Assembly (NCBI RefSeq): GCF_014202505.1
Contig: NZ_JACHGW010000001.1
Span: forward strand, 372,001-436,000
DNA: 64,000 nucleotides
From: Armatimonas rosea
GTDB taxonomy: Bacteria > Armatimonadota > Armatimonadia > Armatimonadales > Armatimonadaceae
Direction: 5' to 3'
Every line of letters starts with the position of its first letter. The first letter of the stretch is position 1. Shown one piece after another: positions 1 through 64,000 of this stretch. A program made the position numbers and the translations under genes. A model generated the notes under the pieces. The model worked only from the letters and a program-made list of their open reading frames with translations. It made no database searches and was not told where the DNA came from.

Positions 1-340
1 GACACCAGAGGCGCGACTTCTCGTGCGCTCGTCCCACTTCCTCCAGCCGTGCCAAGAGCGCCTTGGCGACTCCCTGCCGCCGCGCCGATGGCAAGACAGC
101 AAGCCGGAAAAAATGCAGGCCGCGCCGGTCGAGCTCGTAGCGGACACAGCCCAAGGCCTTGCCGTCGCGCTCCGCCAGAAGCGCGTGGTGATTGCCTGCG
201 GCCAGCTCTTTTACCACCTCCGCCTCGGTCTCAAAGAGCGCCGAGGGCGGCGGGACATCGCTGGCGTACTCCAGAAAGGCCGAGCGCGTGATGGCATAGA
301 TCCGCCCGGCCTCGTCCGGCCGGGCGTCGCGAATCGTCAA
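1..340 (-). CDS. GNAT-family N-acetyltransferase (3' end outside window)
   Basis: Reading the minus strand from a TTG at 340 gives 113 codons with no stop before the window edge, beginning MTIRDARPDEAGRIYAIT. The AVLPSARRQGVAKALLARLE stretch near residues 80-100 is the GNAT acetyl-CoA-binding motif (V-x-P-x-x-R-x-x-G-x-A). The start lies one base after the argB stop, so it is probably translationally coupled to argB. Substrate is unknown. A fused or adjacent argA-type acetyltransferase role is tempting beside argB, but nothing visible supports it over a generic acetyltransferase. Confidence 0.75.
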   Translation of the reverse strand, partial: MTIRDARPDEAGRIYAITRSAFLEYASDVPPPSALFETEAEVVKELAAGNHHALLAERDGKALGCVRYELDRRGLHFFRLAVLPSARRQGVAKALLARLEEVGRAHEKSRLWC

Positions 341-341
341 C

Positions 342-1190
342 TCAGCGCACCATGGTCCCGATACCCGTGTCGGTGAAGAGCTCGATCAGCAGCGCATGGG
401 CACGGCGACCGTCGATGATGTGTGCCCGCGGCACGCCGTCCTCGACTGCGCTTGCGCACGCCTCCAGCTTGGGGATCATCCCCTTGTCCACGATGCCGTC
501 GGCGATCCACTGCCGCGCCTCACTAGCTGTGAGCTCGCTCACTAGGCTGCTCTTGTCCGAGAAGTCCCGGTAGAGGCCCTCGACATCGGTCATCAGGATC
601 AGCTTCTCCGCATGGAGCGCCGCCGCCAGCGCCGCCGCGGCCGTGTCCGCGTTGACGTTGTACGCCTGCCCATCCGCGCCCACCGCCACCGATGAGATCA
701 CCGGGATGTAGCCGCCGTTGGTGAGCGTGTGGATAATCTCCGGGTTCACGTGCGCGATCTTGCCCACAAATCCGATATCGCCGTTGTCGGTGTCCTTGGT
801 GGCGATCAGCAGGTTCGCATCCTTCCCGGAAAGCCCGACCGCCTGCACCCCCTCGCCGTTGAGATGCGCGACAATGCTCTTGTTGGTCTTGCCCGTCAGC
901 ACCATCTCCACGATCTCCATGGTCTCCGCATCGGTCACGCGCCGCCCCGCGACAAACTCCGGCTCCTTGCCCAGCTTCTTCATCGCCTCGTTGATCTCCG
1001 GCCCGCCGCCGTGCACGAGGATCGGGTTGATCCCGACCAGGCGCATCAGCACCAAGTCGCGCATCACCGCTTTCTTCAGCTCCTCGTCGATCATGGCATT
1101 GCCGCCGTACTTGATCACGATCGTCTTCCCGGCAAAGATCCGGATATAAGGCAGCGCCTGAATCAACGTCGCCGCAATCTGCTCTGGCAT
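342..1190 (-). CDS. argB: acetylglutamate kinase
   Basis: ArgB phosphorylates N-acetyl-L-glutamate with ATP, the second step of arginine synthesis, in the cytoplasm. The 282-residue product has the amino acid kinase signatures KYGGNA (27-32) and HGGGPEI (from 60), the glycine-rich nucleotide and substrate loops of the family, and is full length. I use ATG at 1190; a TTG at 1193 is also possible, and AGGAG about 9 bases upstream serves either. It lies downstream of argC and argJ on the same strand but is separated from them by three unrelated genes, so it may have its own promoter in the roughly 100-bp gap after the ankyrin gene. Confidence 0.95.
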   Translation of the reverse strand: MPEQIAATLIQALPYIRIFAGKTIVIKYGGNAMIDEELKKAVMRDLVLMRLVGINPILVHGGGPEINEAMKKLGKEPEFVAGRRVTDAETMEIVEMVLTGKTNKSIVAHLNGEGVQAVGLSGKDANLLIATKDTDNGDIGFVGKIAHVNPEIIHTLTNGGYIPVISSVAVGADGQAYNVNADTAAAALAAALHAEKLILMTDVEGLYRDFSDKSSLVSELTASEARQWIADGIVDKGMIPKLEACASAVEDGVPRAHIIDGRRAHALLIELFTDTGIGTMVR

Positions 1191-1257
1191 CAAACATTTC
1201 TCCTACCGCCCAATGAATTGGGCGTCTGAAATTCAAACAAAGCCCATTCGGGCTATC

Positions 1258-1389
1258 TCTCCACGTCTAGAGACCTTTTCCCCACAAGACTTTAGCTACT
1301 CTCCAGGCTTGGAGAGAGAGTCTCCAGACAAGGAAAGGCTCTCTCCATGCGAAGAGAGAAACTCTCCAAATGTTGAGGGAATGTCTCCA
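1258..1389. repeat. 21-bp tandem repeat spanning the 3' end of the ankyrin gene
   Basis: The hexamer TCTCCA (once TCCCCA) recurs at 1258, 1279, 1300, 1321, 1342, 1363 and 1384, an exact 21-bp period over seven units; the intervening bases are only loosely conserved. On the minus strand the units encode a heptad G-[DE]-x-x-S-x-x at the carboxy end of the ankyrin protein. The TAG at 1296-1298 falls inside the array, and two to three more units lie beyond it in the same open frame, to a TGA at 1233-1235. Confidence 0.85.
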
Positions 1390-2384
1390 TTGGTTCTTTG
1401 ATACTCTCTCACAAACGCAATGAGGTCTCCACGCCAAGGATCAGTTCCCTGAAGCCACTCAATTAAAATTTCGCAACTGTCAGGTGGATACGGAATCTCT
1501 GCCCCATGATCGAGTAAACAGGCAACAACATCCCCAGAGGCATAGTGTGCTATAGCCTCCCAAAGTGGCGTTGAGTCGTACTCAGTTTTGACATTGATAT
1601 CCGCTCCATGTTTAATAAGGGCTTCAATCACTTCTGTAAAATTATCTTCGTAGATGGCATTATGAAGTGGTGCCAACCCTTCCGTTTTTCCATTGGGATC
1701 AGCCCCAAGTTCAACAAGTAAATCCACCATGACAGCACTCCTAGCTCGCCATAGTGGATTTCGTTGCCCACTGATACTCGCTCCCCAATGGTGAAGCAAA
1801 CGAACCATATCCAGATCATCGTTTTCAACAGCAACCGTTATCGGGAAGCGTCCGTGCCAATCCCACTGATTGACATCGCCTATAATTCTCTCCTGAAGTA
1901 ACCGCTCGACTATCGTTCGGTCACGGCGGGAAACAGCAAAGGTCATCCAGGTATATTTATCGCCCTCTTTGCGCACCGTTTTCATAAACTCGTTAAAGCT
2001 AGAAGAGATTACCACTCTGGCGTAGAGCTGCTGCCCATCCTGAATACCTTCTAGTAGAGCTTGTACTCTTTCCTGAACCGGCTCTGAGACATCAGGATGT
2101 TCCAGGATTATGTTGCCCAAAAATCGGGCGCGATAGAAATTCCCTGCATGAAGCCAGCAGTGAATGGCGCTGAAGGCATGCGTGAAATACTCCGATGCGA
2201 AATTTGCATCTTTACATTCCTGCATGAATTCCTCTTCCATGCCTGCCACTTCGGCATAGAGATCTGCTGCTTGATCGTGTTTTTCCTGTTCCCAGAGCTG
2301 GCGTGCCTCAAGCAAGACGTGACTTTTTCGTACCAGCCTTCGGCGGTACTCCTTCGGTCTTACTCTTGTGGTCGCCCCTTTCAT
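1296..2384 (-). CDS. ankyrin-repeat protein with heptad-repeat tail
   Basis: The 362-residue product starts MKGATTRVRPKEYRR, five bases past the DUF1501 stop. Residues about 1-150 are helical and unrecognised. From about 165 come ankyrin-type units with hallmarks such as VNQWDWHGRFPITVAVEN, LDMVRLLHHWGA, LVELGADPN, LAPLHNAI and LIKHGADINVK. The last 30 residues are heptads GDIPSTF, GEFLSSH, GESLSLS, GDSLSKP. Ankyrin units bind proteins; no target is visible. GC (near 50%) is well below the flanking genes, suggesting acquisition. The TAG stop lies inside the 21-bp repeat array, so the tail length is probably variable. A longer upstream open frame is an overlap with the DUF1501 gene and not the real start. 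Confidence 0.85.
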   Translation of the reverse strand: MKGATTRVRPKEYRRRLVRKSHVLLEARQLWEQEKHDQAADLYAEVAGMEEEFMQECKDANFASEYFTHAFSAIHCWLHAGNFYRARFLGNIILEHPDVSEPVQERVQALLEGIQDGQQLYARVVISSSFNEFMKTVRKEGDKYTWMTFAVSRRDRTIVERLLQERIIGDVNQWDWHGRFPITVAVENDDLDMVRLLHHWGASISGQRNPLWRARSAVMVDLLVELGADPNGKTEGLAPLHNAIYEDNFTEVIEALIKHGADINVKTEYDSTPLWEAIAHYASGDVVACLLDHGAEIPYPPDSCEILIEWLQGTDPWRGDLIAFVREYQRTNGDIPSTFGEFLSSHGESLSLSGDSLSKPGE

Positions 2385-2386
2385 AG

Positions 2387-3805
2387 CTAGGCGAGAATCT
2401 CCTTGATGGGCTGGCCGTGGTCGATTTCGAGGCGCTTTCTTCCGGGCACTTCGAGCTTTCGGGAGTCGAGGCCGAGCTGATGAAGCACGGTGGCGTGGAT
2501 GTCGGTGAGGTAGTGGGGGTTCTCGACCGCGTAGAAGCCGAGCTCGTCGGTGGCGCCGTGGGTGATCCCGCCTTTCACGCCGCCGCCCGCCAGCCAGGCG
2601 CAGAAGCCTTGGGGATGGTGGTCGCGGCCCGTGCCCTCGGCGCCGGGGGTACGCCCGAACTCGGTGCCAAAGACCACGAGGGTTTCGTCGAGCAGGCCGC
2701 GCCGCTTGAGGTCCTTGAGCAGGCCCGCGATGGGCTTGTCTACTTGTGCTGCGAGAGTCGTGTGGTTGCCCTTCACGTCGCTGTGCGCGTCCCAGGCCCC
2801 GCCGCCGCCGCCGCCGTGGAAGAGCTGGACAAACCGGACGCCGCGCTCGACCAGCCGCCGGGCCGCGAGGCACTGCTCGCCGAAGGCTTTCGTGTGTGGC
2901 TGATCGAGTCCGTAGAGCGCCTTGGTCTCCGCCGACTCTTTTTCGAGCTGGAGGGTCTCAGGGACGGAGGTCTGCATCTGGAACGCTAATTCGTAGGCCT
3001 TGATCCGCGCCTGGAGGTCCTTGTCGTCGGGGTAGTCGATTCCCGCGAGGCGGTTGAGGCGGCCCATGAGCGAGAAGTTCGCCGCTTGCTCTTCGGCAGT
3101 CAAGTTATCGGCGGGCTTGAGGAAGGGCAGGGGCTTCTTGGGGTCGGCGCTGAGCTTGACACCGGCGTACTGCGGCCCAAGATACGCCGCGCCGTGGGTC
3201 CAGGCGCCGCCACAGCAGTCGCCGGTCGGGCTGCCTAAGACGACATACTCGGGCAGGTTCTCGTTCAGCGTGCCGAGGCCGTAGCAGGCCCAGGAGCCGA
3301 CAGTTGGGTGCGCACCCTCGCGGACATGGCGGCCCGTCTGGAAGGTGAGCTGCGCTCCGTGGTCGTTGTCGAGTGTCCAGAGCGAGCGAACCACGGCCAG
3401 GTCGTCGGCGCAGGTCCCGATATTCGTGAACCAGTCGCCCACCTCCAGCCCGCACTGGCCGTACTTCTTGTAGCCCGTCTGGAGCGGCATGATGGTCTTG
3501 CGGTTGCCATGGTTGGGGTTGCCGCCCACAATATTGGCATTGACCCGCTTGGGATCGAGCACGGCCTTGTAGGGGGTCTCCTCGATAGACTTGCCCGCGT
3601 ACTTATTGAGCTCCGGCTTGATATCGAAGCTCTCCAGGTGGCTGACCCCGCCGCACAGAAAGATCCAGATCACCGACTTGGCGCGCGGCGGCCGCCCCGA
3701 CGCCCCCCGGTCGATCTGCTTCTTCCAGGCGTCGCGTTGCAGCAGCGCCCCGAGCGCCAGGCCCGTCATGCCCATTCCGGTATCTGAGAGTGATGATCGT
3801 CGCAT
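2387..3805 (-). CDS. DUF1501 family secreted protein
   Basis: The 472-residue product has the features of DUF1501, a sulfatase/phosphatase-fold family of unknown substrate: an amino-terminal export-type segment (MRRSSLSDTGMGMTGLALGA), the motif IWIFLCGGVSHLESFDIKP near 47-65, RHVREGAHPTVGSW in the middle, and EFGRTPGAEGTGRDHHP toward the end, where Asp and His would ligate metal. The signal lacks a clear hydrophobic run after a twin arginine, so export route is uncertain. It follows the DUF1549/DUF1553 gene by four bases, the pairing usual in planctomycetes and relatives, where the two products are thought to act together outside the cytoplasm. Confidence 0.92.
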   Translation of the reverse strand: MRRSSLSDTGMGMTGLALGALLQRDAWKKQIDRGASGRPPRAKSVIWIFLCGGVSHLESFDIKPELNKYAGKSIEETPYKAVLDPKRVNANIVGGNPNHGNRKTIMPLQTGYKKYGQCGLEVGDWFTNIGTCADDLAVVRSLWTLDNDHGAQLTFQTGRHVREGAHPTVGSWACYGLGTLNENLPEYVVLGSPTGDCCGGAWTHGAAYLGPQYAGVKLSADPKKPLPFLKPADNLTAEEQAANFSLMGRLNRLAGIDYPDDKDLQARIKAYELAFQMQTSVPETLQLEKESAETKALYGLDQPHTKAFGEQCLAARRLVERGVRFVQLFHGGGGGGAWDAHSDVKGNHTTLAAQVDKPIAGLLKDLKRRGLLDETLVVFGTEFGRTPGAEGTGRDHHPQGFCAWLAGGGVKGGITHGATDELGFYAVENPHYLTDIHATVLHQLGLDSRKLEVPGRKRLEIDHGQPIKEILA

Positions 3806-3809
3806 CTGC

Positions 3810-6575
3810 TTACCTCACCGTCACGAAGTCGTTGTGATTGAAGAGAACCAGCACCAGGTTCTCGTAGCGTCGCTGAAGGCTGGCCTCGCCCCCGGCCGCG
3901 AGGAAGCGCAAGCACTCCTGAGCCTCGGTGGTCGTGGGGGGGCGAGAGAGAATCCGCTCGAAGGCGTTCTTGATAAACACCGGCGCGTTGGATAACCTCT
4001 CCCCTAGCCCCTCTCCCGCACCCAGAGGGTACCCGTCGTTCCTCACTGGGAAAGGGGAACCCGATTCTGGCTCCCCTCTCTTCCCCAGTGAGGTACGAAC
4101 GCCCGGGGGAGGGAGGGGCTGGGGGTGGGAGAGGTTAAATGCCAGCGCCCGTGCTTCCCGCAGGGCCAGCTCACTGTTGGCGAGGGCGAGCGCTTGCTGG
4201 GGCATGACCGATGGCTTGCGCTCGTAGCACTCCGTCACGCTGGGGCCATCGAAGATCTGCATCAGCTCGGACTGTTTCTCGGCAGCGTTTCGGAGGTAGA
4301 GGCTCCGGCGCTGCGAGGTCAGGGCAGCGTTTTGGTCGATCTCAGCCCCCCCTCGTGTTTCATCGAGGTGCCCGGCGGCAAAGAGCACGTTGTCGCGGAC
4401 GGCCTCGGCCTCGAGACGAAGGGGGCTCTTGCGCCAGAGGTAGAGGTTGTCGGGGTCGCGCTTGAGGTTCTCAGGCGTGGCGCGGCTGTCGCGCTGGTAG
4501 GCGGTGCTGGTGAGAATCAGCTTGTGGAGTGCCTTGAGATCCCAGCCGCTGGCCATGAACCGGTCCGCGAGATAGTCGAGGAGCTGTGGGTGGGTGGGCT
4601 TGCGGCCATTGCGGCCAAAGTCGGCGACACTGGGGACCAGCGCCTGCCCGAAGTGCCGCAGCCAGACATGGTTGACCGCCACTCGCGCTGTCAGTGGGTT
4701 CTGCTTATCGGTCAGCCAGCGTGCCAGCGCCAGGCGCCGCCCCGAGCTCTCCGCAGGGTAGGCCGTGAAGCGCGGCGTGTAGTTGCTATTTAGTGGCTGC
4801 TTGAGCGCTGCCTCGGCGGTGTCGAGCGCTTTCTGTGCCTCCGGGCGCTTCTTCGCCTCGGCGGCCAGCAGGTTCTTGCGTGCCTCGGCGACAGCCACCT
4901 CGCGCTGGGCTTGGACCGTCAGCTCGGCGGCGGCCTTGGTGCTTGTGGTCTCCACTTCTAAGATCGCCAGGAGCGCCTTGTGCTTTGCCTGCGCCAGCGC
5001 GACCTCGGCATCGGCGAGGGGGCTGGGCTTGGCGGCCTGCGCCCGAAACGCGGCCAGGAGCGCGGCGTTGCTAGCATTGAGTAGATCGCGCTGGACAAAC
5101 TCCCGGCGGTCCGGTGTGACAGCGGCGGCGGGCAAGGCCACGGGCTGGATCACGAGCTTGCCTCCCAGTGCCTCCGGGACACCCGGCTCCAGCGCCTTTG
5201 ACTTATCCGGGTTGCGCTCATCGCCGCGAACAAAGAGATAGGTCGGCGCTTTCAGGTCGGCGTCGTAGACCCGTGGGAGGCCGTCTTTGGTCGTGTCTAG
5301 CTCGCCGGGCACGCGGTCTTGCCGGACCTGGTGCGGCTCGAAGATCGCTCGGAACCGGTAGTAGTCGGTCTGGGGGATGGGATCGTACATGTGAGAGTGG
5401 CACTTGGCGCAGTGCATCGTGATCCCCAGGAACGCCTTTGAGGTGTGATTGACCGTGTCCTCCAGCCACTGTTCCCGGCTGAGGAGCTTGTAGTTGCGCG
5501 CCAGAAAGCCCGTGGCACGGAGCGCTTGCGGGTCGCCGGGGGCCAGCTCATCGGCGGCGAGCATCTCCTGGACCATCCTGTCGTAGCCCTTGTTGGCGTT
5601 GAGTGACTCGACAATCCAGTCCCGCCAGCGCCAGATATGCGGCTGGCTGTCGCGAATCTGCCCGCCATCGGCCCAGCCCGCCCAGTCCGAGTACCGCCAG
5701 ACATCCATAAAGTGCCGCCCCCAGCGCTCGCCATACCGCGGCGAGGCCAGCAGGCGCTCCACGGCTTTCTCGTAGGCATCGGGCGACTTGTCCGCCAGAA
5801 ACGCCTCAATCTCCTTCGGAGTTGGCACGAGCCCCGTTATATCCAGCGTCGCCCGCCGCAGGAGGGTTCGCTTATCGGCAGGCGGCTGGACAGCCAGCCC
5901 GCGCTTCTGCTGCTCGACAGCTAGGAAGGCATCGATGGGGTTTTGAGAACCTCTCCCTGAGTAACCTCTCCCCAACCCCTCTCCCGGGCGCTCATTCCGG
6001 GTGCCCTCAGGGCGTGGGAAAGGGGCTTTCAGAACCCCCTTCCCCAACGAGCTTGCGAGTGCCCGGGGGAGGGGGCAGGGGGAGAGGTTACTCAGGTTCG
6101 GCACCGCAGGCGCGACGACACTCTCAAAGGGCTGCCACCGGTACTCGCTACGAAACGCGGTGAAGGTGGGCTTGAGCTTCGCTAGGCCAGACAGCTCGCT
6201 CGCCGTGGGCTTATCTTTAGCATCGCCGGGGTTGTGGCCTAGCAGGAGCTCGGCCTCGTTGGCGACTCCGTCTCCATCGCTGTCCTCGCCCGCGATCTTC
6301 TCCAGCCGCCGCCCGAGGTCCGCGCGCTGGCCGGACTTCTTCAGCACCGCCGCGACTGCCTTGAGGCGTGCGCCAAACGGGTTGTGGGGGAACTCGTCGA
6401 GCGTCACGCCGGGCTTTGCCCCCGGAGCGCTCTGGTGGCAGGTCGAGCAGGTGTCGAGGCGTGCGGATAGGAACCGCCCGTAGCGCACGCCCAGTGCCGC
6501 CTTGTTTGCCGGTGTCGCCAGGGCGCTTGCCCCGCCCAGTGCCGTTATCGCTGCAACCAGAATCGCTCGCTTCAT
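3810..6575 (-). CDS. cytochrome c / DUF1549 / DUF1553 protein with two in-frame palindromic elements
   Basis: Start is ATG 6575 (MKRAILVAAITALGG, a signal peptide), giving 921 residues. A c-type haem motif CSTCH lies at 43-47 with a following calcium-loop-like segment (EDSDGDGVANEAELLLG), then DUF1549 (NPIDAFLAVEQQKRG, ERWGRHFMDVWRYSDW, and CAKCHSH, a second CxxCH) and DUF1553 (LTARVAVNHVWLRHFG, GWDLKALHKLILTSTAYQRDS, PQQALALANSELA). The family is exported and its reaction is unknown. Two palindromic elements of about 140 bp lie inside the gene, at 5956-6096 before DUF1549 and 3993-4137 near the carboxy end. Both are translated in the same frame as Pro/Gly-rich inserts starting NLS and ending GEGLG plus a few residues. 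The flanking domains are intact, so the protein is probably functional. Confidence 0.92.
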   Translation of the reverse strand: MKRAILVAAITALGGASALATPANKAALGVRYGRFLSARLDTCSTCHQSAPGAKPGVTLDEFPHNPFGARLKAVAAVLKKSGQRADLGRRLEKIAGEDSDGDGVANEAELLLGHNPGDAKDKPTASELSGLAKLKPTFTAFRSEYRWQPFESVVAPAVPNLSNLSPCPLPRALASSLGKGVLKAPFPRPEGTRNERPGEGLGRGYSGRGSQNPIDAFLAVEQQKRGLAVQPPADKRTLLRRATLDITGLVPTPKEIEAFLADKSPDAYEKAVERLLASPRYGERWGRHFMDVWRYSDWAGWADGGQIRDSQPHIWRWRDWIVESLNANKGYDRMVQEMLAADELAPGDPQALRATGFLARNYKLLSREQWLEDTVNHTSKAFLGITMHCAKCHSHMYDPIPQTDYYRFRAIFEPHQVRQDRVPGELDTTKDGLPRVYDADLKAPTYLFVRGDERNPDKSKALEPGVPEALGGKLVIQPVALPAAAVTPDRREFVQRDLLNASNAALLAAFRAQAAKPSPLADAEVALAQAKHKALLAILEVETTSTKAAAELTVQAQREVAVAEARKNLLAAEAKKRPEAQKALDTAEAALKQPLNSNYTPRFTAYPAESSGRRLALARWLTDKQNPLTARVAVNHVWLRHFGQALVPSVADFGRNGRKPTHPQLLDYLADRFMASGWDLKALHKLILTSTAYQRDSRATPENLKRDPDNLYLWRKSPLRLEAEAVRDNVLFAAGHLDETRGGAEIDQNAALTSQRRSLYLRNAAEKQSELMQIFDGPSVTECYERKPSVMPQQALALANSELALREARALAFNLSHPQPLPPPGVRTSLGKRGEPESGSPFPVRNDGYPLGAGEGLGERLSNAPVFIKNAFERILSRPPTTTEAQECLRFLAAGGEASLQRRYENLVLVLFNHNDFVTVR
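3993..4137. repeat. palindromic element, family A, copy 1 (inside CDS)
   Basis: The ends are an 11-bp inverted repeat, TAACCTCTCCC on the left and its complement on the right. The interior holds CTCTCCCG/CGGGGGAG arms and a core with TGGGAAAGGGGA and TCCCCAGTGAGGTACGAACGCC. It lies within the DUF1553 domain of the gene on the minus strand and is translated without stops. Confidence 0.9.
5956..6096. repeat. palindromic element, family A, copy 2 (inside CDS)
   Basis: A terminal inverted repeat of at least 16 bp (CCTGAGTAACCTCTCC and complement) bounds a core like that of the other two family A copies (CCCTCTCCCGGGC, GGGAAAGGGG, GAGCTTGCGAGTGCCCGGG reversed). It is translated in frame in the DUF1549 gene between the amino-terminal cytochrome part and DUF1549. 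Confidence 0.9.
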
Positions 6576-6589
6576 TGCCTCTATCCTTC

Positions 6590-6713
6590 TAACCTCTCCC
6601 CCTGCCCCTCTCCCGGGCACTCGCAAGCTCGTTGGGAAAGGGGAGCCTGAATCTCCCTCCTTTCCCAGTGAGGTACGAACGCCCGGGAGAGGAGGGCAGG
6701 GGAGGAGAGGTTA
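6590..6713. repeat. palindromic element, family A, copy 3 (between argJ and the DUF1549 gene)
   Basis: Terminal TAACCTCTCCCC and its complement flank a core with CTCTCCCGGGCACTCGCAAG, GGGAAAGGGGAGCC and CAGTGAGGTACGAACGCCC, shared with copies 1 and 2. It fills the entire gap between the argJ stop and the downstream start. The TAA that ends argJ is the first three bases of the element read on the minus strand. Confidence 0.9.
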
Positions 6714-7874
6714 CGTCGTATACTCCGCATTGATTTTGACATACTCGTAGGAAAAGTCACAGGTGTAGAACGTCGCTTTGCCGTCGCCTGCGCCCAGATC
6801 CACGGTCACGAGGACTTCATCGGTCTTCATCGCCTCCGACGCGGCGGCTTTGTCGAAGGCGGCGGGGACGCCGTTTTTGAAGACCTCAATGCCCGCCAGC
6901 GTCGCCGAGGCGCGCTCGGGGTCGAAGGGGACGCCCGCGCGGCCGGCGGCCATCATCAGGCGGCCCCAGTTCGGGTCGTTGCCAAAGAGGGCGGTCTTGA
7001 CGAGCGGCGACTCCGCAATCGTGCGCCCCACTTTCTTGGCATCGGCCTCGCTCGGCGCACCTGTCACGCGCACTTCGACCAGCTTGGTTGCCCCCTCGCC
7101 ATCGCGCGCCACTTTCTTAGCGAGCGTCACACAGACCTCGGAGAGGGCGGCGACAAAGGCCTCAAACTCGGAGCCCGAGAGGGGCGTATTGCCCGCCGCG
7201 CCCGAGGCCAGCAGGATGCACTGGTCACTGGTCGAGGTGTCGCCATCCACCGTCATGCAGTTAAAGCTCACGTCCACCGCGCGGCGCAGGGCGGTGTCGA
7301 GCCGCTCTGGCTCCAGCGTGATGTCGGTGGTGACAAAGGCCAGCATGGTCGCCATGTTGGGGGCGATCATCCCGCTTCCCTTGCACGCACCACCGATCCG
7401 CACGGTCGTGCCGCCCAGGGTGAGCTCGGTCTGTGCAGTCTTGGGCACCAGGTCGGTCGTCATGATCGCCTCGGCGAAGTCGGCGCTGGCATCCTCCGAG
7501 AGCGCGGCCTCGGCGGCGGCGATTCCCGCGAGGAGCTTGGCCTGGGGAAGCTGGACACCGATCACGCCCGTGCTGGCGGTGAGCAGGGTCTTGCCCGCCA
7601 GTGCCGCGCCCATCTGCTCATTGTTGGCGACCCCCTCAGGGCCAGTGGCGACATTGGCGCATCCCGCGTTCACCACGACTCCATCGATCCGCCCCGGCAC
7701 GAGCCCTCGGTTGCGCTTCACCGACGGTGCACAGACCTGGTTTAGGGTCCCCACCATCGCCGCCGCCGCCGGCCCGCTGATCGAGACAAGCAGCGCCACA
7801 TCTCTTGCGCCGCTCTTCTTGATCCCCGCCACGACTCCCGCGCAGGCAAAACCCTTTGCAAACGTTACGGCCAC
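6711..7874 (-). CDS. argJ: bifunctional glutamate N-acetyltransferase / amino-acid acetyltransferase
   Basis: ArgJ moves the acetyl group from N-acetylornithine to glutamate, closing the acetyl cycle of arginine synthesis; bifunctional forms also use acetyl-CoA. The 387-residue product carries the self-cleavage motif NMAT-ML with the Ala175-Thr176 bond expected to be cut, preceded by GGACKGSGMIAP, and the conserved VDGDTSTSD and GNDPNWGR motifs. Start is GTG 7874, which overlaps the argC stop by 10 bases and has GGAGG 6 bases upstream; longer open frame upstream is only the argC region in another frame. The stop codon is supplied by the family A element. No argA is seen, which fits an ArgJ-type cycle. 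Confidence 0.95.
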   Translation of the reverse strand: MAVTFAKGFACAGVVAGIKKSGARDVALLVSISGPAAAAMVGTLNQVCAPSVKRNRGLVPGRIDGVVVNAGCANVATGPEGVANNEQMGAALAGKTLLTASTGVIGVQLPQAKLLAGIAAAEAALSEDASADFAEAIMTTDLVPKTAQTELTLGGTTVRIGGACKGSGMIAPNMATMLAFVTTDITLEPERLDTALRRAVDVSFNCMTVDGDTSTSDQCILLASGAAGNTPLSGSEFEAFVAALSEVCVTLAKKVARDGEGATKLVEVRVTGAPSEADAKKVGRTIAESPLVKTALFGNDPNWGRLMMAAGRAGVPFDPERASATLAGIEVFKNGVPAAFDKAAASEAMKTDEVLVTVDLGAGDGKATFYTCDFSYEYVKINAEYTT

Positions 7875-8872
7875 AGACCGCCTCCTTCGAGCCCGGCGGT
7901 TTCGTCGAAGCCGAGCATGATGTTCATATTGTGGATCGCCTGCCCCGCCGCGCCCTTGACGAGGTTGTCGATCACGGAAACGACAATGGCTTGCTCGCCC
8001 GTGCTCGCCACCGCGAGATGGCAGAAGTTCGAGCCTGCCACGTCCTTGGTCGAGGGCCAGTCGCCCGGCTCCCGCACGACCACAAACGGCGCGTCGGCAT
8101 AGAACTGCTTCAGTGTCTCGGTGAGCTCGGCGGCACTGGCGTTGGTGGAGCCGTAGCACGTCGCCAAAATTCCGCGGGTCATGGGCACCAGATGCGGCGT
8201 GAAGAGCACGCTCGCTCCGATATTCTGCGCGATCTCGGGCGTGTGTCGGTGGCCGCCACCCACGGCGTAGGGCCGGACGGTCTCGTTCATCTCGGCGTAG
8301 CGGTAGATCGTGTCAGACTTGGAGCGGCCTGCGCCACTCACCCCGGACTTGGCGTCGATGATAATTCCTGACAGCCCGTGATGCTTGACCAGCGGCGCGA
8401 GCGCGAGGCTACTGGCTGTGACATAGCACCCCGGATTGGCAATGAGTCGCGCACTGGCGATCTTCTCTTTTCCGACTAGCTCGGGCATTCCGTAGACGGC
8501 TTGCGCCAGGAGCTCCGGGGCGGCGGGGGGCATCTTGTAGAACTTTTCCCAGGCCGCCGTATCCGTCAGCCGGAAGTCTGCAGACAGGTCGATCACGCGC
8601 TTGCCTGCCGCCAGAAGCGCCCCGGCGACCGTCATGGCGTAGCCGTTTTCTTGGGCCAGAAAGACTACGTCTGCCGTAATCTCCCCGCCTTTTTTCTCGC
8701 AGATCAGCGCACCCAGCTTGGTTCCCGCAAGCCCCGGAAACGCGCTGGCGAGGGGCTTGCCTGCCGAGCTATCGGAGATCACTTGTGTCACCTCGACACC
8801 GGGATGCCGCGCGAGGAGCCGCGCCAGCTCCCCGCCGCCGTATCCTGTCACACCAACGATTGCTACTGTCAT
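7865..8872 (-). CDS. argC: N-acetyl-gamma-glutamyl-phosphate reductase
   Basis: ArgC reduces N-acetylglutamyl phosphate to the semialdehyde with NADPH, the third step to arginine. The 335-residue product begins MTVAIVGVTGYGGGELARLL (Rossmann glycine motif, 7-14) and has the active-site Cys149 in NPGCYVTAS, plus HRHTPEIAQNIG and HLVPMTRGI typical of the family. It is the first structural gene of argC-argJ and lies about 185 bases downstream of the leader terminator, with a palindromic element between, so it should be controlled by the attenuator at 9058-9247. Confidence 0.96.
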   Translation of the reverse strand: MTVAIVGVTGYGGGELARLLARHPGVEVTQVISDSSAGKPLASAFPGLAGTKLGALICEKKGGEITADVVFLAQENGYAMTVAGALLAAGKRVIDLSADFRLTDTAAWEKFYKMPPAAPELLAQAVYGMPELVGKEKIASARLIANPGCYVTASSLALAPLVKHHGLSGIIIDAKSGVSGAGRSKSDTIYRYAEMNETVRPYAVGGGHRHTPEIAQNIGASVLFTPHLVPMTRGILATCYGSTNASAAELTETLKQFYADAPFVVVREPGDWPSTKDVAGSNFCHLAVASTGEQAIVVSVIDNLVKGAAGQAIHNMNIMLGFDETAGLEGGGLWP

Positions 8873-8885
8873 ACTTTCCTCACTT

Positions 8886-9052
8886 CCTGCCCGTTGGAGG
8901 GGCGGGACTGCAGAGCGTCGCAGGCTCCGCTACAAAGGCCGTTCCGGCCATATAAATTCCGTATGCCCGGAACGGGCTTTGTAGCCATAGGCTCTCCAGC
9001 CTCCCCCCTCTAACGGGGGAGGGCTCCCGTCCGGCCGTTCTAATCGGCTGGA
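8886..9052. repeat. composite palindromic element between arg leader and argC
   Basis: The stretch holds CCCGTTGGAGGGGCGGG, an inner hairpin GGCCGTTCCGGCCAT...GCCCGGAACGGGC, CTTTGTAGCCATAGGCTCTCCAG, then CCCCCTCTAACGGGGGAGGG and GGCCGTTCTAATCGGC. The inner core AAAGGCC-TTCCGGCCAT and the GTAGCCATAGGCTCTCCAG part recur at 27535-27668. Boundaries are approximate. No gene is visible in it. Confidence 0.7.
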
Positions 9053-9057
9053 CAAAC

Positions 9058-9088
9058 AAAAAAGGCCGCCAGGGTTTCCCCTGCGGCC
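9058..9088 (-). terminator. intrinsic terminator of the arginine leader
   Basis: On the minus strand the arm GGCCGCAGGG (9088-9079), a GAAA loop and the arm CCCTGGCGGCC form a 10-bp hairpin with one bulged base, followed at once by six T. It sits between the leader peptide and argC, as expected for an attenuator. Confidence 0.85.
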
Positions 9089-9181
9089 ACGCCAAACACA
9101 ATTTATTGATGCACTCTCCACACGTAGCCGCTCCCCAGAAAGGTCACTCCCTTCCGGTCACGGTTCGCGTTTTTGAAGCGC

Positions 9182-9241
9182 CTAGCCCGTGACCTCGGAG
9201 GGACGACGGACGCGGCGACGGCTGATCTGAGTTTTTTGCAT
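9182..9241 (-). CDS. arginine-rich leader peptide (19 aa)
   Basis: Minus-strand ATG at 9241 to TAG at 9182-9184 encodes MQKTQISRRRVRRPSEVTG. Five of residues 8-13 are Arg, read by codons CGT, CGC, CGC, CGT and CGT. No Shine-Dalgarno sequence is seen; the start is only about 6 bases from the predicted transcription start, so initiation would be nearly leaderless. It is located upstream of argC and argJ, and the stop codon overlaps the first leader hairpin. Chance occurrence of a short Arg run in GC-rich DNA is the main alternative, but promoter, hairpins and terminator around it argue against that. Confidence 0.7.
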   Translation of the reverse strand: MQKTQISRRRVRRPSEVTG

Positions 9242-9254
9242 CGCTTAGGTCAAA

Positions 9255-9283
9255 AGTATAGGCCAAAGAAAATCGGCTGTCAA
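9255..9283 (-). promoter_or_regulatory. sigma70-type promoter for the arg leader and argCJ
   Basis: On the minus strand TTGACA (9283-9278) and TATACT (9260-9255) are separated by exactly 17 bases. This is the best consensus promoter in the window. Start of transcription is expected near 9247, just ahead of the leader ATG at 9241. Confidence 0.85.
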
Positions 9284-9297
9284 GTCTTTGGGCTCGC

Positions 9298-9456
9298 CCC
9301 TATTTAGACCGCCCCCGTTGGAGGGGGGCGTCTTACTGTCCTCGTTCCTCGGACACAAAGGCCTTCGGCCATACCAAATTATGGGCAGAGCCCTTCGTAT
9401 CGGAGCCTGCGACGATAGCAAGACGCCCCCCTCCAACGGGGGCGACTAAATAGGGA
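9298..9456. repeat. palindromic element, family B, copy 1
   Basis: CCCTATTTAG at the left edge and its complement at the right enclose long arms, CGCCCCCGTTGGAGGGGGG at 9310 and the complement near 9445. The core has TCCTCGTTCCTCGGACACAAAGGCC-like sequence split over 9339-9363, then AATTATGGG and TCGGAGCCTGCGACGA. The element abuts the 3' end of the S41 protease gene and lies behind the arg promoter. Confidence 0.9.
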
Positions 9457-9465
9457 CGGTCTAAC

Positions 9466-10689
9466 CTACTTAATCGCCTTCAGGGCGCTCTCTAGGACCG
9501 GGTCGCTCTCCTCGGTGACGGGCGCTTCAACCGCAACATCGGGCTTGAGGGGGTTCTTCTCCAGACGCATCCCACCCGGCGAGACATAGTCCGAGAGGGG
9601 GACCTGCACCTCGAAGCCGTCGGTGCTGACAAGGGGAATAAAGAGCGAGACCAAGACAGCCCCCGCGGACTGCTTGCCGATCAGCACGGCACCCCGTTGC
9701 TCCTTGAGAACCGCGCTGGTGATCTCCGAGGCGCTAGCCGAGCCACGGTCTAGCAGGATGGCGAGCTTGCCCAGAAACGGCTGCTGGGTCATCTTCACGG
9801 TCTTGCTGGTGGGGCCACACCACTTGGCGATCGCCACCATGTCCTTGCTATCGCCGCCGGTGTCTTGGACATAGCGCTCGGTGATGCGGCGGTCCACATT
9901 GGTGCCAATGGGGGTTCCCGGCTGGCTTAGGAGCGAGAGCAGGTGCTGGCAGTTGCGCACAAAGCCGCCGCCATTGCTCCGCAGGTCCAGCACCAGCGCC
10001 TTGGCCTTCTTCTGGTTCACCTCCGCGACAAAGCCCTCGATCTGCTTGGCGTCGTAGGTGCGGGAGAACGAGGGAATGCGCAGGACCGCGGTGTCTTTGT
10101 TGGTCCAGGTAAGCGTGTTGGGGCGGTCGGTGGAGTAGGACTTCTTGGCCAGCAGGAAGTGCTTGATGGTGCCCGTGCTCTTGCGCTTGACCGTCAGAGC
10201 GGTGGTGTCGCGGTCGGCGGGGATGGGGTAGGTGGTGGGCTTGTCCATGCCCTCGACCTGGAGGATCTCGTCGCCGGCCTCGATCCCGAGCTGCGCGGCG
10301 GGGCTCTTGGGGGCGATCGCGGTTACCACGAGGCCGCTCTCGCTCTTCTGGGTCGCCATCCCAAAGCCCTGCGAGACTCCGGTGACCCGGGCCTTGGCGC
10401 TCTGCGGAGAGAAGAGGCGGATGTGGCTGATGCCAAAGTCACGGAGGGCACTATTGACGGTATTGACAAACGTGGGGATATCTTCTGCCTTGTCGACCTC
10501 GGACTGGCGCTTGGCGAGAAAGCTGGGCCACTGGGCAAAGTCGACTCCCGGGACAAAGGCCTGGCGCTGGATCGTGTTCTGCATGCTGAGCAGGACCTTG
10601 TCCTTGGCCTCCGAAGAGATCGCCTGCGCAAGTGCGCCCGGAAGCGCGGCAAAGAAAACACCAACCGTCAAAAGTGCACGAAGTCGCAT
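9466..10689 (-). CDS. S41-family peptidase with PDZ domain, secreted
   Basis: The 407-residue product has a signal peptide (MRLRALLTVGVFFAALPGALAQ), a PDZ domain near 100-150 (GFGMATQKSESGLVV, SPAAQLGIEAGDEILQVEG) and a tail-specific-protease core with VLDLRSNGGG, ILLDRGSASASEI (nucleophile Ser in GSASASE) and a following LIGKQSAGAVLVS. In CtpA/Tsp enzymes the last motif carries the catalytic Lys (FGKG); here that position reads as Ala, so the enzyme may belong to the S41 branch that does not use Lys, or may be impaired. It probably acts outside the inner membrane. It starts directly at the end of the channel gene upstream. Confidence 0.88.
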   Translation of the reverse strand: MRLRALLTVGVFFAALPGALAQAISSEAKDKVLLSMQNTIQRQAFVPGVDFAQWPSFLAKRQSEVDKAEDIPTFVNTVNSALRDFGISHIRLFSPQSAKARVTGVSQGFGMATQKSESGLVVTAIAPKSPAAQLGIEAGDEILQVEGMDKPTTYPIPADRDTTALTVKRKSTGTIKHFLLAKKSYSTDRPNTLTWTNKDTAVLRIPSFSRTYDAKQIEGFVAEVNQKKAKALVLDLRSNGGGFVRNCQHLLSLLSQPGTPIGTNVDRRITERYVQDTGGDSKDMVAIAKWCGPTSKTVKMTQQPFLGKLAILLDRGSASASEITSAVLKEQRGAVLIGKQSAGAVLVSLFIPLVSTDGFEVQVPLSDYVSPGGMRLEKNPLKPDVAVEAPVTEESDPVLESALKAIK

Positions 10690-11973
10690 CTAAGTACTTC
10701 CTTCCAGAGTAGTCTCTGAAACAACACCCGCTGTTTTTGGGTGCAAGGCGGCCTCCACAAAGATAGGGGCCGCGATCTCCGCTGAGGAAAGCAGCGTATA
10801 GTTCTGTGAGACGCGGTGGATTCGCCGCGCCAGGTCTGGATCAAAACACCGCAGCACCAGAGAGAGCGGCTGCTCGGGGCGAAGCTCCTCTACCAGAGCC
10901 TGCGCCGTGAGCCCGATCTCCAGGTTGAGCGCATCACTGGACGTGGAGGCTACCACCGCCCGCGCCCGCCGTATCCCCGCCCGAAGGAGAGTCTCGGGGC
11001 GGGTGGCGTCTCCCAGCAGTGTGGGAAGCCTTCCCGCCAGATCCCGAAAGAAATCGTCGTCGGGTGTCTTGTCCACTACCACTACTTGCAGGTTTCGTGC
11101 CCGAAGGTGCCGCGCGATAGCAAATCCCACACTTCCCAGCCCACAGACAATCACATGCCCTCGAAAACGCCGGGCGGTGCGCTCCGCACGGGCCTGCTGC
11201 GCCGCCCCGGAGAGGATGTAGTTGGTCAGCAGCGACGAGAGCGTGGCCAGGAGCAAGACCCCACCAAACATGAGGAGCATCCCAAAGAGCTTCACGGGAG
11301 CCGGGGCACTCTGGAGGTTGAAGTCCCCAAAGCCCACGGTCGTTAGGATCGTCATCGTGAAGTACGCCGCGTCCAGGTAGCCCAGGTTCAGGTTCTTGTG
11401 AAAGACCAAGACTCCCCCCAGAAACAAGAGCACCAGCAGCAGCAGGAGCTGTGTCAGGTCCGGGCGGTAGGGGCGACGTCCCCGGCGGAGTGGGGCGAGG
11501 CGCTTCCGGGAGTGGGGGCGCTCCGGGACGGGTGCGAGCGCGGCCTCGGCGAAGTGTGGCGCAGCGAGGATAGGGGGCACGAGGACATGGTTCAGGTCGA
11601 AGTCCTGCTGGAGCCGCTCCCCCAAGCGCTCGTCGGAGTGGCGCATGACGATACAGAGGGTGGGGTGCTGCCCGCGCACATCCAGCGCGGTCTCCAGGTT
11701 CGCCAGGTCGTCCGAGGTGGCTAGGATCAGGGCGCGGGCGGTCTCTAGGCGGGCGGCCTCGCGGGTATCGGGGAAGCGAAAGTCGCCCGTCAGGAGCTGC
11801 GCCCCCAGGTCCAGGGCCGCCACCCGCCGGTCCTCGCGTGTCTCGGGGCTCGTGATCGCCACCACCGCCACCCCCTGTTCCCGCAGGAGCGAGACGATCC
11901 GTAGGCCAAAGCGTCCCAGGCCGCAGACCACCACATGATCGGAGAGCTCAGGAGCACTAAACGGGAGGGGCAT
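10690..11973 (-). CDS. RCK - two-TM pore - RCK potassium channel-like protein
   Basis: The 427-residue product has an amino-terminal TrkA-N/RCK domain (HVVVCGLGRFGLRIVSLL, 13-30), then TM1 (LLLLLVLLFLGGVLVF), a pore loop with the K+ selectivity filter TTVGFGD, TM2 (LFGMLLMFGGVLLLATLSS) and a second RCK domain (HVIVCGLGSVGFAIARHL). Such channels move K+ across the inner membrane, gated by nucleotides or ions bound to RCK domains. RCK on both sides of one pore is uncommon compared with pore-RCK. The start is leaderless-type, with TATAAT 5 bases upstream. It ends exactly where the S41 protease starts. Confidence 0.9.
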   Translation of the reverse strand: MPLPFSAPELSDHVVVCGLGRFGLRIVSLLREQGVAVVAITSPETREDRRVAALDLGAQLLTGDFRFPDTREAARLETARALILATSDDLANLETALDVRGQHPTLCIVMRHSDERLGERLQQDFDLNHVLVPPILAAPHFAEAALAPVPERPHSRKRLAPLRRGRRPYRPDLTQLLLLLVLLFLGGVLVFHKNLNLGYLDAAYFTMTILTTVGFGDFNLQSAPAPVKLFGMLLMFGGVLLLATLSSLLTNYILSGAAQQARAERTARRFRGHVIVCGLGSVGFAIARHLRARNLQVVVVDKTPDDDFFRDLAGRLPTLLGDATRPETLLRAGIRRARAVVASTSSDALNLEIGLTAQALVEELRPEQPLSLVLRCFDPDLARRIHRVSQNYTLLSSAEIAAPIFVEAALHPKTAGVVSETTLEGST

Positions 11974-11978
11974 ACCGT

Positions 11979-11984
11979 ATTATA
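11979..11984 (-). promoter_or_regulatory. -10 element TATAAT of the RCK channel gene
   Basis: TATAAT is followed by ACGGT and then the ATG at 11973. A 5-base gap leaves no room for a ribosome-binding site after the transcription start. Confidence 0.7.
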
Positions 11985-12092
11985 ACCAGTCTCGGAGACG
12001 GCGCGCGGAAAATCTCCCTTGTGTTTGCTCCCTGTGATACCAAGAATATAGCCCAGATGTAATGCAGAGATCTTTGGGGAGCGTGTTGAGTC

Positions 12093-12593
12093 TTGGATAA
12101 GAAGCGTATCGCGTTTGGGTGGAGTGGCACTCTGGTGCCTGAGGTAGGGGAGTTTTTCTGTGAGGAGCCCCAGGGGCTGGGGGCATTGTTTTTTCAGCCG
12201 CGACTTCGCGTCGGGACCCTGGAGCTGCTACGGGCACTCCAGAGCGAGGGCTGGGAGATCTGGATCTACACGCTGAGCCACCTGCCTCAGAGCCGGATCG
12301 CCCTTTACTTTCGGCTCAATGGGATTCGCCTGGGCGGAGTCATCACGGCGCAGGAGCACGGTAGCGCTCATCGTGCGGGGCGGGCACCGAGCCGGAGCCA
12401 GAAGCATGGTCCTGCCTTTGGTCTCACGCTCATTGCCGATGACAAGCTAGGGACGCGTCAGGCGGGCCTGCGGCACGGCTTTGAGACGATCTTGGTGACC
12501 AACTGCCACAAGGACTGGACCGGCCCGATTCTTAGCCACTGTCGTAGCCTCGCGCGGCAGCAAGAGCCAGAGGCTCTGGCGCTTGCTGCCTGA
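12093..12593 (+). CDS. HAD-like protein with degenerate catalytic motif I
   Basis: A 166-residue product from a TTG start (MDKKRIAFGWSGTLVPEVGEF). The layout is that of a small HAD phosphatase: motif I, motif II (IWIYTLSHL), a Lys near QKHGPAFG, motif IV (LIADDKLG). Motif I, normally DxDGT, reads GWSGT, so both the nucleophile and the acid/base Asp are missing while the motif IV Asp pair remains. It is therefore unlikely to be a phosphatase and may bind a ligand or partner. The start has only a weak GGGGAG upstream and is uncertain. It stands alone between divergent and convergent neighbours. Confidence 0.65.
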   Translation: MDKKRIAFGWSGTLVPEVGEFFCEEPQGLGALFFQPRLRVGTLELLRALQSEGWEIWIYTLSHLPQSRIALYFRLNGIRLGGVITAQEHGSAHRAGRAPSRSQKHGPAFGLTLIADDKLGTRQAGLRHGFETILVTNCHKDWTGPILSHCRSLARQQEPEALALAA

Positions 12594-12598
12594 GGGGG

Positions 12599-13045
12599 CT
12601 ACTCCCCGTGGCGCTTGTGGAACTCTTCTAGCCGCCGGACGGTCTGCACCGACTGGCGGCGGCGCTGGCAGGCCTGCTCTAGCTTCATGACCAGCAGCTC
12701 GAAGACATCCACGCCGGGCATGTTCTTCTCGATGTAGTCGTAGGCACCGCGCCGCATGCACTCGACCGCGTTGGCGACATTCCCGTAGGCCGTGAGCACG
12801 ATCACCTCGGTGAAGACATCCCGTGAGACGGCTCCCTCAAGAATGTGCATCCCCGAGTTGGGGTCGCCCATGTTCATGTCTGTGATCACAATATCGTAGG
12901 GGTGCTCCACGGTCTTGAGCGCGCTCAGGCCCTCCGCCTCGGAGCCCGCTGTGACAACCGCGTAGCCCTCACGCTCCAGCCGCCGGCCCAGTGCCGCCCG
13001 TACTTCGTCTTCGTCGTCTACAACCAGAACTCGAATCATCGTCAT
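12599..13045 (-). CDS. response regulator, receiver domain only
   Basis: The 148-residue product is one receiver domain: acidic pocket VVDDEDE (8-14), phospho-acceptor Asp56 in IVITDMNMG, Thr in VLTAYGN, and Lys in DYIEKNMP. About 25 charged residues follow, with no DNA-binding or enzyme domain. The start codon overlaps the kinase stop (ATGA), so the two are co-translated. It likely relays phosphate from the adjacent kinase or works by protein contact. Confidence 0.92.
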   Translation of the reverse strand: MTMIRVLVVDDEDEVRAALGRRLEREGYAVVTAGSEAEGLSALKTVEHPYDIVITDMNMGDPNSGMHILEGAVSRDVFTEVIVLTAYGNVANAVECMRRGAYDYIEKNMPGVDVFELLVMKLEQACQRRRQSVQTVRRLEEFHKRHGE

Positions 13046-14727
13046 TTTCCTCCCTTTTTCAGTGGCAGCGCGATCTCAAAGCATGCGCCCTGCCCGTGCG
13101 CGCCCGTCTCGACGATGCCGCCGTGGTGCGCCTCAATGATACCTTTTACAATTGCCAGCCCTAGCCCCATCCCCCGTGCACGTGAGGTGATAAAGGGGCG
13201 GAAGATCTTCTCTTTCTCGGGCTCCGGGACACCGGGGCCGGTGTCTCGAAACGTGAGGAGGGCATAGTCGCCTCGGGGCAGAGACATCCGGTTGGGCAGG
13301 GGCTCTCGGCGCCCGCTCTTACGGGTTGTCACGGTCAGGGTCCCTCCCCCCTGCGCCTCCATAAAGGTCACCGCATTCTCGATTAGCTCCGAGAGGGCGC
13401 GCTTGAGTTTTGCGCCATCCGCCAAGATGGGGAGTGCCTCAGGGGAGTAGAGGGCCTCTAGAACCACACTGCCGCGCTTGGGAAATGTCTCCCCCAGCGC
13501 GACTTGGGTCAGCTCATTGAGATCGCCTGGTGTTGGGGCCAAGTTCCCTGCCATCACGAAGTCCCGAAACTCGGCCAGGATCTCCTCCAACCTGTAGAGC
13601 CCTTGCTTCATTCCCTCTACCAGCGGACGAACCTCTCCGCCGTTCTGGAGCACGTATTCCAGTTCGTTGAGGTTGCCTTTAATGACAAAGACCCGGTTGC
13701 CGATGATATGACTGGACTGTGCGCTCATCTCCCCCCACGATGCCATGCGCTCGGACTGCATGAGCCGTGCAAAGAGCCGCGCGTTGTCCATCGCCGCCCC
13801 GACCTGTGCTGCAATCGTGAGCAGAGCCTCTTCCTCGACATCCGTGAAGTCATTGGGGAACCAAGGCGAGCTGGACTCCTTGCGGATCACCCGGAGTACT
13901 CCGACCGTGCCTGCCACAGACGGAATCGGGACCCCTAAAAAAGCGCGCATCTCATCGAGATCGCGCACGACCCCGCCCGTTGCCGCGACCGTCCCTGTCT
14001 GTCCCGCGCCCAGCTCGTACTCTTTTCGCGCCGGGCGGACTCCCTTGCCACGGGTCGCGGCGAGGGTGAGCTTCTGGCTCGCCTGATCCAGAAAGTAGAG
14101 CGAGCACTCCTCGGCGCGGAGTACCTGGCTCGTGATCGCCACGACCCTATCGAGCATGGCGTCCAGGTCCGGTGAGCCCGAGAGCTCCTTGCCGATCTGC
14201 ACCAGCGCCGCCTCGCGCTCCCGGAGATCGTCCATGGAGAGCCGCAGGGCCGCTAGATCGGCGACGGTCTGCACAAAGGCCTCGTGCTCCTCGGTGAAGG
14301 CCCCGATCCGATCGGACTCCAGGTTGAGCACCCCCCGCACGCGCTCGTCGCGCTCCAGCGAGAGCGGCACGGCCAGCACCGAGCGAATCCCGGGAAAGAA
14401 CGACGCGTACCCCTCGACATCGTGGGGCGCATCGGCGACCCGCACGGGAGCGCCGGTCTGTGCCACCAGCGACGTGATCGTGCTGGTGCGGTCCTTCTCC
14501 GAGAGCCGGTTCTGCCGGGCTTCGTCGGTCCAGCCCGCGCCCGCGGTCGCCAGCAAGACCAGCCCGCCCGCCTCCGCCTCGGCCAGCGCGATAAACCCAC
14601 GGGTCGCGCCGGTCGCCTTGGTTGCCTCCAGAATATAGTGCTCCAGGAGCTCGTGCGCGGTCCAGTTCGCAACGGCCGCATGGGAGAGAAGCGTGATCTG
14701 TCGCAGAGGGATGGCATCCAAGTTCAT
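13042..14727 (-). CDS. GAF-domain sensor histidine kinase
   Basis: The 561-residue soluble protein has two GAF-like domains (about 20-170 and 185-330; the second holds RAEECSLYFLDQAS and GQTGTVAATG). A dimerisation/phospho-acceptor helix follows with His in MSAQSSHIIGNRVFVIKG, then an ATPase domain (N box ELIENAVTF, G1 FRDTGPGVPEPEKEKIFRPF, G2 GMGLGLAIVKGIIEAHHGG). It phosphorylates itself and probably the receiver encoded just downstream. GAF domains bind small ligands, but the signal is not apparent. TATACT lies 8 bases before the start, and the intergenic region behind holds a large palindrome. Confidence 0.92.
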   Translation of the reverse strand: MNLDAIPLRQITLLSHAAVANWTAHELLEHYILEATKATGATRGFIALAEAEAGGLVLLATAGAGWTDEARQNRLSEKDRTSTITSLVAQTGAPVRVADAPHDVEGYASFFPGIRSVLAVPLSLERDERVRGVLNLESDRIGAFTEEHEAFVQTVADLAALRLSMDDLREREAALVQIGKELSGSPDLDAMLDRVVAITSQVLRAEECSLYFLDQASQKLTLAATRGKGVRPARKEYELGAGQTGTVAATGGVVRDLDEMRAFLGVPIPSVAGTVGVLRVIRKESSSPWFPNDFTDVEEEALLTIAAQVGAAMDNARLFARLMQSERMASWGEMSAQSSHIIGNRVFVIKGNLNELEYVLQNGGEVRPLVEGMKQGLYRLEEILAEFRDFVMAGNLAPTPGDLNELTQVALGETFPKRGSVVLEALYSPEALPILADGAKLKRALSELIENAVTFMEAQGGGTLTVTTRKSGRREPLPNRMSLPRGDYALLTFRDTGPGVPEPEKEKIFRPFITSRARGMGLGLAIVKGIIEAHHGGIVETGAHGQGACFEIALPLKKGGK

Positions 14728-14762
14728 CAGGGGGCAGTATACCCTGCAAATCCTTTGCCAGG

Positions 14763-14891
14763 GCCTGAAAGGCCCCGCCCAGGCCGCTTCGTTCGTTCCT
14801 CACGTCGCGAATCGGGCCGAGCCCGTGGCGAAAGATTCGGTGCGGGCTCGGCCCGATTCGCCGTAGGCGGCCCAGAGATGGACTTTCAGGC
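14763..14891. repeat. palindromic element with 19-bp perfect stem
   Basis: Inner arms at 14807-14825 and 14843-14861 are perfect 19-bp inverted repeats (GCGAATCGGGCCGAGCCCG) around a 17-base loop. Outer arms GCCTGAAAG and CTTTCAGGC bound the element at 14763-14771 and 14883-14891. It sits between the divergent kinase and STAND-ATPase genes. No T-run follows, so a terminator is unlikely. Confidence 0.88.
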
Positions 14892-14930
14892 CGTCGATCC
14901 GCGCACCCTGCAAACTAAACTTCCGCGTGC

Positions 14931-14936
14931 TACAAT
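14931..14936 (+). promoter_or_regulatory. -10-like TACAAT upstream of the STAND-like ATPase gene
   Basis: TACAAT lies 53 bases before the GTG start at 14990. No good -35 is seen 17 bases upstream, and the frame of the gene is closed by a TGA at 14963, so the coding start cannot be closer. Confidence 0.4.
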
Positions 14937-14989
14937 GGCGACTTGGCGCTTCTCACACTTCTTGAGGCGCGGGGCGGCGGTTCAACGAC

Positions 14990-16369
14990 GTGGAAGGTTC
15001 GGCAAGAGAGGCAGCGTTCGCTCGATTGCGGGCGTTTTCGGATAAGCTGGTCGGTCGGGATGAGGCTCTGGGGGCGCTGGTGCGCTCGGTCTGTGCCCAT
15101 CGGCTCGTGACGCTCTACGGCCCTGCGGGGGGCGGTAAGAGTGCGCTTGCCCACGCCGCCGCCCACCGCCTGGCCGAGGCAGGAGCGTTTCCGGCGGGAG
15201 TGTTCTGGGTGAGCCTGCGAGGGGTGCGCCACGCCGACATCGCCCAAGAGGCAGTCGTCCGCCAGGTGCCGTCGAGTGCGGAGGCAGCACTCGTGATCCT
15301 CGACAGCCTGGAGTGGCCCGCGCTGGTGACTCCGCTCCTCGCTCGCTTTCCCACACTCCACCTGCTCACCACGGCGCACGCCCCGCTCGGGCTGCCACAC
15401 GAGCAGGCCCTGGAGCTTCCTCTGCTACATGTCAGCGAGGCACGGCGCTTGCTCGTGGGCTGGAGCCGCAAGGAGCTCGACCCCGAAGAGGCCGCGTCGG
15501 TGGCGCGCTTCCTCGATGGCAACCCCCAGGCCGTGCGTCTCGTGGCCGCGCTCCTGGAGACCGAGCCGCTGACCGCGCTACGGGTGCGCCTGGAGACACA
15601 GCTCACGGCCCTGACCCTGCACGGTGGGACCGCCACCCCGCTGACTATCGCCCGTGATCTGCTTCTGGAGCGCCTGCCCGAGGGGGTGGGGCGGCTGCTG
15701 GGGGTACTCTCTCTCTTTGCGACCGGGGCACGGGCGGAGGATATCGAGGTGAGCTGGGGCAAGGGCTGGCAGCGCTCGATGGACGTTCTGGTGCGTGCGG
15801 GGCTGGTCGCCGAGGACGAAGGACGCTACCAGGTGGTGATCGCCTTGCCCGAGGCGCCGCCGCAGGCACAGCTCGGGCCCACTGGTGTCTTGCTGGCGCT
15901 GGCCTTGGGGCACCTGCGCCTACACGAGCCCGAGCCCGCATTTGATCTGGCCGAGCGTGCGCTGGCTGTCGCGCGGGAGGGACAGAACCGGGAGGGCTTT
16001 GCCAGTGCGCTCCTAGTGCTGGGCCGCATCACCCTCACCGATGACCCGGCGCGGGCGGTCTTGCTCTTTGAAGAAGCCGCCGCCCACTTTGAGAACCTTG
16101 GGCAGAGAGCGAGTCAGGCCGAGGCGCGGCGCTGGCAGGGAGTGGCCTTTGCCCAGCTTGGCGAGCCCGAGGCGGCCCTGAGCGCGCTCTACGATGTCCA
16201 GCAAGCCCAGCACGATCCCGCCACCGAGCGCCTCTTTGCCGAGCTCCAGACCCTCCTCACCGACCGGGGCGGCGGCTCGCTCCTGGCCGCACTCGCCATG
16301 GACACGACCTCGATCCGCGAGACCGGTCTCCTTGCCGCACGGGTACGGCTCGGCCTGCCGGGGAAGTAG
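14990..16369 (+). CDS. STAND/NB-ARC-like ATPase with TPR-type tail
   Basis: A 459-residue product. Residues about 20-210 are an NB-ARC-like module: LVGRDEALGALVRS, Walker A GPAGGGKSA, Walker B-like ALVILDSLEW, and HLLTTAHAPLGLPHEQ in the sensor position, where NB-ARC proteins usually have TSR before PLGL. A winged-helix-like part and then helical TPR-like repeats follow (from about 300: FDLAERALAVAREGQ, ASALLVLGRITL, AVLLFEEAAAHFENLGQ). LuxR-type and AfsR-type regulators contain this core, but here the usual DNA-binding domain is absent. It may be a signalling scaffold. Start is GTG with no strong ribosome site. Confidence 0.75.
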   Translation: MEGSAREAAFARLRAFSDKLVGRDEALGALVRSVCAHRLVTLYGPAGGGKSALAHAAAHRLAEAGAFPAGVFWVSLRGVRHADIAQEAVVRQVPSSAEAALVILDSLEWPALVTPLLARFPTLHLLTTAHAPLGLPHEQALELPLLHVSEARRLLVGWSRKELDPEEAASVARFLDGNPQAVRLVAALLETEPLTALRVRLETQLTALTLHGGTATPLTIARDLLLERLPEGVGRLLGVLSLFATGARAEDIEVSWGKGWQRSMDVLVRAGLVAEDEGRYQVVIALPEAPPQAQLGPTGVLLALALGHLRLHEPEPAFDLAERALAVAREGQNREGFASALLVLGRITLTDDPARAVLLFEEAAAHFENLGQRASQAEARRWQGVAFAQLGEPEAALSALYDVQQAQHDPATERLFAELQTLLTDRGGGSLLAALAMDTTSIRETGLLAARVRLGLPGK

Positions 16370-16370
16370 C

Positions 16371-17351
16371 CTAGATCCGCTGCAAGAACCAGAGCGCCCC
16401 GAGGAGAATTACGGTCACGGTGCCCGCAAGCACGGCCCGGCGGCCCGCACGGGGCGCTTTTCGGTTTAGAAGCGCTAGCGCCGGAGCAACCGCCAGGACA
16501 ATCGCGAGCTGCCCCAGCTCCACCCCCACATTGAACGCGCCCAGCGAGAGCCCCAGCGCCTGCTTGGGAAGCCCGACCTCGGCGAGGGCGCTCGCAAACC
16601 CAAAGCCATGGATCAGGCCAAAGCCCAGCGCCATCCAGGCACGCACATCGCGCTCCCCCGGCTTGGTGAGGAGGTTGTCCACCCCCACGGCTACAATCGA
16701 GAGCGCGATCAGGGGCTCCACAATCGACGGCGAGAGAGTGACGGTCTTGGTGGCGGCGAGGCAGAGGGTGACCGAGTGCGCCAGAGTGAACGCGGTCGCG
16801 ATCTTAACGAGCTGCCGCAGCGAGCCGCCCAACAAGAGCAGCCCGACAATGAACAAGACATGGTCCGGGCCGGAGAAGATGTGCGAGACTCCCTCTACAA
16901 CAAAGCGCCGCGCCACGGAGAGCGCCGACTCCGGGGCCTGCTGGTCTGTCCAAGTAAAGCTCGGGTGCGCCGCATCAAGCACCTCCTCACGCACCAGGCT
17001 CCCGCGTGAGTAGAGCATGACAATCGTCCGGCTCTGCGGGTCTTCGGGGAAGAGGCGCTTGCCAACCGAGAGCTGCCGCGGGCGCGCCACGGCGGCGTAG
17101 GTATCCAGCAAGACGGTGCGGTTGCTTGGGTCGGGGAGCAGGCTCTCGCCCTCCGTGACCACGGGCTTGCCGTCGGCCTCCAGCACGAGGCGCTGGCGCA
17201 GGCCCACCTCTTTTCCCACGGGGGCGACTAGGCTAATCCGTAGCTGGTTGGTCTCTAGGTGCAGGATGATACTGCTATAGCGCGGGTCGTGGGCAAGGCT
17301 GGGGAGCGCCGTCAGGAGGAGCAAGAGCAAGCCGAGCGTGAGGCGTTTCAT
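16371..17351 (-). CDS. HupE/UreJ-family membrane protein
   Basis: The 326-residue product has a signal peptide ([27 protein letters not shown]), an extracytoplasmic beta-rich part of about 120 residues, and a carboxy half with about six membrane segments containing the HupE/UreJ motif [31 protein letters not shown] and [14 protein letters not shown], rich in His and Asp. Family members are implicated in nickel or cobalt entry; metal is not predictable here. It is the last gene of the DUF4331 operon and overlaps the pseudopilin stop by four bases. Confidence 0.88.
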
Positions 17352-18067
17352 GGGAGCGGTTCCTCTAAGGGGCGACGGACAACATGGTCGGGGAACTGGT
17401 CGAGGCGGGCACGGCTCCAGCGAAGCCAGCGCGCGTGGCCGTCGGTGTAGGTATAGTTTGCGCCGTCGCTATGCCGGTTGTACTGGAGCCACTCCACCAG
17501 CGCAGGCTCCCCGACCCAGGTGTCGTAGTCGTCCTGATCGGGCGTGTTGGCTGCATTGCGCTCGGAGAAGAGGATCAGGTTGGGGTTGGGAAGCGCGGCC
17601 ACCAGCGGCTCGGAGGCGAAGTCGCCTAGGACGCCCTCCAGCGCGTAGCGGCAGGACTTGTGGGTGAAGATAGAGTTGAGCAGGTAGCTCTGGCCGGTGG
17701 GAGCCTCGGGGCACTGGGCCACTTGGGTGCTTTTTAAGTACGGCGTCAGCGCACCGAGCCAGGGTGCCTCGGCGTGGCTGTTGCCAAAGCCTCCTCCTGC
17801 ACAAGAGTCGATGCTCTGCGGGAGCTGTTGAACGGTCGAGCCATCGTCGAGCACCCACTCCTCGTGGTGGTGGAAGAGGCTACCGTCGTTGTCGGTCATG
17901 TACATCCGGGCCGCCATCCCCAGCTGGTGCTGGTTCGAGAGACAGCTGAGCTGCCGCGCCTTGGCACGTGCCTGAGAAAAAACGGGAAAGAGAATGGCGG
18001 CGAGAACCGCGATAATGGCGATGACGGTAAGTAGCTCAATGAGCGTAAAGGCGCGTCGTGGATTCAT
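17348..18067 (-). CDS. type II secretion/type IV pilin-like pseudopilin with H-X9-DG domain
   Basis: The 239-residue product starts [28 protein letters not shown] (prepilin peptidase site before Phe7, Glu at +5, hydrophobic helix), followed by [33 protein letters not shown]. Near the end lies the motif [16 protein letters not shown] typical of the DUF1559-like/H-X9-DG pseudopilins that are abundant in Planctomycetota, Armatimonadota and Verrucomicrobiota. It is exported and membrane-anchored. It overlaps both neighbours by four bases, an unusual place for a pseudopilin, inside a DUF4331-HupE operon. Confidence 0.93.
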
Positions 18068-19197
18068 GGCGCTTTCTCCGAGAGGATCTGCTGGGCGTGG
18101 CCGACAATAAGCCGGTCGCGGGTTCCGGTGGCGAGAGCGAGGCGGGCGTAGGTCTGGGCCTCGGCCTTCTGCCCCGCTCGGTAGAGCGACCAGGCGAGGG
18201 CATCGGCGGTGTAGATATCCTGGCGCTGCTTCCCGTCGGCGCGCATCAGGCGCACCGCCTCTTCGCTATTCCTGCCCGTGTCGGCGAAGAACAGGGCGAG
18301 GGCGCGGCCGTGGACATGCCGGCCGCTGGCCTCCGACGTGATCCGCTCCCACTGCGACGTGTCGCCGAGCTTGTAGAGGAGCATGCTGGCCTCGGGGAGC
18401 GCGACGGTGGCGGCGAGCTTCTTGGCCTCGGCGGTATTGCCCTGGTCGGCGGCGAGCTGGGCTAGCCCGAGCGTGGCGTGGCGGTCGTCGGGGTAGGCGT
18501 CCCGAGCGGCCTCAAACTCGCTCTGGGCGGCGGTGAAGCGGCCTTGGGTCGCCAGAAAGGTCGCGAGGCGGTCGTGGAACCAGGCGCGGCTGGGAGCGGA
18601 GGCCTCGAAGTGGGCCTCGATGAGCTGGAGTGCGCTCCGGTAGGCGTCCTCGGCGAGCTGGACCTTTCCCACGAGCTCCCAGAGGCGGGCTTGGAGGACG
18701 CGCACCACGGGATCGTTGGGGCGGCGCGATGCCGCCTCGGCCAGGAGCTGGCGCGCTCTATCGTAGTTGCCTAGCTCGATATCGCACTCCGCCGCGAGGG
18801 CACCATCGCCGAGCTTCAGAGCCACTGCGTGCGCCTCGGTGAAGGCATGGCGCCCCATGAGCGCCTTGGCAAGCGCCCAGTGGCCGATGGGGTTGTTGTG
18901 GCTCCGCACCGAGAGCGAGCGACGAGCGCTCGCCTCGGCCCGGAGGAGATCGTCGGGATCGCCCCCCTCGCTCTGCCGGCGCAGGTAGGCACTGGCCAGC
19001 ATCGCGAGTCCCGTGGCACCCTGCGGGTCGGAGAGGGCGCGGGCTTCGAGAAACCGGACACTCCGCTCCACCTCCGTCGGGTCGTAGGGGACATGGGGGT
19101 GGGGCCTCGGCGTGGGGGCCTGGGGCGCGAGGTGCTTCCCGGCCCAGACAAAGCCCCCTACGGCAAAGACCAGCACATGGGCGATCCCGCGTCGCAC
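18064..19197 (-). CDS. TPR-repeat protein of the DUF4331 operon
   Basis: The 377-residue product starts at a GTG that shares one base with the upstream stop (TAGTG). A short hydrophobic amino-terminal segment ([16 protein letters not shown]) looks like an anchor or signal. The rest is TPR-like helix pairs, for example [52 protein letters not shown] and [14 protein letters not shown] proteins are assembly platforms. DUF4331-TPR-HupE gene strings occur in other bacteria, so it probably acts with the neighbours, likely outside the cytoplasm. Confidence 0.85.
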
Positions 19198-19742
19198 TAG
19201 CGTGGTGCTCCCAGGTAGGGGAAGGTGCTCGTGAAGCGCTTCCCGCTCGCCCCCACATTGTCGCTGGTCAGGGTCGGGATCTCTTTGTTGTCATCGGGAG
19301 CCAGCCCTAGAGCGGGAACTGTCCCCCCAAAGATCACCCCCAGCGAGATATCCACGACATCGTCGGTGAGCTTGCGCCCGCCGAACTTCCCCCCGGTCGC
19401 CCCGCCCGTCTCCGCGCCGAGGTAGGCCGCCGAGTCGGTCTGGTTCAGGTCTGCGACCAGCACATCGGGGACAAGAACCGCCTTGACCACGTTGGTGATC
19501 GCCTGGGAGCGCCCCGCGGTGCCGGTCATAAAGCCCTGGATATCGTTGGCGAGCTGGCCAGCGTCGTCGGTGGGGTTGTTCTCATCGTTGACCTTGTGCC
19601 GGTCTCCCGCGACGGTGGCAAAGACCTCGTTGACCGCGGGGCGTGCCAGGCGATCCACTTGCAGGAAGGTCTGGGGATTTCGGGAGACACCGCCGCAGCC
19701 CGCAAGCACGGCAATCGGTATCAGTAAAAAGAGTTGTTTCAT
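19197..19742 (-). CDS. lipoprotein resembling the carboxy half of DUF4331
   Basis: Start ATG 19742 gives 181 residues with a lipobox (MKQLFLLIPIAVLAGCGG, Cys16). The mature part matches features of the second half of DUF4331 proteins: QVDRLARPAVNEV, DLNQTD, GGKFGGRKLTDDVVDISLGV and a final FPYLGAPR. DUF4331 is usually one polypeptide; here the first half is the adjacent gene and this half has its own lipid anchor. Function of the family is unknown. It is separated from the first-half gene by 22 bases. Confidence 0.8.
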   Translation of the reverse strand: MKQLFLLIPIAVLAGCGGVSRNPQTFLQVDRLARPAVNEVFATVAGDRHKVNDENNPTDDAGQLANDIQGFMTGTAGRSQAITNVVKAVLVPDVLVADLNQTDSAAYLGAETGGATGGKFGGRKLTDDVVDISLGVIFGGTVPALGLAPDDNKEIPTLTSDNVGASGKRFTSTFPYLGAPR

Positions 19743-19764
19743 CGTTATTAATTCTCCGTGAGAG

Positions 19765-20490
19765 TTACTTGCTGGTGGTGCACCAGACCGCGATCTTGCC
19801 ACTGGAGCTCTTGAGGGCGCTCTTGGGAAGCTCCACGACAATCGAGAGGACGTTGTAGCCGGCTAAAAAGTCCTTGGCCGAGCCCGCGGCGCGCCAGGTA
19901 GTGGCCTTGGGCTTGTTAGCATCGGCGAGGGGGACCGCGGTGCCGGTGATGGGGGTGGCGCGGTCGGGCAGAATGGTGAAGAACTGCTCCAGGTCGAAGA
20001 AGAATGGGTCCTCACGGACACCGGCAAAGACCTGCATGCCGCTGGTGGGCGTAAAAGTCCCGTTGAAGACACCGCTGGTGGCGTAGGGCGTGGTGGCCTC
20101 GCTCATCGTGCCGGTGCGCGGCGGGACGACCGGGCCGGAGATAAAGACCTTCTGGTCGGTGCCGACTCCCTCGAAGCGTGCCTGGATCACCAGGTCCTCG
20201 ACATTGTCGCCGGTGTTGTCGATCTTGAACTGGTAGAGGACATCGGGATCGAAGGCGCGGGTGCCACCGCTGGGGATCAGCGGGGAGACACACATCGCCA
20301 GCACGACATTGTTGCTATTGGTCGGGCTGGGGAAGACAAAGACATCCGTCAGGTCGGTGCCGGGGGCGGCCGCGATCTGGGGGGTATCGGCGTGGTCCGA
20401 GCCCCGTGCTTGACGGACCCCGAGCCACCCTGCAGTGACGATAAGCGCGCCTCCCATGAGGGCAAGTGAGCGCTTGGTGAGTGATTTCAT
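19765..20490 (-). CDS. secreted protein resembling the amino half of DUF4331
   Basis: I choose ATG 20490, which has AGGAG 7 bases upstream, over ATG 20496, giving 241 residues. A signal segment (MKSLTKRSLALMGGALIVTAGWLGV) is followed by DUF4331 hallmarks: SDHADTPQIAAAPGTDLTDVFVF, LYQFKIDNTGDNVEDLVIQARFEG, FAGVREDPFFFDLEQF. The chain ends with AVWCTTSK before the region present in the next gene. The split may let two partners reassemble the usual domain in the periplasm or at the surface. Confidence 0.85.
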   Translation of the reverse strand: MKSLTKRSLALMGGALIVTAGWLGVRQARGSDHADTPQIAAAPGTDLTDVFVFPSPTNSNNVVLAMCVSPLIPSGGTRAFDPDVLYQFKIDNTGDNVEDLVIQARFEGVGTDQKVFISGPVVPPRTGTMSEATTPYATSGVFNGTFTPTSGMQVFAGVREDPFFFDLEQFFTILPDRATPITGTAVPLADANKPKATTWRAAGSAKDFLAGYNVLSIVVELPKSALKSSSGKIAVWCTTSK

Positions 20491-20617
20491 GACCATACTC
20501 CTGGAATTTCCGAGCTCTCTCTTAGTGAGGGCTCTGCTGCTAACCTCAGATACAGGTTCGCTGCTTCGGTTCCTTGGAGTTTAGGGCCATGGGGTAGTCA
20601 CTCCCCAGACCAAAAAC

Positions 20618-20635
20618 TGCTCACTTTTTGCTCAC
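20618..20635. promoter_or_regulatory. direct repeat TGCTCAC-N4-TGCTCAC upstream of the DUF4331 operon
   Basis: Two identical 7-bp units with a 4-bp spacer give an 11-bp period, the geometry of OmpR/PhoB-type regulator boxes. It lies about 130 bases upstream of the operon and also just behind the 3' end of the dehydrogenase gene. No -35 or -10 could be fixed between it and 20490, so operator function is speculative. Confidence 0.3.
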
Positions 20636-20658
20636 TGCGCTGTGAACAACTGCACTTC

Positions 20659-21603
20659 TTAGTAGCCAAACTCGGGGCTGACGGTGTTTTTCAGCGGCTC
20701 ACCGGCCTGCATCCGGCGCACTTGCTCGGCCACGAGTGCCGCGAGGCGCTCGGCGAGCGTGTCGGTGACCCCGCCGATATGGGGGGTGATGACCACGTTA
20801 TCCAGCTCCCACCACGGCGAGTTCTCCGGCAGCGGCTCGTCCTCAAAGACATCCAGACCCGCGCCTGCGAGCCACTTATTCTTCAGCGCCTTCCAGACAT
20901 ACTTCTCGTCGATCAGCCCGCCCCGCCCGATATTGAACAGGTAGCTCCCCTTCTGGATGATCTCGATCTCGTCCTCGCCGAAGAACCAGCGTGTCGAGGG
21001 TGTGAGGGGGAGCGCGAGGACAACCATGTTGCTTCGCAGGATCAGCTCGTGGTACTGCAGGTGCGGCAGGACCACATCGAAGCCCTCCGCGGGGAGCTCC
21101 GGGTTGCGGCGCAGGCCGATCGTGTTCATGCCAAAGGCCTTGCAGCGGGTGGCGATTCCCTGCCCGATCTTCCCCGCCCCCACAATCCCGACCGTCTTTC
21201 CCTCTAGCTGGAACCCCGACGACGCGACGCCCCAGTGCTTCTCTTTCTGTGCCAGGACGCTGGCCGGAATCTGCCGCGCGACCGCGAGCATCAGCGCCAG
21301 GACGTGCTCAGCGCAGGCGCTGGCGTGGACATCGGAGCCCGTGACGACCTGGACACCATCCGCAAAGATCTCCGGGTAGAGCTTGCCATCCACCCCCGCG
21401 CTGGTGATCTGCACCACCTTGAGCTTGGGCAGGCGCGCCCGCAGCTCCGGCTCCAGCTTTGCCGTGACCACGAGCTCCGCCTCGGCGAGCGCTTTTTCGT
21501 CGGGGGCCTTCGGGTCACAGAAGTGCAGGACGACGGACTCGCCGAGCGCCTCGGTGAGAGCAGCCTGGAGCGCGGGGTTGGTGGAGAGGCAGAGAACATG
21601 CAT
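20659..21603 (-). CDS. D-2-hydroxyacid dehydrogenase family protein
   Basis: Start ATG 21603 (MHVLCLSTN) gives 314 residues; the longer open frame upstream is not needed. The NAD-binding motif TVGIVGAGKIGQGIATRC lies near 150, followed by NIGRGGLIDEKYVWKAL (Arg of the active site), GAGLDVFEDEPLP (Glu) and NVVITPHIGG (catalytic His). These enzymes reduce 2-keto acids with NAD(P)H in the cytoplasm; the substrate is not predictable. TACAAT lies 6 bases before the start (21610-21615), a leaderless arrangement. Confidence 0.92.
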   Translation of the reverse strand: MHVLCLSTNPALQAALTEALGESVVLHFCDPKAPDEKALAEAELVVTAKLEPELRARLPKLKVVQITSAGVDGKLYPEIFADGVQVVTGSDVHASACAEHVLALMLAVARQIPASVLAQKEKHWGVASSGFQLEGKTVGIVGAGKIGQGIATRCKAFGMNTIGLRRNPELPAEGFDVVLPHLQYHELILRSNMVVLALPLTPSTRWFFGEDEIEIIQKGSYLFNIGRGGLIDEKYVWKALKNKWLAGAGLDVFEDEPLPENSPWWELDNVVITPHIGGVTDTLAERLAALVAEQVRRMQAGEPLKNTVSPEFGY

Positions 21604-21609
21604 GCCCGA

Positions 21610-21615
21610 ATTGTA
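21610..21615 (-). promoter_or_regulatory. -10 element TACAAT of the hydroxyacid dehydrogenase gene
   Basis: TACAAT is separated from the ATG at 21603 by TCGGGC. It faces away from the divergent GMC oxidoreductase gene, 79 bases from that start. Confidence 0.65.
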
Positions 21616-21681
21616 CCCGGCAAACCCCCGATCCGACGGGTGGCAAGAGGAGGTTAACCGCCAAGGCGCGAACCTAAGCGC

Positions 21682-23286
21682 ATGAGATGCGACTACGATG
21701 TGATCGTCATTGGCTCCGGTGCGGGAGGCGGAACCGTGGCGGGGCTGCTGGCGGAGGCGGGGCGGCGGGTGCTGCTCCTGGAGCGGGGTGGGGAGCCGGG
21801 CTTTGAGGAAGTGGGGCGGGACCACCTCCGAAACCAGCGCCTCTCGCACTATGGGCACAACGCGGGGCCGGACAGCGATCACCCAAGGGTTGCTCAGAAT
21901 CGCACGGTCGCGCCCTGGGACGGTGGCTACCACGCCAATGCGGCGATTGTGGGCGGCGGGACGCGGGTCTACGGGGCGCAGGCGTGGCGCTTTCACCCCC
22001 TGGACTTTAAGATGGCCTCCACCTATGGCATCCCCGACGGCTCATCGCTGGCGGACTGGCCCCTCGACTATGCCGAGCTCGCGCCGTTCTACGAGCAAGC
22101 GGAGCACGAGATCGGGGTGTGCGGCCAAGCCAGCGCGATGTGGCACCTGCCGGAGTACAAACGCGACTACCCGATGCCCCCGATGGCGGTCACCAAGCAA
22201 GGCGCGACCTACCGCAAGGGCGCAGAGGCGCTGGGCTGGCGGACACTCCCTGTGCCCTTGGCGATCAACTCGACTGAGTACCTTGGGCGGCCGGCGTGTA
22301 CCCGCTGCCAGCACTGTGTCGGGTTTGCCTGCCCGGTCGATGCGAAAAACGGCTCGCAGAACACGCTGATCGCGCGCGGCAAGCTCACGGGACGGCTTTT
22401 CCTACAGACCGGCGCGATGGCGACCAAGATCCACCACGATGGCAAGCGCGCCAGCGGGGTGACCTATTTTATCGGCGATGAGGCCAAGACCGTGACGGCG
22501 GAACAAATCGTCGTGGCGGCGGGTGCGATTGAGTCGGCGCGGCTCTTACAGCTCTCGGGGATCGGCAACGACCAGGTCGGGCGGCACCTGCAAGGGCATG
22601 TCTATGTCGGGGCCACGGCGCTCTTTGACGGCGAGATCTGGGATGGCCTCGGCCCGGGCGTCACCACGGCAACCACGGAGTGGAGCCACGGCAATCAGAG
22701 CGAGGGCATTATCGGGGGCGGGATGCTCGCCGATGAGTTTATCCTGCTGCCGATTATCGCCTGGAAGCGCTACCGCGCACCGGGCGTCCCGACCTGGGGA
22801 AAAGAGGCGAAGGACTGGCTGCGCCAAAACTACCGCAAGCTCTCGGACATCAAGGGCCCCGTGCAGGACATTCCCTCCCCCGATGCCCGCATCACCCTCG
22901 ACCCAATCGTCAAAGACCGCTGGGGCCTTCCTGTCGCGCGGCTCTCGGGCGCGACCCACCCGGAGACCATCCGCACGGGGCAGTTTCTCCAGAAGAAAGC
23001 GGTCGAGTGGCTACAGGCATCGGGCGCAAAACAAGTCTGGGGCGGCCCCCCGACCACGCCGTATCTCTCCGGCGGCCAGCACCAAGCGGGCACCTGCCGC
23101 ATGAGCGACGATCCCACCGCGGGCGTCGTGGACCGCAACGGGCGCGTCCATGGCTTTGAGAATCTCTTCGTGGGAGATGGGAGCGTCCACGTGACCAACG
23201 GCGGCTTCAACCCCGTGCTCACCATCTTCGCGCTGGCGTTTCGGCTCGCTGCCCACATGAACGTGGGCAGTTCGCTGCGCTCCTGA
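21682..23286 (+). CDS. GMC-family FAD-dependent oxidoreductase
   Basis: A 534-residue product beginning with the FAD motif DYDVIVIGSGAGGGTVAGLL, then VLLLERGG, a second flavin motif GYHANAAIVGGGTRVYGAQ, and the carboxy catalytic region HQAGTCRMSDDPTAGVVDRNGRVHG and NGGFNPVLTIFALAFRLA, with His and Asn in active-site positions. CTRCQHCVGFACPVDAKNG carries a CxxC-x5-C cluster seen in the gluconate/glucose dehydrogenase subgroup. Members oxidise sugar or alcohol groups. It has no signal sequence and no adjacent cytochrome subunit. Confidence 0.93.
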   Translation: MRCDYDVIVIGSGAGGGTVAGLLAEAGRRVLLLERGGEPGFEEVGRDHLRNQRLSHYGHNAGPDSDHPRVAQNRTVAPWDGGYHANAAIVGGGTRVYGAQAWRFHPLDFKMASTYGIPDGSSLADWPLDYAELAPFYEQAEHEIGVCGQASAMWHLPEYKRDYPMPPMAVTKQGATYRKGAEALGWRTLPVPLAINSTEYLGRPACTRCQHCVGFACPVDAKNGSQNTLIARGKLTGRLFLQTGAMATKIHHDGKRASGVTYFIGDEAKTVTAEQIVVAAGAIESARLLQLSGIGNDQVGRHLQGHVYVGATALFDGEIWDGLGPGVTTATTEWSHGNQSEGIIGGGMLADEFILLPIIAWKRYRAPGVPTWGKEAKDWLRQNYRKLSDIKGPVQDIPSPDARITLDPIVKDRWGLPVARLSGATHPETIRTGQFLQKKAVEWLQASGAKQVWGGPPTTPYLSGGQHQAGTCRMSDDPTAGVVDRNGRVHGFENLFVGDGSVHVTNGGFNPVLTIFALAFRLAAHMNVGSSLRS

Positions 23287-23369
23287 CCTGCGGCCACAAA
23301 GTCGCTCCGCGACATTCATTCCGTCGCTCCGCATTGTCCCCCCGCTGGGCGGGGGTTAGGGGGTAGGCC
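23287..23369. repeat. palindromic debris plus family C element
   Basis: From 23331 the sequence GCATTGTCCCCCCGCTGGGC and the following GGGGGTTAGGGGG make a family C hairpin (complement of CCCCCTAACCCCCGCC). The 40 bases before it (CCACAAAGTCGCTCCGCGAC) resemble fragments of other elements. It separates the GMC gene from the DUF5696-like gene. Confidence 0.75.
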
Positions 23370-23384
23370 AGGTACACTCAACCT

Positions 23385-25166
23385 GTGAATACCCTCTTTC
23401 GGATCGCGTTTGGCGACTATGAGTTCGTTTTAGACCGCACCAGCCTGACCTACTCCCTCACCGAGACCGTCACCAAGACCGTCTGGGGCACCGGGCTCTC
23501 GCTCGGCTGGATTGAGCTCAAAGAGCGGGAGACGGGCGCAATTACCCGAACGGATTTTGGCGACTGCAAGCTCATCAGTATCGCCGAGAAGATGGGCGCG
23601 GCGGGCAAGCGCATCTTGCTGGGCCTCGATGCACCGGGTGGTGTCCCTGTGGATATCTATGTCATCTGCGGCCCGAAAGAGATCCAATTAACCGTTGAGG
23701 CCAGCCGCGATAGCAAGACACACTTGCTGGAGCGTGTGGGGCTCTTGCCAGGGCTCTGTCATGCAGAGCAAGGTGGGTATCTGGTACTGCCTTTGGGGGA
23801 GGGAACCTTACTTTACCCGGAGCGCTACCTGCCCATAGAAACCCCTCAGTATGAGTGGGATCGCATGGACCAGCTTCCCGTTTGGGAGAGCTTGACAATG
23901 CCATTCCTGGGAGCCGTTCAACCCGAGAGTGCTCTTGCCCTTCTGACAGACTCGGCCTACGCCGTCGGGGAGCTGGGAAAGTCGGCAATGGGAAGTGTCT
24001 CCGCCTCTTGGACTTACCGTCGCGACCCAGAGCGCCGACGGCTGGATATTCGTATCGTGCCTATTCCTGCGGGAGACTATGTGGCCATAGCACGTGCCTA
24101 CCGTGAGAAGCTGATCGCCGAACGCAACCATATGACGTTGCGCAAGAAAATTCGTGAGGCTCCCGAGAAAGAGTATCTGATTGGCTCTAGCTTTATCAAA
24201 GTGAATACAGCAGGAGACAGCTTAGAAGACTTTCCCGCCTATCTCAATATCCTCAAAACAGAACTGGGGCTGGATCGTGCGTTGCTAAATTTGGTCTTTA
24301 ACCGTTACCACGAAGTCCCTGAAAACCTAGTGGTAGATGCCTTTTCCATTGCGCGAGAGCAAAATTATAAAACCGTCTTTCGCCCTGTAGGTAAAGATGA
24401 TGAGCTTATTACGGTTGAGGAAAGCAAGGCACGCTTTGGTGGCGAGGTTGCCTTCCTGTCCATGCGCTGGCGCGAGTACCAGAGCGCACCGTCTCGCTGG
24501 AATTTTATCGAGCAGAACATGCAAGAGCTGGAGAACCTCAAGCAACATGCTCAGCTCATCGTGCAACCGGATCGCTGGGAGTGGCTTGCCATTGCCGCCG
24601 ATTTCACCGTTGACTCCTGGCGAGACGACCGTGGCATCTATCGAGTTCTTCAAAATGTTCCTCTCATTAGCGTTATCTACCGAGACTCTGTGGTGCAGTT
24701 CTCGGGTTGTAATCATATCTATGTTCAGCTATTTCTCAGTGCCCTGCTCCGGCTAAACCCGCCATCCTTTGCCCTACCCACTGGAATTACCGAAGGAGCC
24801 GAGGAAATGATTGCTGCCCTTCGTCCTTGCGCCATGATTCTTTGCATTCTTCACGCACTCACCTTCCCCGCATTTCTGACATCGCACACGTTCCTCACGC
24901 CCAACTTTCTCGTGGAGGAAGCGCTCTATTCCGATAAGACGCGAGTGGTGATCAACCAGAGCGAGACAGAGAGCTACGAAACCGATGACTTGCTCCTCCC
25001 TCCCGGCGGGTTCTACGTCCGCCACCCGCAGCTTGAAGCCCACGACGCGCTCCGGGTCGGAGCCGTAGAGTTTCCCCAGCGCGCTTGGCGGGTGCGCCGC
25101 AGCCTCGATGGCAAGCCGCTGGAGCAGTCAGAGCAAGTGGAAGAAAGAGAGTTTGAGGTGACCTGA
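23385..25166 (+). CDS. glycoside hydrolase-like protein, tentatively DUF5696
   Basis: A 593-residue product from GTG, with TACACT 6 bases upstream (23373-23378) suggesting a leaderless start. An amino-terminal beta-rich part (FRIAFGDYEFVLDRTSLTYSLTETV, TVEASRDSKTHLLERVG) is followed by the linker YVAIARAYREKLIAERNHMTLRKKI and a barrel-like middle (EYLIGSSFIKV, DAFSIAREQNYKTVF). This order resembles DUF5696, related to GH101-like enzymes, but I cannot assign catalytic residues. No signal peptide. The segment about 24100-24950 has lower GC than its ends, hinting at a mosaic history. Confidence 0.6.
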   Translation: MNTLFRIAFGDYEFVLDRTSLTYSLTETVTKTVWGTGLSLGWIELKERETGAITRTDFGDCKLISIAEKMGAAGKRILLGLDAPGGVPVDIYVICGPKEIQLTVEASRDSKTHLLERVGLLPGLCHAEQGGYLVLPLGEGTLLYPERYLPIETPQYEWDRMDQLPVWESLTMPFLGAVQPESALALLTDSAYAVGELGKSAMGSVSASWTYRRDPERRRLDIRIVPIPAGDYVAIARAYREKLIAERNHMTLRKKIREAPEKEYLIGSSFIKVNTAGDSLEDFPAYLNILKTELGLDRALLNLVFNRYHEVPENLVVDAFSIAREQNYKTVFRPVGKDDELITVEESKARFGGEVAFLSMRWREYQSAPSRWNFIEQNMQELENLKQHAQLIVQPDRWEWLAIAADFTVDSWRDDRGIYRVLQNVPLISVIYRDSVVQFSGCNHIYVQLFLSALLRLNPPSFALPTGITEGAEEMIAALRPCAMILCILHALTFPAFLTSHTFLTPNFLVEEALYSDKTRVVINQSETESYETDDLLLPPGGFYVRHPQLEAHDALRVGAVEFPQRAWRVRRSLDGKPLEQSEQVEEREFEVT

Positions 25167-25296
25167 TCGCTCCCGTTAGAGGGGAGCGTCAACGAGCCTC
25201 GTTCCTCGGCTGCAAAGGCCTTCCCAGCGCGTAGCGCTCGTTGACGCCCCGCTCCAAACCGCATTGGCCCCCCGCCGGGCGGGGGTTAGGGGGCCA
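25166..25296. repeat. truncated family B element joined to a family C element
   Basis: GATCGCTCCCGTTAGAGGGGAGCG and TCAACGAGCCTCGTTCCTCGG are the left part of family B; the right part is short (CGCTCGTTGACGCCCCGCTCC). From 25261 a family C copy follows: GCATTGGCCCCCCGCCGGGC then GGGGGTTAGGGGGCC. The TAA stop of the ion channel gene (25286-25288, minus strand) is inside the family C copy. Confidence 0.8.
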
Positions 25297-26392
25297 TGTT
25301 GAAAAAATGGCCCGACGGGTCGGTGCTCATGCGCCAGTGGTCGTGGGCGTTGGGGTTGGGCGCGATAGTCGGGAGCGTCAGCTCTAGCCACTGCGCGAGC
25401 GCGGCAAGGTGCGGCTCGTAGAGGGCGCGGAGCTCCCGGAAGTGCGCGTGGGCCTCGGGCGAGGTGTCGAGAGGCATGCCGGCGTCGGTGAGGAGCGTGA
25501 AGAGCGCTTCTTGCTCGGTGTCGGGGAGCCGGTCCGGCACAACGGGAGTCCGGTTCAGCGCGAGGCGCAGGTCCACGGCGGCGTGGCGGGCCATCGCGAA
25601 GGTCAGGCGCGCTTGGTAGAGCAGTGCCCCTTTTGGCTGGGTCGCGATAATCAGGGCGCAGGTATCCAGGATGGTGGTGAGGGTGCCCAGCCAGCTCTGC
25701 CGGTCGTGCTGGGAGCGCCAGTACATGAGGGAGGGGTAGGAGAGATGGCTCTCTAAAAGCTCGGCAGACCAGCGCTCCCAGTTCTTGAGCGTGTCCTTGA
25801 GGTCGCCTAGATCGGGGCAGCCGCCGATGCGCTTGAGAAGCTCGCCGGCGCTGGGCGGGGTTGAGGCGCGTGCATCGAGCATCCCGATCTCGACCTCGCG
25901 CCTGGCAAAGGCCTGGTAGAGCACGGGCAGGTAGGCGATCACGATGGCGAGGAACCCAAAACCCAGCGCTGCCTCGCAGTCCGTGATGGCACGGGCAAAG
26001 CTGGTGCGCGGCGCCACATCGCCAAAGCCGAGGGTAATGAACGTGGTGGCCGAGAGGTAGAGGTAGGTTGCAAACGTGGGGACGGCTTCTGGGGCGCTGA
26101 TGGGCAGGTGGAGCGACCAGCCCAGGCCCGCGAAGGCGACCACCAAGAGCATTCCCCAGGCCACAAAGAGAGTCAGCACCGAGAACGGGCCAAAGACCGC
26201 GAACCAGTCGTCGCGCATCCCCGGACGCAAGCGCCGCCCGAGCCGCCGCCAGCTCAGCCAGAGCCACTTATAGAAATAGCCGACCGCACGGAGCGGTCGG
26301 CTGATACGGCGCGGGAGAACCAGCCCCTCAAAGGCCTCTAGTAGGACACTGCCAATCACCAGAACGCACAGAGGGGCCAGCAGGAACCGCAT
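25286..26392 (-). CDS. two-TM ion channel protein (Ion_trans_2 type)
   Basis: The 368-residue product starts MRFLLAPLCVLVIGSVLLEAFEGLVLP (TM1). Further membrane segments lie at FSVLTLFVAWGMLLVVAFAGLGW and GFGFLAIVIAYLPVLYQAF. A pore loop TTFITLGFGDVAP, like the K+ filter TxGYGD, sits between the last two. About 200 cytoplasmic residues follow without a recognisable nucleotide-binding fold. The family usually conducts K+. Its last residues (FNMAP) and stop codon come from or touch a family C palindrome, so the carboxy end may have been changed by insertion. Confidence 0.85.
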   Translation of the reverse strand: MRFLLAPLCVLVIGSVLLEAFEGLVLPRRISRPLRAVGYFYKWLWLSWRRLGRRLRPGMRDDWFAVFGPFSVLTLFVAWGMLLVVAFAGLGWSLHLPISAPEAVPTFATYLYLSATTFITLGFGDVAPRTSFARAITDCEAALGFGFLAIVIAYLPVLYQAFARREVEIGMLDARASTPPSAGELLKRIGGCPDLGDLKDTLKNWERWSAELLESHLSYPSLMYWRSQHDRQSWLGTLTTILDTCALIIATQPKGALLYQARLTFAMARHAAVDLRLALNRTPVVPDRLPDTEQEALFTLLTDAGMPLDTSPEAHAHFRELRALYEPHLAALAQWLELTLPTIAPNPNAHDHWRMSTDPSGHFFNMAP

Positions 26393-26396
26393 GAGG

Positions 26397-27488
26397 CTAG
26401 CTGAGTTTCTTAAGCAGGGTTACGCGGCCAATCGGGAGCCACTCCACCACGAGAATATCGCCGTTCTGGAGGAACTTCGCTGAGTGTGGGTGCACAAACT
26501 TGCCCGCCACAAACTCACTGCGTGGCCGACCGCGGCCCGGCAGGTTGGCGACGGTTGTCCCATCCCCGAGCGCCGCCGCCACCTTGTTGTTCCTACCCAG
26601 CACGGTGACAATGCTCCGCAGGTCCGGCACCAGTAGCAAATCGCCCTGCACATGGAAGTGACACGGCTGGCGCATGCCATCGGTGTCGAACTTGATGTGC
26701 TTGCCGTCCATCGTGAAGTACTGCAGCCGGCTATTGGCACGGTCGGCGACCACGACCTGCGGCTCTTTTCCACGGGTATCCACCCAGATCCCGTGCGCCT
26801 GGAGCACCTTGCCCGGCTCCTTGCCCTTGCCTCCAAAGACCCGGATAAACTCACCCTTGATGTTGTACTGCGTGATGTAGTCCGAGCCGTAGCCATCGGT
26901 GACATAGAAGTCCCCATTGGGTGCCAGCGCGACATTGGTGGGGATAAACGGCGAGTTGCTCTTGTAGACCCGCCCGGTGTCGGAGATCAGGTCGTTGAGT
27001 CCCTTGGTCCAGAGCACCGTGCCATCGAGGGTGGTCTTGACCACGTTGCGGTGCGCGGTGTCGCAGTGGTAGAGGTACTCGGTGCCGCTCTCCTTGCGAA
27101 TATCGAGCCCGTGGCCGCCGCCCTTGAACTGGGCCCCAAACGAGCGCAGGAACTTCCCGTCTTTGCTAAAGACATAGATCGCATCGTCGCTCTTGCCACC
27201 CCCCCCAACTGTGTGGGAGATGTAGATATTGCCCTTCTCGTCTTGCGCGACACCCTGCGTGTCACCCCACTTGTGGGTGTCGGGCGGGACAAGCCAGTCG
27301 TGGATGCACTCGTAGCGCAGGGAGCCCGCCCCCAAGATCAGCTTGGGCGCGTTCTGCGCGGCCTCGGCATCGCCCGAGACAAGCAGGTCGGTGATCACCG
27401 CAGCGGCTGCAGTCGCCCCGGCTTTCAGAAGGAGATCGCGGCGGGTCAGGAGGCCACGCTGCTCCAGAGGAAGATCGTTTTCGTTCAT
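26397..27488 (-). CDS. Tat-exported NHL/six-bladed beta-propeller protein
   Basis: Start ATG 27488 gives 363 residues; the longer frame runs into a repeat element. The amino end has a twin-arginine signal (LLTRRDLLLKAGATAAAAVI). Propeller blades follow: QGVAQDEKGNIYISHT, DDAIYVFSKDGKFLRSFG, HGLDIRKESGTEYLYHCD, NVALAPNGDFYVTDGYGSDYI, QYNIKGEFIRVFGGKG, AHGIWVDTRGKEPQVVVADRANSRLQ. Such proteins bind or lyse peptides or carbohydrates outside the cell; the ligand is unknown. It is divergent from the Gfo/Idh gene. Confidence 0.9.
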   Translation of the reverse strand: MNENDLPLEQRGLLTRRDLLLKAGATAAAAVITDLLVSGDAEAAQNAPKLILGAGSLRYECIHDWLVPPDTHKWGDTQGVAQDEKGNIYISHTVGGGGKSDDAIYVFSKDGKFLRSFGAQFKGGGHGLDIRKESGTEYLYHCDTAHRNVVKTTLDGTVLWTKGLNDLISDTGRVYKSNSPFIPTNVALAPNGDFYVTDGYGSDYITQYNIKGEFIRVFGGKGKEPGKVLQAHGIWVDTRGKEPQVVVADRANSRLQYFTMDGKHIKFDTDGMRQPCHFHVQGDLLLVPDLRSIVTVLGRNNKVAAALGDGTTVANLPGRGRPRSEFVAGKFVHPHSAKFLQNGDILVVEWLPIGRVTLLKKLS

Positions 27489-27534
27489 GACGCCTGCTTC
27501 GACAGCGCGGCGGCAATTTCCTGCGTTTTTCGTC

Positions 27535-27668
27535 GCCGATTGGAAATCGGCGTCTGCAGTGGCGTCGTTCCTCCGCCGCGAAGCCCGTTCCGGGCATGCC
27601 GAATTATGGCCGGAACGGCCTTCGTAGCCATAGGCTCTCCAGTCCGGCCGTTCCAATCGGCCGGACAA
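27535..27668. repeat. palindromic element (family B-like core)
   Basis: CCGATTGGAAATCGG opens the element, and GGCCGTTCCAATCGGCCGG closes it. Inside are GTCGTTCCTCCGCCGCGAAGCC, CCCGTTCCGGGCATGCCG, AATTATGGCCGGAACGGCC and TTCGTAGCCATAGGCTCTCC; the last two match the element at 8886-9052. It fills most of the gap between the divergent propeller and oxidoreductase genes. Confidence 0.8.
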
Positions 27669-27707
27669 ACGCAGGATTTCCCCCAATATTTCGCGAATTT
27701 GGGGGGC

Positions 27708-28730
27708 ATGAGACCATTCAATGTTGCCGTCATTGGCTACGGCTTTGCCGGGCGCTGTTTCCATAGCTACTTAGTCGGGCTGGCGCCGGGCCTGAAGCTC
27801 CATGGGATCGCCTCGCGCGACCCGCAGACCCGTGAGCGCATCGTGCGGGACCGGCACTGTATTGCGTATGAGGGGCTCGACGATGTCCTCAAGGACGATG
27901 CCGTGGACCTGGTCGTGCTTGCGTCGCCGTCGGCGGTGCACTGTGAGCAGGCGGTGGCGGCGCTGGATGCGGGCAAGCACGTGGTCACCGACAAGATCAT
28001 GTGCCTGAACTTGGAGGAGTGCGACCAGATGCTCGCGGCTGCGGAGCGCAACAAGAAGCTGCTGGCGGTCTTTCAGAACCGGCGCTGGGACGGCGACTAC
28101 CTCACGGTGAAGCATCTCATGCAGAGCGGCGAGCTAGGGACCGTGCGCTGGATGGAGCTGGCGTGGCAGGGCTTTGGCGCGTGGGGCGGCTGGCGCGGCG
28201 CGGCGGAGATGGGGGGCGGGCGCTTCTTCGATCTGGGGGCGCACCTGGTCGATCAGCTTCTGACCCTGCAAAACTCCCCCGCCGAGACTGTCTACTGCCG
28301 CCTGCGCCGCGACTACGATGCCAGCGATATCGACTCGGAGGCGCTGATCGTGGTCACGTTTGCCAACGGGGCCACGGGAATCGCCGATCTCTCGGGGATG
28401 AGCGCCATCTCCAAGCCGCGCTTCCGGGTGCACGGGAGCCGCGCGACCTTTGTGAAGTACGGCCTCGATCCGCAAGAGAAGGCCATGATCGCGGGCGATA
28501 TCGACAGCGCGGTAGAGACCCCGGAGAGCTACGGCACGCTCCACGATGGCAAGTCCGAGCGCCAGATCACGACCCTTCCCGGCCGCTGGCGCAGCTTCTA
28601 CGAGAATGTCACCGAGCACCTCGCGGGCAACGCCCCAATCGCGGTGACCCTGGAGAGCTCCCGCGCCGGGATGCAGGTGATCGACGCCGCCCTGAAGTCC
28701 GCCGCCACGGGCGAGGTCGTGCGGCTGTGA
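27708..28730 (+). CDS. Gfo/Idh/MocA family oxidoreductase
   Basis: Start ATG 27708 (GGGGGGC just upstream) gives 340 residues. The Rossmann motif FNVAVIGYGFAGRCFHSYL is followed by LVVLASPSAVHCEQAVAALDAGKHVVTDKIMC, where the family EKP motif is altered to TDK, and by the substrate-domain segment GGRFFDLGAHLVDQLLTL with the usual Asp/His pair. These enzymes oxidise or reduce sugars and cyclitols with NAD(P). It lies upstream of the hydrolase-amidohydrolase-Rieske operon, separated by a family B element. Confidence 0.92.
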   Translation: MRPFNVAVIGYGFAGRCFHSYLVGLAPGLKLHGIASRDPQTRERIVRDRHCIAYEGLDDVLKDDAVDLVVLASPSAVHCEQAVAALDAGKHVVTDKIMCLNLEECDQMLAAAERNKKLLAVFQNRRWDGDYLTVKHLMQSGELGTVRWMELAWQGFGAWGGWRGAAEMGGGRFFDLGAHLVDQLLTLQNSPAETVYCRLRRDYDASDIDSEALIVVTFANGATGIADLSGMSAISKPRFRVHGSRATFVKYGLDPQEKAMIAGDIDSAVETPESYGTLHDGKSERQITTLPGRWRSFYENVTEHLAGNAPIAVTLESSRAGMQVIDAALKSAATGEVVRL

Positions 28731-28736
28731 TCTTTA

Positions 28737-28884
28737 GATCGCCCCCGTTGGAGGGGGGCGTCAACGAGCGCTTCGCGCTGGGAAGGCCTTCGGCCATAGA
28801 AAACTCAGAGGCTCTCTGATGGCCGAAGGCCTTTGTCGCGGAGCCTGCGACGCTCGTTGACGCCCCCCTCCAACGGGGGCGATC
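28737..28884. repeat. palindromic element, family B, copy 2
   Basis: GATCGCCCCCGTTGGAGGGG at the left and its complement at the right are arms of over 30 bp continuing into GCGTCAACGAGCG. The core has AAGGCCTTCGGCCATAGAAA, a second GGCCGAAGGCCTTTG and TCGCGGAGCCTGCGACG. It starts a few bases after the oxidoreductase stop and ends 13 bases before the -10 of the next gene. Confidence 0.92.
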
Positions 28885-28908
28885 CAAAACGGGGCGATAA
28901 AATATCCC

Positions 28909-29856
28909 ATGAAACAAAACGAGACCCCTCTGACCTACAGCGACCCTGCGCCGCGTCGCTACGATCTCACGGCGCGTGCCAGCCAGCTCGACCCTCGTGC
29001 GAGGCCCCACCCCGAGATTGGGTTTGTCTTTGAGAAGGACGGCAAGCCGACCGATGTAGAGCACGCCGCGGTGGACACGCGGGTCGCGCCGCGGGGGCGG
29101 CTGGTGATCTGGCTCATGGGCCACAGCATGCCGCTCTTTGACCGGCTCACCAGCTACGGTCTGCACGCCATCCAGGTCCACTACGCCAACGGCTGGTTTG
29201 GGCAGTTCGGCGACAAGGGCCCCAAGGGCGACACGACCTTCAACGGCCGGATTCGTCTGGAGGCCGCCACCGGGGAGGATGTCAGCGAGGTTGTCACCAT
29301 TCCCAAGCCCGATAGCATCAAGGAGCGCGCGCTGGTGCTGGTGCGCTGGCTCGCCAAGGAGAACCCGCAGGGAGGCTGGGACTACTTTCTGACGCCCGGT
29401 GGCAGCGAGCTGCGCTGGGAGCGGGTGATCCTGGCGGGCATCTCCCACGGCTCGACCACGGCGGCGCGGTTTGCCAAGCAACAAAAAGTCGCGCGGGTGG
29501 TGATGCTCAGCGGCCCGCGCGACCAGCACGAGACCTGGCAGTCGCTACCATCGGCGACACCGACCAATCGCTACTTTGGCTTTAGCCACGTGCTGGATGC
29601 GGGCTGGGGCGGCAACCACTATCCCCGCTCTTGGGAGCTGCTCGGGCTGGAGAAGTTTGGGCCGATTGTCAATGTGGATAAAGAGAAGCCGCCGTACCGA
29701 AACACGCGCCGCCTGATCACGGACGCCGATGTCAAGGGCAACCCCGACCGCGCGCATAGCTCGGCGATGCCCGGCGGCGCGGCGGTCAAAGACGCCAGCG
29801 GGAAGTTTATCCACGAGGATGTCTGGCGCTACTTGTTTACCCACCCGACGGAGTGA
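28909..29856 (+). CDS. alpha/beta-hydrolase-fold protein (BPSS1187-like)
   Basis: A 315-residue product. LVIWLMGHSMP near 65-75 fits the oxyanion strand, VILAGISHGSTTAARFA the nucleophile elbow (G-x-S-H-G, Ser near 178), VARVVMLSGPRDQHETW the next strand, and a late DRAHSS offers the His. Family relatives are uncharacterised hydrolases. TAAAAT lies 5 bases upstream of ATG (28898-28903). It is the first gene of a likely three-gene operon; the next start overlaps or lies just after its stop. Confidence 0.75.
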   Translation: MKQNETPLTYSDPAPRRYDLTARASQLDPRARPHPEIGFVFEKDGKPTDVEHAAVDTRVAPRGRLVIWLMGHSMPLFDRLTSYGLHAIQVHYANGWFGQFGDKGPKGDTTFNGRIRLEAATGEDVSEVVTIPKPDSIKERALVLVRWLAKENPQGGWDYFLTPGGSELRWERVILAGISHGSTTAARFAKQQKVARVVMLSGPRDQHETWQSLPSATPTNRYFGFSHVLDAGWGGNHYPRSWELLGLEKFGPIVNVDKEKPPYRNTRRLITDADVKGNPDRAHSSAMPGGAAVKDASGKFIHEDVWRYLFTHPTE

Positions 29857-29861
29857 GGACG

Positions 29862-30926
29862 ATGACCGTAATCGACACCGATGTCCACCACACCTGGCGC
29901 TCCGTGCAGGAACTACTGCCGTTTCTGGACGAGCCGTGGCGCTTTCAGGTAGCGAAGGGACTGCGCGCGGTGGGGACGGGCCACGGCTGGAACTCGCCGA
30001 TTGGGGTGGAGCGCGAGGACTCCGTGCCGCCCGATGGAGGCCGGCCCGCGTCCGATCCCGCGTTTGTGGCGCAGCAGCTCTACGAGCCGCTGGGGATCGC
30101 CTACGCGATCTTAAACCCGGCGAGCATCATCTCGATCGCGACCTACCCCGACGGCGACTACGCCAGCGCTCTCTGCCGCGCCTACAACGACTGGCAGCTC
30201 CAGAGCGAGTGGCTGCACGACTCGCGCAACTATCTCGCCATGGTGGTCGCGCCGCAGGACGCCGAGGCGGCCGCGCGGGAGATCGAGCGGATCGGGGAGC
30301 ACCCCCGGATCGCCAGTGTCTTGCTCTCGTCGGCGCTGGGCGCACCGGCGGGCCACCGGAAGTTCTGGCCGCTCTACGCCGCCGCGGAGCGCGTGGGCCT
30401 GCCGGTCTCGCTCCATCCGGGCGCGGATGGCTCGGGGACCGCGGGGCCGCCGACCGCGGTGGGCTGGCCACGCACCTACTTTGAGTGGCACACCGACCTC
30501 TCCCAGGGCTACATGGCGCACACGGTCTCGCTGCTGGCCGAGGGGGTGTTCCAGAAGTTCCCCCAGCTCAAGGTCGTGCTCACGGAGGGCGGGTTTGGCT
30601 GGGTGCCGCACGTGCTCTGGCGCGCCGATAAGAACTGGAAGGCGCTCCGGCTCCAGCTCCCCTGGCTCACCGAGCCGCCCAGCGCGGTGTTCCGCCGGCA
30701 CATTCGCCTGACCACCCAGCCGATGGAGGAGCCCGAGAAGCCAGGGCACCTGGAGAACCTCATCGACATGATGGGCAGCGATGAGCTTCTGATGTTCTCG
30801 TCGGACTACCCGCACTGGGACGGCGACGATCCCCGGTACTCGCTGCGGGCGCTCAAGAGTGAGGCGCTACGGGAGAAGATCCTCTACGGCAATGCCCTCG
30901 CGACCTTCACGAGGCTCCCCCAATGA
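29862..30926 (+). CDS. amidohydrolase family protein (Amidohydro_2)
   Basis: I use ATG 29862, with GAGG a few bases ahead; a GTG at 29853 overlapping the previous stop is possible. The 354-residue metal-dependent TIM barrel has DTDVHHTWR at the start (altered D-x-H metal motif), LPVSLHPGADG with the central His, KVVLTEGGFGWVPHVLWRAD and LMFSSDYPHWDGDDP with the final Asp. The ACMSD-like branch decarboxylates or hydrolyses aromatic intermediates. Its stop overlaps the Rieske start (ATGA), suggesting joint function. Confidence 0.92.
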   Translation: MTVIDTDVHHTWRSVQELLPFLDEPWRFQVAKGLRAVGTGHGWNSPIGVEREDSVPPDGGRPASDPAFVAQQLYEPLGIAYAILNPASIISIATYPDGDYASALCRAYNDWQLQSEWLHDSRNYLAMVVAPQDAEAAAREIERIGEHPRIASVLLSSALGAPAGHRKFWPLYAAAERVGLPVSLHPGADGSGTAGPPTAVGWPRTYFEWHTDLSQGYMAHTVSLLAEGVFQKFPQLKVVLTEGGFGWVPHVLWRADKNWKALRLQLPWLTEPPSAVFRRHIRLTTQPMEEPEKPGHLENLIDMMGSDELLMFSSDYPHWDGDDPRYSLRALKSEALREKILYGNALATFTRLPQ

Positions 30927-31321
30927 AGCATATTGTCTGCCCCGTGAGTGCCCTCCCGCCGGGAAGCCGCATCATTGTCGAGGTCAATGGGCTCTCGATC
31001 GGGGTGTTCAATGTCGCGGGGACGTTCTACGCGCTCAAGAATGTCTGCCCGCACCAGGGTGCGCCGCTCTGTGTCGGGTCGGTGCGGGGGACGACTCTCC
31101 CGAGTGCGCCTGGCGAGCCCTATATCTGGGGCCGCGACGGTGAGATTCTGCGCTGTCCTTGGCACGGCTGGGAGTTTGATCTCACCACGGGCCGCTCGAT
31201 CTTCAACCCTCATGCCTGCCGTGTCAAGGCCTACGAGGTGGGGGTGGAGCCGTCGGTGGAGACCTTCCCGGTCAGTGTCGACCCGCACGCGCAGGTTGTC
31301 TTGCACCTGCCCGGAGCTTAG
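30923..31321 (+). CDS. Rieske [2Fe-2S] ferredoxin-like protein
   Basis: The 132-residue protein carries one Rieske domain: CPHQG (Cys42, His44) and CPWHGWEF (Cys78, His81). The loop between the two cluster motifs (about 30 residues) is longer than usual and includes SAPGEPYIWGRDGEIL. Alone it is an electron carrier, probably for an oxygenase. No oxygenase large subunit is in the window. It is translationally coupled to the amidohydrolase, and its last 50 bases overlap the convergent GGDEF gene. Confidence 0.93.
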   Translation: MKHIVCPVSALPPGSRIIVEVNGLSIGVFNVAGTFYALKNVCPHQGAPLCVGSVRGTTLPSAPGEPYIWGRDGEILRCPWHGWEFDLTTGRSIFNPHACRVKAYEVGVEPSVETFPVSVDPHAQVVLHLPGA

Positions 31322-32783
31322 CGGCCTGGAGCACACGGTTCTTTCCCGTGCGCTTGGCCTGGTAGAGGAGAGCATCGGCGGCTTGGAGCATCTTCTCATG
31401 GCTGGGTAGCGACGGCTCCGCGCAGACTCCGGCGCTGATTGTCACCGCAAGCCCGGGCGCGAGGCTCTGCCAGTCCTCTGCTTGGATGGTCTTACGGATC
31501 CGGTTGCAGACCCGCCAGGCATCCTTGGGCTTGAGCCCCTGGAGCACGATCACAAACTCCTCACCGCCGTAGCGCCCCACCAGGTCGCTGGGACGTACTC
31601 CCTCGCGCAGGAGTGCCGCGACCCGAATGAGGACCTGGTCTCCGATCGTGTGGCCGAAGGTATCGTTGATGTGCTTGAAGTTGTCGATATCGAGCAGGAC
31701 CACGGTGAGAGGAAGCGCTTGCTCGTGCGCCGTGGCAAACTGCCGCTGGAGCTGGAGGTCCACCAAGCGCCGGTTGTAGAGCCCGGTGAGGCTATCGCGG
31801 TGGGCGGCCTGCTGTGCCTCTTCGCGAAGCCGCTGCGCCTCTTCGAGGGCACGGGTGAGCTCTCCCCGCCGGAGCTGCTCCAGCCGCTGGAGGGTCTGCG
31901 GTCCAAAGAGCGCCTGCTGGAGGGCAAGACCTGCCTCACGGGCCTCCAGCGCGAGTTTCCAGCGCCCCGCCTTTTTATGGAGCTCCGCCAGGGCCTCGTG
32001 CACCTCGACAATCAGCTCGGGGCGGCCCACTTGCTGGGCGAGGGCGAGAGCTGCCTCCAGCATGGGGCGCTGGCCACGCGGGGCGTTCTTTCCCAGGGCG
32101 AGCAGGCAAGAGACCTCGACATCGCGACTGGCTGTCTCCTGGGCGATCGTCAGGCCCTGCCGTACCAAGGCAAAGCCCCGCTTGCGCTCCCCCCGCTGGA
32201 AGGCGATCAGCGCCAGGTTGTACAGAAGCTGGCCTTCGAGTATGCGCTTGCGCTTGATGTCTCCCTCGGGGGCGTTGTAGAGCTGGGCATGTGCCTGCTC
32301 AAAGTAGCGCGCCGCCTCGTCGTACCGCCCTTGCTGGTAGAGAGCGTCCCCGAGGTTCTGTATACTGACAATCAGGTTGTTCGGATCGTCTGTCTCTTCA
32401 TGGAGGCGTATGACCTCGCGGTAGTGGAACTCTGCCTCCGTGTAGAGGCGCTGCGCGGTGTAGATACTGGCCATGTTGCCCCGCGCCATGGCGCAGTGCG
32501 TGGCGTCTTGGAGCTCCTCAAAGAGGGCCAGCGACTCGTGGAGGCGCTCCAGGCCCTCGGCGTACTGGCCGCGGTCGAGGTGGATACAGCCGATCCCGTG
32601 GATGAGGTGGGCCTGCCCCGAGCGGTCTTGGAGGCGGTAGGCGAGCCGGAGCCCCCGGCGCAGGTGGCGCTCGGCGAGCTCAAGATTGGTCTGCATCATG
32701 TAGTCCCACGCGCGCACAATCCGCTTCCAGCACTGCGGGTGCGGTTTGGGGCGGCGGGTCTTGGCTTCGTCGTTGGCAGACAT
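31272..32783 (-). CDS. TPR-GGDEF diguanylate cyclase
   Basis: The 503-residue soluble protein has TPR-like repeats over about 25-290 (LAERHLRRGLRLAYRLQDR, GNMASIYTAQRLYTEAEFHY, IQNLGDALYQQGRYDEAARYF), a short coiled coil (ELTRALEEAQRLREEAQQ) and a GGDEF domain from DSLTGLYNRR. The signature is GGEEF, which is active in known enzymes, and RPSD five residues earlier is an inhibitory I-site, so product feedback by c-di-GMP is likely. TTGACG and TATACC with 18-bp spacing (32823-32828 and 32799-32804) make a promoter on the minus strand. Confidence 0.93.
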   Translation of the reverse strand: MSANDEAKTRRPKPHPQCWKRIVRAWDYMMQTNLELAERHLRRGLRLAYRLQDRSGQAHLIHGIGCIHLDRGQYAEGLERLHESLALFEELQDATHCAMARGNMASIYTAQRLYTEAEFHYREVIRLHEETDDPNNLIVSIQNLGDALYQQGRYDEAARYFEQAHAQLYNAPEGDIKRKRILEGQLLYNLALIAFQRGERKRGFALVRQGLTIAQETASRDVEVSCLLALGKNAPRGQRPMLEAALALAQQVGRPELIVEVHEALAELHKKAGRWKLALEAREAGLALQQALFGPQTLQRLEQLRRGELTRALEEAQRLREEAQQAAHRDSLTGLYNRRLVDLQLQRQFATAHEQALPLTVVLLDIDNFKHINDTFGHTIGDQVLIRVAALLREGVRPSDLVGRYGGEEFVIVLQGLKPKDAWRVCNRIRKTIQAEDWQSLAPGLAVTISAGVCAEPSLPSHEKMLQAADALLYQAKRTGKNRVLQAAKLRAGARQPARAGRH

Positions 32784-32836
32784 TCTGCCTTAATTGTTGG
32801 TATATTTTCGTTTGAAGTAAACCGTCAAGGAAAAAA

Positions 32837-33490
32837 ATGCCCACTCTCGACTACATCACGCGCCCGATTCAGGGCTGGACCATCAAGATCGACACGCGCC
32901 TGCGTCAGCAAGACGCCGCCGCGCTGGACTGGGCGCTGGTGTTGCTGACCTCGCAGCTCAAGACGATCAACAAGCTTGTCCCGCCTCGGCAGCTAGCGGA
33001 GCTCAAGAAAGTGACGATCTGGCTCTCGCCGGAGTACCCCAAGACCCCGCCGCGCGCCGAGTACCACCCCGGTGCGGACTGGCTGCGGGCCAACGGGCGC
33101 AACCCCGAGATGGCTAAGGGAGTCGAGATCACCGATGTCAAGAACTTCGATGCGGAGATGCGCCGCATGCCGCTCTTCGTGCTCCACGAGCTCGCCCACG
33201 CCTACCACGACCGGGTGCTGGGCAACGACGAGCCACGCCTCTTGGCGGCCTATAAAAACGCCAAGGCCGGGGGCAAGTACGATCGGGTCGAGCGCCAGGA
33301 TTCGGAGGGACGCAAGCGCCTGGACCGCGCCTACGCCCTCACCAATGTCCAGGAGTACTTCGCCGAGGGCACAGAGGCGTTCTTCGGTGCCAACGACTTC
33401 TACCCCTTCAACAAAGCCCAGCTCAAGACCCACGACCCCGAGCTCTTTGCGCTCTTAGAGAAAATCTGGGGATTTTCATCGCTCCCATGA
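32837..33490 (+). CDS. zinc metallopeptidase-like protein (HELAH)
   Basis: A 217-residue product with AAGGA about 6 bases before ATG. The motif FVLHELAHAYHD places HExxH at 117-121, and NVQEYFAEGTEAFFGANDFYPF about 55 residues on supplies a likely third ligand Glu, a gluzincin-like layout similar to lethal-factor-like (ATLF) domains. No signal peptide is seen. The last residues (FSSLP) and the TGA stop lie within the left arm of a family B element, so the original carboxy end was probably different. Confidence 0.82.
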   Translation: MPTLDYITRPIQGWTIKIDTRLRQQDAAALDWALVLLTSQLKTINKLVPPRQLAELKKVTIWLSPEYPKTPPRAEYHPGADWLRANGRNPEMAKGVEITDVKNFDAEMRRMPLFVLHELAHAYHDRVLGNDEPRLLAAYKNAKAGGKYDRVERQDSEGRKRLDRAYALTNVQEYFAEGTEAFFGANDFYPFNKAQLKTHDPELFALLEKIWGFSSLP

Positions 33491-33623
33491 ACGGGAGCGT
33501 CTAGCTGTCCTCGTTCCTCGGACACAAAGGCCTCCGGCCATACAGAATTATGGGCGCGTAGCGCCCTTCGTGTCGGAGCCTGCGACGACAGCAAGACGCT
33601 CCCGTTCATGGGAGCGATGAAAA
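33473..33623. repeat. palindromic element, family B, copy 3, with 30-bp perfect ends
   Basis: Positions 33473-33502 and 33594-33623 are perfect 30-bp inverted repeats (TTTTCATCGCTCCCATGAAC, then GGGAGCGTCT). The core shares CTGTCCTCGTTCCTCGGAC, ACAAAGGCC, GGCCATAC, AATTATGGG and GTCGGAGCCTGCGACGA with copy 1 at 9298. Arms differ from copies 1 and 2 but are fully self-complementary. Confidence 0.95.
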
Positions 33624-33650
33624 CGGGCGAACCTACGGCATAATGGAAGA

Positions 33651-35225
33651 ATGAAGACCATGACGTGCCTTGCGCTCCTGCCGCTGCTGGCCGCAACCGT
33701 GCCTGTCGCCCATGCCCAGGTAGAGAAGCCCAATATTGTCTACTTTCTCGTGGACGACCTGGGCTACGCCGACTGTGGCTTCAATGGCGGCAAGGACATC
33801 CAGACTCCGCAGATCGACCGGCTCGCCAGAGAGGGCGCGGTTCTGAAGTCGTTCTATGTCCAGCCGGTCTGCTCGCCCACGCGCTCGGCGCTGCTGACGG
33901 GGCGCTATGTCACCCACACCGGGGTCTACACGATTGTCACCCCCGGCGCGTCTTGGGGGCTGCCACTGGGGGAGCGCTTGCTGCCCGAGGCGCTGAAAGA
34001 GGAGGGCTACACGACCGCGATCTGCGGCAAGTGGCACCTCGGGGAGTTCCAGCCCGCCTACACCCCCACAAATCGCGGCTTTGACCACCAGTACGGGCAC
34101 TTCTTTGGCGCAATCGACTACTTCACCCATATCCGCGATGGCAAGCCAGACTGGTACCGCGACGACAAGCCACTCAAAGAGGAGGGCTACTCCACGGAGC
34201 TGCTCGCCAAGGAGGCCGTGCGCTTGATCGAGGCCCAGCCCAAGGACAAGCCGCTCTTTCTCTATCTGCCCTTCAATGGGATCCACGCGCCGCACCAGGT
34301 CCCGGAGCGCTACCTGACGCCCTACCAAAACCTGCCCAAGCCGCGCCAGACAATCGCGGGGATGCTCTCGGCCGTGGACCAGGCCATTGGGCAGGTGGTG
34401 GCGGCGCTGGAGGCCAAGGGGCTGCGAAAAAACACGCTGATTGTCTTCTCCAGCGACAATGGTGGGCCGGGACCGGGGCGGGTGACCATGAACACGCCGC
34501 TGCGGGCCGGAAAGGGCACGATCTACGAAGGGGGAGTGCGCGCCGCCGCCTTTGCGACCTGGCCAGGAAAGATTCCCGCCGGGCAGACAATCGACGAGCC
34601 CCTGCATGCGGTGGACTGGTTCCCGACCCTGCTCACGCTCGCTGGGGCCACGCGCGAGCAAAAGCTCCCGGTCGATGGCCGCGATCTCTGGCCCGTCCTA
34701 ACCAAGCGCGCAAAATCCCCCCACGATGTGCTCCTCCTGCACGGGACCCGCCCCGGAGTCGCCGCAGTGCGCAAGGGGGACTGGAAGCTGCTGGTCAACG
34801 CCTCGGAGAGGGACGCTGAGGAGGTGGGTGAGGGGGAGAAGCTCGGAGGGCGTGTGGAGCTCTACAACCTCAAGGACGATCTCAGCGAGCGCACCAATGT
34901 CGCTGCGAGCCAGCCCGAGAAGGTCAAGGAGCTCCGCGCGGAGCTCGCCGCGCTCCTGAGAGACGCTGTCCCCGCCGGCGGAGCCAAGCCCGCCACGGTA
35001 CCCGCTGCCCCAAACGCCGCGAAGGGGCGCGCGACGCTCTTCGACCAGAAAGACACGAATAAAGATGGCAAGCTGAGCCTGGAGGAGTTCCTGGTCGGGC
35101 CCAACAACCAAGCGAACCCGCAGGCGGCCCGTATGCGCTTCACGAGCTTCGATACCAACAAAGACGGTTTCCTTAGCCGTGAGGAGTTTGTGAGCCAAGG
35201 CAAGAAGACGCAAGCGGTCCGCTAG
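33651..35225 (+). CDS. arylsulfatase-type sulfatase with EF-hand tail
   Basis: A 524-residue secreted enzyme (signal MKTMTCLALLPLLAATVPVAHA). Metal Asp pair DD at 35-36, and the formylglycine motif CSPTRSALLTG with Cys74, mark an S1 sulfatase that hydrolyses sulfate esters. GKWHLG, APHQVPERY and FSSDNGG follow. The last 90 residues hold two EF-hand-like loops (DTNKDGKLSLEEF and DTNKDGFLSREEF) that should bind calcium. CATAAT lies 6 bases before the ATG. The gene overlaps the convergent DUF4832 gene by four bases. Confidence 0.95.
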   Translation: MKTMTCLALLPLLAATVPVAHAQVEKPNIVYFLVDDLGYADCGFNGGKDIQTPQIDRLAREGAVLKSFYVQPVCSPTRSALLTGRYVTHTGVYTIVTPGASWGLPLGERLLPEALKEEGYTTAICGKWHLGEFQPAYTPTNRGFDHQYGHFFGAIDYFTHIRDGKPDWYRDDKPLKEEGYSTELLAKEAVRLIEAQPKDKPLFLYLPFNGIHAPHQVPERYLTPYQNLPKPRQTIAGMLSAVDQAIGQVVAALEAKGLRKNTLIVFSSDNGGPGPGRVTMNTPLRAGKGTIYEGGVRAAAFATWPGKIPAGQTIDEPLHAVDWFPTLLTLAGATREQKLPVDGRDLWPVLTKRAKSPHDVLLLHGTRPGVAAVRKGDWKLLVNASERDAEEVGEGEKLGGRVELYNLKDDLSERTNVAASQPEKVKELRAELAALLRDAVPAGGAKPATVPAAPNAAKGRATLFDQKDTNKDGKLSLEEFLVGPNNQANPQAARMRFTSFDTNKDGFLSREEFVSQGKKTQAVR

Positions 35226-36466
35226 AGCTGGGTGAGCTCCGTCCAGCCGCCCGCAACGACAGGGAGCGCGTTGGCGAAGCGAAGGGGCTGCGCCGCGCCC
35301 TCCCACGGATCCACGACACGCACGGCAAGCCGAAGTTTCGGGAGCTTGGGAGGACTCGGAAGCGATGCCTTCACCGAAAACGGGCCGGGAAGCCAGCGGC
35401 GCAGATCGGTGATCGGGCGGATGCGAGCCACCACGCGGCTGGTTTCGTCGAGGAGCCCAACCTCCAGCGGCCAGTCTCGATAAAACGGCGCGACCCCTTC
35501 GTTGATACCGTCAAGCGTGAGCTCCAGAGCGCCGTGGGCAGCGGTGCCATAGGTGAGCTGGGTCAGGCGGAAGCTGTAGCCCATGCGCCGCACGAGCGTG
35601 TCGGCGCGGGCTTTTTGCTCGGGAGGCAAGTCTTTTTCGATTGCAGGGCAGTACGGCCCGATCCAGGAGAAATGAAGCTGCTCCACGGCTTTCTGGAGTG
35701 TCGGCCAGCCCTCCCCAAGCCATTTTCTCGCCGCACTGGGCACCATCTCACCGCCCAAGGGCGCGGTTTTCCAGTTCTCCGTGCGCCCGGCTTTCGTCAG
35801 CGACGGTAGAAATTGCCACGCTTCTGTACCCAGGGAGTCCTCGGGGATCATGTCGTCGTGGTAGCCAAGCCAGGCGTGGTTCGTCCCTTCATAGGGGTAG
35901 CGCGCATGAATCGGGACATCGGGAAAGGCCGCTCTGTACGCCGCGACGACCCGCTTTTGTGTCGTCAGCGATGCCATAAGCTTCTCCACGGGCCAGGTGT
36001 GCCACTCCCCCCAGAAGCCCAGTGTCCCCAGCTGAAGAAACGCGACGCGGGGGTGGGCGTTGTAGCGCTTTCCAAAGGCCGCGATGAACCTCAGAAGTGG
36101 CTCCAAGAGCTTGGGGTCGTCCCAGCTCGGGCAGAGCCCCTTGCCGACCTCTTTGGTATCGTAGGCGGTGCGCTTCACACCGGAGTCGATCACCCACTGG
36201 GGCAGGCCTGTCGGCTCATTGGGGTACTCCAAAAACAGCCGTAGGATCACATGCTTGCCCCGTGCGAGCGGGCTCTCCCACTTTTTCTCGAACGCCTCCC
36301 AGGCAAAGACACCCGGGCGCGGCTCTAGCTCCCGCCAGGAGGCGTAGAAGTAGGCCAGAGAGACAGGAAGTGCATGGACAAAGCCAGGGTCGGAGTAGGC
36401 GCACCAGCCCTTGAGCGGGTTGTCGAGCGGCGCTGGCCCGGCAGGCAGAGAGAGCGTTTTAGCCAT
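35222..36466 (-). CDS. DUF4832-type glycosidase-like protein
   Basis: Start ATG 36466 (MAKTLSLPAGPAPLDNPLKG) gives 414 residues. The amino part resembles a TIM barrel of GH42-like layout: LAYFYASWRELEPRPGVFAWEAFE, HVILRLFLEYPNEPTGLPQWV, LQLGTLGFWGEWHTW, where the Glu of WGEWH is a likely acid/base. The carboxy third (MGYSFRLTQLTYG, LELTLDGINEGVAPFYRDWPLEVGLLD) matches DUF4832. No signal peptide. TACACT sits 5 bases before the start (36472-36477). Polysaccharide substrate is a guess from the sulfatase neighbours. Confidence 0.78.
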   Translation of the reverse strand: MAKTLSLPAGPAPLDNPLKGWCAYSDPGFVHALPVSLAYFYASWRELEPRPGVFAWEAFEKKWESPLARGKHVILRLFLEYPNEPTGLPQWVIDSGVKRTAYDTKEVGKGLCPSWDDPKLLEPLLRFIAAFGKRYNAHPRVAFLQLGTLGFWGEWHTWPVEKLMASLTTQKRVVAAYRAAFPDVPIHARYPYEGTNHAWLGYHDDMIPEDSLGTEAWQFLPSLTKAGRTENWKTAPLGGEMVPSAARKWLGEGWPTLQKAVEQLHFSWIGPYCPAIEKDLPPEQKARADTLVRRMGYSFRLTQLTYGTAAHGALELTLDGINEGVAPFYRDWPLEVGLLDETSRVVARIRPITDLRRWLPGPFSVKASLPSPPKLPKLRLAVRVVDPWEGAAQPLRFANALPVVAGGWTELTQL

Positions 36467-36521
36467 AGAAAAGTGTACCCAACAACCAGGCCAACCCACG
36501 GAAGGTAAGAGGGAGGGAACT

Positions 36522-37031
36522 CTATCGCACGAGCAGTGTCTTCACCAGGGCACTGTCCAAGGCATAGCTCTCTCCCTCGGGCGTAAAGGCACTCTTGAAG
36601 GTAAACGCGGCGGGGGTGGGGCCGTCGGTGTGGAGCAGTGTCAAGCGGTCGTTGGACTCCGTCCAGGTTGGTGTGTGGCTGTCGGCGACCCACCACGCAA
36701 CATAGGTCGGCAGCGGGAACTCGTTCACCCACTCCTTGCGGTGCCGGAGCGACTCGGCGTGGCTCCCTGAGTAGGCAAAGGCATACACCGCCTCCAAGCT
36801 CTCCCAGAGCGAGAGCGTCCGCGCCAAGCGGGGGTAGGTCTCGGTCGGAAGCGACGCCGGGTAGATCCACTCGCCCCAGCTTACGCCGTCGAGACCCGAG
36901 CGACCAAGGAAGCCCGGGCTCGCCGCAGCCGCCGCGAAGTTACCCGGAGCCCGCTCCTCAAAACCCGCCACACCCGGAGCGCCCCACGGCTCTTTAAGAA
37001 GCCCAAATGTCAGAAATGCTAGTCTTGCCAT
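36522..37031 (-). CDS. DUF3291 domain protein
   Basis: The 169-residue product begins MARLAFLTFGLLKEPWGAPGVAGFEER and has SPGFLGRSGLDGVSWGEW, LARTLSLWESLEAVYAFAYSG and HRKEWVNEFPLPTYVAWWVADS, the ferredoxin-like layout of DUF3291, a dimeric alpha/beta-barrel relative of monooxygenase-like proteins of unknown role. GAGGATAACC precedes the ATG, so this gene uses a ribosome site rather than a leaderless start. Confidence 0.82.
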   Translation of the reverse strand: MARLAFLTFGLLKEPWGAPGVAGFEERAPGNFAAAAASPGFLGRSGLDGVSWGEWIYPASLPTETYPRLARTLSLWESLEAVYAFAYSGSHAESLRHRKEWVNEFPLPTYVAWWVADSHTPTWTESNDRLTLLHTDGPTPAAFTFKSAFTPEGESYALDSALVKTLLVR

Positions 37032-37118
37032 GGTTATCCTCTATCCTCATCGACAGGGTTGTGTCGGTTGAGACGATTATACCCACTAAAGCGGGGCGAA
37101 CTCGGGTAAGATGCCGCC

Positions 37119-38480
37119 ATGAAACAGCCCAATATCTGCCTCATCTTCATGGACGACATGATGCACCGGCTACTCCTCGATAAAGAAGTCGAGACACCGA
37201 ACTTGGACAAGCTCGTGGCGCGGGGGACGACCTTTACCCATGCCCACAACCAGGGCGCGTGGTCGGGGGCGGTCTGTATCCCCAGCCGCGCGATGCTGAT
37301 CACCGGGCTCTCGCTCTGGCACGCGCGCGAGCGGATCGAGAAGACCCCACTCCTAGGCGAGTGGCTGGGAAAGCACGGCTATACGACACACTTTGTGGGC
37401 AAGTGGCACAACTCCGATGCCGCCCTGAAGCGGAGCTACCAGACTATCGGACCCCACGCAGGTGGCTTCTACCCCTCCACCGACGAGAAAGGCGATGCCT
37501 ACCTGCGCCCCGCGCCGGGAAACAACACCTGGAAGCCCGATGACCTGTCGCGCAAGGGCCACTGGCTCGAAGTCGACGGCAAGGTTGTCCACAGCAGCGA
37601 GCACTGGGTCAACGGTGCACTGGAGTTCCTCAAAAGCAATGCTCACCCCCTAACCCCCGCCCGGCGGGGGGACAATGCGGATAGCCCTTTCTTTCTTCAT
37701 GTCGCCTTTCACGCGCCCCACGACCCGCGCCAGGCCCCGACCGAGTACCTCAATAAGTACCCGATTGAGCGTGTCAGCCTGCCGCCCAACTTCCTGCCCG
37801 AGCACCCCTTCGACAACGGCGACCTGCGAGTGCGCGACGAGAAGCTGGCACCGTGGCCGCGTACGCCCGAGGCGATCAAGCAGCACCGCAAGGAGTACTA
37901 CGCGATCCTCACCCACGCCGACTACCACATCGGGCGTATCCTGGATGCCCTCCCCGACGACACCCTGGTTGTCTTCTCGGGCGACCATGGGCTCGCGGTG
38001 GGGGAGCATGGGCTGATGGGCAAGCAGAACTGCTACGACCACTCGGTGCGGATTCCGCTGGTCTTTGCGGGGCCGGGGATTCCTAAGAATAAGAAAAACG
38101 ATGCTCTGATCTACCAGAACCAGATCTTCGCCACGCTCTGCGACCTGGTCGGGGTGCCGCAGCCGCCCGGCCTGGAGAACCCCAGCCTCGCGCCACTGGT
38201 CAAGGGGGGCAAGCAAGAGCGCGATGCGGCGGTCTTTGGGGCGTATCTGGATGTCCAGCGCATGGTGCGTACCCGCACCCACAAGCTGATTGTCTACCCC
38301 AAGGCCAAGCACGTCCAGCTCTTTGATCTGGAGCACGATCCCTGGGAGACAAAGAACCTCGCCGCCGAGCAGCCCGAGCGGGTAAAGAGTCTCTGGGGGC
38401 GCCTCAACACGCTCCAAAAACAGCTCGCCGATCCTCTGGAGCTCCCGTTTTTGCAAGCCTCAGAGAATTTGTTAAAATAG
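37119..38480 (+). CDS. sulfatase with an in-frame family C palindrome
   Basis: A 453-residue product without signal peptide. The metal motif is MDD (11-13) and the formylglycine site CIPSRAMLITG (Cys53). FVGKWHNSD, FLHVAFHAPHDPRQAP, YYAILTHADYHIGRIL and VVFSGDHGLAVGEHGLMGKQN are conserved in choline-sulfatase-like enzymes. Residues about 174-188 (AHPLTPARRGDNADS) are encoded by a family C palindrome inserted just before the conserved PFFLHVAFHAPHD strand, without frame loss. TAAGAT lies 6 bases before ATG (37107-37112). Substrate unknown. Confidence 0.93.
   Translation: MKQPNICLIFMDDMMHRLLLDKEVETPNLDKLVARGTTFTHAHNQGAWSGAVCIPSRAMLITGLSLWHARERIEKTPLLGEWLGKHGYTTHFVGKWHNSDAALKRSYQTIGPHAGGFYPSTDEKGDAYLRPAPGNNTWKPDDLSRKGHWLEVDGKVVHSSEHWVNGALEFLKSNAHPLTPARRGDNADSPFFLHVAFHAPHDPRQAPTEYLNKYPIERVSLPPNFLPEHPFDNGDLRVRDEKLAPWPRTPEAIKQHRKEYYAILTHADYHIGRILDALPDDTLVVFSGDHGLAVGEHGLMGKQNCYDHSVRIPLVFAGPGIPKNKKNDALIYQNQIFATLCDLVGVPQPPGLENPSLAPLVKGGKQERDAAVFGAYLDVQRMVRTRTHKLIVYPKAKHVQLFDLEHDPWETKNLAAEQPERVKSLWGRLNTLQKQLADPLELPFLQASENLLK
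37644..37680. repeat. family C palindrome inside a sulfatase CDS
   Basis: CACCCCCTAACCCCCGCCCG, then GCGGGGGGACAATGCGG, is the complement of copies at 23331 and 25261. It is read through in a frame without stops, unlike the copy that ends the ion channel gene. Confidence 0.85.
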
Positions 38481-38492
38481 TATCAGGAGAAG

Positions 38493-39039
38493 ATGATGCA
38501 AGACCCCATCGTAAAGAGCCTCTCACCGACGGAGCTTCAGCGGCTTGTCAGAAACCTCAAGCCCCTCGCCGATCCTAGCCTGCGCGAGGCACTGCGCCCC
38601 GCAGGAATCGACCTCGTTGTGCTTCCCTTTGAGGTCGAGGTGCGCGCCCGGAGCCCCCTCACCTTTCGGCTGACGATTCCCATTACCAACTTCGGTCGCA
38701 CGACCTTCACAGGGGGGGGCAGTGACGGCCTACCTACTCTCAATCTCACGTGACAATGCGTCCCCCGCTCCCAGCGACGAGGGAGCCAGAACCCTGATTA
38801 CCCATGATATTCCCACCCTACGAACCGGTGAGCGGACACTGATCGTCGCCGATGTCTCGGTGACCGTGGGGACCTCTGTCCTAGAGAATCTCTACCTGCG
38901 CACCTGGGTGAAGCTCAATGCCGTCGATCCGCGTACACGGCGCTCGATCGAGTACCACGATGCCAACGATAGCAACAACACCGCGCAGCTCTCTGGCACC
39001 GAGCTGGTGCGACGCCTCCGCGCCGCGGGAATCCCGTAG
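38493..39039 (+). pseudogene. CARDB-like protein gene, frameshifted at a G8 tract
   Basis: An 86-codon frame from ATG 38493 (AGGAGAAG just ahead) runs to TGA near 38753; a second frame covers 38722-39039. Eight G at 38712-38719 separate coherent halves. With seven G the reading would be NFGRTTFTGG-AVTAYLLSIS, joining SPLTFRLTIPITNFGRT to DIPTLRTGERTLIVADVSV, a CARDB/DUF11-like beta sandwich of about 181 residues. Either the gene is broken, the tract is phase-variable, translation slips, or the assembly miscounted G. Both halves use normal codons. Placed between sulfatases 2 and 3. Confidence 0.7.
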
Positions 39040-39061
39040 CGATCTCTGCTAGAATGGCAGG

Positions 39062-40414
39062 ATGAAGAAACCCAACATTGTCCTGATTCTCACCGATGAC
39101 CAGGGCTTTGGCGATCTCTCCTGCCATGGCAACCCGGTTCTCAAGACACCTCATATCGATCGCCTCCACGATGAGGGCGTGCGCTTTACCCACTTTCATG
39201 TCAGCCCGACCTGCTCCCCGACCCGCGCAGCGCTGCTCACGGGCAAGCACGAGATGCGCTCGGGGATCAGCCACACGATCTACGAGCGCGAGCGGCTCTC
39301 GCTCAAAGCGACGACACTAGCACAGGTGCTCCAGGGTGTCGGCTACGCCACCGGCATCTTTGGCAAGTGGCACCTCGGGGATGAAGACGCCTACCAGCCC
39401 GATAAGCGCGGCTTTGACGAGGTCTTTATCCATGGCGCGGGTGGGATCGGGCAGAGCTACCCCGGCTCCTGCGGCGATGCGCCCGGCAATACCTACTTCG
39501 ATCCGGCGATCTGGCACAACGGGCGCTTCGAGAAGACCAAGGGCTACTGCACCGATGTGTTTTTTGCCCAAGCGACCCGCTGGATCGAAGAAAAACGCGC
39601 CGAGAAAGCCCCGTTCTTTGCCTACATCACGCCCAACGCCCCACACGCTCCGCTGCAAGTGCGCCCGGAGGACGAGGCACGCTACGCTGGGAAGGTGGCG
39701 GACAAGCAGGCGGCGAAGTTCTTTGGGATGATCGCCAATATCGACGACAATATCGGGAAGCTCTTGGAGCGCCTCAAAGAGCTGGGCATCGAGCGCGAGA
39801 CCCTAGTGGTCTTTATGAACGACAACGGCGGCACGGCGGGCGTAAAAGTATTCAATGCGGGGATGCGGGCATCGAAGAACACGGTCTACCAAGGCGGCAC
39901 CCGTGCGGCATCGTTCTGGCGCTGGCCGGGAACCCTCAAGCCCGCCGACTGTGACCGGCTGACGGCGCACCTCGATATTCTTCCCACCCTCGCTGAGCTG
40001 ACCGGAGCCAAGGCGCCGCGAGAGCTCGATGGCCGCAGCTTGGTATCGTTGCTCAAGAACCCGCAAGCCAAGTGGGGCGACCGGATGCTCTTTGTCCACA
40101 CGGGCCGCTGGGAGCCGGGGCAGCCGCCTAGTAAGTACGGCAACGCCGGGGTCCGCTTCTCGCACTACAACGCGGTGGCGACCAAGAACCCCAGTGCCTG
40201 CTGGCAGCTCTTTGACCTCGATACCGACCCCGGGGAGACCACGGATATCTCGGCGCAGAACCCTGCGCTGGTACAGAAAGTCAATGCTGCCTACGACTCC
40301 TGGTGGGCGAGTGTCCTTCCCTGCCTGGAGAACGAGGACGCGTACAAGACCGCGCCTAAGGTCAACCCGTTTAAGGCACGCTACGAAAAACAGTTTGGAG
40401 GCTCCTCGAAATGA
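39062..40414 (+). CDS. arylsulfatase-type sulfatase
   Basis: A 450-residue product starting MKKPNIVLILTDDQGFGDLSCHG with the metal Asp pair (12-13) and the formylglycine motif CSPTRAALLTG (Cys51). FGKWHLGD, APHAPLQV, FMNDNGGTAG and a carboxy CWQLFDLDTDPGETTDIS are typical of family S1. No signal peptide is visible. TAGAAT lies 6 bases before ATG (39050-39055). The stop overlaps the start of the esterase-SGNH gene (ATGA), so the two are probably made together and act on one sulfated, acylated substrate. Confidence 0.95.
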   Translation: MKKPNIVLILTDDQGFGDLSCHGNPVLKTPHIDRLHDEGVRFTHFHVSPTCSPTRAALLTGKHEMRSGISHTIYERERLSLKATTLAQVLQGVGYATGIFGKWHLGDEDAYQPDKRGFDEVFIHGAGGIGQSYPGSCGDAPGNTYFDPAIWHNGRFEKTKGYCTDVFFAQATRWIEEKRAEKAPFFAYITPNAPHAPLQVRPEDEARYAGKVADKQAAKFFGMIANIDDNIGKLLERLKELGIERETLVVFMNDNGGTAGVKVFNAGMRASKNTVYQGGTRAASFWRWPGTLKPADCDRLTAHLDILPTLAELTGAKAPRELDGRSLVSLLKNPQAKWGDRMLFVHTGRWEPGQPPSKYGNAGVRFSHYNAVATKNPSACWQLFDLDTDPGETTDISAQNPALVQKVNAAYDSWWASVLPCLENEDAYKTAPKVNPFKARYEKQFGGSSK

Positions 40415-41838
40415 AGCTCTTTCTTCTTGCCGCACTCGCCGCGGTGACACTGGTGTCCGGTGCCCGGGCGCAGGAGGCGATTCCCTATAAAGAGGCCGAC
40501 GGCAAGCAACTGGTGCTTCAGGTCTTCAAGCCGACCGGCTGGAAGGCGAGCGACAAGCGCCCGGGCTTTGTCTTTTTTCACGGCGGGGGCTGGACCGGTG
40601 GGACCCCCACGGTGCTCTACCCACAGGCAAAGGCGCTGGCGGCACGCGGGATGGTGGCGATCAGCGCCCAGTACCGCCTCGCGGAGAAGGGGAAAGCGCC
40701 TGAGACCTCGGTGAGCGATGCGCGCTCGGCGATGCGCTGGGTGCGGAGCCATGCGGGCGAGCTGGGAATAGACCCCAAGCGCCTCGGGGCGGGCGGTGGC
40801 TCGGCCGGGGGGCACTTGGCGGCGCACTGTGGGACGATCAAGGCCCTCGACGATCCCAAGGACGATAAGGCTGTCTCCTGTCGGCCGGATGCGCTGGTGC
40901 TCTTCAACCCGGTCTACGACAACGGTCCCGGCGGCTACGGCAACGAGCGGATCGGGGAGCGCTTTAAGGAGTTCTCGCCGCTCCACAACCTGGATAAAAC
41001 GTCTCCGCCGACGCTTGTCTTCTTTGGTGATAGGGATAACCTCGTCCCTGTTAAGACCGCCGAGGCGTTTCGCGATGCCCAGCGCGCTGCCGGGGTCAAG
41101 TCCGAGCTGATGGTCTACCCAGGGCAAGGGCACGGGTTCTTCAACAAGGAGCCGTATCTCGGCAAGACGATCGCGGAGATGGAGGGCTTCCTAGAGGGTC
41201 TCGGCTGGCTGAAAAAGCAACCCAAGCCCGACCCCGCTCTGCGCCCGATCGCCGAGACACCGGGCCTGCCACGGGTGCTCCTGATCGGCGACTCGATCTC
41301 CATGGGCTACACGCTCCCCGTGCGCAAGCTCCTTGAGGGCAAGGCCAATGTGATCCACCCCCCGGTGAACTGCTCCCACAGTGGCTTCGGGGTGCGCGAG
41401 CTGGACAAGTGGCTGGGAGACAAGCCGTGGGATGTCATTCATGTCAACTTTGGCCTGCATGACCTGAAGTTTGTGGACGAGAAGGGGACGATGGTCGCGG
41501 TGGAAAAGGGCAAGCAGCTCGCCTCCCTCGCCGACTACGAAGCCAACCTACGCACGCTGGTGGCACGGCTCAAGAAGACCGGAGCCAAGCTGATCTGGGC
41601 CACCACGACACCCGTCCCCGAAGGCACCACCGGCCGGATCGCCGGCAGCGAGCGCGCCTACAACGAGGTTGTTGTCAAGGTCATGGCCGAGAACCAGATC
41701 CCCATCGACGACCTCCACGCCGCTGTCGCCGGGAGCCTGGCGACCCTGCAGCAGCCCCGCAATGTCCACTTCACCCCCGCCGGCTACGAGGCACTTGCCC
41801 AGGCTGTGGTGAAGCAAGTCACGGCTAACTTACGCTAA
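40411..41838 (+). CDS. secreted esterase-SGNH hydrolase fusion
   Basis: The 475-residue product has a signal peptide (MKLFLLAALAAVTLVSGARAQ) and two hydrolase domains. The first is an alpha/beta-hydrolase of the BD-FAE/lipase type: oxyanion HGGG (57-60), nucleophile Ser131 in GGGSAGGHL, and GHGFF with His241. The second is an SGNH/GDSL domain: GDSIS (Ser295), block III-like NFGLHDLK and block V HFTPAGYEAL. It should remove acyl groups from polysaccharides in the periplasm or outside. Two unrelated esterases in one chain beside a sulfatase suggest work on a decorated glycan. Confidence 0.9.
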   Translation: MKLFLLAALAAVTLVSGARAQEAIPYKEADGKQLVLQVFKPTGWKASDKRPGFVFFHGGGWTGGTPTVLYPQAKALAARGMVAISAQYRLAEKGKAPETSVSDARSAMRWVRSHAGELGIDPKRLGAGGGSAGGHLAAHCGTIKALDDPKDDKAVSCRPDALVLFNPVYDNGPGGYGNERIGERFKEFSPLHNLDKTSPPTLVFFGDRDNLVPVKTAEAFRDAQRAAGVKSELMVYPGQGHGFFNKEPYLGKTIAEMEGFLEGLGWLKKQPKPDPALRPIAETPGLPRVLLIGDSISMGYTLPVRKLLEGKANVIHPPVNCSHSGFGVRELDKWLGDKPWDVIHVNFGLHDLKFVDEKGTMVAVEKGKQLASLADYEANLRTLVARLKKTGAKLIWATTTPVPEGTTGRIAGSERAYNEVVVKVMAENQIPIDDLHAAVAGSLATLQQPRNVHFTPAGYEALAQAVVKQVTANLR

Positions 41839-42049
41839 ATAGCACCGATCACTATCAAGATAGGCTTTGTCTTATATGGATAATCGTGGTTTTTGTGTAG
41901 AGTGGAAATTTGCACATGACGAATAGGTAAGTAAATCGTCACAAGATGTTATGATGTCACGTCTGTAAACCTGGCGAGCGGAAGTTGTTTAGTGCATTCC
42001 TAGCAACAAAGAGCGCAGTTGAATTAAAGCTAAGAAAGTTCTGTTGAAA
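41839..42049. other. AT-richer intergenic spacer
   Basis: About 210 bases of lower GC than the genes around it. I see no open frame, palindromic element or convincing promoter pair in it; a TTATGATG at about 41948 and AT-rich stretches would allow a promoter for the following secreted-protein genes. Confidence 0.4.
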
Positions 42050-43036
42050 ATGAAGCGAATGTTATCTCTTGTAGCGGCCTGTCTTCTCGGAGGAGGGCTT
42101 GGCTCTCACACGATGGCACAAGGCCCAATCATCCCCCCTGATGTCGCACGAGGAATTCTCCGTGAGAGCCTGCGTATTGGGTTCCTCAGTGCGGAGGGGC
42201 CGCGAAACTACGCTCTACGCTCCATGAATTTTGATGGCACGGCGACGACTGACCTCTGGGGGACACGGCTTCCTCTGAGCAACGAGAGCTATGCGGGGGT
42301 GGACTTTACCTTTACGCCCGATGGTCAGACTGTGGTCTACTCTGCTGTCGATGGCACCTATGTTCAGGCGCGTGGCCGGGCGCGCACCAAGATCATGACC
42401 ACCGTTGTTGGGGGAATTCAGGTCTCCCCGGATGCTCGGAAGCTGGTCTACACGCGCAAGGTAGGCACCAGCGAGACGGATATCTACGTCTGCAATATCG
42501 ACGGAACCGGGGAGCGGCAGCTCACAAATGCCCGAGGAGCCGAGGCATGGCCCGCTTGGTCCCCCGACGGACGCAAGATTCTCTATGCACAAGGTGCGGG
42601 GGTAGGTGAGATACAGAAGCTCATGGTCATGGAGGCCGATGGGAGCAGCCAGCACGCCATCACCCGGGGAAGCTTCACGGCACCCGATGAGATCAAGTTC
42701 AATATGGGCAAGTGGTCCCCCGATGGCACGAAGCTCGTCGCTGTTGGCTATACGGCAGGCCGGTGGCAGATCTACACCCTCAACGCGGATGGGACATCCC
42801 CTCGACAGCTCACCACCGATCCCCTCATGCACTCCACGCCAAGCTGGTCCTCCGATGGACGAAAGATCCTGTTTTCTGGGCCAACAAGCGCCGCTAGCAC
42901 CGCAAAATGGGACATCTTTGTGATGGATGCCGATGGGGCGCACCTGACCAACCTGACCAACACCCCGGATATTTCGGAAACAAGTCCTAAGTGGCAAGAA
43001 CCTTATAGCCTACCACGACTGCGCCTGGGACTTTAG
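42050..43036 (+). CDS. secreted TolB/PD40-type beta-propeller protein
   Basis: From ATG 42050 (a TTG at 42044 is in frame) the product is about 328 residues with a signal peptide (LSLVAACLLGGGLGSHTMAQ). PD40 units recur: GVDFTFTPDGQTVVYSAVDG, GIQVSPDARKLVYTRK, DIYVCNIDGTGERQLTN, PAWSPDGRKILYAQG, KWSPDGTKLVAVGY, SWSSDGRKILFSGP and MDADGAHLTNLTN. Such propellers bind proteins or peptides in the periplasm. The gene two positions downstream is a paralogue. Confidence 0.88.
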   Translation: MKRMLSLVAACLLGGGLGSHTMAQGPIIPPDVARGILRESLRIGFLSAEGPRNYALRSMNFDGTATTDLWGTRLPLSNESYAGVDFTFTPDGQTVVYSAVDGTYVQARGRARTKIMTTVVGGIQVSPDARKLVYTRKVGTSETDIYVCNIDGTGERQLTNARGAEAWPAWSPDGRKILYAQGAGVGEIQKLMVMEADGSSQHAITRGSFTAPDEIKFNMGKWSPDGTKLVAVGYTAGRWQIYTLNADGTSPRQLTTDPLMHSTPSWSSDGRKILFSGPTSAASTAKWDIFVMDADGAHLTNLTNTPDISETSPKWQEPYSLPRLRLGL

Positions 43037-43050
43037 AGAGGTTGTTCCCT

Positions 43051-44205
43051 ATGAAAAACCAGTGGACTGTAGCTTCTTTAGGAATAGGGCTAGCACTTGC
43101 CGCTCCGACGCTTGCGCAGCAGAAGATCGTGGGGCGCGTTGGCGCTCCACTCACCCTCGGGGATTCCAAGGTGACGATCCGCAATATCCGCAACCAAGCG
43201 GGGACACCCCAGCAGCAGCCTCCTCAGGGCTACCACTACATCGCCTTTGAAATGCGGATGGAGGCGGGAGCGGGCACGAAGGTGACACGCGCCCCCAAGG
43301 GCTTTGAGGGCGTGACGGTCTACAAAGCCGTCACGACAAGAGCACCCGAGCCGGGCGTCATCTCGCAGCGGCAGCCCGCTCCGGTGCTCCGTGGCAATGC
43401 TCCCAGCACGCCGGGCGTGGCGAGCGGCCCGACAACCATCACTCGAACCACAACCACCGCTCCGGGGCCGGGCATGATCTCGCGGCCCGAGCCCCGCCCG
43501 ACTCTGCGTGGCAACGCGCCTGTCACTCCCGGAGTGGTGGCGCAAGGCTCGGGTGGGAAATCGTCGCCCGACACTCTCGCGATGCTAGCCGACCCGGTGC
43601 GGGTCTTGGGGGCGAGCGAGGCGCGGGTGATGTCCAAGAAAGGGCTCGCACCGGGCGAGGCGTTCACCTGGACCGTCGTTGCCCTCGTGCCCAACACCGA
43701 GGACCGCGCGGCGTGGCTTGGCTTTATTCTCCTGCAGCCGCAGGGCCGTGCGCCGCAGAAGCTCAACTACGAGATCGACCTGGGGACACTCCCGCCCTAC
43801 ACCGCGCCCGCCGAGGTGAGTGTTGCCGTGGGGGAGTTGGGGACGCTCTTTGGCTACCAAGTGAAGGTCACCGGAGCTGCCACGGGGACGCCCAAGGCCA
43901 ACCCGCTTCGCTCCACCAGCCCAGACACGGTCGCGGTGATTGTCTCCGTGGAGCACACCAACCCGCTGCCCGAGGCCATTGCCCACGGCGCTCATAGTGT
44001 CGTGCTGGAGGATCGTGCGGGGACTGTCTACAGCGCGGATCTCTTTGCCGGACGGCTGCCGTCGCAGACCCGCCCCGGTAAGACCACCAAGGCCGCCTTG
44101 ACCTTTCTCGTGCCCGCCGCCAAGCTTGGGGAGCTGAAGGCACGCTTCAATCCCGCAATCGGCTATGGAAATGTGGTCGTGCCCCTCACAGGACTACAGC
44201 TTTAA
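43051..44205 (+). CDS. secreted protein of unknown function with Pro-rich internal duplication
   Basis: From ATG 43051 (GAGAGG 8 bases ahead) the product is 384 residues: signal (VASLGIGLALAAPTLAQQ), a beta-rich domain (TLGDSKVTIRNIRNQ, GYHYIAFEMRMEAG), a Pro/Thr linker in which A-P-x-P-G-[VM]-I-S and LRGNAP-x-TPGV occur twice (about residues 103-165), and a second beta-rich region to the end. The layout is like DUF4352-type extracellular proteins, but I do not assign it. It lies between two paralogous propellers, likely in one operon. Confidence 0.75.
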   Translation: MKNQWTVASLGIGLALAAPTLAQQKIVGRVGAPLTLGDSKVTIRNIRNQAGTPQQQPPQGYHYIAFEMRMEAGAGTKVTRAPKGFEGVTVYKAVTTRAPEPGVISQRQPAPVLRGNAPSTPGVASGPTTITRTTTTAPGPGMISRPEPRPTLRGNAPVTPGVVAQGSGGKSSPDTLAMLADPVRVLGASEARVMSKKGLAPGEAFTWTVVALVPNTEDRAAWLGFILLQPQGRAPQKLNYEIDLGTLPPYTAPAEVSVAVGELGTLFGYQVKVTGAATGTPKANPLRSTSPDTVAVIVSVEHTNPLPEAIAHGAHSVVLEDRAGTVYSADLFAGRLPSQTRPGKTTKAALTFLVPAAKLGELKARFNPAIGYGNVVVPLTGLQL

Positions 44206-44208
44206 ACA

Positions 44209-45147
44209 ATGAAAAAATACTATCTACTAACTGCCATCACGCTTCTTGGAGGCACCTTCCTCTTCCCCGCAAAGGCCCGAACACCGCAGATTGGGAAGCC
44301 TAGAATCCCGCTTCTCACCGATACGTCCTATGTTGCCTACATCCGATTAGACTCGGTGGAGCCGCGCATTGGTGCCATCAAAACCGATCGTAGTGAGGAG
44401 CGGGATCTGTGGGGGAAGCGCACCAACATCGGAAGTACTCGCTATGGGCTCACCTTCACGTCCGAGGGACGAACGGTCTTTTATTCCAATACCACCGGTA
44501 TCTACCGCCTCGATCGTGATGGGGCTCCCCGTCGGATCTTGGATTTTACTGCCTCACAGCTCCAGCTATCTCCCGATGGCCGAAGCCTCCTGGGTATAAA
44601 AGCACGGGCCACTTCAGAAACCACCGAGATATTCACCGCTGCTGTGGATGGAACCCGTGTAACTATTCTGACGCCCCCCGGGGAGTTTGAGACTGCTCCT
44701 TGTTGGTCGCCCGATGGCACTCAGGTTCTTTATGTTAAGCGAGGACATATTTGGCTTAGAAAAGCAAGTGGGGCTACTCTAAGGGAAATTCAGACTCCCG
44801 ATGCTCCCATAGGGGTTCGTGATACCTTCTTTGGAGTTCGTTGGTCGCCTAATGGAAGATCTATTGTTGCAGGATGTATTGCCGGAAGTGGAAGCTACGA
44901 AACAAGGATTTGTGTGTTTAATCCTGATGGGACAGGGTTTCGTATCTTGCCAACGGGATTAAAATACCACTCTGGCATGCACTGGTCGCCGGATAATCGT
45001 AAGATTGTTTTTTGTGGTGGTGATTCAACCGACGGCAGTACGAAGTATGATATTTTTATGATGAATGCTGATGGCAGTGGGCTGGTGAACCTGACCCAGT
45101 CTCCGACCGTCTCGGAGGTGGAACCACGGTGGCTCGCAACCTGGTAG
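44209..45147 (+). CDS. secreted PD40-type beta-propeller protein (paralogue)
   Basis: The 312-residue product has a signal peptide (MKKYYLLTAITLLGGTFLFPAKA) and PD40 units: QLQLSPDGRSLLGIK, EIFTAAVDGTRVTIL, PCWSPDGTQVLYVKRG, VRWSPNGRSIVAGC, HWSPDNRKIVFCGGDS and MMNADGSGLVNLTQSP. Sequence order and the ERDLWGKRTNIGSTRYGLTFT segment parallel DLWGTRLPLSNESYAGVDFT in the gene at 42050, so the two arose by duplication. The second half has noticeably lower GC than the rest of the cluster. Confidence 0.87.
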   Translation: MKKYYLLTAITLLGGTFLFPAKARTPQIGKPRIPLLTDTSYVAYIRLDSVEPRIGAIKTDRSEERDLWGKRTNIGSTRYGLTFTSEGRTVFYSNTTGIYRLDRDGAPRRILDFTASQLQLSPDGRSLLGIKARATSETTEIFTAAVDGTRVTILTPPGEFETAPCWSPDGTQVLYVKRGHIWLRKASGATLREIQTPDAPIGVRDTFFGVRWSPNGRSIVAGCIAGSGSYETRICVFNPDGTGFRILPTGLKYHSGMHWSPDNRKIVFCGGDSTDGSTKYDIFMMNADGSGLVNLTQSPTVSEVEPRWLATW

Positions 45148-45191
45148 TTGCCAGAGCACCCGCCCGGCACAGTAGCGCAGTTCAGGTTTGG

Positions 45192-45197
45192 TATACT
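45192..45197 (+). promoter_or_regulatory. -10 element TATACT of the fused permease gene
   Basis: TATACT and GAGCC precede the GTG at 45203. No TTGACA-like element was found 16-18 bases upstream. Confidence 0.6.
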
Positions 45198-45202
45198 GAG
45201 CC

Positions 45203-47146
45203 GTGCCCAACACCGACACTGTAACGACGCCTGCCTCGCCTAAGAAGGCCCTCACCGACCGCGCGGTCGCGAACCTCTTTCTCCTGCCCACGATCCTACT
45301 GCTCGTGGCGATGAATATCTTCCCGCTCTTCTGGTCGCTGGGGCTGAGCTTTACCAAGTTCAAGGCCAACGCCAACAAGCCCGCGGAGTGGATCGCCAAC
45401 GCCAACTACGTGGAGATGATGAGCCGCGAGCAGGTCTGGCACTCCTTTACCACCACCGCCGCCTTTGTGCTCCTGGCGGTCGGGCTCCAGCTGGCCGTCG
45501 GCTTTGGCCTGGCGATCCTGCTCAACCGTAGCTTCAAGCTCAAGGGGATTGTCACGACCTTCTTCCTGCTTCCCATGATGCTGAGCTCCGTGGTGGTGGG
45601 GCTGTTCTGGCGCTTCCTGCTCGACACCAACTTTGGGATGATCAACTGGCTCCTGGGCTCCGTGGGGCTGATGGACCCCAAGAACCCGATCAACTGGACC
45701 GACAAAGACCACGCGCTCTGGTCGGTGGTGATCGCCGATACCTGGCAGTGGGCCCCCTTTGTGATGCTCATCGCGCTGGCGGGGCTCGCCAGTGTTCCCA
45801 AGACCCTCTACGAAGCGGCGAGTGTGGACCGGGCGAGCGAGTGGTTCCGCTTCCGGTTTATCACCATGCCCTTCATCACGCCGCTGCTGCTGATCGCGCT
45901 GCTCTTTCGGACACTCGATAGCTTCAAGATGTTCGACCTGGCGTGGATCATGACCGAGCGCGGCGCGACGGTCGAGACGGTCTCGATCCAGGTCTTCCGC
46001 GAGGCGCTACGCAACTGGAACACGGGCAAGGCCTGCGCGCTAGCCTATATCGTCCTGCTGGTGATTATCGGGCTGACCAACCTCTACCTAATGATGATGG
46101 CCCGGGTGCGCGGCGAGGCCAAGCTCGATGCCGCCCCGCTCTTTGCGCCGGAGACTCCCTGGCTCGTGGGGATTCAGAAGGCCGCCACCCCGACCCTGGG
46201 GATTCTCTTGCTCTGGGGAGTCTTCAAGGCCGGCGGGCCGCTCTTTGTGCTGGGGCTTGCCGTCCTGGGAGGGCTGATCGCCGCGACGTTCTCTATCCCA
46301 CAGAAGGTCCGCTCCGTTCTGGCGACCATTGGGATCGCGGTGGCGCTCTTTGTCTATCTCTTTCCTCTAGGCTGGATGATCGCGACCTCGCTGAAGCAGT
46401 ACACCGATGTCAATGCCATGCCCCCCAAGTTCGCGTTTACCCCGACTGGTGCCAACTACGCGGCGATCTTTAGCAGTGTCGATGGCAAGAAGTTTTTAGG
46501 GCAGATGGGCAATAGCCTCCTGGTGAGCGTTGTCTCCACCCTGATCGCGGTCTTCATGGGCACCCTGGCGGCCTACACCTTCTCCCGCTTCAAGATCAAG
46601 GCCAAGGGCGATGCGCTCTTCTTTATCCTCTCGACCCGCATGCTCCCGCCCGTTGTCGTTCTGGTGCCGGTCTATCTCATGTACCAGCTGATCGAGCAGA
46701 AGACCGGCATCAAGCTACTCAACACACTCTTTGGCCTAGGGCTGCTCTACACGACAGTCGGGGTTGCCTTTGCGACCTGGCTGATGAAGGGCTTCACCGA
46801 CGATGTCCCGCCCGAGTACGAGGAGGCGGCGCTGCTGGACCGCTACTCGCGCCTGCGAGCGATGCAGAAGACTGTCCTGCCGCTCGTGATTCCCGGTATG
46901 GCGACCACCGCGGTCTTTGTCTTTCTCAACGCCTGGAACGAGTACGCCTTTGGCTACTTCCTCTCCGGCCTGGAGCCCCTCACCGCCCCGCCCTCGATCA
47001 CGGCGGTGATTGGCGGCGGCTCGATTCCCTGGAACGAGGTGGCCGCCCGCGCGATGGTCTTCCTGCTACCCGCTGCGGTCTTTACCTTCCTGATGCGCAA
47101 CCACCTGCTACGCGGCATGACCTTCGGCGCGATCAAGGGAAGATAA
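45203..47146 (+). CDS. single-chain MalF-MalG type sugar ABC transporter permease
   Basis: The 647-residue product joins two binding-protein-dependent permeases. Residues about 1-300 are MalF/UgpA-like with the EAA loop EAASVDRASEWFRFRFITMP; residues about 375-647 are MalG/UgpE-like with EEAALLDRYSRLRAMQKTVLP. Between them two or three extra hydrophobic segments (TPTLGILLLWGVFKAGG, LFVLGLAVLGGLIAATFSI) may keep the topology correct. The transporter would import an oligosaccharide. Usually MalF and MalG are separate; no ATPase or binding protein is nearby. Start is GTG, leaderless-type. trpA follows after one base. Confidence 0.9.
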   Translation: MPNTDTVTTPASPKKALTDRAVANLFLLPTILLLVAMNIFPLFWSLGLSFTKFKANANKPAEWIANANYVEMMSREQVWHSFTTTAAFVLLAVGLQLAVGFGLAILLNRSFKLKGIVTTFFLLPMMLSSVVVGLFWRFLLDTNFGMINWLLGSVGLMDPKNPINWTDKDHALWSVVIADTWQWAPFVMLIALAGLASVPKTLYEAASVDRASEWFRFRFITMPFITPLLLIALLFRTLDSFKMFDLAWIMTERGATVETVSIQVFREALRNWNTGKACALAYIVLLVIIGLTNLYLMMMARVRGEAKLDAAPLFAPETPWLVGIQKAATPTLGILLLWGVFKAGGPLFVLGLAVLGGLIAATFSIPQKVRSVLATIGIAVALFVYLFPLGWMIATSLKQYTDVNAMPPKFAFTPTGANYAAIFSSVDGKKFLGQMGNSLLVSVVSTLIAVFMGTLAAYTFSRFKIKAKGDALFFILSTRMLPPVVVLVPVYLMYQLIEQKTGIKLLNTLFGLGLLYTTVGVAFATWLMKGFTDDVPPEYEEAALLDRYSRLRAMQKTVLPLVIPGMATTAVFVFLNAWNEYAFGYFLSGLEPLTAPPSITAVIGGGSIPWNEVAARAMVFLLPAAVFTFLMRNHLLRGMTFGAIKGR

Positions 47147-47147
47147 G

Positions 47148-47948
47148 ATGAACCGACTGGACACACGTTTTGCGGCGCTGAAGGCACAGGGCGAGAGGGC
47201 GCTGGTGGTCTTTGTGACCGCGGGAGACCCCTACCCGGAGCGCACGGTCGATGTCCTCTGCGCGCTGGCGGAGGCGGGAGCCGATGTGATCGAGCTAGGA
47301 GTCCCCTTCTCCGATCCCCTCGCCGATGGCCCGACCATCCAAGCGGCGAGCTTTCGGGCGCTCCAAGGCGGGATGAACCCGCCCAAGGTGCTGGCTGCCG
47401 TGCGCGAGGCGCGTGCCCGTGGGGTGAGTGTCCCTATCGTGCTGATGGGAGCCTACAACCCGGTGCTCCAGTACGGCCCCGAAAAGTTCGCCCAGGACGC
47501 CGTGGCGGCAGGAGTCGATGGCGCGATTGTCACCGATGTCATCCCCGAGGAGGCCGATACCTGGAAGCCGATCGCGGATGCGGCGGGCCTCGCGACCATT
47601 TTCTTACTGGCCCCGACCTCGACCACGGAGCGGATGGAAGCGGTCGGAAAGCTGGCGGCGGGCTTTATCTACTGTGTCTCCATGACGGGAATCACCGGCA
47701 CCAAAGAAGTGGTCCCGAGCGAGCTGCCCAGCCTGGTCGCGGCGATTCGCCAGCACGCCGGCACCACCCCGGTCTGTGTGGGCTTTGGGATCAAGACCCC
47801 CGAGCAGGTCAAGGCCATCTGTGCCTTCGCCGACGGTGCCGTGGTCGGGAGCTCGCTGGTCACCCTGCTGCACGAAACCCGCGAAAACCCCGAGGCGCTG
47901 GATGTCGTGAAGGCGTATGTGGCGTCGCTGAAAGAGGCAACGCGCTAG
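47148..47948 (+). CDS. trpA: tryptophan synthase alpha subunit
   Basis: TrpA cleaves indole-3-glycerol phosphate to indole and glyceraldehyde 3-phosphate. The 266-residue product has FVTAGDPYPERT, the catalytic Glu in IELGVPFSDPLADGPTIQ, Asp in GAIVTDVIPEEA, and the phosphate loop VCVGFGIKTPEQV with GAVVGSSLV. trpB is not adjacent; instead the gene starts one base after the sugar permease stop and probably shares its transcript, an odd context for a Trp pathway gene. No Trp leader is visible upstream. Confidence 0.95.
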   Translation: MNRLDTRFAALKAQGERALVVFVTAGDPYPERTVDVLCALAEAGADVIELGVPFSDPLADGPTIQAASFRALQGGMNPPKVLAAVREARARGVSVPIVLMGAYNPVLQYGPEKFAQDAVAAGVDGAIVTDVIPEEADTWKPIADAAGLATIFLLAPTSTTERMEAVGKLAAGFIYCVSMTGITGTKEVVPSELPSLVAAIRQHAGTTPVCVGFGIKTPEQVKAICAFADGAVVGSSLVTLLHETRENPEALDVVKAYVASLKEATR

Positions 47949-47959
47949 CTCGGACATGA

Positions 47960-48054
47960 GCCCGGACAACGAGTGTCCGGGCTTGAGAGGGCGACGGCTG
48001 CCTTCGCAGCCAACCGAATCTACTGCGTCCGCAGGTGCCCGTCGCCCTCTCAAG
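47960..48054. repeat. palindromic element downstream of trpA
   Basis: A 9-bp hairpin GCCCGGACA/TGTCCGGGC (47960-47982) is followed by a 16-bp inverted repeat CTTGAGAGGGCGACGG (47982-47997) and its complement (48039-48054). No T-run follows, so it is not a standard terminator. Further GC-rich inverted bits run to about 48110. Confidence 0.82.
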
Positions 48055-48144
48055 CCGAGACCCTTGTGGTTACGGCTGGTTCCGGCAACTCGTTCCGCGG
48101 GCTCTCGTGGTTCCGGTTTTTGCATTCTCGTGTACAATGGCCCC

Positions 48145-49419
48145 ATGAACCGACGACAGTTTCTGGGAGCCGCCGCCGCGCCGCTCTTTCTGCCTAGCTC
48201 TGTGCTGGGACGTGCAGGCTTCACCGCGCCCGCGGATCGTATCACCGTGGGCGTGATCGGCTGTGGGAAGATGGCCAACGACTTCCACCTGCCCACACTG
48301 CTCGACTTCGACGATGTACAGATTCTGGCGGTCTGCGATGTGGACACGACCCGGCGGGAGCGTGCCAAGAAGCGGGTGGAGACCCACTACGAGGGCGAGG
48401 GCCGCGCGACCAAGACCTGCGCCGCCTACAACGATTTCCGCGAGGTGCTCGCCCGCAAGGATATCGATGCCGTCGTGATTGTCACCCCCGAGCACTGGCA
48501 TGCGATCCCGATTATCGAGGCGTGTAAGGCCGGCAAAGATGTCTACTGCGAGAAGCCGCTGACCCTCACCCTCGCCGAGTCCAAGCGCTGCATCGAGGCG
48601 GTGCGCAAGTACAAGCGGGTCTTGCAGACCGGGAGCCAGCAGCGCTCGAATGTCTTTGGGCGCTTCCGCGAGGGCTGCGAGTTTGTGCGGAGCGGGCGGC
48701 TGGGCAAGATCAAGTCCGTGACGGTAGGTGTCGCGGCACCGAGTGTCTGGTGCGACCTGAAAGAAGAGATGCCCGAGCCCGGCCTAGACTGGGACCTCTG
48801 GCTCGGGCCGGCTCCGATGCGGCCCTACAGCTCCGTGCTCTCCCCCCGCGGCCAGCACAACCACTTCCCCGCCTGGCGCAACTACCGCGAGTACTCCGGC
48901 GGCGGCCACGCCGACATGGGGGCGCACCACTACGATATCGCGCAGTGGGCACTGGGCAAGGACGACACCGACCCTGTGGAGATCGTCCCCCCCGACGATC
49001 CCATGGCGACTTTTGGGGCGAAGCTGATCTATGCCGATGGGATCGAGGTGACCCACGGCGGCCCGAGCGGCTGCTTCTTCACCGGCACCAACGGCACCCT
49101 GCACCTGGACCGTGGCGTGCTAAAAAGCGACCCGCCCGAGCTGGCCAAGACCCCGCTCAGTGAGAAAGAGACCCACTTGTTTGTCTCGCCGGGCCACCAC
49201 CGCAACTGGATCGACTGCATCAAGAGCCGCCAGAAGCCCCTCTGTGATGTGGAGATCGGCTGTCGCTCCGTGGCGCTGGTGCAGCTGGCCAACCTTGCCT
49301 ACTGGCACCGCCGCCGCCTGAAGTGGGACCCCGTCAAGTGGGAGTTTATCGGCGATAAAGAGGCCAACAAGTGGCTCGACCGCGAGCGCCGCTCCAAGTG
49401 GTCCCTGCCAAAGGTGTGA
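48145..49419 (+). CDS. Gfo/Idh/MocA oxidoreductase with Tat-like signal
   Basis: Start ATG 48145 (MNRRQFLGAAAAPLFLPSSVLG) gives 424 residues; the open frame upstream is palindrome. An RRQFLG twin-arginine signal predicts export with bound NADP. The Rossmann motif TVGVIGCGKMAND, VTPEHWHAIPIIEACKAGKDVYCEKPLTLT (EKP motif), and GGGHADMGAHHYDIAQWAL with the Asp/His pair place it with the secreted glycoside-hydrolase-like branch (GH109-type relatives). TACAAT lies 6 bases before ATG (48133-48138). Confidence 0.92.
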   Translation: MNRRQFLGAAAAPLFLPSSVLGRAGFTAPADRITVGVIGCGKMANDFHLPTLLDFDDVQILAVCDVDTTRRERAKKRVETHYEGEGRATKTCAAYNDFREVLARKDIDAVVIVTPEHWHAIPIIEACKAGKDVYCEKPLTLTLAESKRCIEAVRKYKRVLQTGSQQRSNVFGRFREGCEFVRSGRLGKIKSVTVGVAAPSVWCDLKEEMPEPGLDWDLWLGPAPMRPYSSVLSPRGQHNHFPAWRNYREYSGGGHADMGAHHYDIAQWALGKDDTDPVEIVPPDDPMATFGAKLIYADGIEVTHGGPSGCFFTGTNGTLHLDRGVLKSDPPELAKTPLSEKETHLFVSPGHHRNWIDCIKSRQKPLCDVEIGCRSVALVQLANLAYWHRRRLKWDPVKWEFIGDKEANKWLDRERRSKWSLPKV

Positions 49420-49422
49420 CAT

Positions 49423-49589
49423 TTTGGCATCCCGGCTCGCTTAGGCTCGCCACCCTTCGCCACACCCAAAGGGTACCCGCCTCGTTCCGAGGGGCAAAGG
49501 GTTTAGGGTACGCTTTATTAACCCTTCGCCCCAACGAAGTTGGGTTTCAGGCGAAGGGTGACCGAGTGGTGCGAGGTCGGGATGCCAAA
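49423..49589. repeat. palindromic element between Gfo/Idh and BNR_4 genes
   Basis: TTTGGCATCCCG (49423-49434) and its complement (49578-49589) form the ends. Inner arms CACCCTTCGCC and GGCGAAGGGTG and a core with CGCCTCGTTCCGAGGGGC and CCCCAACGAAGTTGGG follow. It begins four bases after the oxidoreductase stop and ends just ahead of the next gene. Confidence 0.9.
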
Positions 49590-49600
49590 CAACGAAAATC

Positions 49601-50866
49601 ATGCAAGAAGAGAAGATTACTGAGTCGCTGAAGCTCGCCGATGTCTGGGCGGGGCACCCGGTGGGCTTTGCCCTGCTGACCCACGGCAACCAGCAGTTTG
49701 TGGCGTTCTACGATGCCACGCGACAGATGACAGTCGCGCAGCGGAGCCTGGGGAGCAAGACCTGGAAGTACACCAAGCTGCCATCGCAGCTGGGCTGGGA
49801 CTCGCACAACTATGTCACCCTGGCCGTGGATAGTGGCGGGTTTCTGCATGTCTCGGGCAATATGCATGTCGTGCCACTGGTCTACTTCCGCTCGACCAAG
49901 CCGCTCGATGCCAGTAGTTTGGTGCAGGTGAAGGCGATGACGGACCAGAAAGAGACTCGGGTGACCTATCCGCTGTTCTTCCGGGGCGCCAAGCAGGAGC
50001 TGATCTTTACCTACCGCGATGGCGGCAGCGGCAACGGCGACCAGCTCTACAACACCTACGACCCCAAGACCAAGACCTGGAAGCGCCTCACCGAGCAAGT
50101 CGTGACCAATGGCGAGGGCCAGCGCAATGCCTACCCCGCCCTCCCGCAGCTCGGCCCCGATGGCTACTTCCACCTGATCTGGATCTGGCGCGAGACTCCT
50201 GATGCCGCCACCAACCACCACCCGTCGTATGCCCGTAGCCGCGATCTGGTGCACTGGGAAGATAGCGCGGGAAAGCCCCTGACACTGCCCATCACCCTCA
50301 AGACCGGCGATGTGATCGACCCCATCCCGGAGCACGGCGGCGCGCTCAATGGCCTCGTCAAGCTGGGCTTCGACTCCCAGAAGCGCCCGATTGTCTCCTA
50401 CACCAAGTACGATAAGAACGGCAAGAGCCAGCTCTACTGTAGCCGCCGTGAGAGGTCCGGCTGGAAGGTCTACCCCGTGACCCGCTGGGACTGGCGCTGG
50501 GAGTTTGGCGGTGGGGGGACAATCGCTGCGGAGATCGGTCTGGGGGCGGTCGAGAGTGCGGGGGCGGGGCGGCTCAAGCTAGCCTTTCGGACAAAGAGCC
50601 ATGGGAGCGGGGTGCTGGTGCTCGACGAAAAGACACTCGCGGTGGTCGAGAAGCTCCCCCCGCCCGAGGGCTACCCCAAGAGCCTGCGCGCCGTCCGCGC
50701 CAAGTTCCCCGAGCTACAGGTCAAGTGGGCCGGCGACCTAGGCAAGCCTGCCTCGGGCGGCGGGCGCTATGTCCTGCGCTGGGAGACCCTCGGCCCCAAC
50801 CGCGACAAGCCCCGCACCGGCCCGCTACCGCCTCCCTCGGAGCTGTGGCTCTATCGGCTACAATAG
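49601..50866 (+). CDS. BNR_4 family seven-bladed propeller protein (PL24/PL25-like fold)
   Basis: The 421-residue product has the BNR_4 features HPVGFALLTHGNQQFVAFYDA, TVAQRSLGSKTWKYTKLPS, LGWDSHNYVTLAVDSGGFLHVSGNMHVVPLVYFRS and HLIWIWRETPDAATNHHPSYARS; the His in DSHN and GNMH are the positions used by ulvan lyases of PL24/PL25. It could therefore be a lyase or binding protein for uronic-acid polysaccharide. No signal peptide and no clear ribosome site are seen, so the true start could be different. Confidence 0.8.
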   Translation: MQEEKITESLKLADVWAGHPVGFALLTHGNQQFVAFYDATRQMTVAQRSLGSKTWKYTKLPSQLGWDSHNYVTLAVDSGGFLHVSGNMHVVPLVYFRSTKPLDASSLVQVKAMTDQKETRVTYPLFFRGAKQELIFTYRDGGSGNGDQLYNTYDPKTKTWKRLTEQVVTNGEGQRNAYPALPQLGPDGYFHLIWIWRETPDAATNHHPSYARSRDLVHWEDSAGKPLTLPITLKTGDVIDPIPEHGGALNGLVKLGFDSQKRPIVSYTKYDKNGKSQLYCSRRERSGWKVYPVTRWDWRWEFGGGGTIAAEIGLGAVESAGAGRLKLAFRTKSHGSGVLVLDEKTLAVVEKLPPPEGYPKSLRAVRAKFPELQVKWAGDLGKPASGGGRYVLRWETLGPNRDKPRTGPLPPPSELWLYRLQ

Positions 50867-50869
50867 CTC

Positions 50870-51454
50870 ATGAGCCAGAGACTTGAGACCCCCGAGCAGG
50901 TAGTCGCCGCGATCTACGACTGCTTTGCACGCCGCGGCCACCAGAGCTATGGCGAGGATGTCACCGAGCAGGAGCACGCGCTCCAGTGCGCCTACTTTGC
51001 GGCCCAGGTGGGGGAGCCCGAGAGCCTGATCGTCGCCTGCCTGCTCCACGATATCGGGCACCTGCTCCACGACCTGGGGGAGGATATCGCCGAGAAGGGG
51101 ATCGATGCCCAGCACGAGGAGTACGGCGCCCGCTGGCTCGCGGCCTACTTCCCCCCGGAGATTGTCGAGCCCGTCCGCCTGCACGTCACCGCCAAGCGCT
51201 ACCTCTGCGCCCGCGAGCCCGGCTACACCGAGGCGCTCTCGGAGGCATCGCAGCGGAGCCTGGCTCTGCAAGGTGGCCCCATGACCGAGAGCGAGGCGCA
51301 GGCCTTTGAGGCGAGTCCCCACGCCGAGTGGGCCGTCCGCCTGCGCCGCTACGACGACCAGGGAAAAGTCACCGACCTGGTGATTCCCCCGCTGGAGAGC
51401 TACCGCGCGCTACTGCTTGACCGGGCGCGGCTGGGCGATCAGAAAGGCGGTTAG
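50870..51454 (+). CDS. PhnZ-like HD-domain oxygenase
   Basis: A 194-residue HD protein. SYGEDVTEQEHALQCAYFA supplies the first His (36) and the Tyr/Glu pair (27, 29) that in PhnZ closes over the substrate; CLLHDIGHLLHDLGED supplies His60-Asp61 and a further His. PhnZ is a mixed-valence di-iron enzyme that cleaves 1-hydroxy phosphonates. There is no PhnY partner or phosphonate operon here. TACAAT is 5 bases before ATG (50859-50864). The last 45 bases overlap the convergent cytochrome gene. Confidence 0.85.
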   Translation: MSQRLETPEQVVAAIYDCFARRGHQSYGEDVTEQEHALQCAYFAAQVGEPESLIVACLLHDIGHLLHDLGEDIAEKGIDAQHEEYGARWLAAYFPPEIVEPVRLHVTAKRYLCAREPGYTEALSEASQRSLALQGGPMTESEAQAFEASPHAEWAVRLRRYDDQGKVTDLVIPPLESYRALLLDRARLGDQKGG

Positions 51455-53188
51455 GTCCCAGGACTCCTGGAGGGTGAGCGCGCCGCCAGAGCCGAAGGGC
51501 ATGTTGTGCTTGAGGAAGCCCGCCATCTTCTCCGGCTTGGCCCCAAGCCCCGCCAGGTTGTTGAACGAGCGCGGCCCCCAGAGCGCGGGCCGGTAGTAGG
51601 AGCCGCTCTCGTAGCGCCCGCTGCCATCGGTGCTGTGGCAGGCCGCGCAGCGCTGGGCAAAGAGCTCCTTGCCGCGTACAGGGTCGCCGTCGCGCTTCTC
51701 CACTTTTAGCATTCCCGTCGGCTGGGGCGGGATGCCAAGGGCCTGCGCCTGCTCATCGAGCCAGTGGAAGTAGGCATTGAACGCCGCCATCTCGGGGCCG
51801 TCGGTGGGCAGCGGCCGGCCGTTCATGCTGCGCTGCATGCACTGATTAATGCGGTCGTAGAACTTCTGCGGCGTCTCGTACTTGCCGTCGGCGAACATCC
51901 CCACCCACCACGATGAGCTCGGGTTGCGCCCGACATCGAGGTGGCAGCTCCCGCAGTGCAGCTTGTTGCCCACATAGCGCGGCATCAGCTCGTAGCTGCG
52001 CTCCGCGAGGGCGTGGCCGCGCTGGACCGCCCGCCAGTTTTTCTTGTCCCACTCGGTCACGGCCTTGGTGGGCGGCGGGATGAGCGGCATCTCCTTCACC
52101 TCGGGCTGGGCGCGGCGGATAGAGAAAAGAAAGTCCGCGCTGACATACTTTTCCGTATTGAGCGTGCGTGCCGACGCGTGGCAGCCCAGGCAGGAGCTCT
52201 CCTGAACAAAGCTCTCCATGGTCGTGTTGGAGAGAAAAGTCGGCTCGACACGCCCGCCCGGCGCGGGCCACTGCGCCCCGACCAGCTCGTAGTTCTGGAG
52301 GACACTGCCCGTGGCGTGGAGCACCTGCTGCTGTGCCCGGTTGAGCTCCCGGAGCCGCGCCCGGAGCGGGCTGAGGCGCTGCACGAGGTTCGGGACACCC
52401 GGCTCGGTCTGCTTGTTGGTCCGCGCCTCGGGGACCAGCGGGGGGCAGAACGATGCATCGCTGCCCTCGGTGTTGCTGATGTGCTCGAAGGTCGCCCAGA
52501 CCCACTGGGGCGCCGACGGTGTCTTCTGGACGATGTGTAGCCCGACCAGCCCCATCTTGCGCTTGCGCTTGCGCCCCGCACGCCCGTTTTTGGTATCGAA
52601 GACCACGCACTCGCGCGTGAGGTAGTGCGCCTCCTCCCCCGGTTCCAGCTCACGCCAGCTCGCCTTGACCGCCATGGCACCGTCGGGGTAGCGCACGCTC
52701 TCCGCGACGCGCTGCTGGCGGCTGTCGTAGAGCTTGTGGCTGCGGAGGTAGTCGAAGAGAACCTGATTGACCCGGATCTCGTAGCGCACCACGTGCCCAA
52801 AGCGATCCGTGAGGGTGGCGGGTAGGGTGCCATCGCTCTGGACGGCTTGTAGGTTGTCGGTCAGCTCGCGCTCATGGGGGAGGGGGGCACTCCAAGGAAG
52901 CGGCTCCGCGCCGCCTCGCAGAAAGATCTCCCCCGGCGTCTTCCACGTCTCCCAGACCCGCAGTCCCTCCGCCCCGAAAGGCTTGTTGGTGTCGGCTACC
53001 CCACGCTGATCGGCCCGTGCTGGCCACTGAATCGCCACAAACTCGTCCCAGGCAAACGCATCCACCGCCCGTTGGGTCTCTCTAATCTCCGGCCCTGAGA
53101 GCCCCCTGGATACATCAGTAGGAACGGTCGGGCTGAGGGCCACCGTTGCAAGAGCCGTCGCTGGAAGCAAGGTCGCAAGAAAGCGCAT
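51410..53188 (-). CDS. secreted tri-haem c-type cytochrome
   Basis: The 592-residue product has a signal peptide (MRFLATLLPATALATVALSP) and three CxxCH sites: CLGCH in SSCLGCHASA (about 335), CGSCH in LHCGSCHLDVG (about 412) and CAACH in RCAACHSTDGSG (about 519). The last two, with NKLHCGSCHLDVGRNPSSSW, resemble a SoxA/TsdA-type di-haem part; the first 330 residues match an uncharacterised amino-terminal domain of soil-bacterial cytochromes. It likely moves electrons in the periplasm; a thiosulfate role is only one option. Confidence 0.87.
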   Translation of the reverse strand: MRFLATLLPATALATVALSPTVPTDVSRGLSGPEIRETQRAVDAFAWDEFVAIQWPARADQRGVADTNKPFGAEGLRVWETWKTPGEIFLRGGAEPLPWSAPLPHERELTDNLQAVQSDGTLPATLTDRFGHVVRYEIRVNQVLFDYLRSHKLYDSRQQRVAESVRYPDGAMAVKASWRELEPGEEAHYLTRECVVFDTKNGRAGRKRKRKMGLVGLHIVQKTPSAPQWVWATFEHISNTEGSDASFCPPLVPEARTNKQTEPGVPNLVQRLSPLRARLRELNRAQQQVLHATGSVLQNYELVGAQWPAPGGRVEPTFLSNTTMESFVQESSCLGCHASARTLNTEKYVSADFLFSIRRAQPEVKEMPLIPPPTKAVTEWDKKNWRAVQRGHALAERSYELMPRYVGNKLHCGSCHLDVGRNPSSSWWVGMFADGKYETPQKFYDRINQCMQRSMNGRPLPTDGPEMAAFNAYFHWLDEQAQALGIPPQPTGMLKVEKRDGDPVRGKELFAQRCAACHSTDGSGRYESGSYYRPALWGPRSFNNLAGLGAKPEKMAGFLKHNMPFGSGGALTLQESWDLTAFLIAQPRPVKQ

Positions 53189-53215
53189 GCCGTTATTCTA
53201 CCGCGAAGGGGTTGG

Positions 53216-53221
53216 TATAAT
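53216..53221 (+). promoter_or_regulatory. -10 element TATAAT of the PPPLTDEEVRQ membrane-protein gene
   Basis: A perfect TATAAT is followed by TTCGC and ATG at 53227. The divergent cytochrome start is at 53188. Confidence 0.7.
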
Positions 53222-53226
53222 TTCGC

Positions 53227-53895
53227 ATGCTCCCGCCGCCACTCACCGATGAAGAAGTCCGCCAGCGTGTCCTTTGCCCCTTAGAAGGATATCTGAATTT
53301 CCCTCTAGGCATATCCTTCGAGATAGAGGGAATGCCGGATCATTCTGCAAAGGAAGAGACTTGGCTGCAGGTTGTACCTATAGTCTACCGCCGGGAGTGG
53401 GAGAAGGCGTATTGCTATGGCCTCGCCGATGATGCGCTTGCCCGTATTCTAGTCAAGCTCGAAGCGCCTGATAATCCCTCAACTCCTCTTGTACAAGTGC
53501 TCGCGAAAGTAGACATTCCTCGTCTTTTGGAAACAGTGAAGGAGATGTGTGATACCAAAAATATCTCGGCCTGGCGCGTACTACACCCCTCTCTTCAAGA
53601 GTCTCTCGAATTCTTCGTGATACTTCTTCTCCTTGTCATCAGTGCCATTTGTATCATCGTAGCACTTGCCCTTCTTCCTCTCGTGGCTATGGGAGGGATA
53701 CTGTGCTTTGTGTTAGCAATCTGTCTATCGCGATGGGTAGAGCAACAAGCTACCCGACGACTCCTTGAGCGGCGTATCAATCCACAGATGACATTCCAAC
53801 AGCTGGCAGAGTGCATTCGCGATACGGCAAGAATCCAAGCTCAGGAGATGCAAACAGCCGCACAGGCTCGTAAAGGGCAGGGACGGAAACGTTAG
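53227..53895 (+). CDS. unknown two-TM protein, PPPLTDEEVRQ family (paralogue 1)
   Basis: A 222-residue product starting MLPPPLTDEEVRQRVL. The middle has YRREWEKAYCYGLADDALARIL and PSTPLVQVL; two membrane segments follow (FFVILLLLVISAICIIVALALL and GGILCFVLAICLS), then a basic helical tail beginning INPQMTFQQLAECIRDTARIQ. The gene at 55608 has the same order of motifs. I do not recognise the family. The amino terminus is probably cytoplasmic. GC is slightly lower than the neighbours. Confidence 0.75.
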   Translation: MLPPPLTDEEVRQRVLCPLEGYLNFPLGISFEIEGMPDHSAKEETWLQVVPIVYRREWEKAYCYGLADDALARILVKLEAPDNPSTPLVQVLAKVDIPRLLETVKEMCDTKNISAWRVLHPSLQESLEFFVILLLLVISAICIIVALALLPLVAMGGILCFVLAICLSRWVEQQATRRLLERRINPQMTFQQLAECIRDTARIQAQEMQTAAQARKGQGRKR

Positions 53896-54046
53896 CGACG
53901 CTCTTGCTGTATTAGGAAAAGAGAAAGAGAACGGCAGCGACAGTGTCACCAAGAGCCCCGACACAATCGCCAGCGCTTCTTCTTCTATCGCCAACACACA
54001 CAACGCTATCGCCACTGGCCGCGACGCCAGGAAAGGATGCCCTACT

Positions 54047-54688
54047 ATGCCCGCTCTCGTTACTTCGGAGATACTCAAGACCGCAAAAGCCTGCGCGATT
54101 CACTGGGAAAAGGTCGATGCCACTCTGGGAGCCTCGCCGCTGACACTTCGCCGTGGCTACACGCTTGCTAACTTTACCACCGACATCACTGCCCTGGAGC
54201 AGCGCCTTGCCCAGATGCCCGATACGGAGAATGCCTACGGAATCGCCCTGGCGGAGCGCGATGCGGGCAAGGCACCCCTTAAAGCGCGCCTGAAACAGTT
54301 CCGCGCCGCTGTGCAAAACAAACTCGGCGACACGGCTTTCCTAGGCGAGCTCCCCGCACAGCCCAAGACAACGGCGACGGAGGCGGCATTTCTGAGCGCC
54401 TTCGACGACATGGCCGACCTGTGGGAGCGGATCAATGCGGCGACCATCAACGGCTTCACCCCGCCCCTCACCCTTGCCAAGGGCTACTCCCTCGCCGACT
54501 TCACCGCCGAGCTTGTCGCACAGCGCACCACCTACAACAAGACCCGTCAGGCAATCGCCGATGCTGCCCTCACCCGAAAGGAGCGCGACACCGAGACAAA
54601 AGCGGTCTGGGAGCGCATCAAGCAGTACCGCCAGGGATGCTTGGCAGTCCTCGACAACACCGACCAACTCCTGGAAATGGTCCCCTGA
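54047..54688 (+). CDS. unknown helical protein with internal duplication
   Basis: The 213-residue product contains two matching halves: SPLTLRRGYTLANFTTDITAL near 30-50 and PPLTLAKGYSLADFTAELVAQ near 141-161, each followed by charged helices (ALAERDAGKAPLKARLKQF and ALTRKERDTETKAVWERIKQY). It looks like two copies of a helical-bundle unit. Function is unknown. AGGAAAGGA lies about 9-17 bases before ATG. It is followed 7 bases later by the Rpn-like gene and may share its transcript. Confidence 0.75.
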   Translation: MPALVTSEILKTAKACAIHWEKVDATLGASPLTLRRGYTLANFTTDITALEQRLAQMPDTENAYGIALAERDAGKAPLKARLKQFRAAVQNKLGDTAFLGELPAQPKTTATEAAFLSAFDDMADLWERINAATINGFTPPLTLAKGYSLADFTAELVAQRTTYNKTRQAIADAALTRKERDTETKAVWERIKQYRQGCLAVLDNTDQLLEMVP

Positions 54689-54695
54689 GAGAGCC

Positions 54696-55601
54696 ATGCC
54701 CAAGCCTTTTGATGCCACTACCAAGTTTCTGGTCGAGCTCAACCCCACGGACTGGCTCCACTTACTGGGGTTGCCCCTAGGCCCCACACGCATCTCGGAG
54801 ACCGATCTCTCCACGGTCTCGACCGCCGCGGATCGCCTCGTTGTTGTGGAGGCAAGCCCGCCCTACGCGCTCCTGGTGGAGTTTCAGGGCAACACCGACC
54901 CTGAGTTTGAGAGCCGCTTGCTGGAGTACACCGTCCTTGCAAAGAATCGCTTGGGCATGCCGGTCTACCCCGTGGTGATCTTGCTACGCTCGTTTACAGG
55001 GCAGGACAAGCTCCGCGGGCGCCACCGGATGCTTGGCCCCGACCAAGAGCTCTTGCTGGACTTCCGCTACCGGGTCTTGCGTATCTGGCAGATGCCCCCT
55101 GAGGTATTCCTTGCGGGGGGGCTAGCGATACTCCCCCTTGCCACGATTGCACGCACTCGCCGGAGTGAGCTCGTTCGCATCTTGGATCGGATTGAGGAGC
55201 GCTTGGAAGTGGAGGCCGCGCCCGCACGCGCCGACCTCCTGCGCACGGCAACCTTTATCTTGATGGGGATAAAGTTTGATAAAATCCTTGTGGAGAAACT
55301 GATGAGCAGAAACGTACTGGAACTATCGTCGACCTACCAAGCCATGCAGCAAGAAGCCCGCGCCGCTGGCCTCGCCGAAGGACGTTCCGAAGGCCTTGCC
55401 GAAGGACGCTCTGAGGGCTTGACCGAGGGACGCGCTGAGGCGACACGGAGCCTGATCCTAAGAATTGGGGGGCGCCGTCTCGGCATGCCAACTCCAGAGC
55501 AAGTCTCCTGGCTAGAGGGTATCGCCGACCCCGAGGTGCTCGATAGCATCGTGGATCGCTTGCTCGAAGCTGAGACCTGGGACGAGCTCCAGAGTCCTTA
55601 A
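54696..55601 (+). CDS. Rpn/PD-(D/E)XK-type nuclease-like protein with EGRSEGLA repeats
   Basis: Start ATG 54696 gives 301 residues. ALLVEFQGNTDPEFESRLLEY and NRLGMPVYPVVILLRS fit the PD-(D/E)XK core of Rpn recombination-promoting nucleases and related putative transposases; the E-x-Q of LVEFQ would be the second catalytic motif. The 8-residue repeat GLAEGRSE occurs twice, then GLTEGRAE (55366-55440), as in many Rpn relatives. The tail (TPEQVSWLEGIADPEVLDSIVDRLLEA) is also usual. It likely nicks DNA; roles in recombination or defence are proposed for the family. Confidence 0.75.
   Translation: MPKPFDATTKFLVELNPTDWLHLLGLPLGPTRISETDLSTVSTAADRLVVVEASPPYALLVEFQGNTDPEFESRLLEYTVLAKNRLGMPVYPVVILLRSFTGQDKLRGRHRMLGPDQELLLDFRYRVLRIWQMPPEVFLAGGLAILPLATIARTRRSELVRILDRIEERLEVEAAPARADLLRTATFILMGIKFDKILVEKLMSRNVLELSSTYQAMQQEARAAGLAEGRSEGLAEGRSEGLTEGRAEATRSLILRIGGRRLGMPTPEQVSWLEGIADPEVLDSIVDRLLEAETWDELQSP
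55366..55440 (+). repeat. 24-bp tandem repeat in the Rpn-like gene
   Basis: Three units of about 24 bp, typified by GGCCTTGCCGAAGGACGCTC, encode G-L-[AT]-E-G-R-[SA]-E. Units differ at several third positions, so the array is not recent or is under protein selection. Confidence 0.8.
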
Positions 55602-55607
55602 CTCTCC

Positions 55608-56270
55608 ATGCCCCCACCGCCGCTCACCGACGAAGAAGTCCGCCAGTGCGTTCAGAAGTGCTGGGATGAAGACCGGGGTGAAGATTGCTTGGATGAGCTG
55701 GGTATGACACCAAACAAAGGACGGCTCCCTGTTGATATTGCGCCAAATCTCTATCAACGAGAGTGGGAGCGCGCCTACCGCTACGGCCTCGCTGAGGACG
55801 CCTTACAAAACATTTTAACGCGCATGGGGGCACCACAGGACCCTGACATTCCCTTAGTTCAGGTTCTATCGGACGAAGAGAATCTCATTATGAATCTCCT
55901 TTGGGCAATTGAGGCAATGTGTGATACGCATGAGGGGGCTGCCTGGGGGCTCACGGAAAATGTTCCGCATCGGCGTCCTCTATGGCTTTTCCTACCGTTT
56001 ATTGCCAGTGTCGTCTGCCTCGGGCTTGCCGTCGTGACCAGCGAGCCACGCTGGTGCATCGGTTGGCCGCTTGGGTGTATCGTGGGAGTGGTGACCATCG
56101 AGTTCTGTAAACGCCGCGTCAAGGCGTTGCCTCCCTGGCGTTTCTCGCCTAAAGTTACCTTTCGCGACCTGGCGGAGAACATTTGGGAGACGGCGCGAAA
56201 CCGTGCCGAAGAGATGCGAGAGGCGGCTGAGCGGTTTCGGCGAGGGGGAGACGGTACAATACCGGCGTGA
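55608..56270 (+). CDS. unknown two-TM protein, PPPLTDEEVRQ family (paralogue 2)
   Basis: The 220-residue product begins MPPPPLTDEEVRQCVQKC and repeats the features of the 53227 product: YQREWERAYRYGLAEDALQNIL, PDIPLVQVL, AMCDTHEGAAW, two membrane segments (LWLFLPFIASVVCLGLAVV and CIGWPLGCIVGVVTIEF) and a tail FSPKVTFRDLAENIWETARN. The first 40 coding bases are nearly identical in the two genes. It starts 7 bases after the Rpn-like gene. Its last four bases overlap the next start. Confidence 0.77.
   Translation: MPPPPLTDEEVRQCVQKCWDEDRGEDCLDELGMTPNKGRLPVDIAPNLYQREWERAYRYGLAEDALQNILTRMGAPQDPDIPLVQVLSDEENLIMNLLWAIEAMCDTHEGAAWGLTENVPHRRPLWLFLPFIASVVCLGLAVVTSEPRWCIGWPLGCIVGVVTIEFCKRRVKALPPWRFSPKVTFRDLAENIWETARNRAEEMREAAERFRRGGDGTIPA
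56255..56260 (+). promoter_or_regulatory. -10 element TACAAT of the deoC-like pair
   Basis: TACAAT is followed by ACCGGC and the GTG at 56267. The element is within the last codons of the upstream membrane-protein gene. Confidence 0.6.
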
Positions 56271-56851
56271 GTACCAAACCTGTTACCGTGGCCCTCTTGC
56301 GCCCGGATTCGACGCGGCGTGAGGCCGTGGCTCTCTGTGAGAAGTTTGCGGAGACCGCCGAGACTGCCTGCGTTCTGCCGACCTGGGTCGCGGATGTGCT
56401 GGAGAGTGGCCTTGAGGTGGCGACCGTGATCGGGTGGCCGCACGGAGCCGCCAACACGCAGGCGCTCGGGATCGAGGCCGCGATGGCGACCGCCGATGGC
56501 GCCACGGAGCTGATCTTCTTTCCCAACCTCTCCGCCCTCAAGTCCGGCGCGGAGCTGCTCGTGGCTGATGCGGTGCAGACCGTGGTCGATGCCGCCGCCC
56601 CCACGGACTCGGAGGTGACCCTCTGGCTGCCGTGGGAGCAGCTCAAACCCTTGGAGCGTCAGTCGCTGGCTCGGCTTGCGGTGGAGTGCGGCGCGAGCGC
56701 GCTGCTGCTGCCCGTGGACGACGAAGAGTCGGCCAAGGCCTTGCGTGAGTTCCTCCCGGATGAGATCGGGATGATGATCGCGTGCACGTCCGATGCCCCA
56801 GCTGCGGCCTACGCGCACCGCTTGTGGAGGGACTGGGATGGAAAATCGTAA
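56267..56851 (+). CDS. degenerate DeoC-like protein
   Basis: The 194-residue product keeps the barrel features of deoxyribose-phosphate aldolase, notably ATVIGWPHGAANTQALGIEAAMATADGATELIFF (compare VIGFPhG and GAtEiD), but Asp of the GATEID motif is replaced (ELIFFPN) and the Schiff-base motif KTSTG has no counterpart (ASALLLPVDDEE). It is therefore probably inactive as an aldolase and may regulate or support the active paralogue, which it overlaps by 14 bases. Start is GTG, leaderless-type. Confidence 0.75.
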   Translation: MSTKPVTVALLRPDSTRREAVALCEKFAETAETACVLPTWVADVLESGLEVATVIGWPHGAANTQALGIEAAMATADGATELIFFPNLSALKSGAELLVADAVQTVVDAAAPTDSEVTLWLPWEQLKPLERQSLARLAVECGASALLLPVDDEESAKALREFLPDEIGMMIACTSDAPAAAYAHRLWRDWDGKS

Positions 56852-57782
56852 CCCCGGAACGCCCCTCGACCTGGAGTGGGTCGCTGCCACGCGGATCAAT
56901 CGCCCCGCGGTCGAGCGGCGTGTGGCAAGCCTTCCTGGCCGCCGCAGTGTCAAGAAGGACTGGCAGGCCGCGTGGCTCTTGCGGGCGATCTCCTGCATGG
57001 ACCTAACCACGCTCTCTGGCGACGATACCCCCGGCAATGTGCGCCGACTCTGCGCCAAGGCCCGCCAGCCCGTGCGCCAGGATATCCTCGATGCGCTGGA
57101 GATCCCCAAGCTCACGGTTGGAGCCGTCTGTGTCTACCACGACATGATCGCCCCCGCAGTCGAGGCGCTCGCGGGCTCCGGCATCCCGGTCGCCGCGGTC
57201 TCCACCGGCTTTCCCGCCGGCCTCTCCCCGTTTCATCTGCGCGTCGCCGAGATCAAGGAGTCCGTCAAGGCCGGGGCGCAAGAGATCGATATCGTCCTCT
57301 CCCGCCGTAAAGTGCTCTTACAGGACTGGCAGGGTATCTACGACGAAGTGCGAGCCTTCCGCGAGGCCTGCGGCGATGCTCACCTCAAGACCATTCTCGC
57401 GACCGGCGAGCTGGGGACCCTCACCAATGTCGCGCGGGCGAGCCTTGTCTGCATGATGGCGGGCGCGGACTTTATCAAGACCAGCACCGGGAAAGAGCCT
57501 ACCAACGCGACCCTGGGCAATAGCCTTATCATGGCCCGCCAGATTCGCGACTTCCACGAGCGCACCGGTCACGTGGTCGGCTTCAAGCCCGCGGGCGGCA
57601 TCCGCACTGCAAAACAATCCCTCGATGGCCTGATCCTCATGAAAGAAGAGCTCGGCGTCGCCTGGACCAAGCCCGACCGCTACCGAATCGGTGCCTCGTC
57701 GCTCCTCTCGGACATCGAGCGCCAATTGGAACACCATGTCACCGGCCGCTACTCCGCCTACAACCGTCACCCCATGGCGTGA
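56838..57782 (+). CDS. deoC: deoxyribose-phosphate aldolase, eukaryote-like type
   Basis: DeoC splits 2-deoxyribose 5-phosphate into glyceraldehyde 3-phosphate and acetaldehyde. The 314-residue product has Asp151 in EIDIVLSRRKVL, Lys214 in FIKTSTGKE (Schiff base), Lys250 in GFKPAGGIR, and a DIERQLEHHVTGRYSAY end. The amino part with RRSVKKDWQAAWLLRAISC and DLTTLSGDDTPGN is long and resembles animal DERA more than the roughly 220-residue E. coli-like bacterial enzymes. I use ATG 56838 (GGAGGGACTGGG upstream). It overlaps the degenerate paralogue. Confidence 0.95.
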   Translation: MENRNPGTPLDLEWVAATRINRPAVERRVASLPGRRSVKKDWQAAWLLRAISCMDLTTLSGDDTPGNVRRLCAKARQPVRQDILDALEIPKLTVGAVCVYHDMIAPAVEALAGSGIPVAAVSTGFPAGLSPFHLRVAEIKESVKAGAQEIDIVLSRRKVLLQDWQGIYDEVRAFREACGDAHLKTILATGELGTLTNVARASLVCMMAGADFIKTSTGKEPTNATLGNSLIMARQIRDFHERTGHVVGFKPAGGIRTAKQSLDGLILMKEELGVAWTKPDRYRIGASSLLSDIERQLEHHVTGRYSAYNRHPMA

Positions 57783-57852
57783 TTATTCATCAGGCGGCTA
57801 AATCGGCCTGCTGTTGCGGCAAGACCCATGAATGGGCCTATAGGGTTAGTTG

Positions 57853-58467
57853 ATGACCAAGGTAGAGAAGTTACGCTTGACAGAGCGGGTTCAAGGGGAA
57901 GTTGCGGCGCTTCGGGTGGAAAATCTCCTCTGTCGCCAGTATCTCGCCAAATCTGCGGCGGCGTTCTCTCCGACCAATTTTAATCGCTTCCGTGACATGC
58001 TCCATGGCGCTTGGTGGCTGATCGCGCTGGAGGCCTACGACGATGCAAAGCGGCTTCTGGATGCCCTCTGTGAAGTGGACGACGATTTCTACTGGATGTT
58101 TGAGTGGCTGGCATCCACCTTTGCCACGCGCGCGTGGCTCTACTCCCAGCAAGGTAACACAGAGGCGAGCCAGGCAGATGCCGAGGCGGTCTGTCGCTGG
58201 CTGGCACGTGATCCCAATGCCAAGCCTCTGCGCGTCGCGGAGTACCATAAAGCCCTAGAGCGTTGCGACATCTGGTACACCCCCGCCGAAAACGATAGCT
58301 CTGTAAAGAGTAGTGCCAGCATGCTATGTACGGCACTTACTCTACTTGTTCTGTACCAGCAAATGGCACAGGCTCGTGCGGAACCAGAAGAGGCGCAGGG
58401 CTACGCAGAACGAATCACGGTAGCTCTCGCTCTCCTAAAACAGAAACTCACAAGCACCTCCCGATGA
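57853..58467 (+). CDS. unknown helical protein
   Basis: From ATG 57853 (a TTG at 57850 is adjacent) the product is 204 residues. It is mainly helical, with MLHGAWWLIALEAYDDAKRLLDALCEV, FEWLASTFATRAWLYSQQGN and AEAVCRWLA suggesting TPR-like pairing, and SMLCTALTLLVLYQQMAQARAE near the end. No catalytic motif is visible. It follows deoC by 70 bases that hold no recognisable element. Confidence 0.65.
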   Translation: MTKVEKLRLTERVQGEVAALRVENLLCRQYLAKSAAAFSPTNFNRFRDMLHGAWWLIALEAYDDAKRLLDALCEVDDDFYWMFEWLASTFATRAWLYSQQGNTEASQADAEAVCRWLARDPNAKPLRVAEYHKALERCDIWYTPAENDSSVKSSASMLCTALTLLVLYQQMAQARAEPEEAQGYAERITVALALLKQKLTSTSR

Positions 58468-58481
58468 CGTAGAATAGTGCC

Positions 58482-58736
58482 ATGTCTCTGAAGATCGCGA
58501 CCGCCGCCTTGCGTACCTACGACATGCTCAAAGAGAGTCCCCGTGCGACCCCGCGCCGCTCGGATGCGCGCGACCCGGCGGTGCTGGAGGCGATCCACAC
58601 GCGGATTCGGGAGCTGCTGGTGAGCTACCGCATCAGCAGTCAGATTGGGCAGGGGCGGCAGACCTTTGTCTTCTGGAGCGAGATCGAGCCCCTGGTGCGG
58701 GAGGGGGCCTTCGACGATCTCCTATGGCTTCTATAA
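58482..58736 (+). CDS. small unknown protein (84 aa)
   Basis: The product starts MSLKIATAALRTYDMLKESPRATPRR and ends FVFWSEIEPLVREGAFDDLLWLL. It is charged and soluble, with no known motif. Support comes from codon use and from TAGAAT 6 bases before ATG (58470-58475), the spacing seen at other starts here. It abuts a family C hairpin at its 3' end. Confidence 0.55.
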   Translation: MSLKIATAALRTYDMLKESPRATPRRSDARDPAVLEAIHTRIRELLVSYRISSQIGQGRQTFVFWSEIEPLVREGAFDDLLWLL

Positions 58737-58737
58737 C

Positions 58738-58768
58738 TTCCCCCACCCGTGGGGGTCAGGGGGCCAGC
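58738..58768. repeat. family C-like palindrome between convergent genes
   Basis: CTTCCCCCACCCGTGGGGGT and CAGGGGGCC form a short hairpin resembling the family C copies at 23331, 25261 and 37644. The TGA stop of the membrane gene (58756-58758, minus strand) is in it. Confidence 0.7.
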
Positions 58769-60198
58769 GCCTCGATCACCTGGGGCTCGCGGCGGGCGAG
58801 GAGGTGGCCGGCGAGCGGGATGGAGAGGGCCCAGAGCAGGGGAGCGAGCCAGGGCTCCGCGGTGAGATAGGCCGCCACGAGCCCGATCACGAGGTAGAGA
58901 AGCCCGGTGGTGAAGTCCTGGCCAGGGTTGGTCTGCGCGGCCTTTCCCAGCGCAGGGAAGGGGAGAAAGAGGCTCACCACGTTGCCGAGCCCCAGCACGC
59001 CCAGAATCCAGAGACCGCCCGTCAGAAAGAAGCCCGCCAGTGCCCTTGCCGGGGGATGGGCGATCAGGGCGTACTCCGTGAGGGTGAAGCCAACACACAG
59101 GCTCAGGAGCGGGAAGAGGGCCAGGTTCTTGCCCAAGACCCAGCGCCAGCGCACACCCGGGAAGCTCCAGAGAAGCCGACCCGCCGCCGCCTCGGTTCCC
59201 CACTGGTTGCACGCCCGCTCCAGGAGCCAGAGCACGAGATAGAGGACGATCCCCGTGCCCAGCACCGAGTCCCAGAGCACATGCGAGACATTAACCGGAT
59301 GGAGCGTGATCACCCCGACCACCACCATCACGGCGCTGGAGCGGCTGAGCACCCCCCGGAGCCGGGGCTCGCGCAGGAAGTAGGAGAGCTCCTTGCCCGC
59401 CATGCTCAGAGCCGGGCCACGCCGGAGGTAGCGGAGCGGGGAGAGCCCCACCCGGGCACCGTTGTTGCGCTCGGTCTCCACGCCCGCCCGCGCCGCCGCG
59501 AGCCGTCCTGCGAGGAGAAACGCCGCTCCCACCCAGACCACGAGGCCAAGGCTCCCCAGAAGATCGTGCTGTGCGGCAAGGCCCGGCGGTGTCAGCGAGA
59601 GCGCCAGAGCGGGCGGGCGCGGCAGGAGCACCGGTGTCGCGGCCTTGGCGGGGGCACGCACCACCAGAAGCAGGACGCCTGCTGCAACGAAGGGGATCAG
59701 GAGCGAGAGCCCCTCGCGCACCCGGCGGCTCCGTGCGAGCGCCCCGCCCAGAAAGAGCGTGACCTGCCCCAGAAGCAGGCCGCACAGGATCAGGAGAGCC
59801 AAGGGGACGAGCAGGCTCAGGCCAAAGTGCGCGGGGAGCGCCAGCAGGATGGGGGCCTGGATCAGTAGCCCAACCGGCTCCAGAAACGCTCCGACTGCCA
59901 GCGCCGCCGCCAGGGTCCGCGGGGTGATGGGGTAGTGCAAGAGCCGTGCGGGGTCACCCGAGCCAGGGAGGAGGGAGGTGAGGACGAGCGGGGTGGCGAT
60001 GAGGCTGGCGAAGATCACCAGGAGGGTCGTGCTGAGCGGGAAGTGCTGTAGGTGGAGCGCGATCCGTAGCGTGGTGGGAACGCCAATCAAGAGCATCAGC
60101 ACCGCACCGAGCAGGGCAGGCTTGCTATTAAGGTAGCCACGCAGGGTCAGCTTTGCACTGAGCGCGACAAGCAGACGAAAGCAGGCAAGATCGAGCAC
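58756..60198 (-). CDS. ABC-2 type transporter permease-like membrane protein
   Basis: The 480-residue product has about twelve hydrophobic segments, for example LLGAVLMLLIGVPTTLRIAL, LLVIFASLIATPLVLTSLLPG, LLVPLALLILCGLLLGQVTLFLGG, SAVMVVVGVITL and ILGVLGLGNVVSLFLPFP. HYPITPRTLAAALAVGAFLEP and MAGKELSYFLREPRLRG are typical of the ABC-2 permeases of drug or peptide exporters. No ATPase is adjacent, so it may be served by one elsewhere. The stop codon lies in a family C-like palindrome. Confidence 0.75.
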   Translation of the reverse strand: MLDLACFRLLVALSAKLTLRGYLNSKPALLGAVLMLLIGVPTTLRIALHLQHFPLSTTLLVIFASLIATPLVLTSLLPGSGDPARLLHYPITPRTLAAALAVGAFLEPVGLLIQAPILLALPAHFGLSLLVPLALLILCGLLLGQVTLFLGGALARSRRVREGLSLLIPFVAAGVLLLVVRAPAKAATPVLLPRPPALALSLTPPGLAAQHDLLGSLGLVVWVGAAFLLAGRLAAARAGVETERNNGARVGLSPLRYLRRGPALSMAGKELSYFLREPRLRGVLSRSSAVMVVVGVITLHPVNVSHVLWDSVLGTGIVLYLVLWLLERACNQWGTEAAAGRLLWSFPGVRWRWVLGKNLALFPLLSLCVGFTLTEYALIAHPPARALAGFFLTGGLWILGVLGLGNVVSLFLPFPALGKAAQTNPGQDFTTGLLYLVIGLVAAYLTAEPWLAPLLWALSIPLAGHLLARREPQVIEALAP

Positions 60199-60255
60199 TC
60201 ACTTTGTACGATTCCTAATCTTCTGACGTTCCCAGGGCGGTACAATAATGCCGCT

Positions 60256-61446
60256 ATGAAGAAGACAATTGCCGATGTTGAGGTCGCGGGCAAGCGGGTG
60301 CTGGTTCGCGTCGATTTTAATGTCCCCCAGGACGACTCCGGGGCCATTACCGATGATAGACGGATCGAGGCGGCGCTGCCGACCCTCAAGGCGCTCCTAG
60401 ACGCGGGCGCGGCGCTGACCGTGATGAGCCACTTGGGACGCCCCAAGGGCAAGATCAGCGCCAAGTACAGCCTCAAGCCGGTCGCAGAGCGGCTGGCGGC
60501 GCTGACCGGCGTGACCGTGAACCTGGCGACCGCCTCGGAAGAGGACCCGCTGGGGATCGGGACCGTCACCCCGGCACCGGGCGCGATCGCCCTGCTGGAG
60601 AACACGCGCTTCACCGATGCCGAGGAGGCCAACGACCCCGCGCTCAGCGCCAAGCTAGCCGAGCTAGCCGATGTCTACGTGAACGATGCCTTTGGTGCCG
60701 CGCACCGTGCCCACGCCTCCACCGAGGGGGTCGCGACGGTCTGCAAGGCGGCGGGCAAGCCCTGTGTTAGTGGCCTGCTGATGCAAAAAGAGCTGGACTA
60801 CCTGGGCGGCGCGGTGATCAACCCGGCGCGGCCGTTTGTGGCGATCCTCGGTGGCAAGAAGGTCGCGGATAAGATTCCGGTGATCGAGAACCTGCTTCCC
60901 CAAGTGGACACGCTGATTATCGGCGGCGGGATGGGCTACACGTTTGTGAAGGCGGCGGGCTTTGAGATCGGCAAGTCGCTGCTGGACGCGGACTCGCTGG
61001 AGTTCTGCAAGACGCTTCTGGGCAACCCGAAGATCGCGCTCCCCACGGACTGTGTGACGGTCTCCGAGTTCTCCAACGATGCCGAGCGCATCACCGTGAG
61101 TGTCGAGGCGATCCCCGCCGACCGCGAGGGGCTCGATATCGGCCCCGATACCGCTGTGGCCTTCGCCAAGATCATCGCCGGTGCCAAGACCGTGGTCTGG
61201 AACGGCCCGATGGGGGTCTTTGAGTTCCCCAACTTCGCGGCGGGCACCAAGGCAATCGCGGAGGCACTGGCAGCGGCAACCGCCAACGGCGCAACGACCA
61301 TCGTCGGGGGCGGCGACTCCGCGGCGGCGGTCGAGCTCCTGGGCTATGCCGACAAGATGAGCCACATCTCCACCGGCGGCGGCGCGAGCCTGGAGTTCCT
61401 GGAGGGCAAGAAGCTCCCCGGCGTCGAGGCGCTTGACGACAAATAG
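60256..61446 (+). CDS. pgk: phosphoglycerate kinase
   Basis: Pgk transfers phosphate between 1,3-bisphosphoglycerate and ADP in glycolysis. The 396-residue product has the substrate motif [14 protein letters not shown] (17-30), [20 protein letters not shown], the [16 protein letters not shown] segment, [18 protein letters not shown] and the nucleotide loop [17 protein letters not shown] with [19 protein letters not shown] lies 9 bases before ATG (60241-60246). It stands alone, without gap or tpi, and has its own terminator. Confidence 0.97.
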
Positions 61447-61455
61447 GTCCTTCGG

Positions 61456-61461
61456 TACAAT
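61456..61461 (+). promoter_or_regulatory. -10-like TACAAT directly before the pgk terminator
   Basis: TACAAT lies 11 bases before the terminator stem. If used, the transcript of the 61522 gene would begin with the hairpin at 61473-61500. Confidence 0.35.
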
Positions 61462-61472
61462 AAGGGACTTCT

Positions 61473-61500
61473 GGGGCTTTCCTAAGGGAAGGCCCCTTTT
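61473..61500 (+). terminator. intrinsic terminator after pgk
   Basis: GGGGCTTTCC, loop TAAG and GGAAGGCCCC form a 10-bp hairpin with one G-T pair, followed by four T. It begins 26 bases after the pgk stop. Confidence 0.85.
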
Positions 61501-61521
61501 CTATCAAAGAGGTGTCGGATC

Positions 61522-62262
61522 ATGGATGACAACACGATGATTGTAGAAAACGAGTCTACCGAGTCTGCAAACAAGCGTATGGAGCCCACGCGCAAGCCGT
61601 CGGGGTTTTATAACAGCCGTCAGAGCGCCGAGCTCTCCCGTTCGGAGCAGATTGTTCAGACGGCAAAGCTCCCTGAACACAGTGCAAAGCTCACAGCACG
61701 AGGTGTGGGAGCCGATGTTGTCTCTGCGCTGGAGGAAAAAATCACCGATGCCCGTGAGCTGGCAGATATTGTTGCCCAAGGTGCTGGTAAAAAGCAGCGC
61801 TCTGCTCAGACCGAAGGCGATGCAAAGAAGCTCATGCTCCAGCAGGTCTATTCGATCCAAGCCGCCGCCCGCGTCAAATACGCCGACAGCGATCCCCTTG
61901 CCCTGCGTGACTATGGGATTGGCGGACGGCTCACCGCGCTCAACCGTGCCGACTTAGAGGCCCTTGTCAATGGCATTGCAACCCGCCTTGCACAAGATAC
62001 CCTCCCCGGAATCCCCACCACTGCCGCTGCGGATTTGCGTAGCGCCATCGCCACCTGGAAGTCGGCTAATGCGTCGCAGTCTGCCACCACCGAAGAGCGC
62101 TCTACCGCCCGAAGTCGCCGTGATACGATGGTGCAAGAGATCAATGCCCTGCGCCGAAAAGTCCAGTTCGCCGCCGATGGTGCCTATCCTCACTGGGAAC
62201 CCGAAAATGCCGCAATCCGAACAGCCTTTGGTCTTCCTAAAAACAAGCCTTTTGCAGGTTAG
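61522..62262 (+). CDS. unknown helical protein
   Basis: The 246-residue product starts MDDNTMIVENESTESANKRM with GAGGTG 8 bases ahead. It is acidic-then-helical: AKLTARGVGADVVSALEEKITDA, KLMLQQVYSIQAAARVKYA, LTALNRADLEALVNGIATRL, STARSRRDTMVQEINALRRKV. It may form a bundle similar to the product of 54047. No known domain is visible. GC is normal, so it is not clearly part of the low-GC block that starts 15 bases after its stop. Confidence 0.7.
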   Translation: MDDNTMIVENESTESANKRMEPTRKPSGFYNSRQSAELSRSEQIVQTAKLPEHSAKLTARGVGADVVSALEEKITDARELADIVAQGAGKKQRSAQTEGDAKKLMLQQVYSIQAAARVKYADSDPLALRDYGIGGRLTALNRADLEALVNGIATRLAQDTLPGIPTTAAADLRSAIATWKSANASQSATTEERSTARSRRDTMVQEINALRRKVQFAADGAYPHWEPENAAIRTAFGLPKNKPFAG

Positions 62263-62277
62263 ATTAATTGTCATGCT

Positions 62278-63630
62278 ATGTACATAAAAAAGCTTGAGAT
62301 CGAAAATATCCGTTCTATAAAAAAACTAGCCTGGGAAGTTGAAGAAAAAAACTGCCCAGGTTGGCATGTTTTTCTTGGGGAAAATGGAACTGGTAAAACT
62401 ACAGTTGTTAGATGCTTCAGTATTATGGTGATGGATCGTGATACTATTTCAGCAATGCGTCAAGATTGGAATAGATGGCAATCTAATGCTTTTCTGGATT
62501 CAAAATCATCAGCTGCTATATTGATAGATGATGAGTATGATGATATACGTATTGATAAATCGGTTAATTTAGGTAAATATAGGAGTAATGCTAAATTTTA
62601 TAATAAATCAAATTTAAAATCAGAATTTAAATTGGTCTATGATGAAGATAGGAATATAAGCGAAATACAAATACGCATTGTGGGAGATGTTGATGTTGAA
62701 ATTGAAAATGAAAACTCAAGGATGGAATATTATAGACATGGTTTTGTCTCGTACAAAGGAATGTTTTGTTGCGCTTATGGGCCATTTCGGAGGTTTGAAG
62801 GAGGAGAAGTTAGTATAGAAAAGCAAAGTTCTTTATTCCGCAAAAATGAACAGTATCTCACAGCATTTGGCGAGAAGTATTCACTTTATGAAAGCTTATC
62901 ATGGTTGAGAGAATTAAAATTTAAAGAATTAGAAAGCGGTGTGGATAGTGAAGAGTCAAAAATTTTGTTGAAGATTATTAACTTTATTAACCAGAATGAT
63001 TTTCTTCCTAGTGATATAAAAATAGAATCTGTGAGTTCTGAGGGTATTAAGCTTATTGATAAAAACACAAACAACCTCAACATTGAAGATTTGTCCGATG
63101 GATATAGGTCGATTTTAAGCTTAGCTATAGATATTGTTAGGCATATTAATAAGAATTTTAGAGATCAAGAAATCTTTTATGAAGATAATGGCATGAAAAT
63201 TATTAGTAAAGGAGTAATTCTAATTGATGAAGTTGATGCTCATCTTCATCCTACTTGGCAAAAGAAAATTGGTTTCTGGTTCCGTCGGGCATTTCCTAAT
63301 ATGCAGTTTATTGTGACAACACATAGTCCTCTTGTTTGTCAGGCGGCGGCGATGGGAGGGAGTGTGTATAAACTTCCTGCTCCTGGCTCCGATGAAGAAG
63401 GGCGTATGCTAGAAAGAGTGGAGCTAAATAAGATTCTCTATGGGGATATTCTCGATGCCTACGATACTCCTGCTTTCGGACTGCCAGACACACGCTCAGA
63501 GTTAGGCGAAGACATGATCGAGGAACTTGCACAACTCAATCGTAAGGAGCGCAAGACACCATTGACGCCGGAAGAAAAAGAAAGACAGGCAGAGCTTCGG
63601 GCAACCTTTCCTGCGCTCGCGAATGAGTAG
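62278..63630 (+). CDS. AAA ATPase, PtuA-like (Septu-type defence candidate)
   Basis: The 450-residue product is an ABC-like ATPase of the OLD/RecF-like AAA class: MYIKKLEIENIRSIKKLAWE, Walker A GENGTGKTT (34-42), signature-like LSDGYRSILSLA, Walker B GVILIDEVDAHLHPTWQ and an H-loop VTTHSPLVC. About 62265-63330 is strongly AT-rich (some 60-base stretches near 20-25% GC) against a GC-rich chromosome; from about 63340 base use is mixed again. Followed 6 bases later by an HNH nuclease gene. ATPase plus HNH is the Septu (PtuA-PtuB) layout; OLD-family and other ATPase-nuclease pairs are alternatives. Confidence 0.85.
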   Translation: MYIKKLEIENIRSIKKLAWEVEEKNCPGWHVFLGENGTGKTTVVRCFSIMVMDRDTISAMRQDWNRWQSNAFLDSKSSAAILIDDEYDDIRIDKSVNLGKYRSNAKFYNKSNLKSEFKLVYDEDRNISEIQIRIVGDVDVEIENENSRMEYYRHGFVSYKGMFCCAYGPFRRFEGGEVSIEKQSSLFRKNEQYLTAFGEKYSLYESLSWLRELKFKELESGVDSEESKILLKIINFINQNDFLPSDIKIESVSSEGIKLIDKNTNNLNIEDLSDGYRSILSLAIDIVRHINKNFRDQEIFYEDNGMKIISKGVILIDEVDAHLHPTWQKKIGFWFRRAFPNMQFIVTTHSPLVCQAAAMGGSVYKLPAPGSDEEGRMLERVELNKILYGDILDAYDTPAFGLPDTRSELGEDMIEELAQLNRKERKTPLTPEEKERQAELRATFPALANE

Positions 63631-63636
63631 TGTCTT

Positions 63637-64000
63637 ATGGTACAGCTTCCCTCTCGTAGTTTGCCTGCTGAGACACTGAACCAACTGGCGCAGTGGCAAC
63701 AGGGTATCGACGACCTACCGACGTTTGCGGAACGCAAGACGAAAGCTGTCTCCGAGTGGTCGGCACGTAATCGCATGACCGAGCCTGCGTTTGTTGTGGT
63801 TCGGGAGATTCTTGGGGCCATCGCGCCTGGAGCACGCGGCTGTGCCTACTGCGAAAGCTCGGTCGGGGATACGATTGATCACTTTCTCTCCAAAACACTC
63901 TACACGGATTTCACCTTTCGCTGGGCTAACTTTGTTCCCGCTTGCGGTAGCTGTCAGCGCGTCAAAAATAACACGGTGCTCATCTACCGTGCCGATACGG
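63637..64000 (+). CDS. HNH endonuclease, PtuB-like (3' end outside window)
   Basis: ATG 63637 opens 121 codons to the window end. GCAYCESSVGDTIDHFLSKTLY (CxxC at 69-72, His of the DHF motif at 82) and WANFVPACGSCQRVKNN (CGSC at 103-106, then Asn) form a zinc-ribbon HNH nuclease of the kind paired with AAA ATPases. It should cut nucleic acid when licensed by the ATPase. It starts 7 bases after the ATPase stop. Its GC (about 54%) is far above the body of the ATPase gene. Confidence 0.82.
   Translation, partial: MVQLPSRSLPAETLNQLAQWQQGIDDLPTFAERKTKAVSEWSARNRMTEPAFVVVREILGAIAPGARGCAYCESSVGDTIDHFLSKTLYTDFTFRWANFVPACGSCQRVKNNTVLIYRADT

What the first reader, a model, noticed from the sequence alone, without database searches (positions are those of the whole stretch)
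9058..9283. Candidate ribosome-mediated arginine attenuator with an RRRVRR leader peptide upstream of argC
Seen: a consensus promoter (TTGACA, 17 bp, TATACT), a 19-codon ORF with five Arg codons within six, an 8-bp hairpin overlapping its last codons, a 9-bp pairing (GCGGCTACG with CGTGGCCGC) that would block the 5' arm of a GC-rich terminator with six T, then argC-argJ. Known: this layout controls trp, his, leu and ilv operons; arginine genes are mostly known to use ArgR or T-boxes. Inference: Arg-codon stalling sets readthrough into argCJ. The near-leaderless leader ORF is an added novelty.
Basis: partly seen in the sequence, partly recalled or inferred. Interest (0 to 1): 0.85.

Follow-up and report, generated by a model that had tools for sequence, protein, structure and literature searches.

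The report
Arginine-codon attenuator controlling argC operon
A short RNA leader whose tiny gene is packed with arginine codons probably lets ribosomes sense arginine shortage and switch on arginine-making genes; it recurs across much of a bacterial phylum (Armatimonadota, inferred) in which the usual arginine repressor ArgR was hardly ever found, a control that I could find described for no other arginine biosynthesis operon.

Summary
The interpretation (classical ribosome-mediated attenuation by arginine codons) is now supported comparatively. The leader recurs upstream of argC in the sister species, in nearly all relatives of the family and order, and in several other families of the phylum. 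A blind screen (promoter + short ORF with 3 identical residues in 6 codons, before argC) finds arginine in 42 of 135 genomes and any other residue in at most 9; a slightly stricter version gives arginine 26/110, 0 on the opposite strand and 0 upstream of 52 argG/carA/argH genes. Antiterminator complementarity beats dinucleotide shuffles (combined p about 2e-10, 14 genera; weaker, 0.006, in the window's own family). ArgR is undetected in 148 of 151 genomes, including the window's, and no Rfam family (T-box, riboswitch) matches. The same genome has a trp attenuator (QWWW leader before trpE) with the same near-leaderless start. No arginine-codon transcription attenuator of an arg biosynthetic operon turned up in the open-access papers searched. 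Regulation itself is untested.

The parts
9278..9283 (-). -35 hexamer TTGACA
   Evidence: sequence; consensus scan; conserved in the sister species
9255..9260 (-). -10 hexamer TATACT, 17-nt spacer; transcription start expected about 9247-9249 (not mapped)
9182..9241 (-). leader ORF MQKTQISRRRVRRPSEVTG*, start codon 13 nt after the -10 box, no Shine-Dalgarno seen
   Evidence: sister species MQITQTYRRRVRRPFEVTG
9203..9220 (-). control codons CGT CGC CGC GTC CGT CGT (Arg Arg Arg Val Arg Arg); can also pair with segment C when no ribosome covers them
   Evidence: Arg cluster kept in relatives
9187..9194 (-). segment A GGTCACGG, last codons before the stop; masked by a ribosome at the stop codon
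9156..9163 (-). segment B CCGTGACC; pairs with A, and CGTGACCG (9162-9155) can pair with C with one mismatch
   Evidence: sequence
9123..9131 (-). segment C GCGGCTACG, antiterminator 5' strand
   Evidence: C:D pairing beats shuffles p=0.046 (G000), 0.016 (G001); combined p=0.006 in five family genomes
9083..9091 (-). segment D CGTGGCCGC, antiterminator 3' strand, overlapping the terminator's 5' arm
9064..9088 (-). intrinsic terminator stem-loop GGCCGCAGGG-GAAA-CCCTGGCGGCC
   Evidence: -20.9 kcal/mol
9058..9063 (-). U-tract of the terminator (T6)
   Evidence: sequence
7865..8872 (-). argC, N-acetyl-gamma-glutamyl-phosphate reductase
   Evidence: TIGR01850 390 bits, cut-off 233.6
6711..8159 (-). 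ORF holding argJ, bifunctional; the ArgJ match begins at residue 97 of the ORF, so the true start lies further downstream
   Evidence: NF003802, TIGR00120

Best explanation
The region is a ribosome-mediated transcription attenuator of the trp/his type that senses charged arginyl-tRNA and controls argC-argJ. When charged Arg-tRNA is scarce, the ribosome stalls on the Arg codons; segment A pairs with B, C stays free and pairs with D, which is the 5' arm of the terminator, and RNA polymerase reads through into argC. When arginine is plentiful, the ribosome reaches the stop codon and masks A; C is then taken up by B or by the exposed Arg codons, D pairs with the terminator's 3' arm, and transcription ends before argC. 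Without translation the Arg codons themselves pair with C, so termination is the default. Shown here: anatomy, conservation across genera, base-pairing beyond chance, predicted switching in the folding model, absence of ArgR and T-box matches. Inferred: the transcription start, stalling, and the response to arginine.
For: Arg-codon leader with promoter upstream of argC in 7/8 genomes of the same family and 6/7 of the order's second family by the screen, and in whole families elsewhere (f21 8/8, f26 4/4, f11 3/3), with terminators following and surrounding residues changing. Blind per-residue screen: Arg 42/135, next Ala 9, all of them also Arg hits. Controls under the stricter screen: 0/52 other arg/car genes, 0 on the opposite strand. 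Antiterminator strand next to the Arg codons is complementary to the terminator 5' arm beyond shuffles, combined p=2e-10 in 14 genera; window family C:D p=0.006. Compensatory change in the f2 helix: A-U in GGGAAAUG/CAUUUCCC (G018) is G-C in GGGAAGUG/CGCUUCCC (G013). Footprint model in the window's leader: C:D probability 0.21-0.99 with the A site on Arg codons, 0.00-0.21 from Pro14 to the stop, 0.00 with no ribosome; Arg codons:C 0.87 with no ribosome. ArgR model matches 3 of 151 genomes, none of them the window's or a leader genome. No Rfam match in the window or in 20 relatives' loci. The same genome has a QWWW leader and terminator before trpE.
Against: No expression data. At full equilibrium the terminator wins even with a stalled ribosome in many leaders, so the switch needs the antiterminator to form first during transcription. 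Within the window's own family the simple model that folds only RNA downstream of the ribosome gives no significant switch except in G010, and one member (G003) has only two adjacent Arg codons. Many families of the phylum lack the leader, and what regulates argC there is unknown.
Confidence: 0.87

Rival explanations
1. Arginine- or ornithine-dependent nascent-peptide arrest (as in SpeFL, TnaC or the fungal arginine attenuator peptide): the peptide, not slow decoding, stalls the ribosome, and high rather than low arginine is the signal.
For: In the order of family f21 the leader ends in a nearly fixed RARR-stop (CGCGCCAGGCGnTAG), often after LWP, so the Arg codons abut the stop codon; arrest near a stop codon is typical of sensing peptides (own knowledge).
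Against: Outside f21 only the Arg run is kept (RRRVRR, RRRRERR, RRERR, RPRRE); an arrest peptide would be expected to keep other residues. Part of the RARR conservation may serve the self-complementary RNA (GCGCC/GGCGC). Constraint on codons plus complementary RNA fits tRNA-charging attenuation better.
Confidence: 0.06
2. A T-box, riboswitch or protein-bound leader (for example an ArgR-like or PyrR-like protein) sets the terminator, and the ORF is incidental.
For: Long structured leader with alternative pairings; Arg T-boxes are described for arginine genes elsewhere (PMC1262725).
Against: No Rfam match at gathering threshold in the window or in 20 relatives; no ArgR in leader genomes; RNA architecture differs between clades while the Arg codons persist.
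Confidence: 0.04
3. A constitutive terminator and a chance Arg-rich ORF in a GC-rich genome.
For: CGN codons are common by composition in GC-rich DNA; Ala clusters also appear at low frequency.
Against: Arg 42/135 against at most 9 for other residues, 0 on the opposite strand and 0/52 at control genes; antiterminator complementarity p=2e-10.
Confidence: 0.02

Closest known systems
Classical amino-acid attenuators (trp, his, leu, ilv, thr, phe leaders)
   Same: Short ORF rich in the codon of the pathway's product, mutually exclusive RNA helices, intrinsic terminator before the biosynthetic operon
   Different: Arginine as regulatory amino acid and argC as target; another phylum; near-leaderless start; in sister families two terminators in tandem
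speF leader (orf34/SpeFL) of enterobacteria (PMC6386406)
   Same: Arg codons in a leader ORF sense arginine through ribosome pausing
   Different: Controls ornithine decarboxylase, through Rho, ribosome-binding-site sequestration and RNase G; no intrinsic-terminator switch; not arginine biosynthesis
rbfL leader of Staphylococcus aureus (PMC13009471)
   Same: Leader ORF with Arg codons senses arginine limitation
   Different: Rare Arg codons (AGA/AGG); blocks translation initiation of rbf, a biofilm regulator; no transcription attenuation
Arg T-boxes of arginine genes (cited in PMC1262725)
   Same: Sense tRNA-Arg charging and control expression of arginine genes
   Different: Direct tRNA binding, no leader peptide; no T-box match found here
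cysS leader candidate uORFC-8-2 (PMC8632094)
   Same: Computationally found leader ORF with tandem codons, alternative stems and terminator
   Different: Cysteine, a tRNA synthetase gene, Rhodobacterales

Membership tests
Ribosome-mediated transcription attenuator (trp/his type) | Leader ORF with clustered codons of the pathway's product | tested here: met
   RRRVRR; Arg in 42/135 genomes against at most 9 for other residues
Ribosome-mediated transcription attenuator (trp/his type) | Intrinsic terminator between leader ORF and biosynthetic gene | tested here: met
   -20.9 kcal/mol stem with T6; terminators in relatives
Ribosome-mediated transcription attenuator (trp/his type) | Antiterminator mutually exclusive with the terminator | tested here: met
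   C:D overlaps the terminator arm; p=0.046 in the window, 0.006 in the family; sister families p=2e-10
Ribosome-mediated transcription attenuator (trp/his type) | Ribosome position on the control codons decides the fold | tested here: inconclusive
   Footprint model supports it in the window and the simpler model in about half of the leaders; not at full equilibrium; no experiment
Ribosome-mediated transcription attenuator (trp/his type) | Readthrough rises when the amino acid is limiting | not testable with these tools
   needs RNA measurements
T-box | Match to a T-box covariance model | tested here: not met
   no Rfam match in the window or 20 relatives' loci
ArgR-controlled arg operon | ArgR encoded in the genome | tested here: not met
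   TIGR01529 absent from G000 and 147 others of 151; positive in E. coli and B. subtilis controls
Arrest-peptide leader (SpeFL/TnaC/AAP type) | Conserved peptide sequence beyond the sensor codons | tested here: inconclusive
   not met in f1, f2, f9; RARR-stop and LWP partly conserved in f21

The most novel reading that the evidence does not exclude
Arginine-codon attenuation is the main control of arginine synthesis in a large part of a phylum that has almost no ArgR, and it exists in at least two architectures: an RRRxRR/RRRRE type with an A:B/C:D against B:C/D:E switch (two terminators in tandem in some families), and a RARR-stop type with a GGCAU/AUGCC antiterminator-like hairpin that may work partly by peptide arrest.
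Probability: 0.5. Interest if true: 0.78.

Novelty: new variant of a known kind. Interest (0 to 1): 0.68.

Why it matters
Textbook amino-acid attenuators cover trp, his, leu, ilv, thr and phe; arginine biosynthesis is usually assigned to ArgR or T-boxes. Here arginine appears on the list, in a phylum with almost no ArgR, so an RNA switch seems to do the work of a lost or never-acquired repressor. It gives a clear comparative series (whole families with it, others without) for studying how attenuators arise and change architecture, and it suggests that near-leaderless leader peptides can serve attenuation.

Tried and rejected
Full-equilibrium terminator probabilities barely discriminated, because the terminators are very stable; replaced by folding of transcripts truncated before the terminator's 3' arm. 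The model without RNA upstream of the ribosome was not significant for most of the window's own family; allowing the Arg codons to re-pair behind the ribosome gave the switch in the window's leader. In one search the printed 'terminator' column is not usable (pairs indexed without the bulge). Similar Arg leaders before argG, argH or carA: none by the screen. Extra genomic copies of the RARR-stop motif away from argC: none of the eleven examined looked like a leader. Arg-cluster pattern in the own genome: 29 matches, control 38, so uninformative without the promoter. Wider outgroup: 80 argC loci, mostly Proteobacteria and Firmicutes, gave 5 Arg hits; one (L203, Chthonomonas) is the real leader, the other four look like chance. 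MAFFT alignments were too gappy or too uniform for formal covariation counting, so pairing was tested by shuffles.

Full report
What is there. On the minus strand, 9283 to 9058, lie a near-consensus promoter, a 19-codon ORF beginning 13 nt after the -10 box, a hairpin over its last codons, a second long-range pairing, and a GC-rich terminator with six T; argC and argJ follow. The terminator stem has a bulged G, so a strict scanner misses it, but it folds at -20.9 kcal/mol. The ORF is near-leaderless if transcription starts the usual 6-8 nt after the -10 box (inference).

Conservation. The sister species (argC 97% identical) has MQITQTYRRRVRRPFEVTG; Arg codons, A, B, C, D and the terminator stem are almost unchanged while neighbouring bases differ. 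Other genera of the family have ...ALRRRLRRPQ......ERRVRRQQ......FRRLRRSR......TRRVRRTS......ERRRIRRLR... and one weak case...QPRRPQ.... The second family of the order has SLRRRVRAFG, PLRRRVRVLG, SPRRRVRALG, NVRRERRPV, GLRRRERRL. More distant families have RRRRE leaders (a Chthonomonas MAG among them) or RARR-stop leaders. The phylum is inferred to be Armatimonadota from that named relative.

Blind test. Requiring a TTGACA-type promoter, an ORF of 8-45 codons soon after it and three identical residues in six codons, Arg was found in 26 of 110 argC regions and no other residue in more than 6; the opposite strand gave none; argG, carA and argH regions of the same order gave 0 of 52. With more genomes and slightly wider limits Arg reached 42 of 135, Ala 9, and every Ala hit was also an Arg hit. 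Genomes are related, so the counts are not independent, but Arg hits span eleven families, of which some (f32) may be chance.

How it switches. In the window's leader, with a 28-nt ribosome footprint and a transcript ending in the terminator loop, the antiterminator C:D forms with probability 0.21-0.99 when the A site is on an Arg codon, 0.00-0.21 from Pro14 to the stop, and 0.00 with no ribosome, when the Arg codons pair with C instead (0.87). In the sister species the pattern is noisier. In family f2 and much of f9/f24 the strand just after the Arg codons pairs directly with the terminator's 5' arm (for example GCCCACG with CGUGGGC), and a ribosome at the stop codon covers it. That complementarity exceeds dinucleotide shuffles, combined p=2e-10 over 14 genera; the fuller folding statistic over 17 leaders gives p=0.0008. 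Several of those leaders carry two terminators; the 3' arm of the first can pair with the 5' arm of the second (combined p=0.001), so stalling could disarm both. This cascade is a proposal.

Regulatory context. The ArgR model TIGR01529 matched 3 of 151 genomes, all in one family in which no leader was found (f14) and each about 2-3 kb from argC; none passed the curated cut-off. No Rfam family matched. The genome also has a near-leaderless MQTREQIVQWWWRTGACPVRATS leader, a terminator, and trpE, an internal sign that attenuation by leader peptides is in use. Promoters immediately before an ATG are common here: 34 matches against 3 for the reversed pattern.

Literature. Searches of open-access papers found no arginine-codon transcription attenuator of an arg biosynthetic operon. 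A 2005 survey of Actinobacteria reports none for arginine and cites T-boxes elsewhere (PMC1262725); a 2010 survey says leader peptides were then known only in Proteobacteria and Actinobacteria and mentions no arginine case (PMC2965389). Arginine-codon leaders with other mechanisms exist for speF (PMC6386406) and rbf (PMC13009471). Subscription journals were not covered, so novelty is provisional.

Limits. No expression data; transcription starts are not mapped; folding models are approximate; in the window's own family the pairing statistics are modest; and the RARR-stop type is not explained in detail.

Noticed in passing
G000:C8:134187-134400 (locus L371): Near-leaderless trp leader MQTREQIVQWWWRTGACPVRATS, terminator, then trpE: a classical trp attenuator in the same genome.
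   Followed up: partly
window 8890-9030 and 9295-9458: Related palindromic repeat elements (CCCGTTGGAGGGG..., ACAAAGGCC...) flank the argC leader on both sides, with arms up to 91% complementary; the sister species has the terminator only 27 bp from argC, so at least the one between terminator and argC looks inserted.
   Followed up: partly
window 342-6626: argB lies about 5.5 kb downstream of argJ, separated by a PSCyt2/PSD1 protein, a DUF1501 protein and an ankyrin-repeat ORF, an arg cluster apparently broken up.
   Followed up: no
own genome G000: 34 TTGACA promoters sit 5-15 nt before an ATG (control 3), suggesting many leaderless or near-leaderless transcripts.
   Followed up: partly
G083, G123, G075 (family f14): Only these three of 151 genomes have an ArgR-like protein, encoded about 2-3 kb from argC.
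   Followed up: no
L108 (G049), about 100 bp before argC: Arg codons CGC AGG AGG AGA lie inside the 5' arm of a terminator-like hairpin, a possible direct-block variant, or chance.
   Followed up: no
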